The notes beneath the pieces were generated by a model. That model saw nothing but the letters and a program-made list of their open reading frames with translations, had not been told where the DNA came from and searched no databases. DNA of 64,000 bases from the NCBI GenBank assembly GCA_907163375.1, contig CAJQUW010001840.1, positions 186,001 to 250,000 on the forward strand. Direction: 5' to 3'. The translations under genes were made by a program, and so were the position numbers. Of this stretch, positions 1 to 64,000 are shown one piece after another. Position 1 is the stretch's first letter. Each line of letters starts with the position of its first letter. Origin of the DNA: Prostheceraeus crozeri (lineage: Eukaryota; Platyhelminthes; Polycladida; Euryleptidae).

Positions 1-2
1 CG

Positions 3-500
3 GTTGCAACCATCAGAAAGAACAAGAAGCACTTGCCCCAATTGAAAACTGACGCAGCGATGAAGTCTGGGGAAACATTTGGCACTGTCTAAAGCAATGG
101 GAAGGTGGCATTTATCCAATGGAAGGATCGACGGTGCGTGTATGCTGTATCGAATTACTTGACGCCTCATGGAGCGACCTCTAAACAGCGAAAAGTCAAA
201 GGATCGGCACAAAAGGCAGAGGTTGACATCCCGATAATGGTAGCCATGTACAATTGTTACATGGGAGGTGTGGACATCTCTGATCAAAGGAAAGAATGAT
301 ATGAAATCGACCACCGAAGTCGGTACAAATATTAACTCAGACTATTCTTCGATCAAATTGACACCGCCATTTCTAATGCCTACATAGTGTACAAGCAGAT
401 GAAAGACGTCCTTTCCATGTCATCGAAGGACTTTCGCTTGAAGATTGTTCATGGTCTTGTAGGACAATTCTCATCAAGATCCAAACCGAGGTTAAATTAA
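3..500 (+). pseudogene. piggyBac transposase, 3' fragment (decayed)
   Basis: This is the C-terminal part of a piggyBac-family (DDE_Tnp_1_7) transposase running in from the left edge of the window. The frame beginning at base 3 encodes a typical TIRKNKKHLPQ segment, then the third-catalytic-Asp motif MGGVDISDQ (about 262-288), then the conserved block with NAYIVYKQ near 378-401. In-frame stops at 90-92, 297-299 and 331-333 break it, and no cysteine-rich C-terminal domain follows. The family cuts and pastes DNA at TTAA sites. This copy cannot encode an active enzyme. Family assignment is firm. Its left end lies outside the window. Confidence 0.85.
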
Positions 501-831
501 GTTGCAAAAAAGTTAAATGTGCAATAATTTGAAAATATCTTCATCTTTCAAATACAACAGAAAATATCAGCACAGCATTGTTACACGCTTCAATGCATAC
601 CGTCTCTTGTCTTTGACCTAATTGACTAGTGAGTCATAAAAAGACAATTGTTGGCGTCTTTGATATGTTATAATTTTGATACACACATTTTTCAGACAAT
701 GCTGTTCTTCTTGTGTTTGACTGAGGTCAAATAATGTTAGCGATGACTTGAACAATAATAAACAATCTGCAGAGCTGTTTTTAACACAGAAACAAAAATG
801 GAGCCCAACGTGCAGCCTGTTGGCGTGAGAT

Positions 832-2142
832 ATGACGGCTGCAGCAGACTCTCCTGACATAGATGGTGTATGGGCCTTTGTCGTAATGATCGCCGTAGCA
901 GCCTCACAATTTCTAAATCTTGGACTCTCGTACACAAGTTCTATATTTTACTCAACTCTTCTGGACGCGTTTGAAGAATCGCCCACTTTAACAGCCTGGA
1001 CAGTCAACCTCAATATATTTAGTATGTATATGTTTGGGGAAGTAGCAAATGTTCTTGTCAGTTTATATGGACCACGCTTAACAATTGTGATTGGCTGCAT
1101 TATTTCCACTGCAGGACTCATTTCGTGTTAATTCGCTACCAATTTATTGACAATCTTGGTTTTGTACGGCATAGTTGCGGGCATGGGCTTTGCTGCAGGA
1201 TATTTTCCTGTCTTTCCGGTTGTTGCTCAATACTTTCGCAAATATCGCGTCATTGCATTTGCTGTCGTAAGCGCAGGAATTGGAATTGGTCAGGTTACTT
1301 ATCCTCCCATTTTACAATTAGCAACTGATGAATACAGTTGGCGAGGAGGTTTCTTGATTATAGCAGCTATCAATCTCAATATGTTGGTTATTGCAGCAGT
1401 CTTGATGCCTCCTCGACCTCCTACTACACAATCTGTTGAAGAAGTAACGGCTGATGAAGGGCCTGGAAGGTGTGCGTCTGTGATGGAAGCCCTCCGAGAG
1501 AGGGCTCGAAGCTTAGGACTATTTCGAAATCTCCGATGGGTTTTCTTTTGTCTTGCAATGGCAATCGTAGACTTAAGTATGAGTGGCTTCTATACACACA
1601 TAACCGAATATGGACTACTTCTTGGCTTTAGTAAACTCGACGCAGCCTTTTTGTCATCTATAGTCGGATTTGGGAATATCTGTGGTCGAATGTTAACTGG
1701 ACTTATCTTCTCAACTTCTAAACTGCACGTTGAATTCGTGCTTCTGACTTTCTTTGCCATGATAAGCATCTCCGCCGTTGCTTGCGCCTTTTTAAAGGGG
1801 TACACCGACATAGCTATCTGCTGCTGTCTGTGTGGAATAGGCGTAGGTGCATATGGGGTGTATGCAGAAGCCATAATGCACGTCGTAGGAGTTGACAATC
1901 TTGGCAACGGCATCAGTTACAGCTGCATTTTTGAAGGATTTGGAATGATATCGGGTGGTCCTCTAACAGCTTTCGTCTATGAGAATGATCCATCTTATCG
2001 CTCAAGTTTTATCTCCATCGGAATAGTTGCTTTTGTAGGAGCGTCACTGTTCATGGCCATGTCACCTACATGGCTTACCATTAAAGGAGGAAAGCTTCAA
2101 CAAACAACTGCAGAAGATAAAAGGTGTTACGCATTTGGTTAA
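832..2142 (+). pseudogene. SLC16 monocarboxylate-transporter-like MFS protein with one premature stop
   Basis: This is a single-exon reading frame of 437 codons for a 12-helix major facilitator protein of the monocarboxylate transporter (SLC16) type, expected in the plasma membrane. The N-terminus carries the family signature DGVWAFVV at about residues 12-19, followed by SSIFYSTLLDAF and TAWTVNL. A hydrophilic central loop lies near residues 193-235 and six more hydrophobic segments follow. Codon 100 is TAA (1129-1131). Reading resumes in the same frame, and the paralogue at 35297-36629 has Tyr at this position (ISCYF), so a Tyr-to-stop change is likely. The start at 832 is supported by alignment with the paralogue's MADTVSS start. 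The substrate cannot be inferred. It may be a very young pseudogene, a null allele or a sequencing error. Confidence 0.8.
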
Positions 2143-2395
2143 ATAAGTTCAATAATTTTCAACCAATGTATGCTCTATATGATTGTAGGTTAAGCTGTTA
2201 GCATGGTCTACATAAACAGGAGCGTATGAGGATATTAATTCATTACCGCACAAATATGACATAAAGAATCTGCGCTTTTAAATACCATATTCAGATTGAG
2301 TCTATAAAAATACATGCATGTCAGTATCACCACTCCGATATTTATTTGATTTTTAATATAACTAATTAATATTCAATATTTGATAACATTTCTAA

Positions 2396-2522
2396 GAAAA
2401 TATTTGATATGCGGAGAATAATTGATATGGAAATCCATGGCTGTCAAGTTTGGCGTTTAAACAAATAAATTTCTAAATTTATTTACTAACCATTCGCCTT
2501 CATGTTAGCGCAACTGCCAATA
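2396..2522 (+). repeat. Direct repeat A flanking a Penelope-like element
   Basis: About 125 bp, starting GAAAATATTTGATATGC and ending CAACTGCCAA, recurs with a few substitutions at 4534-4660 in the same orientation. The two copies flank a decayed Penelope-like element. They could be the long direct repeats (pseudo-LTRs) that Penelope-like elements carry, or copies of an older repeat. Confidence 0.6.
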
Positions 2523-2699
2523 TTGCTTGCATAATACATTGGACCATTTGAATTTACAGTGGAGGGAAGTATATATGTTACACGGGTAAATTTTGTGTTG
2601 CAGCATCGATATTTTACAATATATCCTAGTGGTTGCAATATATCCTACTCCTAGTGGTTGCTGCCACGGGAAAATCATAAAGGGCATAGACAATTTTTA

Positions 2700-4480
2700 A
2701 GAAAATGCAAATGGTTCTCTATTTTATCCGGGAAAAAGATAATTGACAATCCACAGTTCATGTAAATCGTAACGCAAGCCCCCAAATGCTATTGCTCCTG
2801 ATGTTTTGCGCATTTGTGAGTTGATTAAAAGTATTGTTATTTCTAAGTTGAAAACTTGCAATTCATGTTTTCCTGTTTTTCAATTTTTGAAAGAGAAGAA
2901 TTTAAATCTCTCATTGCCAACACTGATCATATTGCTACACCCGTTGATAGGGGTGGGCGTTTGTATATTACAGCGAAAGATGACTATTTAAATGAAGGTT
3001 ATCGCCAATTATCTGAACTATCGTCAGAAGTTTATCAGTATTAAGGAATTGGGATTTTTGTGTCCTCCAAATGATGCGTGTGAGGGTTCCATGTACCTTT
3101 TGCCGAAGATTCACAAGCCTGAGTGGCCCAGTGTGATTATGATTCAAGGTCGTCCAATAATTTCAGACGTCAACAATGTCTCAAGAAACTGTGCGACTTC
3201 CATTGAGCTCTTTTTCTCTTCAATTGTTCGCCAGCTCCCAAACTATATTCGTGATTCTTTACCCATTATTTCTATCATTAAAGATTTGATTATTCCTGAA
3301 AATTCTATTTTATTCACTCTTGATGTCACATTATTGTTTACATGTATCCCTAATGTTGCTGGAGTTGAGGTTTGTGGCCGTTTTTCAATCGCTTTCCTGA
3401 TGTACGACGTTCTGATTTGACCATCTTGAATATGCTGAAAATCCTGTTGTACTCTACTGATTTCTTTTTCAATGGAGAAAGATTTGTCTAGACCCATCGG
3501 ACTGCTATGGACTGTTCCTTTGGGGGCTCATACGCGATCTTGTATTTACGAGAATGGGAAGAAAAAAATTGATGAATTTTCACACCGCCCGCTTGTATGG
3601 CTTCGATTCATTGATGACATAATATTGGCGTCTGGAATCATTCTAAAGATGATCGATTGAAATTTGTTAATGTTGTAAATGAATTAGATACAAATGTTTC
3701 TGTACATATGAATTCCAGGCATTTTCATGAACGATTTTTGGATCTTAAACTTTATAGAATGTCTAATTGCATTTTTTATCGCATAGGCTTTGAGCCTACT
3801 GATTCGTTTCGTGTACTAACGCCAAAGACATGTATTTGATACATTACTTTTTGACAGATTTATCAGTTTGTGACGAGGAGTTCAACGTATGAAATCTTTT
3901 ATAATTCTATAAGCATTGTCCAAGAAAAGTGGCGCATACACGGCTGTTCTCGTTCCTTCATTCGATCGCAACGTACGAACCGTTTTACGCTACACAGGTC
4001 AGTCCCCATTCGATCGGTTCATGGGTTTTTTCCATCTAACAATTGTACATATTGCAAATGTAGTTTTATACTTTTTCTATTTCTGAAGACGTTATTTCGT
4101 TTCCTATTGTACATAGATTGAGCGGTACGAATAAAGGCGTTATATGTTTAATTGAATGTAAGAGATGTAAAAGGCGACTTGTGAGTTAAGCGTCACGCCA
4201 TTTAATGCGCCGTATTTCACAGCATGTAAATAGTATTCTTTTATCTAATTCGACGTCTGTATCACATTTTTCTGGTACTTATACTTAAGATGACTTTTTC
4301 TTCATTGCCCTGGAACATGCTATTAACACCACTAAGAGAAAACTCAATGAACAAAAATGTATTAAAAGATTAAAAGATTGCCACATTTTGTCTTTGATAG
4401 TATTGTCCTTGATAGTAAATGAATTGAAAAAATCTTTTAAAGAAGCCGGTCGTCATTTGCAACACTTGGTTGTTTTTGCT
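2700..4480 (+). pseudogene. Penelope-like element: decayed reverse transcriptase plus GIY-YIG
   Basis: These are multiply frameshifted remains of a Penelope-like retroelement polyprotein. In order, across frames: a thumb-side block with VDRGGRLYITAKDDY (about 2940-2985), the hallmark LPKIHKPEWP (about 3100-3130) with GRPIISDVNN, a palm segment SILFTLDVTLLFT (3304-3342), the catalytic-type box RFIDDI (about 3604-3621), FLDLKLY and EPTDSF. A degraded linker with VICLIECKRCKRR (about 4139-4177) resembles the start of the GIY-YIG endonuclease domain. At least four frameshifts and several stops rule out function. LPKIHK and RFIDDI make the family secure. Direct repeats at 2396 and 4534 bracket it. 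Confidence 0.8.
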
Positions 4481-4533
4481 TCTTGAATTAGTGGGGCGGA
4501 GTGGCAAGTCCTTAGGCTTTTTGCCTTACTTTT

Positions 4534-4660
4534 GAAAATATTTGATATGCAGATAACAGTTGATATGGAAATCCATGGCTGTTAAGTTTGGCGTTTAAAC
4601 AGACACATTTCTAAATTTATTTTCTAAGCATTCGCCTTCATGTTGGCGCAACTGCCAAAT
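4534..4660 (+). repeat. Direct repeat B flanking a Penelope-like element
   Basis: This is the second copy of the repeat at 2396-2522, directly downstream of the decayed Penelope-like coding region. Shared blocks include GATATGGAAATCCATGGCTG and CATTCGCCTTCATGTT. Confidence 0.6.
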
Positions 4661-6393
4661 ACTTGGCGATTGCACATTTATCACACAACGATTAAAAGTT
4701 TATGAGAATCGAACAGGATCTGTTTACTTGTAGGAATCGAAAAAGGCAATGATTAATATTTGGATTTGTTTACAAGTGCGGATCGCAAAAAGCACACTGT
4801 ATTTTTTGATGGAAAGAATTGAATGACAGGATGTGTTTACAGGTGGGAAACGTAACATTTGAATGATGTCTGACTTATCTCTTGACTTATCTTCCATACA
4901 TATCTATGATATCTACTTGATGTATTCCAGACATATCATTGCCTATTCAGTATTTTGACAGCCACTATGTCTGGGACCCCGATCGTCTGAGTGTTCAGTT
5001 TAGGGGTCGAAACGCAACTAGACGAGTACCTGCTGATGACTGACGAACTGCAGTATTATGTTTTATATCCTTTAATCCGTAGCTGAAGTAGTGGTCGATG
5101 TGTTGTATTTCAAATGAAGAACAAATGGAGAAATGTTGGATTCCATGAAGTATTACAGGCGGATTAAGAAACTGACGACAACAAAATCAAGTGAAGAATT
5201 AGTATTTTCCATGTGTAGTCGTAGGTATAATGTGTAATTCGATTGATCTCGGTGTAGTACATGTAGAGTGTCATTGCAGTTCCATTGTTTACCTCCATAA
5301 TCCACTTTCCACTTGTTCACTATTGCCATTATCTACTTTCCATTATCCATCATGGTTAGTCTCAGATATAGTGTAGCATTAATTCACTTCTAATCGGTGT
5401 AGTAGTATCATTGTAGTTCTATGTTTTACCTCCACTTTCCCAATTTTTATCCATCGGTTTCCTGTTATTTCATAATATCCATTTTTTAATTTCCTTTACC
5501 TATGGTGACCATTGTCCATTTTTAATTTCCTTAACCTATGGTGACCATTGTCCATTTTTAATTTCCTTAACCTATGGTGACCATTGTCATATTCCAAATT
5601 CCACTAGTCGGCGCAGTATATAAGAGGTCTGTTTTGAATGTGTATGCGGCAGTGTTTGGAATCCATGGCATTAGTATATTAACAATAAGAATGAGTACTG
5701 TTACAAGTCTTAAGATCTCTATTTTTACCAGATATTGAGCCACAGCAGATCAATTGTAATTCGTTGCCACGAATAAGCTCCATTGAGTTCTTTTAATAAC
5801 TGATTAATCCAATGGTTACAGTAGCATTGCATTTGTACCTCTGCAGATTGGAGAACGCCATCAGTCCTCATTAGGACTACATGTACTTCAGTTAATAATT
5901 AGTAAGCATCATAATCCATTAAAAATGGCTACTGGGATGATTTTCATCATCTTATGATAAATCTAGGAACCTGATTGCATCACAGATTGCTTAAAACAAA
6001 ATCCCTCCTAGATGGTGTTGTCAAATTTAAATGTGAGGCTGAGCCATGCATCATTTCGGTAAGACCATGCGCCACTTCTTAATATGGATTGAAAAACACC
6101 GGCAAGACAAACTGTATACCACGACCATGCATAAACTATGATGTATTTAGTTGTCATTGTAATATAGACAGTTTTTCTGTCATAGACGATTGGCTACATA
6201 TGGCATCAGACGATTGCACTTCAAAGATCTTGGAAGCAGTGAAATCCACTCGTCAAGAGCCATCTTGAAGAAAGTAAATCTTCAGCAATGGATCCTCTTC
6301 CATGGCAAAATCAATTTAGATATAGCTATTTCTCCTTTTGTATGCTTTCCGGTTTAATGTGGATAGCTTGACGGTAATTGTGGAAATGTATCT
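4661..6393. other. Non-coding stretch
   Basis: I see no supportable gene here. It is AT-rich, with a small minisatellite at 5479-5588 and several short runs rich in TCCATTATCCA-type words near 5290-5350. It ends at the TTAA target site of the first complete piggyBac element. Confidence 0.6.
5479..5588 (+). repeat. Three-copy 36-bp tandem repeat
   Basis: Three head-to-tail units of about 36 bp each contain TTAATTTCC and CCTATGGTGACCATTGT. The last two copies are near identical and the first differs by a few bases. The central TGGTGACCA part is a short palindrome. Confidence 0.8.
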
Positions 6394-6413
6394 TTAACAC
6401 TAGAACCGCCATT

Positions 6414-6609
6414 GCAGTCAAATTGACTGCAATCAATTTTTGAATACAGCCAGAGCCTTAACTGAATTAGTTGTGATAATCAGAAGCTATGACATTTATT
6501 GCACATATCCAAGGAATGAAATTAAGTTAGAATTCATGAGTAAATATATCTATGGTTGAAAATACACGACAATATATCTTTAAGCGCCAATTGCAGTCAT
6601 TTTGACTGC
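6414..6609. promoter_or_regulatory. Subterminal palindromic transposase-binding candidates, left end
   Basis: Two copies of a 17-bp near-palindrome (6414-6430 and 6593-6609) lie inside the left end of the piggyBac element, and a third lies at 8936-8952 inside the right end. The arms are GCAGTCA and TGACTGC. In moth piggyBac, comparable subterminal palindromes are bound by the cysteine-rich domain. That these sites do the same job is inference. Confidence 0.65.
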
Positions 6610-6807
6610 AAATCAGTAAAGTATTAGTCTTCAACTTTCAAGCTTAGATATCTCATTTTTAACGCTAACAAAACAGTGAGTCATCATTCATCAACATGAA
6701 CAGGATCAAGTCATGGATATACCATATCGATCAAGTGTTTAGTTTCTCATCATACGCTCACTTTAGAAGAAAGTTGACTATCAGAAAAGGACAGTAGAAG
6801 TCTTACG

Positions 6808-8499
6808 ATGGCAGCACGACGTCGACGAATATCTGCGCAAACTGCTTTACAGATGATAACGCAATTGAATGGAGAAGTATCGGATGACGAAGAGGTGACC
6901 ATGGACGAATTTATAATCGAGAGTGAAAATTCATCCATTAGTGACAATGAAGATGTTGAGATTGACGACGAATCAATAATCAGACCGACTGGGCACAATA
7001 ACGGAGACCGACAAGAAACCGAATTACCACCATATCTGGGTAAAGATAAAAGTACTTTGTGGCAAGAAACAAATCGTGAGCGACGAGGACCGATCTCTTC
7101 GAAGAATATCTTCACAGCTAAACCCGGACTTTCTTATCGCTGCAAACGATCTATCTCCTCAGACGATGTATTTTCCGCCTTTCATCTTCTATTCGATAAC
7201 TATATTGTGAATCACATTCATGCATGTACAATAACTGAAGCCAATCGACAAAAACCTGATTCGGAATGGTCCTTCTCCAAAGAAGAGCTGCTCGCTGTAA
7301 TTGGAATTATGTATATTCGTGGTGCGACGTCAGCCTCAAAGTTTGATCTTGAAGCATTATGGAGTGATAAATGGGGTATTCCAATAGTACAGAATACTAT
7401 GTCTCGCAACCGCTTTCGTGAGATTATAGGATTTCTCAGATTTGATGAGAAAACTTCTCGGCGAAGTAGAGTTTTATCCGACAAGTTCTGCTTGATACGT
7501 GATATTTGGAAACGTATGATTGACAATAGCCAGGACATGTACACCCCTAAAGAATTCCTCACGATTGATGAACAGCTCTTGCCATCGAAATGCAGATGCC
7601 CATTTACCCAATATATGCCGAACAAACCGGATAAATTCGGCATAAAGTTCTGGGTTCTGTGTGATACCGAAACAAAATATGTCCTGAACAGCTTACCGTA
7701 TTTGGGAAAGGAGGAAAGTCGTCCAAGCAATGTTACTTTGTCTGAATACGTCGTTTGTGAATTGGTGAAACCGTACAAGAAATTGGGATATAACATCACA
7801 TGTGACAATTACTTTACGTCCTTGAGTCTTGCCTCTGCATTGGAAGAACAAAAGATTACCATGGTTGGTACCATCAGGAAGAATCGCCGCGAATTACCGG
7901 AAAAGTTACCTCAAATGGAAAAGGATATGATGCGTTACGAATCAAGATTCTTCTTGAACTCTAACAAGAAATGTTCTTTGACGGTGTATAAATCAAAATC
8001 AGAAAAATCAGTCTGCGTTCTATCGTCGATGCATGAATCTTGTACTTTTGGCGGCGGACCGAAAAATCTTCCCGAAACGGTCAATTTTTACAACAAAACG
8101 AAACATGGCGTTGACATGTTCGATAGCATGACACGTATGTATTCCACGAAGGCGGGCTCACGCAGATGGCCAATGCACGTATTTTACAATTTGTTGGACA
8201 TCGTTGCCCTAAATTCATGGATTATATATAAAATTGCTTGCCAAAAATCAATCTCAAGGCGAGATTATCTTCTTTTCTTGGGAGAGAGAATGTGTCAAAT
8301 TTTCAAACCTTTTGAGGTCAATTTGCCTGCATCCGTTTCAGAATCTCCAGCTAGAACAGCACTAAAGCGAAAGGAGTGCCAAATAAGCAAACATAAGAAC
8401 AAAGGTGGGAATGTTTGCAGTACATGCAAAAAATGGTGCTGTGGTCCATGTTCTGCAAACAAAATCATCATTGTTACATGTATAAACTGTGCCAAATGA
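6808..8499 (+). CDS. piggyBac transposase, intact 563 aa
   Basis: This is a DDE_Tnp_1_7 transposase expected to excise and insert the surrounding element at TTAA in the nucleus. An acidic low-complexity N-terminus (about residues 23-60) precedes the DNA-binding and catalytic core. The three catalytic aspartates are visible: D254 in TIDEQL, D333 in ITCDNYFTS and D436 in KHGVDMFD. Their spacing (79 and 103) is close to that of the moth piggyBac enzyme. The C-terminus carries the cysteine-rich zinc-binding domain (CSTCKKWCCGPC followed by TCINC). The ATG at 6808 opens the frame about 410 bp inside the left end. No stop or frameshift is present, and the length is normal for the family. Confidence in activity is lower than in identity, because expression cannot be judged. 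Confidence 0.93.
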   Translation: MAARRRRISAQTALQMITQLNGEVSDDEEVTMDEFIIESENSSISDNEDVEIDDESIIRPTGHNNGDRQETELPPYLGKDKSTLWQETNRERRGPISSKNIFTAKPGLSYRCKRSISSDDVFSAFHLLFDNYIVNHIHACTITEANRQKPDSEWSFSKEELLAVIGIMYIRGATSASKFDLEALWSDKWGIPIVQNTMSRNRFREIIGFLRFDEKTSRRSRVLSDKFCLIRDIWKRMIDNSQDMYTPKEFLTIDEQLLPSKCRCPFTQYMPNKPDKFGIKFWVLCDTETKYVLNSLPYLGKEESRPSNVTLSEYVVCELVKPYKKLGYNITCDNYFTSLSLASALEEQKITMVGTIRKNRRELPEKLPQMEKDMMRYESRFFLNSNKKCSLTVYKSKSEKSVCVLSSMHESCTFGGGPKNLPETVNFYNKTKHGVDMFDSMTRMYSTKAGSRRWPMHVFYNLLDIVALNSWIIYKIACQKSISRRDYLLFLGERMCQIFKPFEVNLPASVSESPARTALKRKECQISKHKNKGGNVCSTCKKWCCGPCSANKIIIVTCINCAK

Positions 8500-9255
8500 T
8501 TTTTGGAAACCATGACAGTTTTGCAGTTACTGTAAAAACCAATTACAGTACAAATTAGAACTTTGTTTTTTTGCTGCCTTTTATTATAATTTTCAATTCT
8601 TTAGGAAATATAAATAATAATAAATGAATTTATCATTCCAAAAGTAAAATAAATGCTATTAGACAAAATTAAATAACTTACTTGCAAAAAGTCAACTATC
8701 CAATAAACAGTGATATTTTTTTCGCAGCAAATTCTAAATAATTAGTTTTAATGCATAAATGAAAATATAGTGCATAACACAGTATATATGTTTACTCATA
8801 TAAACCACTTTGTTTATGAAAGTAAGTATAGCAATAATATGTCCAATTACCATGATAAATGATGAGCCAATAATAACCGGTAGAAATTTTAGGATGTCAG
8901 GTAATTACAGGGTTCTATTCATTATCTTTTATGTTGCAGTCATTTTGACTGCATTTGGCGGTTAAAGGTATGTAAAATTCTTGGCGGTTCTAGTGTTAAG
9001 AATCTTCTTTAACTTGTTGATCAGTCCTTGCTTTTTGGGCATATTGTGATGTGTCCGCGGACAAGCAGTGCACAAGCTATACTGTGTACTGTGACTGTCC
9101 GTTAGATTGTTTGAGTATCAGCTACATTTCTTTCGAACTATATCGCAGCCACTGAATTAGACAGGTCGGCTCTTTTTAGAAGAGAAGCTTCGTATAAAGG
9201 AATGCTGATGAAATGGCATAATCTGTTGACATAACACTGAACAAAAAGTTGTAAG

Positions 9256-9322
9256 TTCAACAATATAGCAATGTTAATACGATGTCGTATAGACATCGTA
9301 TCAACATTGCTATACTGTTGAA
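9256..9322. repeat. Inverted repeat (31-bp arms, 5-bp loop)
   Basis: Arms of 31 bp around the loop GTATA (9287-9291) match except at two positions. The left arm begins TTCAACAATATAGC and the right arm ends GCTATACTGTTGAA. A strong hairpin is expected in single-stranded DNA or RNA. It lies between the piggyBac element and the LINE remnant and belongs to neither visibly. Confidence 0.85.
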
Positions 9323-9381
9323 TATAAACATCGCGACTAGCTATAGAAATGATATTCAAAACAAATCAGTTTAATAGTGCA

Positions 9382-10226
9382 TCTCCTAATCCAAGTGATT
9401 CTATATTGCAACGCGAATGGGATGACCGCCTCTGCATTGAGACTTTTTCTGATCTGCTCGCCGACGCGAACCAAATCGATCGGAATCGACTTCTATCTGC
9501 GGCAGAGCCCGATACTGGAGCCTGGTTGCAAGCTCTCCCTATTCCTAACTTGTGAAATCTCTTGGACAAGGACTCAGTTCGAGCCAGTATTGCTCTTGGT
9601 CTTGGCTGTTCTATCTGCGAACCGCACAACTGCAGGTATTGTAATCAAATCATGCGGTCAGTTTTGGGTACCACGGACTTTCCTGTCGCTTCAGCGCAGG
9701 ACGTTTCTCATGTCATGCCAACCTTAATGATGTTGTGGAGCGTAGCCTGGCAAGCGCAGGTATCCCGTCAGTCCTGAAACCTGTCGGACTCGACCGCGGA
9801 GATGGACGGATGCCCGATGGCCCTACCATTTTTCCTTTCAAACTTGGAAAATGTCTAGCTTGGGACTCTACCTACTCGGATATCTACGCTGCCTCTACCA
9901 CCATGCAGAATTCTGCCTCTCCAGGATCCGCAGCACGAAATGCAGAAGAGCGGAAAATAATTAGATATAAACAACTGGCTCAGAAAAATATGTTTGTACC
10001 ACTTGCGGTCGAAACCTCCGGTATAAATGGCAAAGTTGGATCGGCCTTCCTGAAACATCTCGGACGCCTCATTACAAAGAACATCGGCAATCCTATCGAG
10101 TTAACATGGCTTCGTCAACGCATAGCACTTGCGATTCTTCGCGGAAACGCCGCTGCTATCTCCGCCACCCCGCCGAATGGAATATCTTGCAACGAATCCA
10201 AGTGGACGAATCGAGACGTATTTTGA
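9382..10226 (+). pseudogene. LINE-type polyprotein, C-terminal remnant
   Basis: This is a decayed C-terminal extension of a LINE-type retroelement protein of a kind common in marine invertebrates. Recognisable blocks in order: WLQALPIPNL (about 9520-9552), an in-frame stop at 9553-9555, ASIALGLGCSICEPHNC (about 9586-9635), a frame change near 9655, GLSCRFSAGR (about 9680-9710), then a 163-residue open stretch from 9735. That stretch holds GRMPDGPTIFPFKLGKCLAWD, SAARNAEERKIIRYKQL and a closing AFLKHLGRLITKN. I recognise the pattern from reverse-transcriptase-associated proteins but cannot name the clade. The catalytic reverse-transcriptase core is absent, so this is a truncated relic. Confidence 0.6.
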
Positions 10227-13200
10227 CTTCATTTTGTAAATCCTGCTTGACTACTTTAACTTCCCTACTTTTTAACTGTTGAATGTTTCCAAATTATGTA
10301 AATACATTTATACAAACAAATCATATCAATGAGTCAGGGCCATAGATTTACAGATGTATGCAGCCAAGATATCCATGAAATGAATATCTTTGGCATAGAG
10401 GTATTACTTATCGGCGACTTATAGGCGAAGTGGATAATAGTACACTTTCTATGGTATTGTTAATTTCTATGGTTGAAGGTGATGTTAAAAAGGTAATGTT
10501 AAATATCTGATGTTGAACGATTTCAATACATTCAATGCTAAAATCTATGTCGACAAATTAACATAGAAAATGTTAAATTTTCAATTACATTGACTGGATA
10601 TAGACATCTTCAACAATAAACAAGCTAAATTGTGCGAAGTTTCAGAGAAAGAATGCTTCAAGGAGACACCGCCGAAATCAAGTTCTCTCAAAGATACAGA
10701 TTGTTTATCTGAAGTTGACTTGAATGGAAATTGACAAAAGGTCGCGGCACATCCGACGGAACGAAGTTGGGGCGCAAACCACCAATAAAAAGTTTAGAAT
10801 TGTACGAGTACATGTGACTGATTCTAACCCGATGGTTCAGCTGTTGACATTGTGTATCTAGGTGGAAATTCGTACGGCTTTTGTCTCACTATTGCGTATT
10901 GGATGAAGTTAAACTTCCATTCTAGAGGTTTTGTTGCTGTCAATTTCTATCACTTTTCTAAAGTAGTTCATAAACGTGCCCCTGCTATCTTTTTTAATAA
11001 TGATCGGAGGGACCAAGTTTGCTGACAACATTTTTGGGCAATGATTTAGATTCTTCGAATCTGAAGGAATTCACAGCAATTCGCAAGCCATGAACGACGA
11101 TTTTCGAACGAAACCATGAACGCTTGCTGTGCAAGCGGCACAAAATCGAAGCCTGCTCATCGTCTTCTGATCGTGAACAATTTTATTCAGTTGTAGTAAG
11201 TTGTGAATGCTTTCGTTATGCAATGTATGAAATAAATGGTCGATGGATACTTGTCTCTTATCTCATGTCAGTAAAAGCAATTATACAACTAATTAAACAA
11301 ATTGACTGGGTATAAATTGATTATATATAGCAGACGAAATAATAATTCAAATAGAAAATAGGACATTTTTAGTATGTTTGCAGTATTGTATCACATTACT
11401 TTTAAGTCAAAATAGCAAGTGATATTAAAGAGAAAAGATGCATGGAATTCGATGTGATACATCTATCATACTTTGGACACCGTGGTAGATCAAGTGTTTA
11501 CAACAATATGCTACACTAAGACGTGTAGGAAGCCGAATCAATGTGAACTGAGTTGACATGTATTGAACCTAGCTGAACGGATGACCTAAACAAAGTCGAG
11601 ATAAGCTGAACGGATCCAAGGAAAGCCGACCTGAGCCGAAGATTTCGATCTTCGCTGAGACTATCCGGCACCAGCTGATTTGTGGTGGACTGACCCGAAG
11701 AAGTCTACGGTATCTTTGGTGAAGTGAGCCGACAACAGCCAATATTGGCTGGGATGAACTGAGAAGAACAGAGCTAAGTCAATTGAAATCAGCCCACGTG
11801 ATAGAGCCGACGCAATCTGAGCATGGATTTAACCATATATTAGATAGTTTAAGTGCGTCAGTATACTAGATGTCCACTCAAGTAAAAACGATGGCACAGA
11901 GAGAAGCTATTAATTGAATGGAAAGAAGATTTTGATGCATCACCTGGCTGGTAAAGATGGTCTTGCATCCGTTGTGGATCGCTGTGAATTCTTTCAAATC
12001 ATCATCATGCTCAACTAATACCTGTCTAAATTTCACTGAGCATGATAATTCCGCATCTCAAATTTACACGGGCATGGTACCTTTAGGCCTAATACGATGT
12101 TGTTTTCTATGTTGAGAGACATAAACTAGGCCTCGTGATGATTTCTGTCATTTAATGAAATTGCAACGATATAGGTCTGTTCCCATTTTTCAACTGAGGA
12201 TGCAACTAAATATCTAATTATTCTATCTGCAATGCTCAGCTACAGCAGTTTTGTCGAATTAATTGTTCTGATCATTTTAAAATAGTAGAGCAAAGTAGGA
12301 AATAGGTTCCGCCGTGTCAAGAGAACATAATTTGTTTCTCATTGCTGTGTTTATAATGTATAAATTGCTACTAAAAGGTCGTAGACATTATTGTTAATAC
12401 ATGATGGTCGCCGGAAGACTGAAGGACTTCAATCTACTATAACGAATACGAAAGGAAACATGTCTTTAAATTGATAAATGCAGGCACGGGGGTTTATTTC
12501 ATCTAAGTAAGGAAGACAATTTCTGTTAAATGAGTATACCGTTCTTACGCTTACCAAAGAGATGGTCTTTTCGATACAGCCCACAGTTTCCAGTGTTACT
12601 CGTTGCAGCAGGCGAATATCTGTTAAGATAAATCTCCAAAAGTTCGCATAGGTTCCTTTCTTTGCAAAAGTCCAATTATTCCAATAAACTGCTATCATTC
12701 ACAAGTCAAAAAACGATTTATTGAACGATTGTTACAAGCTATGCAACTACACAGTATAGTATAGGGCAGACACACACAGTCGCCAATATAATATTCTGCA
12801 GAACTATTCATATTTAAAACGAAGAAAAGTTTGGATTTCAGCCTAATGGGAAACTTGTTCTAAAGAATCTACAGCATTCAATTAAACTTTATTTCAACGT
12901 CTCTAACTAAAGCTATGTTTCATATATCCTAATATTCTCAGTCAAATTCAAAATATGGCAAGCATAATGAAATGCATACTATTGCGATGGTCAGAGTGGC
13001 AGTGTTTCAGTGCTGAAGTGGAAAATATTGCGATCGTAGAATGGAGGAGAACATAAATAATAATCATCAATCATTGGTTTATATTGTTATCAGTGCATTT
13101 ACATGTTTTGTCATGCAAATCAGTTCAACGAACATAGTGATGCAGAAAATGTCTATGCAGGTGATTACAGGTAAATTTTACATTTCTATAAATGTTTTAA

Positions 13201-14346
13201 TGCTCCTTCGTAGATCTATGTGCTGTGGAGATAACTTTCAAAGTATTTATCAATCAAATGTCAGTCATGCAATCATTTTAGGGAAAGATCTTCGTAAATT
13301 TAGCAATAATGAAAAGTACATGCAATTAATTGTGAATTAACTGCAATTGATTGATCATGTGATCAAATTAATTTAATTGATTGTTAGCAAAATGTGAGAC
13401 CAATTAAATTGCAATATAAATTTTTCCAATCCCTACTCTATACTGATGCTATACCGATGCAGGCAAATGTCTAAAAACTTTGGAACACTTCCGAGTAAAG
13501 CGCTGTTTCATTCCCTCTGAAATATTGTAATGCAAGCTGCTTTTTGCAATGCAGTCTTGTCACAAAATCTCAAAATTCTCCCTGGTATTCAGAAATGATG
13601 TAGCCAGTTAAATAGCAGATTTGTGTTGACACTTGCTGCATAGTTTCTTGCTACAAGTCATCAAATAGACAAAAATTGTTGAAGGGTATAAACTGAGGAA
13701 AGACCAGATTGCTAAGAAGCACGTGATGTTTTACCAAGTCTATTCAGAAATCGACAGGAATTTTCTTCAGTGCCTGACGGAGTAACCACTCACATATTAT
13801 GTTTTTACGTTTGCGTTTGACCCACGATAAAGCGTCTTGTTGACGATGCTGTGAAGGTTGGATAATCTTAAATCATAAAGCATGAGTTATATTTTCCTCG
13901 AAGTTGTTCCTGTCTGCTCACTTGCACATCGCTCACGTCTCAGATCCACTTCTACGAACTCACTTGTTGTGGCAAAACACGTCTAATAACGGTCGCCAAT
14001 GGGATCTTCTCCGTAAAAGCCTCACAAGCGTGGAACAACCCTCCGTCTTCTGTCACCTCTCAAGGAACTCTAGGTCTCTTCAAAGTCGCTGCTAAAGACG
14101 ACTGCCACGTTTTTTGTTTTTTCCACCGTTTTCAAGATCATTTTGCTTTCATCATTTGTGCAAATGCTTTGAAGTTTTGTGAAAGCACATGCCTTCTATG
14201 ATGAAATTCGTCATTCAAAGTTGCATCCGAAAGCGCAATTTTCTGGGTATCAAGGGTAGAGATCACAGCAGCACGGGGAAAATGAGCAATTGGTGAGTGA
14301 AATCCATTTCTCAATTCATGAGCATGATAATTGATGCAGTCATATT
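10227..14346. other. Long non-coding stretch
   Basis: No gene can be supported in about 4.1 kb. The short frames at 11124, 12429 (-) and 13041 have no recognisable domain and look like chance. A block at about 11530-11830 is rich in variants of GCCGA, GCTGAA and GAGCCGA, suggesting an old degenerate short repeat. An AT-rich palindromic patch (AATTAACTGCAATTGATTG type words) lies near 13330-13420. Confidence 0.55.
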
Positions 14347-15390
14347 TACGGTAAACTGTAAACAGCCACTTATCGGACAATTTGTGAGCCACATCAGTAT
14401 TTTGGCACTTACTGCGTATTATCAGACAAATTTCCTGCTTGTCAGACAATTTTTGTCTCATCGCACGAACTAATCTACATTATTGCGTTTACTGCCTATC
14501 ATACTACTTATGACTATACACACTTTTATTGAAATTGGATGGTATCCTTGATAATTTTCAATTATAGAATATACAATTTTGTAAATAAGTACGGTTCTTT
14601 GTATACACCTTGAGGCATGGCAATAACAGCTCTGGATATTTGACGTATTGATGCCATCTTTTAATTCTGTTTTTACAATGTTTTTTTACAGCTTTTAAGG
14701 GTCTATATACTTCCTCAAAGTTGACATTGATATAACGGACTAATAAAGTATCAGACTTGTTCATAATGCGAGTGTGAATGAGTGGAGCAGAGTTAGATTA
14801 GGAGTGACTAATTGCCATTAGCTGATGTTGAATAGTTTGAACATATTTAAACACATTGGGCCGGTTTCATAAAGAGGTTCTAAACTAGAACGGTTCTAGC
14901 GTAAGAACTGGTTCTAATGAGCACCGACGAGAAATTTCAGTTTCATAAACGAGTTCTTTCCCTCATGGTTCCAGTTGGAACTGGTTCCAATTAGAACTAG
15001 AGGTAAATCCAAAGTGACGTTGAGGTGATGTCATGACCTACATTTCAGCTTGGTTACCACGATGTTATTGGCTCCGTCGAAAAATTGCTGTTGCTTACCT
15101 GAATTCGCAGCCGAAGACGTTGGATCAAGAAGCTTGTCATCAGCCACAGCATAATATATAAGAAGTGACATTTTGATATCGCTTTCCGCCAAAGTTGCTT
15201 TTTCGCAACGTTGTGTCCTGAAGCTGGTTCAATGTTTGGGAGCACAAAAACAGTGTAGATAGCTACATTTAGGATCCTATAGCATACGCATAAAATATAA
15301 AGCGCATTGGAAGCCTCCTTCTGGGGTCGGCGGTAAATGGGTTAATGTATTCGATCTGAATCAACGATTGCAGGAAATTCATTTCTCAAG

Positions 15391-16046
15391 ATGTCACAGC
15401 GTAAGCGAGCGGAAAACTTTAGCAACGTAGAGAAAGAATGCATATTAGATTTTATGGAGAGGAATTCGATAATTGAAAGTAAGGATACCTCGGTGAAGAC
15501 GCAGAAGCATAAGAAGGAGAAATTTGAAGAGCTACGAATACTTTTAGATTCTCAATTCGCGACAAAACGGTCAATAGCTCAAATCAAGAACTATTGGAAG
15601 AAGATGAAATGTAATGTAAAGAAAGCTGCGACGGAAAACCGTAAAGAAAGTTTTAAAACTGGTGGAGGGAAAAATCCAGCCAAAGAGATTTCCGCAGACG
15701 AGGAGAGAGTCATGGCTTTAGTAGCGGCCGACAGTGACCCCCTTCCGAACCAGTTCGACGGTGACGCGAAATATGTCGGTGACATTGGAAATAGCGATTC
15801 CGAGGATTCCAATGTTAGTGCAACCCACATTGATGCAACCGAAGATTGTGGAACGAGTCAAACCAAGTCAAATAAGAATAAGAAGCGAAAAGCAATCACA
15901 TCACAGGACTTTTATGAACTCAGCGACTGAAAATAGAGGAACGGAAAGCAGAAGCACAAGAGAGAATAGCAGCGGCACTGGAAACCTTAACAGCTGAAGA
16001 ACATGGACGTATGGGATTTCTAGCACAGGTGAACAGTAATTTGTGA
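15391..16046 (+). pseudogene. Harbinger Myb/SANT-like DNA-binding protein, frameshifted near C-terminus
   Basis: This is the accessory protein of the Harbinger element. In this superfamily the Myb-like partner binds subterminal DNA and brings the nuclease to the nucleus. The N-terminal 75 residues form a Myb/SANT-like trihelix (FSNVEKECILDFMERN, then SIAQIKNYWKKMKCNVKK). The open frame ends at 15930 after 179 residues. The next frame continues with a charged coiled-coil-like tail (LKIEERKAEAQERIAAALE, then TAEEHGRMGFLAQVNSNL) ending at 16046. One missing base near 15915-15925 explains this, and such a tail is usual in the family. The break removes a probable partner-contact or oligomerisation segment; otherwise the gene is well preserved. 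Confidence 0.75.
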
Positions 16047-16348
16047 CCGTCTGATCAACAATGTGAAATAAATGCTTTACATGGAAATTGTTACTTTTTA
16101 ATGGGAGTCTAAATTCTGAATATTTGTCAATGTTATCATATGGAAATTAAGAAAATGAAGTATTTGTGGAATGAACCAGTATCTAATAAATTACTTAGTG
16201 TAACCCTCACCCCACTGTGAGCGAATTTTTTAAAAATTATAAAAATGGGTCAGCAACAAAAAACAAACCGACGGTATGCAGACGTTTGTATTTATTGTTG
16301 ATACATGTAGTTTTCGGGAAAATCACAAGAAACAATAACAGTTATTTT

Positions 16349-17395
16349 TTAATTAAAGTATCTTTCGATCAGTTGTCGCCGGAAACGCAAACCTCGCTCA
16401 TCGTCTATCTGAACATCACTATCTTCGTTATACTCATCGTTAATCTCTCTTTCGAATTCAAATTGCTCATCACCGTTGTTAATGGCCATGTTGTGAATTA
16501 CTGCAGCCGCAATGATGAGATGAGGAACCTTTGATACGTGAACTCGAAGGCCATATTTAAGACAAGGGAATCTTCTCTTCCATATCCCAAACGTTCTCTC
16601 AATTGTTGAACGTGTTTTCACATGTGCATCGTTGTAACGCGCTTCTGCTCGGTTAACCGGATTTGCAAGAGGAATTAGAATCGCAGTAGTACACGGATAT
16701 CCACCATCACCTAGCAAATAACCATCATATACACCACTTTCAAATTGCGCACATACGCGTGATCCATTCCATATCCTCGAATCATGCACAGCTCCTGGCC
16801 AACGTGCAACTATGTTGCAAATTTCAAAATTAGCACTGCCGATAACTTGAACATTGATTGAATACCAATGATGTCGATTAATGAACCTACCTCCTTCATG
16901 AGGAGCAATGTTAAAGATTAGTCTTATGTGTACACAATCAATTACACCAATTACTCCCGGGAAATTAGCCTTTTCGTAGAAACTAGTCTTGATCTTTCGT
17001 ATTTCATTAGTAGTACTCGGCATGCGTATATATCGGTTCGATAAACACGCAATCGAGTCAGATACGTGTTTGACAATCCGGCAGACGCTTGCTTTAGAAA
17101 GACCATGTAAATCTCCGATGGAAGTGTAAATATTGCCGGATGCCAAAAATCGAAGAAATGCAAACACCTGTTCCTCGGGAGTTATTGCGTGGTTCCGACG
17201 AGTTTGTCTTTGAAGTTGAGGGCGAATTTCTTCAATAAGGAGATGTGCTGTTGATTTGGATAGTCTATATCTGATGGTAAATTCCGTTTCACCGTAAATA
17301 TCGAAAGGATTACTTCTATCTCTGAATACCCTCTCACGGCGAAGGCTTCTAATCATTAAAACATACCCAGCCATTACTTTGCTGCGATTGTGCAT
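16349..17395 (-). CDS. Harbinger transposase (HARBI1-like DDE_Tnp_4), intact
   Basis: This is an open frame of 348 residues from the ATG at 17395; a longer frame reaches 17416 only through a TTG. It is a DDE nuclease that cuts the Harbinger ends. Numbered from the TTG, the catalytic triad is D160 in GVIGVIDCVHI, D237 in LLGDGGYP and E273 in STIERTFGIWKRRFPCL. The N-terminus has a helix-turn-helix-like segment (SIGDLHGLSKASVCRIV). The usual AAAVIHNMA helix and an acidic tail close the protein. No lesion is visible. It faces the Myb-like gene, whose coding end is about 300 bp away. Confidence 0.92.
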   Translation of the reverse strand: MHNRSKVMAGYVLMIRSLRRERVFRDRSNPFDIYGETEFTIRYRLSKSTAHLLIEEIRPQLQRQTRRNHAITPEEQVFAFLRFLASGNIYTSIGDLHGLSKASVCRIVKHVSDSIACLSNRYIRMPSTTNEIRKIKTSFYEKANFPGVIGVIDCVHIRLIFNIAPHEGGRFINRHHWYSINVQVIGSANFEICNIVARWPGAVHDSRIWNGSRVCAQFESGVYDGYLLGDGGYPCTTAILIPLANPVNRAEARYNDAHVKTRSTIERTFGIWKRRFPCLKYGLRVHVSKVPHLIIAAAVIHNMAINNGDEQFEFEREINDEYNEDSDVQIDDERGLRFRRQLIERYFN

Positions 17396-17837
17396 TCGAG
17401 AGAAGTGGCGATTCAATTGAAGTTAGAACCACGTTCGATTAGTTCTAGAATGAAGTTCTAATTTCATTCTATTGGAACCGGTATTAAGAAAATATTTCTT
17501 CATGAAACTGGAATGGTTCTAAAGTTAGAACCAGTTCTTCGTAGAACCGCGTTATGAAACGCGCAACTATCCAATTTTATGAAGTTTTGACTTTTAACAC
17601 CGGTTCTAGGCTTATGACGCTTTTATGAAACCGGCCCATTGAGTTTGAGAGACAATACTTCTAGAAAAGTAGACAGAATTGTCTGATATTTTGGCGAATA
17701 ATTGTCTCATCTTGTCTGCTCTGAACAGCCACTTTTGGTTGTTCATTGTCTCATGTTGTCTGTTGCAATTGTCTGATCATTATAGCTGAAAAATTGTCTG
17801 TTATTTGGCTGATTACAGTTTACAGTGCACCGCGACT

Positions 17838-20514
17838 TTTTGCACTAAATTCATTCTAAAATAAATAACATTGAGTCGAACGTCATCAACTGCATCAACT
17901 TAGCTAGTTTCTTAAACTCCAGCTCATGGTGTTGATTTTTGCCGATGTAGTGACACGGCCAACAATTACATGTGCTTTTCAGTGTTCATTACAGATTTTT
18001 AGTGCTTTTGATGAACTTCAACTTTCTTTTAGATTTTTACTAATACCTTTCTTTTTAGCATTTTTTCCGCACTCCTGCGTATAGATCTTACAAGTGAACA
18101 TAGTATCACCCAAAAGTTATTACATAGCCTATCCTAGCATCCTTCTAAAAATAACTTGTAATTTGTGCAAACCAAACATGGCTTCACAACAATTACTGGC
18201 AGTCATTTAGGATAGTTTCATGACTCTTAAATGTTCTGAGAAATATATCAAGTGTGGAAACTCCCCATTACTCTGATGTATTTTTAGTGGCGACAAATCC
18301 GCCATCTTTTTCGCGAAGATATTTGTATTCATCAATTTCAAGAAGTCGCTGTGGCTAGAATATTTGGTGACAACTTCACTTTTCTAGTAATTCCTACATA
18401 AAATTTACTGCTTTATTCATTTTTTACATCAATTTTGATGTTGAACGTATCATTTCTGAATGGTATGGCTATATAGATGAAACAGTGGGGAAATTGTGTC
18501 ATTTGGCTCTCAGATATTGTTAATCTACATATTGAAGATGCATCTAATACAAATAGCTCCTGGAATGAGAAGAAAGGAATATTTGCTCGTTATTTTAGCA
18601 ACAATTTCGTGCTTTGGATGGTTTTTTAACGTTTCATCTGCTAGTGAAGATCAACTCCGCTTGGTTGACGCACGTAACTATTGCAGTTATCCTAAAACAG
18701 TCCGTCATGCTCTTATTTTACCGATATCTGTGTTCATACATTGAGTGGACCAGTTGCCGGAAATTCCACCATCTTCATGATAATTGAGCAAGATGTTCCC
18801 ACACAAATCACTCTACGTTTTCACTGTTGTGACGTCATGCTTAGTCGCTGTCTGATTGCTTTATTAACTAAGGAAGCAGACAGACAGTCACTTCTGTGAG
18901 ACTGTTCACAAGGCGCACGATGTTCTAAATTTTGCTCTCCAGTGAATCATTATGATCTGTGCGTGAAATGGCGTCTGGTAAGTTGATGTTAATGATAGTT
19001 GATTGAATCAGCTCAAAGTTTTGCAACACGAGTGTAGCCACTACATCTGATGCAGTTGATATCACCCATCCACGGTTATACATTTCATTTAGTAAAAGCA
19101 AATATAATTCTTAAGTGGCAACTCAGAGATGGTTAACTACATAGTCCACACAACCTCGTTCATGATGATGTTCAAGGTTGAAAAACACTCTGTCTAATGG
19201 TCGATCTTGTAAAAAAAAGTTTGACACAATCAACTGGATCAGTAAGTCGGTCAAATTTTTTGCATATAATGAAACTATGTGTAGAGACGATAAGTGCATT
19301 TATAAGGTGCAATAATTTCCTCCATGACCATTTTGACTGGGCAACAAGGTCAATTTCGAACTGCTGATCCGATTCAACCCAGTTTACCGCATCATGAATG
19401 TTATACGAAAAGCTTCTTCCAAGTTACTATGTTTAATAACGAACACCGTTAAATAACAATTTTAGTAGGCCTATTAGAGAAAGAGTAGTGGAAACTGAGG
19501 GAGTCTTTTTGTGGGAGTGCTTTCAAAGAAAGAAAATATGGTTCTTTAATTCAATTAGCAAAAATGAAATTAATTTTTAGTTGCCAACAAGGCTTGATTT
19601 GATCCGATATCAAAAGCGTGAGGTTATTCGCACGCAATGGTGCGTGTAAATAACCAGACAACTGAGGCCAAGTTATTCCCACGTAAAATTGGGTACCAGC
19701 ACCCATAACTATACAATGAGGTTTTCAGACGCAACAATTCTTCAAAATGGTAACTGTCTTTGCCGAACGGTTATATTTTTGCATGATAACTTCAACTATT
19801 CCGCATAATTTATTTAGGCATTCATCGTCAGAATTAAGCAATTGCTTCTTAGAAGTGGCTATCTACTGAACACTTTACCAAAGTTTCATAGTATCAAATT
19901 TATTGGAAATTTTACAGATTTTTAGCATATACATGGAATGATATACTGAATCTGTCTTTTTGGCAATTCGTAGTCGCTGCTCGTCCGCGATTTCCACATG
20001 ATCATCATTATTCTTCAGTAATTGTACAGTTTTTGATTTGATGTGAAATCAACATGTTTGAGAGCAGTGGTAGGCATATCAGAAGGTACAAATTGATGCA
20101 CTTGTTTGATCTCTAGGGTAAGGCATATTGAAAATATTAAAGCGGGCATTGATTCCTTTGCTTAGTTATTCGGATGAAGCTTTTTTTGACATACGGTAAA
20201 CTAGGGCGAATCAGACATTGTTGGCAAGAAATCTGTTTATTTGCTCAATGATAGCCACTATGACATGATGACCTATGTCAGTGGTAGGCAACCAATTTGT
20301 GGTAGTGATGACTTACAGATCTAGTTGATTACATCACAATCGGTTCCACTGTATCGGCCGTTAGATCAATCGAATACCGACAAACTTGTATTGTGATGAG
20401 TCTGACACATTTGTTGCAATATTTTATATTTAAGCCTTTACAGAAGCTTAATAATCAAATTTTGATCAATTTAGAAAAGCTGTTTCTTCAACCGAAATTT
20501 ATATTTATCATGAA
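17838..20514. other. Long non-coding stretch
   Basis: About 2.7 kb without a supportable gene. The 82-codon frame at 18496-18744 has no recognisable motif. No clear tandem repeat or element end was found. Confidence 0.5.
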
Positions 20515-21804
20515 TTGAAAATGTCCAAAATAACTACGCTACGCTTATTTTATGATATTAGCTACATAAAGCTACATATAGCTTCACCAGTCCCGAAATG
20601 TATGCCTGTTTCCATTCATGAGCTACGCCCGATTACTTTGTTGAGTGTACCAGCCAAGTTGCTAGAATATCTTGTGCTGAAGCATATGCGTGATACATTT
20701 TGCAAAAACATTCCTGATTTTCAGTTCGCCTATAAACGTCTCTCGAACACTACTTCTTGTCTAATTACGATGCATGATGCCGTGACTAGCATATTGGACT
20801 GCTCTGACTCAGGAGGCTGCATTATGCTAAACTATGATTTTTCCAAAGCTTTTGATACTATTTGTCACAATGTTCTTGTCCGGAAGCTTATTGATTACTG
20901 TTATCCACATGGTTTTATTTCTTGGCTTTGCTCCTATTTAACAAGCAGGTACCAATCTGTGAAAATGCTTGATTCTCTTAGTCAGCAGCGTATTGTGACC
21001 AGTGGTGCACCCCAGGGATCGCTCTTGGGTCCATATCTTTTTGTCCTGTACTGTAGCGATATAAAGCCCATGTCCACGACTACCGTTTTAACTATGTATG
21101 CTGATGACATTTGCGAAATCTGTCCTATTTATAGGAATGATATTGTCAAGTCTTTGGGAGCCGTGTCCGAAGAGTTTTATAATATATCAGAGTGGGCTGA
21201 CTTGAACAAATTGAAATTAAATCAATGTAAAACAAAGGCTGTGTGCATTTTGAAGAAAAATTTCTCTATTGTCTTCCCTTTTCCATTTAGTATTGTGAGC
21301 GAGTTAAAGATTCTCGGAGTAACTTGGAATAAGGATTTGAAATGGAACTCACATTTCCAGAATGTTATTTCTTTGTGTAATAAAAGGATGTATGTGCTTA
21401 GAGTGTTGCGTAGACTGTTAAGTCATGACGCGTTATGGTCTGTTTTTAAGGCCACAATTGAAAGCATTTTGCTCTATTGTACACAATTGTTTGGCGTTTA
21501 CAGTTTTGAAACGAGACAGCAGATAGAAAGAATTTTCAAACGAGCTCGGAGAATTATCTGTAAAAATGATTGTATTTGTGCCAACAGTATATGTTCATTA
21601 GATAAAGTTCGCTTTCAAGCCTACCTTTCACTTTTTTACAAGAGTCAGAACGTCGATCATCCTCTTTTTCCTGTTGTTCCGCACGTGCGTAATGATCGAC
21701 TAATTGTACCTTTTTCTAGAACTAGCAAGAGACAAAATTGTTACACTGTTCTCATCACCTTGGTTTTTAATGGTCTTTCTGACCTAACAAGTATACCAGC
21801 TTAA
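20515..21804 (+). CDS. LINE reverse transcriptase, 5'-truncated ORF2
   Basis: This is an uninterrupted 429-codon stretch of a non-LTR retrotransposon reverse transcriptase, of the CR1/Jockey-like group as far as motifs allow. In order: ELRPITLLSVPAKLLEYLV (fingers), SGGCIMLNYDFSKAFDTI (first catalytic Asp region), GAPQGSLLGPYLFVLY, and the active-site box YADD at residues 195-198. These are followed by NKLKLNQCKTKAVC, a thumb block with LGVTWNKDLKWNSHF, and a basic region RIFKRARRIICK. The endonuclease and the first fingers are missing, so this is a 5'-truncated insertion, as is typical when target-primed reverse transcription stops early. It would be inactive but looks young. A TTCTC microsatellite tail follows. 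Confidence 0.85.
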   Translation: MKMSKITTLRLFYDISYIKLHIASPVPKCMPVSIHELRPITLLSVPAKLLEYLVLKHMRDTFCKNIPDFQFAYKRLSNTTSCLITMHDAVTSILDCSDSGGCIMLNYDFSKAFDTICHNVLVRKLIDYCYPHGFISWLCSYLTSRYQSVKMLDSLSQQRIVTSGAPQGSLLGPYLFVLYCSDIKPMSTTTVLTMYADDICEICPIYRNDIVKSLGAVSEEFYNISEWADLNKLKLNQCKTKAVCILKKNFSIVFPFPFSIVSELKILGVTWNKDLKWNSHFQNVISLCNKRMYVLRVLRRLLSHDALWSVFKATIESILLYCTQLFGVYSFETRQQIERIFKRARRIICKNDCICANSICSLDKVRFQAYLSLFYKSQNVDHPLFPVVPHVRNDRLIVPFSRTSKRQNCYTVLITLVFNGLSDLTSIPA

Positions 21805-21867
21805 CTTTGTGACTATTTAACTTTGTGATATATTTTGTGATTTTCATTTTGAAAAAATATATATATA

Positions 21868-21890
21868 TTCTCTTCTCTTCTCTTCTCTTC
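21868..21890 (+). repeat. LINE 3' tail, TTCTC pentamer microsatellite
   Basis: Four to five tandem copies of a TTCTC unit directly follow an (AT)n run about 65 bp after the LINE stop codon. Short tandem repeats instead of poly(A) are usual at the 3' ends of several LINE clades, so this probably marks the element's 3' end. Confidence 0.7.
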
Positions 21891-21891
21891 A

Positions 21892-23497
21892 TAAAAACAA
21901 TGATTTTTTATGGGTGTGCGTTGCATTCACTTGCTCGCACCGAAAATTTTCGAAGTCATGCTGAAGCAATTATTAGTAGGCCTAGGCCTATTGGTGAAAT
22001 ATAATTTGTTAAAATAAAGATAGCCTACGTATTCGCAAGAGGAGCAACAGCGGGGTATTCACAGCGAAATAATAAAAATTCTGAGAGATTTTGCGGCCAA
22101 AAATAATTTGTCATGAACTTCAATGCCCAGTATTATTTCTGTCATGAAAAAATGCTGTTCATGTCTATTACTTTCTTGGAGCAGGAATAATTGAAATATT
22201 GCATTAGGAAGTTACTTTTGATCAGCCCTATATGTGTGCATTTTTGTCAGCATCGTGAAGCAGTATGAGGCAATCAGTATTCCGTAGTCTATACTGCACT
22301 TTGAAATGCTTAATACCGATGTCAGATGAACATGTATGGTGGAATTAATTGATAATTATTCGCAACGTCTAGACAAAAACTTGAATGAACAGCACTCGAA
22401 ATTTAATTGGCACAAGTGATCAAATCAAAAGTGAAACGTTTTGTGGTTTATTCTACATAGCTTTATAATAAAAATTTCGGTTGAAGGCCTTTTGTGAATT
22501 GATGCATCCTATGATGTTCCAACCGATGAAATCAAATTTGCGTCACATATGTTTTCATCTGCATCTGAATGTTTCGTGTTGCTTTCCTTTTTTGTGAATA
22601 TAATTTTACTTTTCAGTGATTTGCCGAAAGCCGAGGAACTATTGTATTAATTGCTCAATATATTCGAATGCAATTAATACAAAGTATCTGCAGCTTTAGG
22701 CTGGAGCGTCATTCATCATTTTTCATTATTTTCATCAATAACAAAAAATCATTTACGTGATACATCAATAATTTAGTGACAACATTTCAGAATTTGACTA
22801 TTTCTTCATAAATTGTTTTCTCATCACGAATCATCAAAATCATCATTGATCATAGAAGGAAATACATGGGAACACTCTGATATAAGAAGAAAATGAGATG
22901 TTGGGATGTCAATAAAATTTCACATAGGATGCTTTCATAATCAGATGAAAAAATTAGGACTAAAATAATATATAATGTAGGTAAGGTCCATCATGTTTCC
23001 AACATACATTCATGAATTGAAATCTAAAACTGATCAATGAATGTATGTACAACTGGTTATCAATAAGAAAATGAAGTATTTCTAGATTCGATACAAAGAT
23101 TTTCAGATGTTCAGTGGGCAAAAGTTTGTAAACACGTTCATACACAGTACATAAATGCAATCATAAGTCCCCCCTTTAATCGTATAGAGTGGTTTGTAGT
23201 CGACCATTAAGTACCTTAATAATCAGTTAACTTCTATGCCAAATCAAGTCTAGCATGTTAACCATAGAAATGGATCTTCATCTCATGTTTTTGTCTTCTA
23301 GATGTCTACGGATAACTATGTAATTTTTCACTACTTATTAGTTTTGACATAGCTATTCAGTCCCTTCCATTCAATATTTCAATACTATTCTGTTGTCAAT
23401 TGCGATATCAAATAAAGCTGCTTATAGGAGCTGGCGAAAAAGTAATATCATAGCTGTCGCCACAAATCAACCATTGATTCCATACTTCCCTTATATA
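21892..23497. other. Non-coding stretch
   Basis: I see no gene in about 1.6 kb between the LINE tail and the Tc1 element. The region is AT-rich, and a doubled AGGCCTAGGCCTA word lies near 21978. Confidence 0.5.
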
Positions 23498-23904
23498 CAG
23501 TCTCTCACTATTAGTCACACTCTAAAAAATGTATAAAGAATCGAATTTTTAAAGCGCTATAGCACATTCAGGATATTTGATGGATTCTTATTATGAGAAA
23601 CACGTTTCTCTTCCGAAACTAATTATCATTTTGACAACTAGCTTGTCGGTGTTCATTTGTCACACAGATTTATCGTTTTTGCACTATCACAAATTATTAG
23701 TCACTGTTAGTTGATTTTGTTATGATTTAGACGACTTTGCCATTTAAGAACTTGTTATGCACCAAACAATTGGATCAATCGACTGAGACACGAAGAATTT
23801 GAAATTCAAACTATGTCGAGACGTCTAGCCGCGATTTGAATTTCAACTTTCTGCATATAGACATCAGATGAGATTTCATTTTAACATTAACGATTGTGAA
23901 TACC

Positions 23905-25046
23905 ATGGGGAAGTTACCAGATGTTAGCGGGACGAAGAAATAAGCTATTATTGCTCTAATCAAAGCCAAATCATTAACAACACGTGAAAAAGGTGAGCAG
24001 GAAATGGTGTCGATGCGAACGGTGGCACGAATCAAAAAGAAAATGTTGGGAGGGAGAACAGCGGTCAACGGTAGAGTGCAGAAATGTGGAAGAAAGAAGA
24101 AGACCAGTAAAATAACGGATAGATTTATCCAAAGAGAGTTCCTGAAGAACCCTTTTAAATCACCTTACCAACTTGCGAATGAATTGACCGAGGCTGGATC
24201 TCCTGTTTCTCATATGACCATCCGTAGAAGACTGAAGGAGTATGGGTATTGCAGTTGCAGACCGGCAAAGAAACCGCGCCTTACCAAGTCGATGCGACAG
24301 AAAAGGCTATCCTGGGCACGCGAACACTCATCTTGGACAGTGGACGACTGGTCAAAGGTAAGAGTCATTTTTCCTTTTTATATTCTATAATGATTATATC
24401 TAGATTAATATTAGAAGAAACTGAAACTGAATTAGCTCATCAAATGTTTCATTATGACTCGATCTCATATCATTAATCCTCTATATTACAGGTCTGCTTC
24501 TCGGACGAATCCACACTCGAGTGCCATGACGGGAACAGAGCACTAGCTTGGCACAAGGTTGGATCTCCAAGGCCAATCATCCAATCCGTCAAGCATCCGA
24601 CTAAAGTGATGGTGTGGTCTATCATGTCTGCCAAGGATGTTGGTCGAATGACGGTGGTCGAGGGCATGATGAACTCCCAAAAGTATCTACAGGTTCTCCA
24701 AACACTGGTCTTGCCCCAACTGCGGGATTGGTTTCCGCGCCGTGAAGGAGTTTTTATGCAGGATGCTGCTCCTTGCCATACTGCCAAAGTGTGCAAGAAG
24801 TTTCTTTTAGACAACAACGTAACGGTACTACCATGGCCAGGTAATTCCCCGGATTTAAATCCGATTGAAACCTTATGGGCAATCATCAAGATACGCTTAA
24901 GATGTGAAACCATCACCAACCGAAATCAAATGATTGCAGCCATACTTCATCGCTGGTATCGAGATTATTCTATTGCAGAAACGTGCAAGAAACTGATATT
25001 CACAATCCCTGAGCGCATTCAAGCCGTGATTGATGCGAGGAGGTAA
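23905..25046 (+). pseudogene. Tc1 transposase with one intron and an early stop
   Basis: This encodes a 335-residue DD34E transposase in two exons, 23905-24357 and 24492-25046. The first exon holds the paired-like helix-turn-helix (VSMRTVARIKKK, then SPVSHMTIRRRLKEYGY). The 134-bp phase-0 intron has GTAAGAG at its 5' end and TATTACAG at its 3' end. Splicing joins WSK to VCFSDES, exactly rebuilding the conserved first catalytic motif. The second Asp is in FMQDAAPCHTA and the Glu follows 34 residues later in SPDLNPIETLW. Codon 13 is TAA (23941-23943). The ATG at 24004 lies downstream and could give an N-terminally shortened protein starting within the helix-turn-helix region. The catalytic half is unbroken, so the copy is fairly young. 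Confidence 0.82.
24358..24491 (+). other. Predicted spliceosomal intron in Tc1 transposase
   Basis: The donor GTAAGAGT and acceptor TTACAG enclose 134 bp with stops in all useful frames. A TTAAT branch-like word lies about 19 bp before the acceptor. Removal places the conserved FSDES motif in frame right after the DDWSK segment. Confidence 0.8.
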
Positions 25047-25291
25047 CACGAACTTTTGAAGATTTTGGTAAGCTATTGTGACTAATAATTTGTTGTACCT
25101 TGGTAATAACATAATATGTGATTTTGGAATACAAGTAATAGTTCTGTAACTTCTTCTACGTTGGGATGGTAAAAAGAATCAAAAATATAAATAACTTCAA
25201 GAAATGTAGGCAATCCACTTAAGCAATCGATCGTTTTTTGGAAAATATTCATTTTTGTCAGGGTGTGACTAATAATTTGTGAGAGACTGTA

Positions 25292-26045
25292 GTTACTTTG
25301 TTCTGAGATCATAGCGCTTGACATTCTGCTTGTCGCATGACTTGTTGAAATGCGTAGATTATTTTCATTTTAAGTTGGGATGTGAGAAGTGACACTGTTA
25401 ACGGCAATGAATGTTCGCTGATAATGCTAGACATTATGTCATATCAATGTCGTGATCATTCTTCTTACAAATTTACAAGATACCAGATGTGAACTAGAAA
25501 TCTACTGGAATACTTACTCCTCCTGTGATTAGTCATGGTGAAGGTTGACTGGACACAATGGACACGATCAATTCTTCGATTTTTTCTCAAAAAGTGAGTG
25601 GAGTATATTATTCTTTCTATGCTCAGTCATTGTAGAACATCATCCGAAATGCTGAAAAGCTGCATTTTAAATATTTTTTGATTGGAAATCTATAACAAGA
25701 TAAGGCGAATTAAACTATAACTTGAATTAAAGATAGACAGTTATAAAAATTATATGGAATGAGAATGTGTGTAGTGAAAAGGATTGTTTAGCACAATATT
25801 TATGTTACCAACCAGAAATTTTAGAACCATGATGCTAATAAATAGCGCATGAAGCATACTAAGTTTTACGTCAGCTCGATGGAAAGTGGAGTCACAATTC
25901 TATGTGAATCATAGGCATCACAAGCGTGGTATGCATGCATGAATAATTTAAGCCTATAGTGCTATCACATTACCATGAACTTGAGTTTTGAACAATTTGA
26001 ACAAGGCACATCAATCTATATGCACTAAAATTTCGATAGCCTGCA
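25292..26045. other. Non-coding stretch
   Basis: No gene or clear repeat is seen between the Tc1 element and the minisatellite. Confidence 0.5.
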
Positions 26046-26325
26046 GGCCGAAGTCATCTGCTTCAAAAAGCTCCAATTCAGGCCGAAGTCATCGGCTCCA
26101 AACAGCTCCAATTCAGGCCGAAGTCATCGGCTCCAAACAGCTCCAATTCAGGCCGAAGTCATCGGCTCCAAGCAGCTCCAGCTCAGACCAAAGTCATCGG
26201 CTCCAAACAGCTTCAATTCAGGCCGAAGTCATCGGCTCCAAGCAGCTCCAGCTCAGGCCAAAGTCATCGGCTAGAAAGGTCTCCTGCTCAGTCCAAAGTC
26301 ATCGGCTCCAAACATCGCCAACTGA
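26046..26325 (+). repeat. Eight-copy 35-bp minisatellite
   Basis: Eight head-to-tail 35-bp units share the core AAGTCATCGGCTCCAA, with variants GGCCGAAG, GACCAAAG and GTCCAAAG at the start. Copies two and three are identical and the last two are more diverged. The unit is not a multiple of three, so the long frame through it (25988-26359) is probably an artefact. It lies about 430 bp upstream of the glycosyltransferase exon, perhaps inside that gene's intron. Confidence 0.9.
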
Positions 26326-26749
26326 GACCAAATCAGTTCAATTCAATTCAAGGCAGTAGGCTACAGTTCTGGCCATGATGAGCACGGTAGCCTATAGTGC
26401 ACATGCACAATAACTTACACTTTTATAATGCTCTTGATAACCCTGATATATATTTTGTGAAAGTTCTCGTGAAAGTTTGAGCAATTTATTTTCTCATATA
26501 AAGGCAGAGTTATTTAGCCCCAAAATTCAAATCGTCGCATGCTACATCTTTTAAAAGTTTCATTATTTTCAAATGTGAAATGTCTCCATGTGAAAAGGAT
26601 ATTTCTGCAGAATTGAAAAATAATATTCATGCACAATAGCAAAAGCCCTTCAGGAACTATAAAATGCTTCTAGAATCAAACAAAGATTTTCATTTATTTG
26701 CTTAATAACCATCATTATTCAAGTAGAACTTATTTATTTATCTTTTCAG

Positions 26750-27893
26750 GTACTCAATTTTTTTCCTGATCGCAATGATAATTTCTTACTCTATCTGGAT
26801 TTCGGACCTGAGATTGAGAAGTTTTGCATCTCAAAGGCGCTCACCAGTTCACAATGTATCTAAGTTTGTCCAATCTTCAAAAAATCAAGATAAATTTTCA
26901 AGAACCTCTTCCGATACCGCAAAACGAAACAAAGTTATATCTTCAACTAGAGCTTACAACACTTTTCCGAAGCAATCAATAAAGAAGGTCAAGGTAATTC
27001 CTTATCCCTACAAGCGGTCTGTATATGAGTATATCGAACTTCCAAAATCGGCAAGCAATAATATTTTTCCAACTAGCTATTTACTTGAGCCGAGGACAAT
27101 CCTTCATAACAGAACAATAGTTTTCATGATTCTATCGTCATTGACAGAGTTCAGACTTCGCCAGACGATCCGTGAAACATGGGCCAGTCCTTCTTCAATG
27201 ATACCTGGAAATGCCACTTTTTTCTTCGCTCTTGGAAAGCCAGCTACAAATGGACTCCTATCCGCGTGTCGGTGGGAAGGCAAAAAGTACGGTGATTTGC
27301 TTCTGGACGCATCCTACGTGGACAGTTATTACAATTTAACCTACAAGGTTTTGAGTGCAAGTGCATGGACTATTGCAAATATGCCGAATACACAATATTT
27401 AGTGAAATGTGATTCTGACAACTTTGTTATACCCCGAAACATTCGAAGGGTCGCACTATCAAGTGGAAGTTGGCAGTCAAAAATGATAATCGGCAAAGTG
27501 TTCAATAGAGCGAAACCTCTTCGGAATGTCAGCAATAGGAAATGGTTTATCAGTCTGAAGGAATACCATAGTCGATACTTTCCGACATACGTCCAAGGTA
27601 GCTTGTATGTTCTAACACGTCCAGCCGCGTACGCGATAGTGACTGCTTTGAATGACGTAAATCTGACTTCAAAACGAATTTTTCAAATTGAGGATGTTTT
27701 TCTCACTGGAGTGATGTCTAAATATCTAAAACTCATTTTGCGAAATGTTGAAAACTTTGCCATGGAAGGGAGACTGTCAAAACATCCAACTGACAATGAA
27801 AAAAAAATGGTAAATGAAACTTTCTTTGGTCAACACAGGCTTAATTATGCGGATATCAAGGCGTATTACTTAGCATATTCTTCAGGATATTGA
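26750..27893 (+). CDS. GT31 family glycosyltransferase (beta-1,3-galactosyltransferase-like), last exon
   Basis: This is the terminal coding exon of a Golgi type II membrane enzyme that would add a sugar in beta-1,3 linkage from a UDP donor. A splice acceptor TTTTCAG ends at 26749. The frame from 26750 runs into a hydrophobic anchor (YSIFFLIAMIISYSIWI), so the cytoplasmic tail is probably in an upstream exon not identified here. Numbered from Met 26775: RQTIRETW at 129-136, EGKKYGDLLLDASYVDSYYNL at about 168-188 in the usual order, the metal-binding DxD as CDSDNF (D213, D215), YFPTYVQGSLYVL near 268-280 and the catalytic-region EDV at 306-308. Several NxS/T sites are present. Exact donor and acceptor cannot be told. 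The frame is intact. Confidence 0.82.
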
Positions 27894-28299
27894 TCACTTG
27901 CATACTGTATTACTGTAACCTATATGTTGCGCGTGTGATGGTAGAACATTTTTTGTGATTGGGACATTTGTAAAAAATGATTTCCTAGTATACGTAGATG
28001 GCGCTTTCATTTTTCTTTTTCACTCAGAATTGGAGAATATCAAAGCACACTGATATTGGGAGATGTATGCATTTCCCTGGGTCTCAAACGTGGTAATCAG
28101 GAATATTATTACATAGAAATACAATATAGAAAAAGTGGAATTATGTGACTTCAAACGGGTTTTTTAACAAATGTTTTCAAAAGTGTATAGGTTTAAGTTG
28201 TCCCATTGACTTCAGCTATGAATTCTCCGAGTCGAAGTCGACATGATTCGATATGACAAGTCTCCACGGAATCACAGGCGTGCGAGTGACTCATTTCAC

Positions 28300-28305
28300 A
28301 ATAAA
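28300..28305 (+). terminator. Candidate polyadenylation signal
   Basis: AATAAA lies about 410 bp after the glycosyltransferase stop codon in otherwise non-coding sequence. It could end that transcript. No cleavage site can be confirmed. Confidence 0.4.
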
Positions 28306-28625
28306 GTTATGAAGTGTACTGCTATTGATGTTTCCTAGTTTTGTGGATAAATATGATCTGCTGACCTGTGATCAACCTTCCAAGCTCATCAACTCCACAT
28401 CCACGAATCATGCCACAAATTCGAAGGATAGGCATCATAAATTTCTATAGTTGATGCAACATCACGGACATAGCCAAATGCATTATTGCAATTTCCAGCA
28501 TGATATTGCAGTTCCTTGCATTTAAAAGTGATTCTTGCATTGACAATCTATGTATTGAATGCATTGAGATATCATTGCATTTCTTCACACCAGTGCAAGA
28601 ACTCAATATCATGGAGGAAATATGA

Positions 28626-28767
28626 TACCGCATAGCTTATCGTGTTTCCACCTGCAATTGAATTCATCATCAATGTTGCTTAAAACACTCGACGCTTCGC
28701 GTCTCATGCCTGAAATAACATAGACAGTTCGTTCAATTGTGGTGGATACAGTGTAAGCTATGCGGTA
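28626..28767. repeat. Inverted repeat, about 36-bp arms
   Basis: The left arm (28626-28662) starts TACCGCATAGCTTA and ends CAATTGAA. The right arm (28732-28767) is its diverged inverse, ending TAAGCTATGCGGTA. The spacer is about 70 bp. It may be a small foldback or MITE remnant. Confidence 0.7.
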
Positions 28768-28910
28768 ATAAACATGTAGGCCTACCAATCCTTCCACGTC
28801 AAGATTTTTCAAATTCTGTTCACGGCAAGATAAACATCAATATATGGTAGCCTAAAATTATCTCACAATTGTAATAAATAAAGATCAAAATTATTGAATC
28901 TCTCTTAAGC

Positions 28911-28982
28911 GAGCGAGTGGCGCAGTGGTTTAAGTGTCTGCCTGTGGTCAGGATGGCCCAGGTTCGACTCCTTGCGCAGTCA
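28911..28982 (+). repeat. tRNA-like module, probable SINE head
   Basis: This has canonical RNA polymerase III internal promoters at the right spacing: box A TGGCGCAGTGG (28918-28928) and box B GGTTCGACTCC (28961-28971). The T-arm pairs reasonably, but the acceptor and anticodon stems do not, so it is not a working tRNA. The position-34 to -36 triplet would be GTG. It is best read as the tRNA-derived head of a SINE. Confidence 0.7.
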
Positions 28983-29001
28983 ACCTTATTAATAAATTCT
29001 C

Positions 29002-29050
29002 GGCCGGGTGTTTGGCAAGCACCTGTAATCCAGCTACTTGGGGATCGATA
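29002..29050 (+). repeat. 7SL/Alu-domain-like module, copy 1
   Basis: The sequence GCCGGGTGTTTGGC, then CACCTGTAATCCAGCTAC, then TTGGGGATCG follows the order of the 5' (Alu) domain of signal recognition particle RNA (GCCGGG, TGGC, CCTGTA-TCC-AGCTAC, GGG). It lies 20 bp after the tRNA-like module. The similarity was judged by eye only. Confidence 0.5.
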
Positions 29051-29104
29051 ACAGTGGATAAAGATCTCTAATAACTATATTCTAATATCATCTTTATCCT
29101 TACA

Positions 29105-29260
29105 GCCGACCGGGTGTGTGGCAAACACCTGTAATCCAGCTACGTGGAGGTCGCAATTGGAAAGTGTAATTGGCTGATTATTAACCAGACTGCAGACGCT
29201 CGAATCACAATAAGTGCCAACTCGGGAAGGAGAAGCGGTTCCTTCCTTAATCTCGTCCTT
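29105..29260 (+). repeat. 7SL/Alu-domain-like module, copy 2
   Basis: This is a second copy of the same module, GTGTGTGGCAAACACCTG then TAATCCAGCTAC and GTGGAGGTCG. The sequence running on to about 29260 includes AATCACAATAAGTGCC and CTCGGGAAGGAG, which faintly recall the S-domain part of SRP RNA. It could be an SRP RNA pseudogene or part of a composite SINE. Confidence 0.45.
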
Positions 29261-29826
29261 GCCCAGCACCCATATGGAAATATTCAAATATATGCCAAAA
29301 TATGGAGAATTCAAATAATACAAATTCCATACCGGAACAGGCGTCGCCCGGGTTACCAAGACCTGCGTTGAATGTTGGGGAACCAGGATGTTCAAACAGA
29401 AGGGCCACTGGAACGCACGATCACCATCAACGTCATAGAAGGAAGTGGACACATGCCGATAATGGATCTCTCTTATAGCATTTAGAAATGCTAACTGGTA
29501 TTTCTATGTGATTTCGTAGTTTATGAAGTCTTCCAAATGAAGCAAATTTTCCTCACCTAGCGGCTAGAAGGTTATTTACGCAACTAGTCCGTGATTGCTT
29601 CTTTATAGCATTCCACGAGTTAGATATCTAAAGTACCCGATCACCGAGGGTAAGGGCCATTCAAATCTAACAAAATTGTATCATGAAGCTATTGTATCAT
29701 GTTAATGAGTTTGTCTAATATAAAGTTGGTCATAAAACATGACCGCATATTTTCTAACTCCTTTCTTGAATTTAGAGACACTTCATTTGCGAGTACCTTC
29801 ACGAATTCTCTAGCAAAATTTTTGCC

Positions 29827-29856
29827 TTGTAAATTTTGATGCATCAAAATTTACAA
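29827..29856. repeat. Perfect 30-bp palindrome
   Basis: The half-site TTGTAAATTTTGATG is followed directly by its exact reverse complement with no spacer. Confidence 0.9.
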
Positions 29857-30237
29857 TGCCAAAAGTTGAACTCAAAAAAATTACCTGCTATCAATATTAA
29901 AGCGTTCTTTGGCTAGTCATCGCAACAAAATGACTTTCACATGTTATGACATAGTCGGAAATTTCTTTTCTTTGCAAAATAAAATCATTAGGTTTTCACT
30001 AATTTGGACCCACCAATTCCAAGAAACATTATTTTTGAAAAGTAAAGCCTGAAATTACAACTTCAGGGCATTGCCCAAAGGTAGTAAATATTTCGCGACG
30101 ACTCGAACAGGAGGTGTCTCTAAATTCAACAAGGAAGAGAATGAGAAAATGAGCGGTCATGTTTCATGGTCAACTGTGTATTTCAACTATAATTGGAGAA
30201 ACTTATTTAATTGAATTGGAGAAATAGTAAGTAATAG

Positions 30238-30271
30238 CATTGAGGTAGGGGCATTTCACCATCCATCTTCT
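30238..30271. repeat. Dispersed repeat copy (pair with 58896)
   Basis: CATTGAGGTAGG then GCATTTCACCATCCATCTTC is repeated almost exactly at 58896-58929, with one substitution in 34 bp. Similarity fades downstream, although GATTCCTAT also recurs in both. Confidence 0.75.
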
Positions 30272-30619
30272 TTTTTTAGGTGACAATGGTTTTGAGATGA
30301 TTCCTATAACCATTTATCACCAACTGTCATGATAATCTATAGTCAGATAGACATCGATTTTTTACGTCCTTGTATCCTAAAGCTTATTATTTTTTTCCTT
30401 TCACTCCATAGTTCCTAACTAAAATTCCTTTTTCTTTTCAGCAATCATTTCGATTGGAATATCATTGAATACTAATATATGGCGTCCAAATATTATGTAG
30501 GTAATGTATGTGCTTTGACGGATGCAGCATCTATGCTATCGCGGTATATGCGGTCTTGTTCTACCGCTGTACATCCGCCCAACCTGCGTCTTCTGTCTCG
30601 CTACCTCGTGTGGTGCTTC

Positions 30620-30880
30620 TCTCCTGCACCTTCTTTACAGATTCCAACCGGGTGCCAACGTTGGGCCTCACTGGACATTCCAAGCAAGGCTGTCATTGGC
30701 GATCCGACACGCACTCTGCCTGTTTCAAAGCCTCCGTGCGCCAATGGGTGCTGCTAAATCGTCTTCGCTGCCTGACAGGTCCCTGTCGTGACATACTGCA
30801 GAGATGGGGCCTTCGTGATTCTCCACTATGTGACTGTGGCGAAGTTCAGACGATGGAGCATATCTCTGACGTGTTACATA
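30620..30880 (+). pseudogene. LINE C-terminal zinc-finger remnant
   Basis: One frame encodes ASVRQWVLLNRLRCLTGPC, then WGLRDSPLCDCGEVQTMEHI (about 30735-30870). This is the C-terminal CxC...H zinc-finger region of many LINE ORF2 proteins (Jockey/RTE-like). Coding similarity stops at an (AT)n run near 30880, where a Penelope-like fragment begins. The reverse-transcriptase core is absent. Confidence 0.6.
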
Positions 30881-30885
30881 TATAT

Positions 30886-31142
30886 ATATATTTTTGAAGG
30901 AAAAACAACAACTATTTCTTTCAACCGAACATGTTTCAGAGTTATTCACTCCATCTTCAGCGGCATACAAGAGTCCGATAAAGCAACAGAAGTTAGTTTA
31001 AATACATATCAGCGTAAAATGCATGAACCGATATCCATCATTTATGACGCGCAAAACTACGGAGCTATAAACTACAAGCGAAAATCCTCCATAAATCATT
31101 TTATAAATTGCGTTTGTTGATTTACAATTCATGTTTTTTCGA
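30886..31142 (-). mobile_element. Penelope-like fragment, inverted partner
   Basis: On the minus strand, the piece 31142-31090 is a near copy of the start of the GIY-YIG coding region at 31161-31213 on the plus strand. Further down (about 30960-30900) the minus strand reads CTGAAGATGGAGTGAATAA then CTGAAACATGTTCGG, the sort of conserved tail that ends many Penelope-like copies. So this is a head-to-head partner of the next fragment. Confidence 0.6.
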
Positions 31143-31154
31143 AAATTAAGATGT

Positions 31155-31479
31155 AATCATTCGAAAAAACATAAATTGTAAATCAACAAACGTAATTTAT
31201 AAAATGATTTGTGGACGATGTAAAAAATTCTACATCGGCCAAACGGGGGATGTATTTCGACATCGGCTGACGGTACATCGCCAGCAAATCAAAGACAGTA
31301 GATACTGTGTGCTAAGTGTCAGTAGACACATAGCGAGATGTGGTGGCGGTCATTTTAGTGCTATTCCTTTCTTTCAGTTGTCCCCGGACGCTAATCGCTT
31401 GGACCGTGAGTCCAAGGAAGCTATGTTCATAAAATTTATTTCATCCTTACCTCAACGTTGTTTGATTTCTTTGATTTAG
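31155..31479 (+). pseudogene. Penelope-like element: GIY-YIG endonuclease fragment
   Basis: This is the C-terminal GIY-YIG domain of a Penelope-like polyprotein. Upstream of the Met at 31204 the frame reads CKSTNVIYK. It continues with MICGRCKKFYIGQTGDVFRH, then LTVHRQQIKD and SVSRHIARCGGGHF, and ends PQRCLISLI at 31479. The YIGQT box and the following Arg are the catalytic hallmarks. The reverse transcriptase is missing, so it is a 5'-truncated copy. The first 53 bp are duplicated in inverse orientation at 31090-31142 with an 18-bp spacer. Confidence 0.8.
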
Positions 31480-31834
31480 ATATGATATCTGAAATTTCTG
31501 TACAATTTCGTTGAATAAATCAGTTGATTGACTTGACAAGCCAGAAACGGCTGAAATCGATCGGCAGCTGATGAACGTTGCATTTTCTTTTGTAGTATTA
31601 TTTACATATATATCACAGCAAAAAAGGAGATTTCCAGCCAAAGTAGGTCAAAATTTGCATTCTAAAATTTGATTTGTTATTTATGCACCGAAGATGAGAC
31701 AGCTATACCAAATTAACATTACCATTAGAAAGTTCACGCACGAAGTATCTTTGGCTGTGACTTTCATGTGATTCTGAGCATCTGAGCAATACTTTAGCAG
31801 ATTAGGTTTATATAATAGCATCTACATGTATATA

Positions 31835-32842
31835 CACTGTAAATCGCTGGATACGAAAATTACATACAAACACATACCAAAATCACATACAATTTGAAAC
31901 TAACATCTGATACGAGATGCTCGTATGTTTACAGAGACTTGGTATGTTTTTCATACCACATCTCACTTACTTTCGAATGTGATTGGTATGTAGCGATGCG
32001 AACTATTCTATCTGTGATTGGCTGTTTTACACTGAAATACGAGTTGTTGGTGTGTTTTATATACGAGACCCGATGCAAATTCATCCTTATTCGTATGCCT
32101 CTGGTATGTATTTCGTATGTACAGCTTTAAGTCACATAGCAAAAAATATATGTATTACATACTGCTGTCAAATAACTTTTCCCGGTAATACTAGTCGTGA
32201 ATAGCTTTTGTTTGATAGAGTGATATTTAACTAGATTAGATTTACTGTGAATTTTATGCTTCACGAGATTGTGGCCATTGCTACTTGTCTAACAACATTA
32301 ACAGGACGTTTAGTTAACTCTACTTTAAGAACCAAGGTGACAAACATCAATTCATTCAATCGTAATTTTTCGTGCAATCATGTTGACTTATATATCTCGT
32401 ACATAACTATTTTTGCGTTCATGAATTGTAATGTGTTTTTATTTCAAAATGTGCTTAATTTCAAAATTACATAGTGCATAATTGTTGATGGTTGAATACT
32501 TATTGATTCTTCATGAAATGCCTTAGACTTGCATGTACTAAAATAGAATTCAGTATTGTACGTTTGACTCTGGAATGTCATTCTTCTTTCTACTTGCAAA
32601 ACAGTTGTAACAATAGTGTTTTCTTTATTGACAAAAGGCCTTCAGTCAACATACTTTAGGCATCATTGATGCTTTCCTCTAACATTGTGCTGGTATGGCT
32701 TTAGCAAACTTAAAGCAAACCACATTTGAAATAACATTCGAAAAGCATACAAATATATATCAAGAGAATACCGAAATATACCAAAAAAATATTTTGGTAT
32801 GCATCCTTCGTATGTGATTGGTATCGAGCGATTTATACAATG
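31835..32842. mobile_element. Non-autonomous DNA element with CACTGTA ends and TATG/CATA iterons
   Basis: About 1,008 bp bounded by diverged inverted ends of about 35 bp. The left reads CACTGTAAATCGCTGGATAC and the right, complemented, reads CATTGTATAAATCGCTCGAT. TA lies directly outside both (31833-31834 and 32843-32844). The first 280 bp and last 90 bp are crowded with variants of TACGAAAT, ACATACC and GGTATGT. It has no coding capacity. It abuts the Tc1-like element at 32848. Confidence 0.6.
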
Positions 32843-32847
32843 TACTA

Positions 32848-34988
32848 CACCATTTTACCACCAAATTGGCAAAAATGCGCCACCAAATTGGCACAATGAG
32901 AACACCAAATTGGCAAATTGGGAACATCAAATTGACACATTTTTTACAAAACAAGTTGCTAAGTTATAAACATAATAAAGCAATGTATGATCTTGAATGG
33001 AACATGTCATTGCATCCATTCGTTCCATCATTTTGATATTTCATTTGACAGATGAATAGAAACGAATATTTTCGTCACTCTTCTTTCAGATACTATGTAA
33101 ATCGCACACCGGTTGATTGTATGTCAAATATATTAATGGCGACACAGTCAAGGAGATATCTATGATTCCCATGGTTTGAATAAGTAGGTGAGACAGTGAT
33201 TCCATAGCAACGAGTATGACAAATTCTCACTCGATAAATTGCTTCGTCATTTACAACCAGCATCATAAGACGAGATGGCACCGAGAAGAAATACATACAA
33301 GAAAACCTCCGAACAGCACAAACAACTGATTTTAGACGAAAAAGAAGCTGGAGGAGATCCCATTGGCCTTGCTCAACAGTTGGGTATTAACAAGAGAACG
33401 GCTTATAACATCCTCAAACGTCAGACAGCAACAATGAAACCGAGAGGTGGTAAAAGATTAAGTTGCTCGAAAGTAAATCAAGACATCAAGCATCGCTTAG
33501 TGCGCTACTTGGAGGATCATAATGATGCGACCTTAAAGGAGTTGGCGAGTTCCGTAAACAATGTTATTTCAACAAAGACTATAGCAAAAGTATTGGATGG
33601 CGAAGCTATGACAACTAAAATGATTCGACCTGAACCAATCGGCAAGAATACGCCTGAAAATATTGAGAAGCGGAAGGAGTTCGCTGAATACTATTTGGAA
33701 GATCATGGCTATCGTGTTCACGTGGATGAATCGAATTTCAATTTATTCACGAGGAGAAACATTGGTCGATCACCTAGAGGTCAAAGGGCCTATCGTAGGT
33801 TTTCACAACTCACGAGGGAAAAATGTCAATATTCTCCTCGCTGTGGATGATACCCAAGTAGTTCACTGGAAAAGCGTTGTTGGAAGTTGTAAGGAACCAT
33901 TTGTTGATTTCTTCACCGAGTTGAGTACGAAACTTGTAGAACAAAATGTAACTATTTACTTGGACAATGCACCCTCTCACAGAAAAGTTTCAAACTTCAT
34001 CAATGTTTGACAAAATCATATCATCGCGTTTTGATGCAGCTTAAAGTCCTGAACTCAATCCCGTGGAGGGTTGCTTCAATGTGATCAAATCATTTATTAA
34101 ATCACAAGTGCGAGGTTCTGATCCTCAAAACGACTTCGCAGCTAGCTGCTTCATCAGAAGGAAAAACTCTGGTGAGATATAGAGAGGAGAAGCTGGTGAG
34201 CTTGGCTGAGCCTGCAATCAATAATATCACACGGGAACATTTAAGAAATTTCTATCGACATGTGGATCAATGGATTTTGAAAGCAATAAAACTCCATTTC
34301 ATTTGCTGGTCAGTCGTGGTTCTTGTGAGAACTCCTCGTGTATGACGGTGCTAATTTCTACTTTTAATCGTTTGTTTAAGTCTTTCGTTCGAAAGTTATG
34401 AAGTTTTAATTTCTGAGTTTGAAAATATTCAATTACAAGCAATCAGTTCGTTTTTTATTCTGACCTTCATAATTATGGTGGGTTATGCGATAAATCATGT
34501 GAATTCGAACAATCAAGTCTGTGTAAAATAATTTGTTATTTCAATTCCTAATGATCCCGCAAGACTTGATAGAAAGCCTCAAGCTAATTTGACTAATGTA
34601 GATTCATTAGTACCTGAATTTTCATTGTCTTATACCTGATGATGATGATTACACATATTCGAGGTTTGAATGATCTAAAGCATGCTGCATAAATTGCTGC
34701 TAAAAACATGAATCAATTGTCTGCACATGTTAATGAAAAATAGAAATGAGGTGAAAATAAGAATGGGTGAGTGACAAACGATGTCTTGCTGTTCAATTTA
34801 TGATAAGGTACAATAAACTATTACATGAAATATGAATATTTTATGTATATAATTTCATTGTAAAATGAAAACAAGTTATGCCATTTTGGAAGCGCACTTT
34901 TGCTAATTTGGTGTTCCCACTGTGCCAATTTGGTGTTCTCATTGTGCCAATTTTGTGGCGCACTTTTGCCAATTTGGTGGTAAACTGG
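32848..34988 (+). mobile_element. Decayed Tc1/IS630-type element with iterated long TIRs
   Basis: The ends are about 100-bp inverted repeats, each made of four copies of a CACCAAATTGGCA word (left 32858-32945, right 34895-34980 in inverse). The left end reads CCATTTTACCACC and the right end complemented reads CCAGTTTACCACC. TA lies at or next to both outer ends (32846-32847 and 34989-34990). It encloses a broken IS630/Tc1-type transposase. Confidence 0.75.
33275..34320 (+). pseudogene. IS630/Tc1-type transposase, frameshifted
   Basis: The first 185 or so codons are open: a helix-turn-helix (GLAQQLGINKRTAYNILKR) and then the first catalytic motif VHVDESNFNLF (about 33718-33750) with RNIGRSPRGQRA. 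A frameshift near 33790-33800 moves the reading to another frame, with NSRGKNVNILLAV and the second Asp in IYLDNAPSHRK. A second shift near 34000 and a TAA before SPELNPVEGCFNVIKS (the Glu motif) follow. The tail keeps NITREHLRNFYRHV. The spacing from the second Asp to the Glu is about 34, within frameshift error. It would be inactive. Confidence 0.78.
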
Positions 34989-34994
34989 TATGCA

Positions 34995-35296
34995 TTTATT
35001 ACAAGACAAAAATGCATATTTCATTGGAATAATATCTGTAGCGTAATGCAACCTTGTATATTAAACAGCGATAGAATGAATTGGCTACTGCAAGTGCACA
35101 TGTTAAAGTTTCAAATTCATCTTGGCCGGAGCAGATTGTTTTTTTGCAAACAAAATGCTTGTAAAACAACAAATACTGCATCAGTTTTGCACTCCTACCC
35201 TCAATATAAATGTACATTTTTACATACTGCTTTCACCACTGAAAACAGAGAACAAAATATGACAAAATGTTTTTTATTTGAAGAATGCAAATCATT
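34995..35296. other. Non-coding gap
   Basis: I find nothing supportable between the Tc1-type element and the transporter pseudogene. Confidence 0.4.
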
Positions 35297-36629
35297 GACA
35301 GATTGAATCAGTCAAATCTATGTTTAGCATTTCATCTGCAGCAGTCATTTCTCGAATCGTGTTGTCTTTGAATGTCAGCCATTTTGGTGTGAATAATGCA
35401 GCTCCTAAGCAACCTACGATACTAACTTAAAGGAAACTCAAATGATATGAAGGATTAATTTCATACATGTATATCAAAGCTGCAAATGGACTGCCTGACA
35501 TTCTGCCAAATCCTCCGAACAATGCACCCTATTAACAGGCCGTTGGCAAGGTTTTCAGCTCCAACAATGTGCATTATAGCTTCTGCAAACACACCATGAG
35601 CACCAACGCCAATCCCACAAAGTCCACACATTACAGCTATATTCCAACATATTCTTGAAGAAAGCAGAAAGTGATGTTTACTATACCTGTCATTGCCCAG
35701 AATGCCATGAATATGAATTCGACGTGCAATTTAGAGCATGAGGCAATTAGTCCTGTTAAAATTCTGCCTGACAAGTTCCCAATGCCAATAATAGATGGTA
35801 AAAAGGTGATATTAGTTTTATTAAAGCCAAGAAGAGCACCGAAGTTTGTTACATGACTGTAGAAAACGCCAATACGCGAATCAAGTGCACGATTCCATAT
35901 CAGAAACAGAAGAGAACCCAATGAGGATTTTTGAACATTCTCAAGCTGCGACCTCGTTCCTTGCAGGCTTTGGCGATAAAGAAAGATAAATTTCTAGGTT
36001 TAGCAGTAGATTTCTCATCATTTGCTTTAGCATTAAAAATGCGTGGGGACATCAGAATTGCCGCAATAACCAGCATATTGAGATTCATCGCTCCCATGAT
36101 AAAAAATCCTCCTTGCCACGTGTACTCATCATTTGCTACTTGAAGAATCGGAGGATATATGAACTGACCGAGACCAGTCCCACAGCTCACTGCTCCCAAT
36201 ACGATGACAAGAACGATGTTTAAGAAAATATTGGGCAAGCACCGAATACACGGAATAATAACCGAAAGCAAAGCCGAAGCCAGCTACAACACCATACAAG
36301 ATTAGAATGGTGACCGAATTATCGACGAAATAACACGAAATAAGACCAAAAGTAGAAATAATGCATCCAACTACAATAGTCCGATGAGCTCCAAGCATGC
36401 TAGCGAGAGCATTAGTTACTTCTCAACTTAAGAAGAAGATAAATGTGCTGAGATTGACTGCCCAAGCTGTTAAAGTTGGTGGTTCTTGAAACTCATTTAA
36501 GAATGTCGTGTACATAATTGAGCTTGTACTCGTTAGCCCTACCGTAAAGAGCAATGAAAATATTCCAGAAATCATCGCAACAAATACCCATCCGTTGTCA
36601 ACATCAAGAGATGAAACTGTGTCCGCCAT
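35297..36629 (-). pseudogene. SLC16 monocarboxylate-transporter-like pseudogene
   Basis: This is an intronless paralogue of the gene at 832-2142, on the opposite strand and broken by several frameshifts. Reading from 36629: MADTVSSLDVDNGWVFVAMI (family signature DNGWVF), TAWAVNLSTF, a frame change, GAHRTIVVGCIISTFGLISC, and VAGFGFAFGYYSVYSVLAQ. After another shift comes GQFIYPPILQVANDEYTWQG, then a hydrophilic loop with KARNLSFF-like sequence and IGVFYSHVTNFGALLGFNKT, then LCGIGVGAHGVFAEAIMHIV in shifted frames. It ends near 35297 with TAADEM. Gene order is collinear with its partner. At least four shifts show it is dead. It provides the reference showing which residue the partner lost. Confidence 0.82.
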
Positions 36630-36714
36630 AGGGACATGCAATCACTGCAACTGATAGAACATGTATTTTCACATAGAAAATATGTGATAGAAGACTGTCA
36701 TCACGGTATATATA

Positions 36715-37637
36715 TTTTTGGATATTTTAATCATTCGAAAAGAAAGCCGTGTTATTACTGATATGCATTATAAATCTACGGACACTCATCAATACTTGCG
36801 TTTCGAATCTTGTCATCCCCATCATATCAAGCGTGCTATTCCATATAATTTGGCCAGACGAATCCGCACCATCGTAAATGATGATATTTTACGTGATAAA
36901 CGCCTAAATGAATTAAGAATATTTCTTCAGAATCAAGGATATCCTTTTAATTTGATTGAAGATGGTATAAAAGATCTTTATCTGTGAGTCGTGCTTTTCT
37001 GCTAGAGCAACAAAACAAAAATAAGAATAATACCGATGAATTCAATACTATTGATTTTGTTCATGCTCATAATCCAAACAATGTAAATATTATTCCTATC
37101 GTTAATCATATAAATTCTTTACTTCTTGATGATCCTCAAACTAAAAGTATTTTTGAACAAAAACAATTCATTGTAAGTAAACGTCAACCTAAAAATATTA
37201 AACCAATAATCTGTAAATCTAAATTTGAGTCTAATGAACAATTCTGTGTAAGAAAGTGCAACAATTTGAGATGCGGAACCTGCGAATATATTATGACTGG
37301 TGATTCATTTGATTTTAAGGTAAAGATTTTTAAAGTGAAAAGTAACATGTCATGTGAAACAAGAAATGTAATTTATGTAATTAGTTGTTGTGGTTGTGGT
37401 GAATATTATATCGGCGAAACAGGAAATACGATCCGTGCTAGAGTGAGGGTACACAAGCAACAAATAAGTCATCCAATATACAGACAAATACATCTAAGTG
37501 AGCATATTGAATCTTGTGGTAAATCCCGTTTTTATATATTTCCCTTTTATAAGATTTTTGATGATGATATATATACACGTAAGAACAAAGAAAAATACTT
37601 AATAAATATTTTCCATCCTACTCTCAATTGTACATAA
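36715..37637 (+). pseudogene. Penelope-like element: RT C-terminus plus GIY-YIG, one frameshift
   Basis: This is a 5'-truncated Penelope-like copy starting right after a TATATA run with FLDI, the conserved block downstream of the reverse-transcriptase catalytic box. Then come DMHYKSTDTHQYLRF, SCHPHHIKRAIPYN and ARRIRTIVND. One base is missing in an A-run near 36970, shifting LSVSRAFLLEQQ into the next frame, which stays open to 37637. That part has the cysteine-rich linker (CVRKCNNLRCGTCEYI) and the GIY-YIG domain NVIYVISC, YYIGETGNTIRARVRVHKQQ and SEHIESCGKSRF. It is the best-preserved Penelope-like C-terminus in the window. Confidence 0.85.
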
Positions 37638-37805
37638 TCTGTATTGTATATCTACATTTTACTTTTTTTATATTATATCTATTGATTCTTATTCCACGAT
37701 TAGAGAATTTCGATGATATACTTCTGAATACAATATTTCTTTGTTGTCAGTTTTCTATGCATGCATGTACATTGAAATTCAAATTTTTCTAACATGTCAC
37801 TATTT

Positions 37806-37850
37806 GTTATGCACCTGAAGAAGGAAATATATTCCAGAAAGCGCTCGTGC
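37806..37850 (+). other. Penelope-like 3' non-coding signature
   Basis: CTGAAGAAGG then CCAGAAAGCGCTCGTGCG, about 170 bp after the GIY-YIG stop, is the conserved kind of 3' end seen in Penelope-like copies and probably marks the element's 3' border region. Confidence 0.5.
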
Positions 37851-38217
37851 GAATTAATAGTTTGAAGTTTTTTCATTCATTATTTTATTATATATAATTC
37901 CAATTGCTGTGTTTCTCTTTCAATATTTGTTATACAGAAGAAAAGTTCAAAAATGGAAATTTATATCAATCAATGAAAAACGGCACCTGAAACATATCTA
38001 GGTATTAAAAAGATGTTAATAGCCCGACCTGTTTCTGTCAATCTCTTGACTTGTCAAGGGCCGAAATGATATTTATTTCAAACTTATAAGCAGATATATC
38101 AATTAACATAGAAGGAGACGCTAAAATCAGTCAACACAAAATCATAAACTAGAAATATCTATCGACAGGAATAGATATAAATAAATGAATCTGTTCACTT
38201 GGAGTACCATGACTTAT

Positions 38218-38955
38218 TCAAGGAGGGCTATATTGACACACATCAGTTCTTGCTCTTCTATATATCTTTCCACAATTAGAAGGTAACTGTAAAATAGGAA
38301 TTACGTAAAATGAGGGGTTATAGTTAGTAGCAAAGAAAATACATGTTTGCTGACATAAAGAACTCTGTACTTTGGGTCTTTTATTTGTTGTCGGTGATTT
38401 CTTATTCTGGATCGGATTGTGTCCCCTGTTTGCCTCAGATGCACACATACAGTTCATCGAATCTTCGGCTTCGTAATGCATAAATGACATCCATCGAATT
38501 GCAATTCATATTCGATCTGATATGGAATTCTTTTACTTTTTGATTCTTTTTTAAAACGAATTGTACTGTCAACAATAATGGAAGCGCAACATTGGCATCT
38601 TTCGTTTCCACATTTCGTTACCCCAACCAATGGAATTCTGTTTATTTTGGATAAAATTTGCAATAGAGACTATGGCTGTTTATCAAAAGGTTTAATTGAA
38701 TGATTTGTTTGAAAAATGTTCCCACAACGGGAGCATGGTAGTCAGGGGGGTTGTGCACTAGAAAATCACGACAAAATTTTTCTGTTGGAAATTTGTCTAT
38801 AGTTGGTCGGCTCTTTTGATTCATGCTCTGCAAGTATTTTTATCTTGCACGTGCGGCTACTTGAGTGAAATTTCCGCGAAGATTGACTGTAAATTTGATA
38901 TTTCTGTGAGTTACATGCTGCAGAAAGTGGTTGTAAGTGTACACGTGCATGCATG
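38218..38955 (-). pseudogene. Penelope-like element: linker and GIY-YIG, decayed
   Basis: On the minus strand three overlapping frames carry, in order, PTIDKFPTEKFCRDFL, HAPVVGTFFKQII, the cysteine-rich linker KCGNERCQCCASIIVDSTI, and RQTGDTIRSRIRNHRQQIKD with VLYVSKHV. The last part closely resembles the GIY-YIG copy at 31204-31479, so the two probably belong to the same family. The YIG residues themselves are lost to an indel. Stops and shifts make it inactive. Confidence 0.72.
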
Positions 38956-39344
38956 TTTATTTTGAGTGTGATAAATCAAAGCTCCGCCGAAGAAACGGCG
39001 AAACAGTGTAAATGAAACACACAAGTCTCTCTGACCTTTGACTGTGCCTTGCACTTGCATCAACAATTGGGTCGTAGAGGGCAATCCCCAAATCCTCAGG
39101 CAGACTATCACATTGTTAACAACTTCATGGTACTGAGGATATCGGACAATTTTGATACATTGAGAGATAGGAGTTTCCACAGTATAGTCAAGCTGCTGAA
39201 CATAGATATTTTCTGTATTCCAGTCTTCTCACGAGTTCACAGTCTTTCTCTACCATATTGTGCGGTGACAGTTGCTATTTTGAATCAGTGTGCTCAACAA
39301 AGTCATTTTCTCGTCTGCTTGAGAATAGTTCGGCGAATCTCATT

Positions 39345-40806
39345 ATGGTGAAGAAATTGAAGTTGGATGAAGTTGTTGCAATGCTAGAAGATGACGAGTC
39401 GTTTGTGAATGCAGACATTGCAATACAGCCACCTGGAGATGGAGATTGTTCAGAGGAAGACAGTGCAGATGAGGACGATTTTGACATCAATCGATTGAGC
39501 GGCAATCAGCTATTGGCCGAGGCTGACGTTCGAATAAAATTCGGTGATCGAATATCTGATACCATGGATGATGATTCACAAAGTGAGTCCTTGGGAGATG
39601 CCTTGCAGACTAACTCTATCCAAGACGACAGCATTCATAGAGGACGTTTGAGTGATGAAAAGCCTCCACTGCTGACTGATTTGAGATGGACTAATCGTGA
39701 CATCAAATCAAGGAATTCACAGAGCACACCTGAAGTGAACCACTTAGAGGAAATTGGGACACCTCTCTCTCTGCTCGAATTGTTCTTTGATGATATGTTG
39801 CTCTCAGACATTGTTGACTTTACAACGTTATACGCATGAAGAGAGAAAAGTGACACAGAGTTTGGCATCACAAAGGAAAAATTTATAGTTTGGGTAAAAT
39901 ATATATAAAGTTTGGGTACTTACAGAAGTTTACGAGTATGTGATTCAATTCGAACCCTACCAAGGGGCTAAAACAGGGCGGCATATCTCGACAACAACAA
40001 CATGGGGACTAGGTGAGCATATTGTTTTGAATCTAATGGAGCGCTTACCTCCAGGTCAAAGCTACCATGTATACATGGATAACTATTTTACTTCATTCCG
40101 GTTGCTTTCCTATCTCGGAACAAGGGGTATTAGTGTAGCTGGCGCAATCAATAAGAAAAAATTGAGCAAGTGTGATATCATGGGTAACAAAGATCTTGAG
40201 AAAAAAGAACGAGGTCATGTGGAACAGGTGACTGCAGAACAGGATTCGACAACTAAAACAGTTGCAGGTTGGAATGACAACCGAGCTGTCTAGATTGCCT
40301 CCAACAAGAAATGTACAAAGATGGAGCAAGATTGAGCGAAAGTATATTCAAGTGTCGCAGCCAAACCTATTCCATTGCTACAACCAGTGCATGGGATACG
40401 TCGATAGAATGGACCAAAATGTTGCAAAGTATGGAATCGGAATTCGCATGAAGAATGGTGGTGGGCTCCATTCGCATGGATGCTGGATGTGGCCTTGCAA
40501 AACTCTTGGATTCTTTATCGCATCAATAAGTCATGTGACAGTGCTCAACTAAGTTTGCTGGACTTCCGACGTGAAGTCGTGAGCTCCATCCTTCTGAAAT
40601 ATAAAACCAGTCGAAAGCGATCATATTCCTCTGCTGCAATTTGCAATGTTCCTTCAGAGGTTCGATTTGATGATGTGAAGCATTATCAAACTCCCGCACA
40701 AAAGCAGGGGAGATGCAAAGTCTGCAAAACGAACTCTAGAAGATGTTGTGCAAAGTGCCGAGTAAATTTGCATGATGAGTGTTTTGAAGTGTTCCATCGA
40801 TGCTGA
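39345..40806 (+). pseudogene. piggyBac transposase with internal deletion
   Basis: The N-terminus (from ATG 39345) is acidic and typical, reaching SLLELFFDDMLLSDIVDF, and the frame closes at 39839. After a further GITKEKF, sequence equivalent to roughly the middle 200 residues is missing, including the first catalytic Asp. Coding sense resumes near 39937 with the second-Asp motif YHVYMDNYFTSFRL (about 40065-40106). Stops and shifts follow. The third-Asp region survives only as GYVDRMDQN in another frame (about 40395). The C-terminal zinc domain CKVCKTNSRRCCAKCRVN ends at 40806. Near the presumed right end is an ATGTTCCC/GGGAACAT palindrome (41099-41119) and a TTAA at 41251-41254 after GGG. 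Confidence 0.82.
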
Positions 40807-41244
40807 CTTAAGTTATGTGTGCTATGTCTTCTTGTATTTCGCTAGTGGGCGCGCTTGAGATCACCTACACGCATAAAGCAGTTTACAGACTTGGTATAAC
40901 ATTTGAATTTCAAACTGATAATACAGGTTTCTATGATTGATTCTGAGTTTTCATTCTAGCAGATCTCATGATTTTGACACTTTTTATCATAGTTGAAGTA
41001 TAGTCAATCAAACATGTCATCATATCGTGAGCAGATATTTCATAATTACATGTTATGAAAAAATATCGCAATTTTCATAGACAGACTCTCTGCCGCCCAT
41101 GTTCCCGCCATGGGAACATTTACAAAAAAATCAATATATTTTTCTGCAGTGATGTGATATCTTTTTCAATGTCATTCCGTTTCTTTTTGGATCAAGGCAA
41201 TGTAATGCAAGCAGGTTTGAGATCATTTTACGTAGTTGGTCGCT

Positions 41245-41790
41245 AATGGGTTAACCATGAATTGCAAAATAGATTCCAATCATTTGGGTTAAACATTTCC
41301 TTAGTATATATCCTCCGTATACATCTTTTCCGTATACATACATCCGTATACATTATTATTCCTCCGTATACATCTTTTCTTCTAAAAATCCCATCGTCAA
41401 ATTTGCATAACTTGGAGCGATTTTGGTCTCCATTGCAGTGCCTGAAATCTGTAAGTAAATTTGGGATTAAAGTTAAAGTAATCATTTTTCAAGATTATTT
41501 GAGCAACCTCCATGATGAATTCGGGTTTGAAATCTTTCGTCAATCATATGTCTGTTTTTAGACAACCAATATTCAATTGCAATTGAACCTAAGGGATGAT
41601 CAATGTTAGTGTACAAGGATATAATGTCAATTGTCAAAGGATACAAAATGTGAATCATTCGAGATACTTTCAGATAATATAGAGATGAAATCAAGTGTCT
41701 TTGCAATGGCTTTTCAAAGTTGAAACGAGTGGCTTTAGAATTTCGTCTAGAAAATAACTTAGATGACTTGTACGAGCGTTCACACTAGAT
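41245..41790 (-). pseudogene. Penelope-like reverse transcriptase fragment
   Basis: The minus strand from 41790 encodes YFLDEILKPLV, then LTIDIISLYTNIDHPLGSIA and IEYWLSKNR, the palm region with SLYTNIDH typical of Penelope-like reverse transcriptases. In a shifted frame it continues with remnants of the FxQxxGTAMGTKxAPSYANL block (LQVMQI and [11 protein letters not shown] frames). It is truncated on both sides. The upstream 65 bp are repeated in inverse orientation at 41895-41959. Confidence 0.72.
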
Positions 41791-41959
41791 ATGATTGGTC
41801 GAAATTTGATATTAGTTGGATATTATACTTTCAAGTATCCAAAATCATCTACCTCTTTGTTTTCCATATATTCTTGAATTGTAGGAGCGTTCAGTCTAGT
41901 GTGAACGCTCCTACAAGTCATCTAAGTTATTTTCCAGACGAAATTCTGAAGCCACTCGT
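41725..41959. repeat. Inverted repeat at Penelope-like 5' end (65-bp arms)
   Basis: The left arm (41725-41789) starts ACGAGTGGCTTTAG and the right arm (41895-41959) is its inverse, with three mismatches in 65 bp. The spacer is 105 bp. The arms encode the same reverse-transcriptase segment (DEILKPLV), so the right arm is an inverted duplicate of element sequence. The right arm is itself next to a small hairpin around GTAGGAGCGTTC. Confidence 0.85.
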
Positions 41960-42007
41960 AACAATGAATTGGTTGTTTGTTGATAGTAAGCATGGACGTG
42001 AGCTTAA

Positions 42008-44552
42008 CCCTCTTCCGTCAACCTGGGGTCAAATTGATCCCACGAAACTTCAATAGTAGATCATAATGTCAAATAATACCTCTCTTATGGCCTGCCTGAT
42101 AAATAGCTTTCCCTGCAACAAATTTAGCACAAAAAGTTTTCTCTGTATACATTTGATTGAAAAGGAAATGTACAGTCTGAGGTTTCAGATGATACAACGT
42201 ATTTCGTCAACCTGGGGTCAACTCAACACTTCATTTCAGTAATTTATTTTATCAGCCATTCCCGCGGCAATTAGTGAATATAATCCACGGTTGAAATTTG
42301 TCAGTCAATCACACACAGTCTTTTTATAGCTCGATTGGTTTATTGTCCAGTCGGTTAGTGCATGTGTGCATATGAGAGTGCCATTGCAGTAATTTATTTT
42401 ATCGTTCGACGACCGATAAATAGGGTCTTAGTACGATAATGTTGGATAATGTCCGCTGATGGATATAAATCAAATGTCTGATGCACGCGCTTTGTAATTA
42501 CAATGGCTCGCAAAATGTACACAACGGAAGACGTAGCGCGACAAATAATGGATCGCGAAAGTGGATCTGATGTTTCTGATATTGAATTGACTGAGGATGA
42601 ATCAACTCCAATGACTTCCAATGACGAATCCAATGACTCCTCCGATGAAAGCGAAGACTCTGATAACGATCACCCTCCGCCTTTACATCAGCGAGTCAAC
42701 ATACCACATCAGCTACGAAGCAAAAATGGGCGAATATGGAGTACAAATCCGGAAAGGCCGACACAAGCTCGTGCTTCAAATGTACTTCGGCAACAAAGTG
42801 GGCTCAGTAGTGCGAGCGTCAGATCAGTTTATACTATCTTTGATAGTTTCAAGATATTTTTCACAAATGATATGATACTTCTAATTGTTCGAGAGACAAA
42901 CCGTAGAGGGCAATCTACAGCACGAAAATGGAATCAAACACATGAGAGAACCCATGGTTGGCGTGAGACTGATTCGTCTGAAATAGAGGCTATTATCGGT
43001 CTTCTGAATTTGGCAGGTATGTGGCGATCTTCAGGGGAATCTCTAGACGAACTATGTTCAGCGAAAGATGGTAGACCCGTATTCAGGGCCACAATGTCTC
43101 TTACGCGTTTCAAAGAGTTGTTGAGGTACTGTCGATTCGACAGTCAGGCAACTAGAGAGCAACGTATTTCACAAGACAAATTGGCGCCTATCCGTGACTT
43201 CTGGGTAATGTTTTTGGCCAATCTACAACCCGTTTATAAGCCAGGCAGTGACATAATAGTCGACGAGCAATTGATAGCGACACGATGGCGGTGCAGTTTC
43301 CGGCAGTACTTGCCCTCGAAGCCCGGAAAATACGGCATAAAGGTATTCTGGGCTTGTGATAGCGAAACGTCATTTCCTCTGAAAGGTGAAGTCTATCTTG
43401 GTAGGCAACCCAATGCACCAGTTGGGTCAAATGTAAAAGATCTTGTGAAACGATTAGTACAGCCCTGGATAAAGACAGGAAGAAATATAACAATGTATAA
43501 TTATTTTACATCGGTTGATTTAGCTCATGATTTGCTTGCCATGCGCACTACAATTGTTGGAACAATAAGAAAAAACCGTGCTGACATCCGAGAGAGATGC
43601 AAAGCAATCGCAGCAGGCCAGAGTATTCATCTATTTTTGGATTTGATCGTCAACTTAACCTCGTTAGTTATGTTCCAAAGAAAGGAAGGTCCGTCATATT
43701 GTTGTCTTCTATGCACCATGATGATTCTATCGATGAAGACGACAAATATAAACCTGTTATTATCCAACATTACAACAAAACCAAATCTGGCGTAGACGAT
43801 CTGGATCATTTGGCAAGGCTTTATACTAGTAAACGAAAAATAAAGCGTTGGCCAATGGTATTCTTTTTCAACATGATAGACTGTGGAGCAATTGCAGGTT
43901 ATATTACGTCGTACATGAAATTCCCAGATTGGAACAAAGGCAAATCTTATAAACGACGACTTTATCTGAAAGAACTGGGATTCTCCTTAGTTGAAAGGCA
44001 AATCAACAAACGTATTCAAAATCCTCAAGCTCTACACTCACAAGTAACTGTTGCCATGCGATCACTGGGTTGTCAGCTTCAAAATGAAACTTCAAATCCT
44101 CCAGCAACGGGAATGTTGACTCAAAGACGGAGATGCTTTTTCTGTCCCCGCTCGATTGACAAAAAGGTGAGCACACAGTGTTTCCGTTGCAAGCGTTCTT
44201 GTTGTAAAGATCATGGACTACTTTTGTGCAATGAATGTGTCTAAATCATGCAAATTTGTTTGTGAAATTGCGATGATTCTCTTAAATTCATTATGAAATT
44301 TGAATTTTTTGGAAATCTGGTGTTTTTATTTTCACTTCAGAGTGGGAGCATGCGAAAGATAGTAGGCCTACAGCTTGTATTATCAAATATCAATAATTTC
44401 TTACTGCATCTAAATGCATCTAAATTCTTAAAAATATGATTGATTTAATGACTATCGCATCTAAAAGCAATAAAAGCACAAATTTCTACCATGGGGTCAT
44501 TTTTCCCCCAGGTTGAAAAAATGTGATGTATTTTAAGGTTGACGTCACAGGG
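42008..44552 (+). mobile_element. piggyBac element with TIRs and TTAA duplication, inactive transposase
   Basis: This 2,545-bp element is flanked by TTAA (42004-42007 and 44553-44556). The left end CCCTCTTCCGTCAACCT matches the complemented right end CCCTGTGACGTCAACCT at 14 of 17 positions. The 17-mer CGTCAACCTGGGGTCAA occurs at 42016-42032 and again at 42205-42221. The right end has the related GGGGTCATTTTTCCCCC followed by AGGTTGA (44493-44516). Confidence 0.9.
42503..44244 (+). pseudogene. piggyBac transposase, one frameshift and a lost catalytic Asp
   Basis: This is an almost full-length transposase. An acidic N-terminus (about residues 20-55) is followed by the core with the first Asp in DIIVDEQL (about 43252-43275). 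The second-Asp motif reads ITMYNYFTS: the codon at 43496-43498 is TAT where the family has GAT. After GTIRKNRADIRERCKAIAAG a one-base shift near 43600-43625 moves the frame. The rest is open to 44244, with KTKSGVDDLDHL (third Asp), KRWPMVFFFNMIDCG and the C-terminal zinc domain CFFCPRSIDK and CFRCKRSCCKDHG ending in CNEC. Either lesion alone should abolish activity. The ends are well kept, so it could still be mobilised by a related enzyme. Confidence 0.88.
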
Positions 44553-44708
44553 TTAAGAGAATATGTGAACCAACTTATTCACTGAAGCGTGTGTGTAAGT
44601 TATGATAGAATGACCCGAAATTAATACCCAAAATAAAAGTCATCACAAGTTAGATATATTTTTATAAACTCGGGAAAAAATTTCAGGAATGTAAATGTCA
44701 CTTGCATT

Positions 44709-45758
44709 TCACATTTCGAAGTGCTCCCCATTAACATCTATGGCTTTCTGAACGCGAACACGGAAATTATTCATACTTCTCCGAATCATATCTTGAGGTA
44801 TTTACTGCAGCTCTTCTGCGATCCTGTGGCCTAAGGCATGGACACTGGGATACAAAAACCCTTCAGTTGGATAGAGCTGTTGGCGTAAGTAGGCCCACAA
44901 CCAGTAATCGCAGGGTGTTAGGTCGGGAGACCTTGCGGGCCATTCAATGGGGCCTCTCCGACCTATCCACCTTCCATCCAAATTTTCGTTTAAGAATTGA
45001 CGCACACGAAGAGAATAATGCGGAGGAGCTCCGTCTTGTTGAAACAATCGTGATCTTCCAATTCCATGCGAAAAATTTGGCAAAACCTTTTCCCGGAGCA
45101 CTTCAAGATATCTCTCTCCTGTCATTGTTTGTCGAGAAATGTCAAAACCAATGACACCATAATATCCGATGCAGGCCCACACGGTAAATGACGGCGTATG
45201 ACCTGGGTTTTCACACAGGACTTGGAGATTGTGGGTTCCCCAGTAGTGGACGTTGTGTTTATTGACCGCACTGTTGAGATGAAATACGCATTCATCTGAG
45301 AAACACAACTTGCGCGAAAAGGCTGGATCGTCGTTGAACCTCTGGTGCATTATTTGTGCAAATTGTTACCGCCTATCAGCGTCGCCGTCATACAAAAGCT
45401 GACAATAGAGTGGTTTGAACGGGTGGAATTTTTCTTCTTTCAGGATTCTGACGACCGAAGACTGAGACGTACCAACCTCATCAGCAATACCTCTTGTCGA
45501 TGCACGGGGATTCTCATTTACCAACGCCAAAACGTTCTCCTTGTTCTCTCCAACTGTTTCGGTGCTTCGGCGACCAGATCTGGACCTGTCATTCACACTT
45601 CCTGTCTCAAATAACCTTTTCTTCCACTTATGAATTGTGCTCCTTTCTGGCGCTTCTTTACCAAACTTATCCTCAAACAACCTGCGACTTTCTTCCGCGT
45701 TTTCATAAGTAATACACCAAGATACTAAATAAACCTTTTCTTCGATAGTGTAAGCCAT
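44709..45758 (-). pseudogene. mariner transposase of the DD41D type, two in-frame stops
   Basis: This is a 349-codon frame from ATG 45758 to TGA 44709, with no frameshift but two TAA codons: at 45366-45368, after DGDADRR, and at 44802-44804, after EELQ. The N-terminal helix-turn-helix region (MAYTIEEKVYLVSWCI, RRLFEDKFGKEAPERSTIHK) and second domain (STRGIADEVGTSQSSVVRIL) are intact. Catalytic motifs are CFSDECVFHLN, FQQDGAPPHYS and SPDLTPCDYWLWAYL. The last two Asp residues are separated by 41 residues, the hallmark of the rosa-type DD41D mariners. The tail IRRSMNNFRVRVQKAI with NGEHFE is family-typical. Only point stops separate it from an intact gene. Confidence 0.85.
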
Positions 45759-45778
45759 CTCATAAATTCAAATCCAAT

Positions 45779-45832
45779 AACTAAAACAAACAAATTATAT
45801 CAAATAACTAAAACAAACAAATTATATCAAAT
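45779..45832. repeat. Two-copy 27-bp tandem duplication upstream of the mariner gene
   Basis: Two exact copies of a 27-bp unit starting AACTAAAACAAACAAATT lie directly before the transposase start, in its 5' untranslated part. Confidence 0.85.
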
Positions 45833-46489
45833 AAATGATAATATAAATAATAATTAATTCAAACAATATAGCGTAACATAGAGTAATTTAGATAGAATAG
45901 AATAATGTTTTATGTTTTATAGAATATTGTTTAGATGCTGAAGCACGTTTATTCCTTGGCTTTATCTGCCGCAATCTCGATGGAAACTCGGGTCCACTAT
46001 TCTGACTCACCCCGTATTATACAAACACCATACCGTCTGATCTCGTTGAGGTGCACAACTAGCATAAAAAGTTGACTTTCTCGGGAAATTATTAGGTATC
46101 ACAATTTTATCTCGTTTCTGCCACGTCCTCGGATTCGGAAGTAGTTTTGATCAAATATTGCACTGTATGAATGCACCATCAGGACTCCAAAAATCAAGAA
46201 GTCTTAATTAAATCACACCTAGCATTAATTTGTCAGTTTCATTATTTATCATGATATTTGATTTCGTGATTAATTTCCGATTCTGTCCTCAGAAATGTAG
46301 TAGCAAACATGTATTTAATTTGACGCATGTATGCCGATCTCTTTCATTCTTCTATTTACCTTTCTTTATGAAGCGATTGTGTAAGCGGCTACGAATGCAC
46401 TGATGCCCACTAAGTGTGTTACGGGAATGGTAAAACAAAGAGACGATCGCATGTTTCAATCCGTTTAGAGAAAGCAGGAAGTTTGAGTG

Positions 46490-46640
46490 GATTGAATTGG
46501 CAGCTGCCTGATGAATTACCCCCATCCGACCAACGACCTGATCTAGTGTTGATCGACGCGATAGGGAAGGGAGTGATATCAGTAGAATAATTGAATATTG
46601 ATGAGTTGGATCCTCAGTTGGAAAATGGGAACAGACTCGA
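46490..46640 (+). pseudogene. Possible LINE C-terminal nuclease-like remnant, part 1
   Basis: One plus-strand frame reads WQLPDELPPSDQRPDLVLID then AIGKGVISVE before a stop. The RPDLVL...VE pattern resembles a restriction-fold-like segment found near the C-terminus of some invertebrate retroelement proteins. Only this short block is recognisable and the call is tentative. Confidence 0.35.
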
Positions 46641-46705
46641 ACAGCTGCGATTTCATCATCCAATCATCAGCAGGTCTAGTTCACATCTCTCAATATTACA
46701 TCTTA

Positions 46706-48155
46706 AGGTGGGATGCACATCTCATAATTAGGAGTTAATCAATGGTTTAATCCAAAGTCAAATCAACTTCGTATGCATATGTCAAAATTAGATTTTTGAC
46801 AATCGATTAGTTTAACAACGATCACCGGATAATTTTTCTTCCTAACAATCGATTTGATTGGCTCTTCCTAGACCTAGTTAAATTTGCATGCACATCAACG
46901 TTGACTGTTACTTAACATTCTCTTTGACATCGTCAACTGCTGTGAAAGTTAGTCATTGATTTTCGCGAATTTGCTTCGGTGATGGATGATATTTATGACC
47001 CATATTTCCACTACTAACACGATGGAAATTGACGATGATGACTTCAAGTCTCGCTACAGATTTTCGAAAGTGTTTTTCATTACTCAGTGTTTTGAGCACA
47101 TTTATCATTTTTTACTCAGTCATTTGAACGACTGATATGACCGAAGCTCTGAGTTCGATGGTTTTTTAAAATTATATGCTGGCCTACGATTCGATGCAAC
47201 GGGAACAACCTACAAACTGCAAGCGGCGATTTAATTGGTACTCATCAATCGACAAGGTCACATGAGCACTCACTGTATTCAGAATTAATATGACCAGTTG
47301 CATCACCGATACCATTATTTTCTTTTGCTTTTGAAGCTTTCAATTCATCGATCATCAACTTCATGAACGGACCTGGCTGATCGCTATCGCAGTCAAAATC
47401 TAGTGGCTGTGTTTGCTGTGAAATTAGCGATGATATTTGGGCTGTTGCATCAGTGATAGATGGTGGCGGCGGCTCTCTTCCCGTTTTGAATGATTCCCGT
47501 TTTTGATTGATTTTTGGTTGAATTTTGTTAAAGAAATACGCTTCAGAAACTCTGGTTCTCAGGGCATTACTGGTGCTTTGCTTGTCAATAATTTCAGTCT
47601 GAATTATAACCTGGTGTTGTTACAATCAGCGTGATTATCACGTATGTGGTCTGACAGAGCACTTTTGTTATCTTTCTTAGTGATACTGGATCGATGTTCG
47701 TTATAGTGGACGTGAAAAGGACAGTTGGTAGATCCTATGTACATCTGATCACGTAACTTACAAGTGAACTTATAAACCACATCTACTTTTGCAGTTGATG
47801 AGCTTGAAGCTTGAAACGTTGGGTAGTGTGATTTCATTTACTTATTTCTGCTGGAAATAAAAATAGTAGTGACGAACTGATCTTCTGACAATCAACAATT
47901 GAAAAACTGTCTCCCTGATGCAGCCATCAACATGATATGATCTCTTTGATAGTGAGCAAGGGGAATATTCGCTATTCTGATTGGTTGTTTCTTTTTCTGT
48001 CATCAGCGCATGCTGAACAAAGCGTTTGTTAATTTGAAGCATGAGCATACGACTAACATTTGATCAGGAGTTAAATTTAATCTTCGATTAATTAATTAAT
48101 GTTGATCAACTTACTAATCGTTGATTACTTAGCATGAAGATGTGTATTCTACCCT
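46706..48155. mobile_element. Candidate DNA element with weak TIRs and TA flanks
   Basis: The left end AGGTGGGATGCACATCTCAT and the complemented right end AGGGTAGAATACACATCTTC are diverged inverse matches, and further inside both carry AATCAA-G-TT type words. TA lies outside both ends (46704-46705 and 48156-48157). No transposase is visible. A Penelope-like fragment lies inside. Confidence 0.45.
47604..47837 (-). pseudogene. Penelope-like GIY-YIG fragment
   Basis: The 77-residue minus-strand frame reads AKVDVVYKFTCKLRDQMYIG then STNCPFHVHYNEH and SALSDHIRDNHADCNN, which fits the GIY-YIG endonuclease region of a Penelope-like element (VVYKFTC, MYIGST, SALSDHI). It is a different family from those at 31204 and 37380. 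No reverse-transcriptase part is attached. Confidence 0.7.
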
Positions 48156-48309
48156 TAGTCTCTTCGATTAAAATTGCACTTGCAAAAAGCAGCATTTATT
48201 AGACTAATTATTACAGGCGCAGAAGCTTAGGCGGTCTGTGGGCAGTGAATATAAAGTAGTATTTGTATTTTATAACTACCCATCGAAATACCACATTATG
48301 TGCGAGTTG

Positions 48310-48606
48310 CATATCTCAAGAGAATGATTATGGGCGAACTAACTGTTCCTCAGGAACAGAAAGTTAGGGATGCCCATGTAAGGAAAACTGCCAAATAGGA
48401 ACTAACCGAAAGGATTCAGAAACAGGGTGGAAATGTGAGTACATGCTCAAAAGGAATGCGATGCCGCAGTTTCGTTCGAAGTTTTCTTGTCAACGCCGAT
48501 GTCAATAGCGCGTGAAGATCTCCTTCAAGAGGCGGAAGACGCTTGTGCTAAGGAATTAGACACAATGAACTGCTGCGGACCTACCATACTGAGCCTAATG
48601 AATTGA
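48310..48606 (+). pseudogene. Possible LINE C-terminal nuclease-like remnant, part 2
   Basis: This reads GELTVPQEQKVRDAHVRKTA then a stop, ELTERIQKQGGNV, and in nearby frames GMRCRSFVRS and REDLLQEAEDACAKELD. The ELTVP...R.AK...L pattern is the continuation expected after RPDLVL...VE at 46490-46640. The two pieces may be halves of one retroelement relic on either side of the 46706-48155 element, although spare sequence lies on both sides. Confidence 0.4.
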
Positions 48607-48703
48607 AATCTCGATGACGGAAGGCGTTCAGCTGATGACCTGGGTCCTTTTGGATACAGCACTTGTTGTTTCACATAACTTAGACTGCAACAAATCATGA
48701 GTA

Positions 48704-50061
48704 CACTGTAAATGCCTCGCCACCAAAGTCGCCACTAACTCACCACGAAACATTGGCAACAAAAGTGAACACCAGGAAGTACGAGTAGCCAACACTCGCC
48801 ACGAACTAATGCGGCTGTTAAACATTATCATGCCACGCCCTATTGTTGCCAATTGCAGGCGAATTCGTGGCGAGTGTGGCCGTGAGTTCATGCAATTCCT
48901 GCATGCCTATTGGCTCGCTTCACCGCAAAATGCATGGCCACGTACAATTTCGCATGTGAGACTGCACTACTGATTTCACTACATAAGTAGACTACGGATA
49001 CCGAATTTTTTGCTATTGGAAAGGATTCACTAAATTGCTTCCCCTATAATTATTAACTAGCATTCCCACCTGATCAATTAATTTTTGTCTATTCCGAGGT
49101 ATGTAATCATCAATGATGTTTTTATCATTGATACTTGAGAGACGAGGACTAAAATAAGCGGTTACAGAGAGACCATCAGGAGAAAATAGAAAGCAAATTT
49201 ATTAGTACACAAAATTATATTTTCATTGTAAAGGTTTCATATAATTCCAAATGAAAAATCTGAAAAATGCATGAAAGCAATTGTCTCATTCCAAACCATG
49301 AAAAGCTTCAGAAGGAGAACTAGTATACATGAAGTAATTGATATAGATCAAAAAATCCGACTACATCAACTTTTACATTATATCATCCACAATTTAATAT
49401 GTTTATCATCACTGATTTTCTTACCTGACCATGTGATTCATACAATTGTTTTCAAGATACCCTTTAGCGTAAGAAAGATACACATGTCTCCCGAATGTAT
49501 TCTATTCACATATAGAACAGCGAAACATTCTACATTGAATCTAAAATGTCTTCCATTCAATTAGCTCAAAAACATATTCATCAAAACAAATATGTGCATG
49601 TCTAAAACGGTGCAAATTATCTTCCTAATTGACATTAAGCTGAACAATCTACTCACCGGACTCCTCAGAAATATTGAAAGATTTTTTTGGTTAATTTCTC
49701 GCTAATTTCAGTCGATTGTTTCAATTCGTGGTCAGTGTTGTCGAGTTGGTGGCGACACTGGGGAAGAAATTTCATCACATTCACATCGACATTTAAACAA
49801 AATATTGAAAATCCTAGAATATCGAGGGATATTCACCGAAATCCCATAAAACTATGCTAATCTGCTTCTAGCAAGCAGCATGTCGATGTTGTAGAATATT
49901 TTAAGTGATTATCTCAATGATTGAAGCGGTCCCTCATCTTCGGCGGATTTTCGTGGCGGCCAGTGGCGACTAGTGGCGACAAATTTCCTGCCACGAGTCG
50001 GCAACAATTATTCGTTTCGTGGCGAGTTCGTGGCAGCTTTCGTGGCGAGGAGTTTACAGTG
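48704..50061. mobile_element. Non-autonomous element with CACTGTAAA ends and GTGGCGA iterons
   Basis: This 1,358-bp element has TA on both sides (48702-48703 and 50062-50063). The left end reads CACTGTAAATGCCTCGCC and the complemented right end reads CACTGTAAACTCCTCGCC. The match continues through several CGCCAC words for about 50 bp. The left 180 bp and right 330 bp contain many copies of CGCCACNAA or its inverse GTGGCGA. No transposase is seen; the short frame at 49271-49564 is not recognisable. Confidence 0.75.
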
Positions 50062-50063
50062 TA

Positions 50064-53000
50064 CAAGCAGACGCCATGGCATCAACTTCAGAATGTTCAT
50101 GAAGCGTTTCCAACGACTTAGAGCAGGTATAGTCTAATTCGTCGGAAACACTATAGCTACAGGAAGGTTGGGCAAAAACTTCGGTTGGGTTTGATGATCT
50201 CCAAATTTTTCCAAAATTTTGGGTTAAAAAACAAGACAAGCATAATGTTACCCAAGACCAACTTCAATGTTGGCTGCAACATGCGTGATTCCTATATGAC
50301 ATCAATCTGAACATCGAAATAGTTTACGGACAATCGTTATTACAACAACATGCTGAAAGCGATGTCACACAACCAAGTTTGTGAAAGAGTATAAAAAGTT
50401 CATGTTCAAAAGCTTGATTTGAAGCCATTTTTGAAAACAATCTTTTGCAGCAATCTATACGCAAAGCATATATTTAAACTTATGTACAAAATCGTGGTTT
50501 AAAGCGGAACTAAATACCTACATCGTTAATGCTGTCATTTTTGTCCTTCTAATAAACCAGCTTTTCTATTGACATAAGAACTAACCTTGACCATGAAACT
50601 ATCCCTAACATTTCATTATCCATCAAAATGCAACATGCGCAATGTGAATTAAGTTGTGAGCATTATTGCGTGAATGTACAATTAGTAGCTATCAAATCCA
50701 TCACACACCAGTCAGGGACACAGTGAAAGCGGGGAATATGATATTAATGCAATATAGGCTTCGATGAACAATTGAAGGGGTCGGACGTATAAGGGGATAA
50801 GCCGCATTTTTTCAAAAACAGAGATATTTTACTCGATGTTATGATAGGTCTGGATGCTTCTTTTGACTGAGTTAGACAATGATTGGAGGTTTTCTTGTAT
50901 GGTTTCCAGAATGTGCATAAGGGATAAGCTACTATCTGCACTTTCTAGTACAAGGTCCAAAGTAAGAAATGGACAATCGCTTCGTTGCACAATGGTCAAG
51001 TGCAACCTAGTGAAAGAGAAAAAGTTCAACAGCATTTCCCTTTTAACAGGCCACACACTCATTCATGTGATTGAGACTTCAGCCACATAGAAAAATCAAG
51101 CCGAAGAAGAGAACATGCGTATTGATTGCTTTTCGGAATGGGCCACAAAGATCTCATCCGTCAATAGGTTTCAAGGACAGATGTTGATACAAGATTTTAT
51201 TAAGATTTCCGACCTTCTAATGAAGCGAGCATGGGTTTTTAAAGCACAGGCTGTCCGATTTGACAATGAAAATTACGGAAAGATGTCGCTTAAGGTCTCT
51301 AAAGATGTTGCTTCAAAATACGTAATGTGGACTAAAATAGGACAGTTTTTACAAAGATAGGAAAAATTCAGATCAAATTAATCAAAATTTCAAGGCTGAT
51401 TTTAATCTCTAATCTCAATCCATAGAGCAGGTATATTAGGTAGAGTGGTAACTCCGCAATTTTATTAAATCCCTAATGCGTATACACTTTCGAATTTATT
51501 AAATGAACTCGAGGGGGGATAGTTGGTAATTGTTACCACCCTAGTCGCCCGTCCATGGATATTTATGGATGATTTCATGCATGTATCAGAAATTAATCAT
51601 GCATGGGAATGCATGAATCATGCATGAATATTATCCATGATTTATCCATTAAGTATCAATGATTTATCAATGTGACATTTGATGTTGCTCAAAAAATCAT
51701 GCATGATTTTACGATGCACTTGATGAAGTTGACCATGGTCCCCAGGAAGGTGGAATGCGCTTTCAAACAGCACGATCGATACAGAATTGAATTCTCCAAC
51801 TGAGTGTGGAATAGACCAGTTCGTGTTAGAAATATGCAATGATTCATTGCACAGCTAGTTGCCGACTGGGGTGCTTGTAATCACAAATGAATTCTTCACA
51901 TATATTTCTATTCAATTCATTTCTGGATCGATCATGCGGTTCAAAAAATGAATTTCACCAACCTGACGCGCCATTACGTTTTCATCAATTGCATGGTAAA
52001 TCATATCTGATTTGCATGCTAGAACTACCTGAAATTCACATATTAAGGAAATAATACATACCTCATTATGGCATGAGTTTACATCTATAACAAAAAAACA
52101 ATAAAACCAGTATAAACATAGAGGCTAAAAAACATCACGAAAAAAGTTCACTTCAAATAACGAACTAGTTCGCTAGTCTTTCTCTTTACAAACATTGAGA
52201 TTCTTCTGAAATTGGATAATAAAAGCTAAATTAAGTTGCATAAAAGAAAAACAGAACAAACCTTCAAAAGAGTCAATTCAAAAAATTAAAATTAAATTGT
52301 TTTACATACTTTTATCCCAGGCACAGCCGCAGCAGCCAATTCAAATTTCTGGGGTTTACTCTAACAAAATTTATAACTTAATTAAAAAAAGAATTATATT
52401 CAGTATCCAACAGAAAAATTACATCTAATTCGCCTTTAAGAGACCGGTTAGCTGGCCTCTAGGATTCCATGAACAGGAATTACACACGGAAATGATAGAT
52501 ACGCTAAGACACATGCGTGTATTATGAAGTTGATATGATCTCACTGTATAATCCATGCTATACCGGGTCTAATATATATGAAATGCAATACATTCATAGA
52601 CGACAAATTCACGAAGCATTCACGATAATCATGGTGACATAACGTTAGGACATTGCAAGACTTGAAAAATGCATATACACGATTGATGTAATGATTTTTA
52701 GTAAGTCATCGGTATAATTTGGCATCATAAACAGCCAGTGACACTTCAAGGGGCCATATATGTATAGTAATAAAACGATAACCACGTTTGATGTCGAACA
52801 TTCTGACACACAAGTATGACATGCATAAACTCAATGGATTCCAAAAACAAAAAGATTATTTCACAGTATTCATCCCATACAATTCGCACGAAATATTGAA
52901 AGATCAACCATAGATAATCAATCCAATTGCACACATTGACGCAGTGATCAGCAGCGAGTACCGAAAGTTATAGAGGACAAAGGAAGTAAAGCATCAAATG

Positions 53001-53350
53001 TGGAGATCACCACGAGCATTAACCACCTGCAAAGAAACAAAAATTACATGTTATTTTAAAACCATTGAGGGGCTGTTTGCAATTGACGTCAAATAGGAGG
53101 GGGAGGGGCTTACTCAAAATTGACATTTGATGGTTGACTTTTACTGATTAAGTCACCTTTTATGAATACATGATAGCAACTGTATACCAGATTTTCCAAA
53201 AATTCACACTGTCTTCCTTCAAATTTCGGGACACGCGTGGATCATTAGACAGATTCTTTATTGATTTAAGATGACCAAATTGTAGCTGAATACAATCTCA
53301 TTTTCAAATAATCATTTAATTGTTCCGCATAAACAGCCTACTGTTTAAAA
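50064..53350. other. Long non-coding stretch
   Basis: I cannot support a gene in about 3.3 kb. Small frames at 50829-51062 (-) and 51115-51360 (+) have no recognisable domain. A patch at 51572-51710 is dense in ATGCATGA, ATTTATCCAT and related words. Confidence 0.5.
51572..51710. repeat. Cluster of CATGCATGA words
   Basis: TCATGCATG-type words recur about six times in 140 bp with TTTATCCAT and TTTATCAAT runs between them. This is low complexity with local palindromes, not a regular tandem array. Confidence 0.55.
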
Positions 53351-53497
53351 AATCGAAAATAGCCGATGCTGTTTGTGTTGAAAATATATTCTCAAATTTT
53401 CGTCGTCCCCTGACGCGGTCTGAGACATATATATTTTTTTTTTGGGAATTTTTTAAGTTTGGGAATATATTTTCAACAGCATCGGAAATTTTCGATT
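53351..53497. repeat. Inverted repeat, about 42-bp arms
   Basis: The left arm AATCGAAAATAGCCGATGCT with GTTGAAAATATATTC (53351-53395) matches the right arm (53457-53497) in inverse orientation, apart from a 4-bp insertion and a few mismatches. The spacer is about 60 bp. Likely a foldback/MITE-type repeat. Confidence 0.75.
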
Positions 53498-53499
53498 AC

Positions 53500-56400
53500 T
53501 TAAAGTGATCAGTTATTTCCATTCTCATTTCTAGTTCATTATATAATCACGTGCTTTTTATCTATCAATATTCGATAAACTCCTTTTATATTATCTACAT
53601 CGTACACTAAATGATGAAAGTCATGTAACGACTTAGAATTTCTGAGCTGCAGAGAAAAGAGAATGACCTAGTCCCATTCTCAAACAGCCACAAATTTTGA
53701 AAATGATTCCTCTTTTAAAATACATACTTTAATATACAAGTAAAGAATGAACTGCCAACCTCAGAAGTACCAATCATAACTTTCAATGGAATTGGAAGAA
53801 CATGTGTATCCGGGAAAACGACCACCTTCAACGTCAATCCACAAGAAAATGCCTGTTAAATGATCATAATAATTGCAACTTACCAGGAATAACGAGACCA
53901 CTTTAGAAAAAAATACATGCACTTAAGTTTTTCACTTTTATTTATAGATCTACCATTAAATATTACGTGCAATTATATACAGATTTAGATAGTTCTATAT
54001 ATAACGAAATTATCAACCGACCTTTTGATATGGCATATTTGAATTAGTTAGCATTGCTCGGTTAATATCATTTGATATTAACCGGGCTGTTCAAGGTCAA
54101 TGACATACGGTAGTCTAGTCATGTCAAGTTTTGATAATGCCATGAATTTGGAATACATGCACATGTACTCGCCACGCAAATATATTTTGGTTTGATCAGT
54201 CTAAAATTGACAGATATTCTCATCTGATACAGAAAGAAGGCACAAATATAAAAAGAAGAACTAGCCCTATGTAAATAATATCAGGATATCTGTTGAAAAC
54301 TGTAAAACATACGTGTGTATTTAACGAAAATCAGAAAACAATTAAAAAAATAAATCTACTAGTGCAAAAAGTCTAAACATAACAACTCCTTAATTACATC
54401 TCTACACAAATTTGCATCATCTTCTTACTTAATATGGGCCTACATAAATATAAAAGCAATGAGTAACTTTTGAACAATATGCCAACAAGACGGCCCAATC
54501 ATTACAACAATCTTTCACTCGTTCACAATCAAGTCAATGTCATCATCTATAGAGCTAACTGAACTGTTACAATCTTCACAACACGGGGTTTGAAAGACGG
54601 TTTCTCAGTTTTGTGTGTGTCGGTGCGTATAAGCTGAATACTCGCTCCGTACCAGCACTGGATGGAGGGCAACTGTGGACACCAGCTGCAAGCTCAGCAA
54701 ATTTCCACAAAGACGTTTTCATCTGCATTTACTTGGACGAACCGCCAAACTTGACGGCTTACATATATTTGATTTCATTTGAAAAACAGGTAATATGAAA
54801 GATATACAAGACAATAAATCAGTTATCGACCGCTAAAGCTCCTTTATCCTTTTACCGACGACAAGCAGATTTAGATGTAACCTGACTTCTGACTGCTCCC
54901 TGATAAATAATGGTCTTCAAGAAAGAAACCTTCACCGAGCGCAAACATCACTGATAAACAGGGGCCATAAAAAAATTATTTCAAATAATTGCTACAATTT
55001 GATGCAATTAATTAATAATATTTCTCAATTGACGAAATTAAGCTGACAATCCATTTGATTTTTTGGATAAAATTATTGCAATTAATTATTGGTCGGCCTA
55101 CATAACGTACATTACCTATATGCGGGGATGAGAACGGGCAGTTAGGGGCTCTGACAAAAAATCAACTTTTGAATGGCCCTAACACGGAATCCTCTAAAAT
55201 TCCGTGGGCCCTTATAGTCAGTAGATGACGCAAGTCAGACAAAATGACGCCAAGTTGGACATTTTGACGCAGTCAGACTTTTTGACGCAAATGGACTTTG
55301 TTCCGCACGCTCGCATCTCACCAAATTTGGTGTACAGGTGAGTTTTGCTGAGATGTATTGATTACATGCTTTCAATAATTTCCGCCGGTTTCGGTTTCGG
55401 ACTCAAGATTTTCGTTCTTACTGACGCAAGTCATACTTTTTGACTCACGACGATATTCTGACACGTTGGACTATTAGACTCAAGTCAGACGTTTTGACGC
55501 ATATTGAATATTTGACTCAGGATTGCATAATAAGTTGGAGGGGAGAATCATGCATTCATAATCGCGATCAACCATCACAGAGTAAGTTACAGAACGTCTC
55601 TACCTCTTCATATAGTTTAGGCTTGCATGCAAATATGGCCTGGTAGAATCAGATGGATTGGTTGACGAGGTCCCCTTAGAATCTATTATTCAAGATAGTC
55701 AATAAATAGGCTACCAAAATCTAATTGAAGTGGGTAAATTTCAAGGTGCCGAATTCCCTGACTATATAGTAGGGTGACCGCCTGTCTTGCATAAATGCAT
55801 CATATTAAATCGAGAAATTATTTTTTTCCAATATATGTTAGACACTGATGATAGAGCACTAGACAGATTTGGCAAATAACTCACAGCAATTTTTAGTCGT
55901 CACTTAGCGACATGCAGAAATTTTGCACAAATACAGTAAAAACAGAAAATGAAAACTGCGTCAACATGCTCAGGGCAAGTTGCCATACAAATCCTAGAAT
56001 TATTCATCTTGATCAAATGACAACCATTTACACAATAATATAACCATAATTTGGCAGAAGTTCGCAAAGTATCAATATTCAATGGTCTACAAAATATAAA
56101 AATATTTGTATAGTTTCTGGGTGCAGAAAATAAAGAAACGGGTAGTAAAACTGCCAAGTCTCATACGATTTCTTAAATGTTCTGTAATCACAAGCGTGAC
56201 ATTTTAAGCTAGGCCTAATTCTCAGTGTCGACTCGTGCGTGAATCCAATCACCACTTATTTGTCACCTTGAAAAAACGCTTCCTCAGGGAAAGAATTTTG
56301 CCGCGTCACACTTGTGAATTTTGCACAATAGCATTCCTATAGCAAAATTCTCAACAGCTGAAATCAATACAAATCATAAAAAATTGACAAACCTGCAATC

Positions 56401-58360
56401 TTAAGACCACACATGAGCCTCAAGCAGAAAACTGTGAAAATGACCCTTTAGTTTGAGATGATGAATTGATACGCATGCAGTACGTGGGCAAAAAAGTTAA
56501 AAAATGCCGAACTACTCACTAAGAAAAACATACAGTAGATTCTATCTGCAACTTACAAATACCTAGTGCTATGAATTGGATATTAAGGCCTATACTTTAA
56601 CAAAGCTAGGGGACATCTTTGTCAATTAAGGTGCTTTTATTCGACATTCTTCTCTACAAGGTCACTTTGTTAACAGCTTGCCCCTGTCCACCTTATCATT
56701 CTAATGCCTATGAAACAAAATTTCAACAATATCTTTATTGAAAGTCCATTTCCAGCCCCCAAAAGCAAAGTAGCTGCATGCTATAAAATAGTGTCATTTC
56801 TTTAATGGCGTTTACCACAATTCACGTCTTTCAGTTGCTTCAATTACATATAACTTTTGGAAAGCGTGCATGGGCATGTTTCGCCTGTCTGTTCATTGGA
56901 ATTTAAATGCAACATAAAATTGGCAACATCCTACTGCTACGAATATAAGCCTTATGCATAGTGTTAAATAGGTACATGTATATTCGCATTTGCAGGAATG
57001 GACAAAAATGTAATTTCATACTACGTATAATACATTTCTACTATAAATTTATATTTGGCTTCAAATGAAAAACGGCTATATAGCAGTGAGCTTACAAAAC
57101 ACAGTAAAGTCATCGTTAACACCAGCAAATAATCTATAAATTAATTCATCGATTTAAGTAATACAATTAGCCTGATGCGTATGTACACAAACTTGGTTGT
57201 AGAGAAATATGGACCGAAAGGAAGGATGCTTGTCAAGAAGCAGTCAACTAGATAGCGGCATAGGAACGAGGCAGCATTTTAGGTATGAGTTCTTGAGAAG
57301 GATCTTCTCCATTTCACATAGGCCTGCCGTGAAACAGATTTTGAATCTGCATTTTGCTGTCGAAATTGAAATTCGGTCGTATTGAAAAATACATCATTTT
57401 GAGTAATGACTTGTCTCATGTCATTGTTATAATAATGGATATGGCTTGCGGTTTGAATTTTAGCCTGAATGACGGTTTAGCCTATGCATGTACTTTTTCA
57501 TGTACTGCGGTATCATCAGCCCGTCTCTATTTCTTCTTTCATCTCTCAAAAAGGATTCGTTGTTTACACCAAAGTACAATTTGTTAGGAGAATTTTTCCC
57601 ATTGCTTCATAGTTATCAAAATTCATGTAGAAGGATAAAATCGACACTGCAGCGACTGGCTCATCAATTTTTCTGAGCATCAAAGTCGAAAGTCCAGTAT
57701 AATAGACTTTGCTTGAGGTCATATCGGTGAGGGCATCTGAAGAATCCTTCTTCGGGATAGTGTGGTGCATCAAGGAGATTTGTATTTACATGTGTGTTAA
57801 CTGGGAATTCTGATTTGGGACAGTACTATAGTACCTGCAGTATTCTAGTTGAACGTAGTTGGTACACTACATGTATAGGCCTACTTGCTTTTCATCTTAC
57901 TCCATTTGTTTCCAGTCTTCATGGATTGTATTAGGCTTACATCCTTCGCTATAGCTTTGCTGATGATGCTTCCCATTTTGTGCCGTCCAAAATTAATGTC
58001 TCCCATTTTTGTTTGATCTCGCTCGTGCAGAATTCGAGAGATTTTTGAAAACCTAAAAGCCTAGAAAAATTTGTATTTTGGCCGGGGAGGCCTGAACTAA
58101 TGGCAACATTTTGATAACGTTGGAGAACTGATAATACTATCATCATTGTTCTATGATATATTGTTCTATGTAATACTAATATAGAACTACTATAATAAAG
58201 TACTATAAATAGCTACTATATATATTATAATACTAATTATTGTTTTTGGAATTCACACTGTATTTGATGAACACGATTATCGCAAACAGACGATTCTTCA
58301 TGATGAATCAAAAGTACGTTGAGGTATCTTCTTGAAGAATTTATTGGCTACAAAATTGCA
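53500..58360. other. Long non-coding stretch
   Basis: About 4.9 kb without a supportable gene. The only structure I see is the paired degenerate array at 55227-55520. Frames at 54613, 55900 (-), 57354 and 57488 look like chance. Confidence 0.5.
55227..55520 (+). repeat. Two arrays of a degenerate 17-21-bp GACKCA unit
   Basis: Four units from 55227 and about six from 55421 each begin GACGCA, GACTCA or GACACG and continue with AAGTCAGAC-like and TTTT-ending sequence. Spacing varies between about 17 and 21 bp. The 115 bp between the arrays is unrelated. Confidence 0.6.
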
Positions 58361-58364
58361 ATAA

Positions 58365-58440
58365 AAACTATGTAGACTTACAGGACCGACGTTTCGTGTA
58401 TTCACGCTTCTTAAGGGGCAAAAAAGCTAAAAACAATCAA
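58365..58440 (-). other. Possible Penelope-like 3' end
   Basis: On the minus strand CTTAAGAAGCGTGAATACAC then GAAACGTCGGTCC resembles the conserved tail (AAGAAG...GAAACGTC) found after the GIY-YIG stop in Penelope-like elements. No coding part is attached. Confidence 0.4.
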
Positions 58441-58840
58441 CAGAAAGTCAGTAGAGCGTCAGGAGGGACAAGCATAGTCAATTGCGCAGTGGGTTAAAGA
58501 ATTCTACCCTTACAATAATTGGTCAAAATCTTTTGCAAAAGTTGCCAGAAACATAACGTTATAAAGATTTTTTGTTTTGCTTCATCTTCGAATTGACAAT
58601 TTTATTATAGAAGAGTAGAAGTGCATGCCTCACGACAATTCTCTGAGGAAAGTCTACCTAAATAAAACTCGGAATCATTTCAACTACTGGACCCTATTAT
58701 GTGAGCCTAAACATTCTTTTTGCCATTCCATTACGGCCGGGTGGTGTGTCATCGATTTCATTATTACTGAGTAAGTAGGGTTGTCCGCCGACATTTCACA
58801 TGTCATTTTTCTATGAAAGTCGTTTATATAGCTCCAATTC

Positions 58841-58884
58841 CAAATTAGACGGCCTTAATTGCATGATTAAGGCCGTCTAATTTG
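58841..58884. repeat. Perfect 19-bp inverted repeat, 6-bp loop
   Basis: The arm CAAATTAGACGGCCTTAAT and its exact reverse complement are separated by TGCATG. This would form a very stable hairpin. Confidence 0.92.
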
Positions 58885-58895
58885 CTATGTGATAC

Positions 58896-58929
58896 CATTG
58901 AGGTAGGAGCATTTCACCATCCATCTTCT
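58896..58929. repeat. Dispersed repeat copy (pair with 30238)
   Basis: Near-identical to 30238-30271. It lies 12 bp after the perfect hairpin, whereas the other copy has no such hairpin. Confidence 0.75.
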
Positions 58930-59116
58930 CGTTCCCATTGAAAATGGCATTGAAGAGATTCCTATGCTTCACAATTATGATTAGTAGATATCTCAAGCTT
59001 GATATACTTAAATGTTCTGAGCTGCATGGGATCCGTAGAAAATCATCATTGATTTCAATCATTTGCAGATCAAAATCTTGGATTTTGATGTCAAAGATTT
59101 AGTTCTGTAACAATGC

Positions 59117-59199
59117 ATATATTACCTTTCAAATGATCTGTCTAAATCGTCTGGCGCTACGCCCCGACGATTTAGGCTGTCATTTGAAAGGTAATATAT
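59117..59199. repeat. Inverted repeat, 34-35-bp arms, 14-bp loop
   Basis: The left arm ATATATTACCTTTCAAATGA then CTAAATCGTC (59117-59151) pairs with the right arm at 59166-59199, with a few mismatches. The loop is TGGCGCTACGCCCC. Confidence 0.88.
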
Positions 59200-60143
59200 C
59201 TTCAGTGTTACTTCCTTTCGAGTGACACAGAGCGGTCGAATACATAGGCCTAATCCATTTCTATGGCCTGATCGCACGAGTTCAAAGATCACTAGTTGCA
59301 CAGAAATAGTCAAACAGCCACAACGAGATTCTGTTAGGAACAATGCCGAAAATGAGACTTTCACAGAATGAAATAAGCCTACCACGAAGCTGCGCATCTG
59401 CCGAGTTCTATCCGGTTCCTTATCTTGTCAGACACGATCAAAGAAAAACACATTTCAATGCAATAGAAAGAAGATTTTTTACATGGAGTTTCTTCAGATT
59501 ATTTTCTATGCGTGCAAATCTATCTGTGAGGCTATTCACATTCAGATTTGGCAAGCCTCCTAATGTTGAAAAATACAAGTATTTTCAGTAACTTTTCATG
59601 TATACCTAAAAGTCGTTAGTTTTGAATCCTCATGGATGCGTTGCTGTATCTACTGGATTAAAAATTACGTTGCTTGAGACTTGTCGGCATCTCTGTTATT
59701 TTTGTCTGTTTTTTCTGTTATTGCATGAAATGCATGAATGTTTTTAGTTGTGTGTACGTGTAAGTAGGTAAGATGAGAATCGTTATTCGGCTTTCAGTCA
59801 AAAACTGTGCCAGAAGCCAGTGGATCCCCGGATTGTATAGATTACAATTATCTGTCCGATCTGAGGATTAGTTGGTTTTTGGATTGTTCATCATTTGCGG
59901 ATAGCTTCACGCATCGAATGTATAACCAACGAATATCGAAATCAAATACTAGATGACAGCGTAGGGATAGCAAACTGATATTCAATAATGAGATATAATT
60001 TTCTTTTAGCAGCATATTTAAATTAAATCAAAAATGTTATCAGTTAGCCAAGCTGCTGTATTATTATCCAATCTTGCAAATTTTCATCGATATGACGACC
60101 TGTTCACGTAAAAAGGATTTTCAAATTACATCTTACATAAAAA
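59200..60143. other. Non-coding stretch
   Basis: No supportable gene or repeat is seen here. Confidence 0.45.
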
Positions 60144-60419
60144 TCAAAATATCAATGTCTGATAAGTTGAACATTCATCTTTGTTGAGGCTTGGTTTCAT
60201 AGATTTTATTAATGTGGCCTCTCTGAAACATAGGTTAATGCTGTTTGCATCAAACGCTATGATTTTGACTGTAAACGGGAAAGCTATGTTAGGAGAAGAG
60301 CAACTTAGGTGATGTTTGAGTACACTTGAGACTTTGTTTGTGGCATATCCTTTAATGCGTGTAGGGAGTGAACGGACTGTACTCCCGATATAATTACTTT
60401 TACACGTTTTGCATGTTAT
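60144..60419 (-). pseudogene. Penelope-like GIY-YIG domain, 3' part, split by a piggyBac insertion
   Basis: The minus strand reads ITCKTCKSNYIGSTVRSLPT, then RIKGYATNKVSSVLKHHL and CFREATLIKSMKPSLNKDE, ending at 60144. YIGST and the following Arg are GIY-YIG hallmarks. The residues before ITC in the open frame belong to the piggyBac end. Across the 3 kb insertion, at 63498 and up, the minus strand supplies the expected upstream cysteine-containing segment in the same frame. The domain itself has no visible stop. Confidence 0.8.
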
Positions 60420-63400
60420 CCTGTTGAGCCCCGAGGACGTGCAGAGCACGTCCTGTGATAATTGCTTCAATTGCCCAATATATCATTAACTACATGCTCT
60501 CAACTGACAAAGACGTGCAGTGCACGTCCTTTTCTCATTTCATCTAATTGACAATGTAGGAGATCGACTACACTCCGACAACTGACATAGACAAATGCAA
60601 AATCGTTTGATATGCTTTGCAATACATTCATGTTGCATACAATAATGATTATTTATGCAATTATAGATTTTATGGATATTTAAATTCATCCGTACAGATA
60701 TTTTACTTTAAGTTACTTTCATGAATAAAGTATAAGGAACGATGAGTCAATTCCAGATTTTTATTCGAATCCTATTCAATTTTCAGATGATATTTAGAAT
60801 CTTAATTATCCGTGCAGAATTGCTGTAAAAATACAGGCATGAAGTATAATGATTTCGATCTCTATGATGCTTATCTCACAGTGAGTTATTCTAAGTATAA
60901 TGCGAAACAATGCAAAGCGCTATTGATTTCAATGTCATTAAATTTGAATACGATTGACTTCAAATCATCCGAATGCGCAGATATCTATGAAATTCTTCTC
61001 ACAGTTCTGTACAACATAATGAATGCGTGGCTAATATATTTCAAAAATCGCTATTGGTTTCGCTGACGTCAATTATTCCGATTCAACATTGCATTGTATA
61101 CTAAACTGTCGTAAAAACCTTTTTCTCAATTCAATCTCGTCATGCAAAAGAGAAGGTGCTTATCAGCGAAGCAAATTGCCGCACAGCTCAATGCTTTGGA
61201 TGACAGTAGCTACTCTGAAGATAGTACAAGTAGTGATGACGATGAAGACAACGATATTCCCAACATCGCAACTGACATAAGACAAGGAGAGTGGACTTTC
61301 GTTGAAGAGGGCCATGACTTTCTCGAGATTCGTAATTTGCAATTCACCCAAGAAAGTGGAATAAATCTTACTTACGATGTGCCATCTGACGTGAATAATA
61401 ACATTGAATTCTTCATTGATTTATTTCTTGATGACAATCTATTCCAACTGCTATGCGACTGGACAAACAAGAAAGCTGAACTGACTTTCGAAGAGTACGA
61501 CGTGAGCCCCGAGAACAACCTACCGGCATCATTGGCGAAATGGCGTCCTGCTACCATTATTGAAATGAAAAAGGTCATCGGAATTATGTTATGTATGAGA
61601 TTGAACCAAAAGCCAGAAATTCGACATTATTGGTCAAGAAACATCCTATATAAAAGTGACTTTTTTCAGAGTCCGCATTGCCTTCCTCGAAATCGGTTTG
61701 AGGAGGTCGTGAAATTTCTTCGGTTTTGTGATTACAGTGACTTGGATGATAATGACACTCTTCGAAAAATTCGCCCTTTTCTATCTTTTGCCCAAGAAAA
61801 ATGTAAGACTGTCTATAAGCCGAAGCAAGACATTTGTGTTGATGAGAGTCTGCTATTATACAAAGGCAGAATCCATTTTCGACGATACATACCTTCGAAG
61901 AGATCGCGATATGGTATGCTGACGTACTGCCTATGCGAAAGTTCTACCGGATATACTTGGAACATTGAGGTAGCAGCAGGAAAAAAGGAGAACGAAAACA
62001 TACTGAAGGACGTCTCGGATGATGCTAAAAACTTTACTTTCAGCGAGAAAATTGTGATCGCTCTTCTTGCCGACCTATCAAATTGTGGATATCATCTTTA
62101 CGTTGATAACTTTTTTACAAGTGTCCGTCTGGCTGCGTATCTTTACGAAAGGAATACTTTGCTTACGGGAACTATTCGTCCTTTCCGTGGTGTTCCACAG
62201 ATTTTGCGAGATAAGAACGTTCCGGCAAAATCACACGCATTCTGCAGAAAGGACGAGGTTTTGTGTGTGAAGGCAGTCGAGCGAAAGTCATCTGGCCTCA
62301 AAACAATTTACTTGGTCGACACTGCGAACACCGCTGGTACTTCCTCGCATCAAAGGATTTTACGCGGAGGAGTTGAAGATAACATCAACAAATCATGGTC
62401 TGTCCTGGCATACAATAAATGAATGGGTGGTGTGGACTCGCGAGACGGTAGTCTGCATCAATACAACATGGCAAGAAAGAACTACAAGTGGTTTACAAAA
62501 CTTGGAATTCACCTGACACATGTCATGATCCGGAACTCGTGGATTGTATACAAAAGTTGTGGTGGAAACTGTGATTTCCTAAGCTATCAAGAAAAAGTCA
62601 TTGAAAATTTTGTTGTGAAAAGTGGTCAAATTCGACGCTCTGGACCTTCGGGAGGTCGGTTGCCTCTCAACGCGAAAGATTCAACAGTCTGCACGCCCTC
62701 AAACGACTTTCGCCTCGTCCGAACAAAGAACGCCCGGCAAAGAAATGCCGCATTTGCGCGAGTGATGGTCGCAGGAAGGAGACTGTTTTTGTGTGTCCGG
62801 ATTGCCCAACAACACCAGCGCTATGCGTTGAAGAGCTATGCGTTGCGAGGAAGATTCATAATGCGGCAATCATCCTGTTATGTTTAGTTTTTATTTGTTA
62901 AGTCCTTACTATGGATCTTATCAGGATGCTATACATGTATATAATAATAATGTTTGATGCATTACATAGAAAAGTGTTTGTATATATTTACATGTAAAGA
63001 GGTCACGCTAATTACAGTTGATTCAAGTTTTAATTGATTAATGAAGTTTCAGAGTACTGGGGCGAAGAATGGTTAGCATAATAATGGTTAGCAAATAATA
63101 GCTCAGCATTATTATGCAGGAATTTTGCAATCTAATGATAATTTTATATAAAACGAAGTCTAGTTTAGAATAGCGTAAATTTATACATGTACAGTAGAAG
63201 TTCATCAGTTATTTGGCCTAAATACATTTATTAAGTATAGTCCTAACCTACTACAGGTGTATTTTAGACATTAGTTTATTCATTTAAAGAATCCTAGGAA
63301 TTCCAAGGACGTGCTCTGCACGTCTTTGTCAGTTGGTGTAGTGTATCGCAGGACGTGCTCAGCACGTCCTTGTCAGTTGAGGTAGTGAAAGTTAATATAT

Positions 63401-63493
63401 TGTTCTCAGAATCTGCCATACTCAATGGGACGTGCACTGCACTTCTTAGTCAGTTAGAGTCATGTATGATTTTAAAAACTGGGGCTCAACAGG
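60420..63493 (+). mobile_element. piggyBac element with perfect 13-bp TIRs and TTAT duplication
   Basis: This 3,074-bp element begins CCTGTTGAGCCCC and ends with the exact inverse GGGGCTCAACAGG. TTAT lies directly outside both ends (60416-60419 and 63494-63497), instead of the usual TTAA. Palindromes of the form GGACGTGCNNNGCACGTCC occur twice near the left end (60435-60453, 60512-60528) and three times near the right end (63307-63325, 63351-63369, 63428-63446), the latter each followed by GTCAGTT. It contains a nearly complete transposase. Confidence 0.92.
61142..62901 (+). pseudogene. piggyBac transposase, in-frame TGA and C-terminal frameshift
   Basis: ATG 61142 opens a frame of 426 codons. 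The N-terminus is acidic (residues 20-45). The core has D234 in ICVDESLL and D322 in LYVDNFFTS. Codon 427 is TGA (62420-62422), and reading continues in frame with MGGVDSRD, giving the third Asp at codon 432. Then follow IRNSWIVYKSCGG and YQEKVIENFVV. After about 62640-62690 the frame changes, and the C-terminal zinc domain KKCRICASDGRRKE with VFVCPDCPTTPALCVE lies in the next frame, ending at 62901. Only two lesions separate it from a full gene. The fresh-looking ends and duplication agree with a young insertion. Confidence 0.88.
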
Positions 63494-63497
63494 TTAT

Positions 63498-63640
63498 TTC
63501 ATGCACTACCATAGCTCTCAAACAGATGTTGCTGTCAGCAATAACGCACTGATTCAATTTACACTTACGTTTGGAATGTGATTTTCTATTACGAATGGCT
63601 ATTTAGGAAGGCGACATGCAGTGCTTCAGCATCATCATTG
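63498..63640 (-). pseudogene. Penelope-like element, upstream part of the split GIY-YIG region
   Basis: The minus strand from about 63580 down to 63498 reads CKLNQCVIADSNICL then RAMVVHEI, the cysteine-bearing linker that normally precedes the GIY-YIG domain. It is in phase with ITCKTCK at 60419 if one TTAT copy is counted. Further upstream I see no clear element sequence before the window ends. Confidence 0.65.
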
Positions 63641-64000
63641 TGCGTAACTTAGCTATGGTACAATGTAGACGAAAGTAGACAGTAATGTTTTCTCGTAATG
63701 ATGATATCTGCACATGCATGTGATAGATATTTCAGACGTCTAATTATCGTATGTCTACATGTGTATTCATACCATTGCTGCCCACTGCGATTTCTTGTTT
63801 TTTTAGATTCACTCATTTTCTAATCCCAGCATATAAAAATATCTTTAAGAACCTCAGAACCCTATCGAATGCTTAGAGTGAATTTTGGTAGCCTATTTTG
63901 GCTTCAATTCATAAATAACAATATCAAGAAAATAACAAAAATCAATGAAAAACATAGCCTGAAAGGGATGTGACATCTGCTGATATCCTTCTATTCTTGT
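63641..64000. other. Unassigned end of window
   Basis: No recognisable coding sequence. It may be the decayed upstream part of the Penelope-like element. Confidence 0.4.

Follow-up and report, generated by a model that had tools for sequence, protein, structure and literature searches.

Can a piggyBac transposon regularly use targets other than TTAA? In piggyBac vectors, targeting of TTAA is regarded as invariable, and the tetranucleotide is called obligatory in a passage of a 2026 preprint (PMC13405395). A 64,000-bp stretch of the genome of the flatworm Prostheceraeus crozeri (C1514:186001-250000 of the 2.05-Gb assembly; below, the window) contains a 3,074-bp piggyBac-type element that is flanked by TTAT instead. 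An earlier note on this DNA read the element as a genuine insertion at TTAT, and added that canonical piggyBac is almost strictly TTAA-specific. The latter statement is right, and low-frequency insertion at TTAT/ATAA has already been published (PMC3849761 and PMC6651600, in the passages concerned).

Table 1. Features of the focal element, of the coding region that it interrupts and of the control element, in window coordinates
Feature	Position	Strand	Remarks
Control element, a different, PB-like piggyBac family	6398..8995	+	ends CACTAGAACCGC (perfect); TTAA on both sides
Open 573-codon frame of the control element	6778-8499	+	
Interrupted retroelement coding region, C-terminal part	60144..60419	-	ITCKTCKSNYIG... 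to stop
Left target-site duplication, TTAT	60416..60419	.	direct reading
Focal piggyBac-type element, 3,074 bp	60420..63493	+	at least 49 genomic copies with a left end
Left terminal inverted repeat, CCTGTTGAGCCCC	60420..60432	+	exact reverse complement of 63481-63493
Left subterminal palindromic repeats (GACGTGC...GCACGTC)	60434..60531	+	repeat families D2, I2, I7
Transposase, N-terminal part and most of the DDE domain	61142..62422	+	Pfam PF13843, E=1.4e-59
Transposase, remainder	62423..62887	+	MGGVD motif in frame, then frame change
Transposase, C-terminal zinc-finger part	62605-62898	+	other frame
Right subterminal palindromic repeats, three copies	63305..63466	+	repeat families D1, I1-I4
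Right terminal inverted repeat	63481..63493	-	exact reverse complement of CCTGTTGAGCCCC
Right target-site duplication, TTAT	63494..63497	.	direct reading
Interrupted retroelement coding region, upstream part	63498..63602	-	...CLRAMVVHE; joined frame; continuous in genomic copies

On both sides TTAT lies flush with the perfect 13-bp inverted ends, as the earlier note had described (Table 1), and the 64-kb window holds no further match to the 13-mer end at fewer than three mismatches. The subterminal palindromic repeats on the left are possibly transposase-binding sites. The transposase of the window copy is broken, its first part ending at an in-frame TGA stop. An unbroken 578-aa frame is present in 6 of the 40 family copies checked, including L022 (at CTAT; PF13843 E=1.1e-66, PF13842 E=8e-08) and L045 (at ATAA). 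These six frames argue that the family was recently active.

The site before insertion can be read directly. Deletion of the element and one TTAT in silico gives a single open minus-strand frame, ...CLRAMVVHE-ITCKTCKSNYIGSTVR... across the junction, which bears out the restored frame reported earlier. The interrupted retroelement coding region, with its GIY-YIG-like end, is termed Penelope-like here, a name that is not a database label; the proof of the TTAT site is independent of it. The joined peptide aligns over the junction with window 31153-31434 (30% identity, E=0.001) and window 37353-37628 (28%, E=0.006). The second of these belongs to an ORF that Pfam matches to GIY-YIG (E=4.7e-07); the left-flank part itself matches that domain weakly, at 18.1 bits vs a Pfam cut-off of 22.6. 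The joined flanks were then searched for in the genome, where the earlier note had proposed to look for the uninterrupted target. Among the best 40 of 831 candidate places, which were scored, 20 were read, namely all 16 that span the whole query and four others. Fifteen have TTAT at the site, five have TTGT and none has TTAA. Because the empty copies are TTAT or TTGT and never TTAA, they support the claim that the site was already TTAT before insertion and no mutated TTAA. Several copies of the retroelement are arranged as inverted pairs a few bases apart (e.g. C7911:27912-28502).

The target sites of the whole family were tabulated, as had also been proposed. The first family search gave the best 40 of 114 candidates, all with identities of 98% or more in the left 285 bp, and an exact 23-bp left-end pattern, from which the duplication was excluded, occurs 46 times in the genome. 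Together with three changed left ends (L030, L033, L041), 49 left sites were read. The 46 exact left ends carry TTAA in 31 cases, another NTAN in 13 (TTAT 3, ATAA 3, ATAT 2, TTAG 2, CTAT 2, CTAG 1) and unrelated letters in two. Both ends are readable in 43 of the 49 copies, and 38 of these 43 have matching 4-bp duplications: 26 are TTAA and 12 are not (32%; 95% interval 18-49%, reflecting the small number). The non-TTAA duplications are TTAT (window, L043, L078) or ATAA (L033, L034/L096, L035, L045) in seven copies, ATAT in two (L009, L010), TTAG in two (L018, L086/L087) and CTAT in one (L022); the central TA is kept in all 12. The family thus duplicates 4 bp and prefers TTAA, the central TA being the sole invariant part of the matched sites seen, and about a third of its standing insertions lie at other NTAN sites. 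Insertion outside TTAA is a property of the whole family, beyond the single exceptional insertion seen first. The outcome named beforehand as fatal to the earlier note, with all other copies and the intact target at TTAA, did not occur.

The remaining ends fall outside the matched set. Five two-ended copies have unmatched ends (L031, L039, L041, L046 and C11273); the mismatch is gross in L031, L039 and L046, and L041 has TTAA on one side and TTGA on the other. Six copies have a left end only, at TTAA (L028, L044, L079), CTAG (L021), TTAT (L030) and CTAT (L036). Eleven places with a right end only (TTAA 6, TTAG 2, ATAA 1, CTCA 1, one degraded) were kept out of all counts. The left and right flanks of L012, L031, L039, L041 and L046 are alike over 64-298 bp at 99-100%, and these copies look as if they had inserted in, or been rearranged with, tandem repeats. 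Flanks of 40 copies were compared pairwise in every combination, nine later additions being left out; the comparison found no shared insertion site and just two short cross-matches (30 and 51 bp). L078 (C1059:289399-289678) belongs to the focal family but has shrunk to 280 bp by internal deletion; its site is TTAT in family orientation. Diverged relatives of the right end (L149-L154) were considered for the census and rejected as too old. L154 is the single two-ended one, with TTAA on each side; the other five have TTAA, TTCA, TTCA, ATCT and TAAG at the right end. In L152 (C9331:135640-136195), a tandem array of subterminal palindromes with a spacing of about 44 bp precedes the right end.

NTAN makes up 7.2% of the 4-mers in the window. 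Measured against this window background, matched insertions number 72 per 1000 sites for TTAA, 7.8 for TTAT/ATAA, 4.6 for TTAG/CTAA and, where both outer bases are changed, 3.5 for ATAT and 1.9 for CTAT/ATAG. The preference for TTAA over the next best class is therefore about nine-fold. The remaining five NTAN classes (ATAC/GTAT, CTAC/GTAG, CTAG, GTAA/TTAC, GTAC) have no matched insertion, CTAG being present once, as a left end only. A ±10-bp profile that pools both strands of 23 TTAA sites (of 26) has a pyrimidine at position -2 in 74%, and no other position is conspicuous.

A different piggyBac family in the same genome serves as control (Table 1). Its transposase is closest to piggyBac of T. 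ni (6x67, E=8.8e-71), and the genome contains 116 of its left ends at up to three mismatches. The sample was the first 40 listed, with the window copy and one contig-edge copy left out. These left ends of a single family, with 38 distinct flanks, are at TTAA in 39 cases and at ATAA in one; the other family is thus near-strict for TTAA. The difference from the focal family is significant by Fisher's test for the 46 focal left ends (p=2.4e-4) and for the focal matched set (p=5.7e-4). Two more broken piggyBac-type transposase genes, recognized by eye in the translations, lie at window 39171-40806 and 42482-44244; no convincing terminal inverted repeats with a matched duplication were found for either.

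Empty sites were also sought for other insertions. For eight non-TTAA copies the joined flanks were compared with the genome in two pooled queries, with the best 40 places scored in each. Among the matches listed, the empty copies of L010 (ATAT) read ATAT in three of four, the fourth being deleted over the site; the one empty copy of L035 (ATAA) reads ATAA, and all seven of L043 (TTAT) read TTAT. For L022 (CTAT), all 16 copies read, out of 36 listed, have CTAT. For L033, each of the six diverged copies read, out of 22 listed, is gapped at the site and carries no information on its letters, and for L045 one short spanning match is among those listed (C8347:163786-163855). L009 and L018, displaced by other matches, have no place among the 40 scored in their query, even at their own flanks. 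Together with the window insertion, 42 of 48 informative empty copies have exactly the duplicated letters, five have TTGT, one is deleted and none is TTAA. These readings cover five of the 12 non-TTAA insertions (window, L010, L022, L035, L043); L009, L018, L033, L034, L045, L078 and L086 fall outside this confirmation. Since empty copies from the same repeat family share ancestry, they do not each count as an independent proof.

The family is young. Mean pairwise divergence among 31 full-length copies is 1.0%, with 1.3% among non-TTAA copies vs 0.9% among the rest, and the most diverged copy, L018, reaches a mean of 2.9%. A transposase subtype dedicated to non-TTAA sites was considered and not seen, since most of the 31 aligned copies, whether at TTAA or not, are nearest to L031.

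These observations are very probably explained by relaxed target specificity of the transposase in a young cut-and-paste family that belongs to the piggyBac superfamily. The basis is the matched duplications, the five pre-existing empty sites, the young age and the near-strict TTAA of the other family. A mutational origin, in which the element landed at TTAA and both flanks later mutated or were gene-converted, is very improbable. L041 demonstrates that single-side mutation happens, whereas at 1.0% divergence an identical parallel substitution in both duplications is expected in about 0.001 of the 38 copies. Later mutation therefore cannot account for the non-TTAA duplications, and for five insertions it is contradicted by empty copies bearing the same non-TTAA letters. 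An assembly or recombination artefact that joined ends from different copies is just as hard to credit. The unmatched two-ended copies are what it would produce, and four of the five (L031, L039, L041, L046) have mutually alike flanks; however, matched duplications dominate (38 of 43), and the flanks of five insertions are continuous in their empty copies.

A more serious competitor, still improbable in our judgement, is ordinary leakiness, in which the transposase would be as strict as that of T. ni piggyBac or of Pokey of Daphnia and the sample happens to be a high draw. Non-TTAA insertion with a conserved TA is indeed already known at lower rates. In the passages concerned, PMC6651600 gives about 2% in mouse ES cells for T. 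ni piggyBac, after Li et al., while PMC3849761 cites cell assays with 7.2% for bat and 2.4% for human and itself gives 11.9% for Pokey. TTAT/ATAA and TTAG/CTAA are the commonest alternates there as well as here. However, 12 of 38 differs from 2.4% at p=6e-11 and from 7.2% at p=9e-6, the same-genome control has 1 of 40, and both outer bases are changed in 3 of 38 duplications here (ATAT twice, CTAT once) and in none in the Pokey table. The comparison with Pokey itself is modest (14/118, the total being inferred from its percentages; Fisher p=0.010).

Relaxed specificity does not place the family outside the superfamily. Its transposase is a homologue of the piggyBac DDE/DDD enzymes (PF13843 and PF13842, and piggyBat and piggyBac in the PDB, by sequence), perfect 13-bp ends are common to family copies, and the 4-bp duplication is preferentially TTAA (26 of 38). 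Some papers state that TTAA is used exclusively, from which 12 of the 38 duplications depart; we do not take exclusivity as defining, because T. ni piggyBac and Pokey deviate too. Similarly, the focal ends start with CCTG and lack the CC[C/T]T motif given as typical in PMC2872659, a motif that we do not regard as defining because CACTA and other ends are reported in passages of PMC10813416.

Among proteins of known structure, piggyBat of Myotis (PDB 9c0f, E=4.1e-46) is nearest in sequence to the focal transposase. It is said to insert always at TTAA in the relevant passage of PMC13405395, vs the 7.2% of the bat assay cited above. T. ni piggyBac (PDB 6x67/6x68) shares the DDD transposase (E=4.3e-21), the 4-bp duplication, 13-bp terminal repeats (PMC3408717, in the part concerned) and the inner T/A contact residues, and differs in its low non-TTAA rate and its omega loop. 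Pokey (mPok) has the same preference for TTAA, the alternates TTAT/ATAA/CTAA and the middle TA in the passage of PMC3849761 concerned; it differs in its lower non-TTAA fraction (11.9% vs 32%), in a table that contains no ATAT or CTAT, and in additionally targeting a 28S rDNA site. That passage contains no empty-site evidence, which the focal family has for five insertions. For PiggyMac of Paramecium, a passage of PMC3408717 describes a 4-bp cleavage site in which the central TA alone is conserved. The same holds for all 12 non-TTAA sites here, with TTAA still strongly preferred; PiggyMac, however, is a domesticated excision enzyme without transposon ends, whereas the focal family is a mobile transposon. 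In compact animal genomes, scattered piggyBac types with TTAG, CTAA, GTAA and other duplications are listed by PMC10813416, per element type and attributed to mutation, with neither a family census nor empty sites in the passages concerned.

The alignment with piggyBac suggests a possible structural cause of the relaxation. By piggyBac-type chemistry, the 3'-OH ends would attack both strands 4 nt apart, over an unpaired NTAN. In the parts of PMC7351741 concerned with the T. ni hairpin complex, N440 touches the inner A, and the methyl group of the inner T lies in a pocket of V414, L416 and Y439. In the strand-transfer complex, all four bases of the target are unpaired, in nearly the same shape. 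A3, an outer base, forms a hydrogen bond with T0 and stacks on Y283, and the authors propose that the T0-A3 bond enforces TTAA. In the focal transposase Y439, N440, L416 and Y283 are conserved and V414 is replaced by I (piggyBac numbering), which fits the central TA being invariant. At ATAT and CTAT, T0-A3 is missing from both strands, and the focal transposase would have to tolerate the absence of this outer contact. Its omega loop carries M282R, P288R, K290R and R275K, while the control family has K at 275 and Q, P and K at 282, 288 and 290. The extra basic residues at 282, 288 and 290 could provide a non-specific hold that offsets the lost contact. R275K was rejected as the cause because the control family has K too. 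A stronger version, that the focal transposase is freed of the T0-A3 contact and reads essentially the central TA, with the TTAA bias arising from ease of melting and bending, seems to us tentative and somewhat doubtful. If true, the family would represent a living stage between piggyBac, specific for TTAA, and PiggyMac, which needs TA alone, and target choice could be dissected with it as a natural mutant.

Whatever its letters, a matched duplication gives complementary overhangs, so that clean, seamless excision would be expected from non-TTAA sites as well.

A literature search, with most subscription papers outside its scope and many sources represented by passages, found no natural family with about 30% non-TTAA insertions, none with ATAT or CTAT, and no empty-site proof. 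Within that scope, we did not find in print the degree (32%), the loss of both outer bases (ATAT, CTAT) or the proof by empty sites. Junctions without the central TA are frequent for piggyBac in mouse pancreas, in few samples (PMC6651600, passage concerned); unlike there, no TA-less site is found among the matched duplications of the focal family. Annotation that requires TTAA would miss or mis-bound such insertions, and explanations of aberrant duplications in surveys as mutated may be wrong. With a recently active family that has unbroken frames and places about a third of its insertions outside TTAA, the basis of specificity is testable by loop comparison with the near-strict family.

Elsewhere in the window, an MFS transporter-like frame lies at 1132-2142 (PF07690, E=2.1e-26), and a similar MFS-like fragment is found about 34 kb off at 35900-36283, with 72% DNA identity over about 325 bp. 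An open frame at 25985-26359 consists of tandem repeats of about 35 bp.
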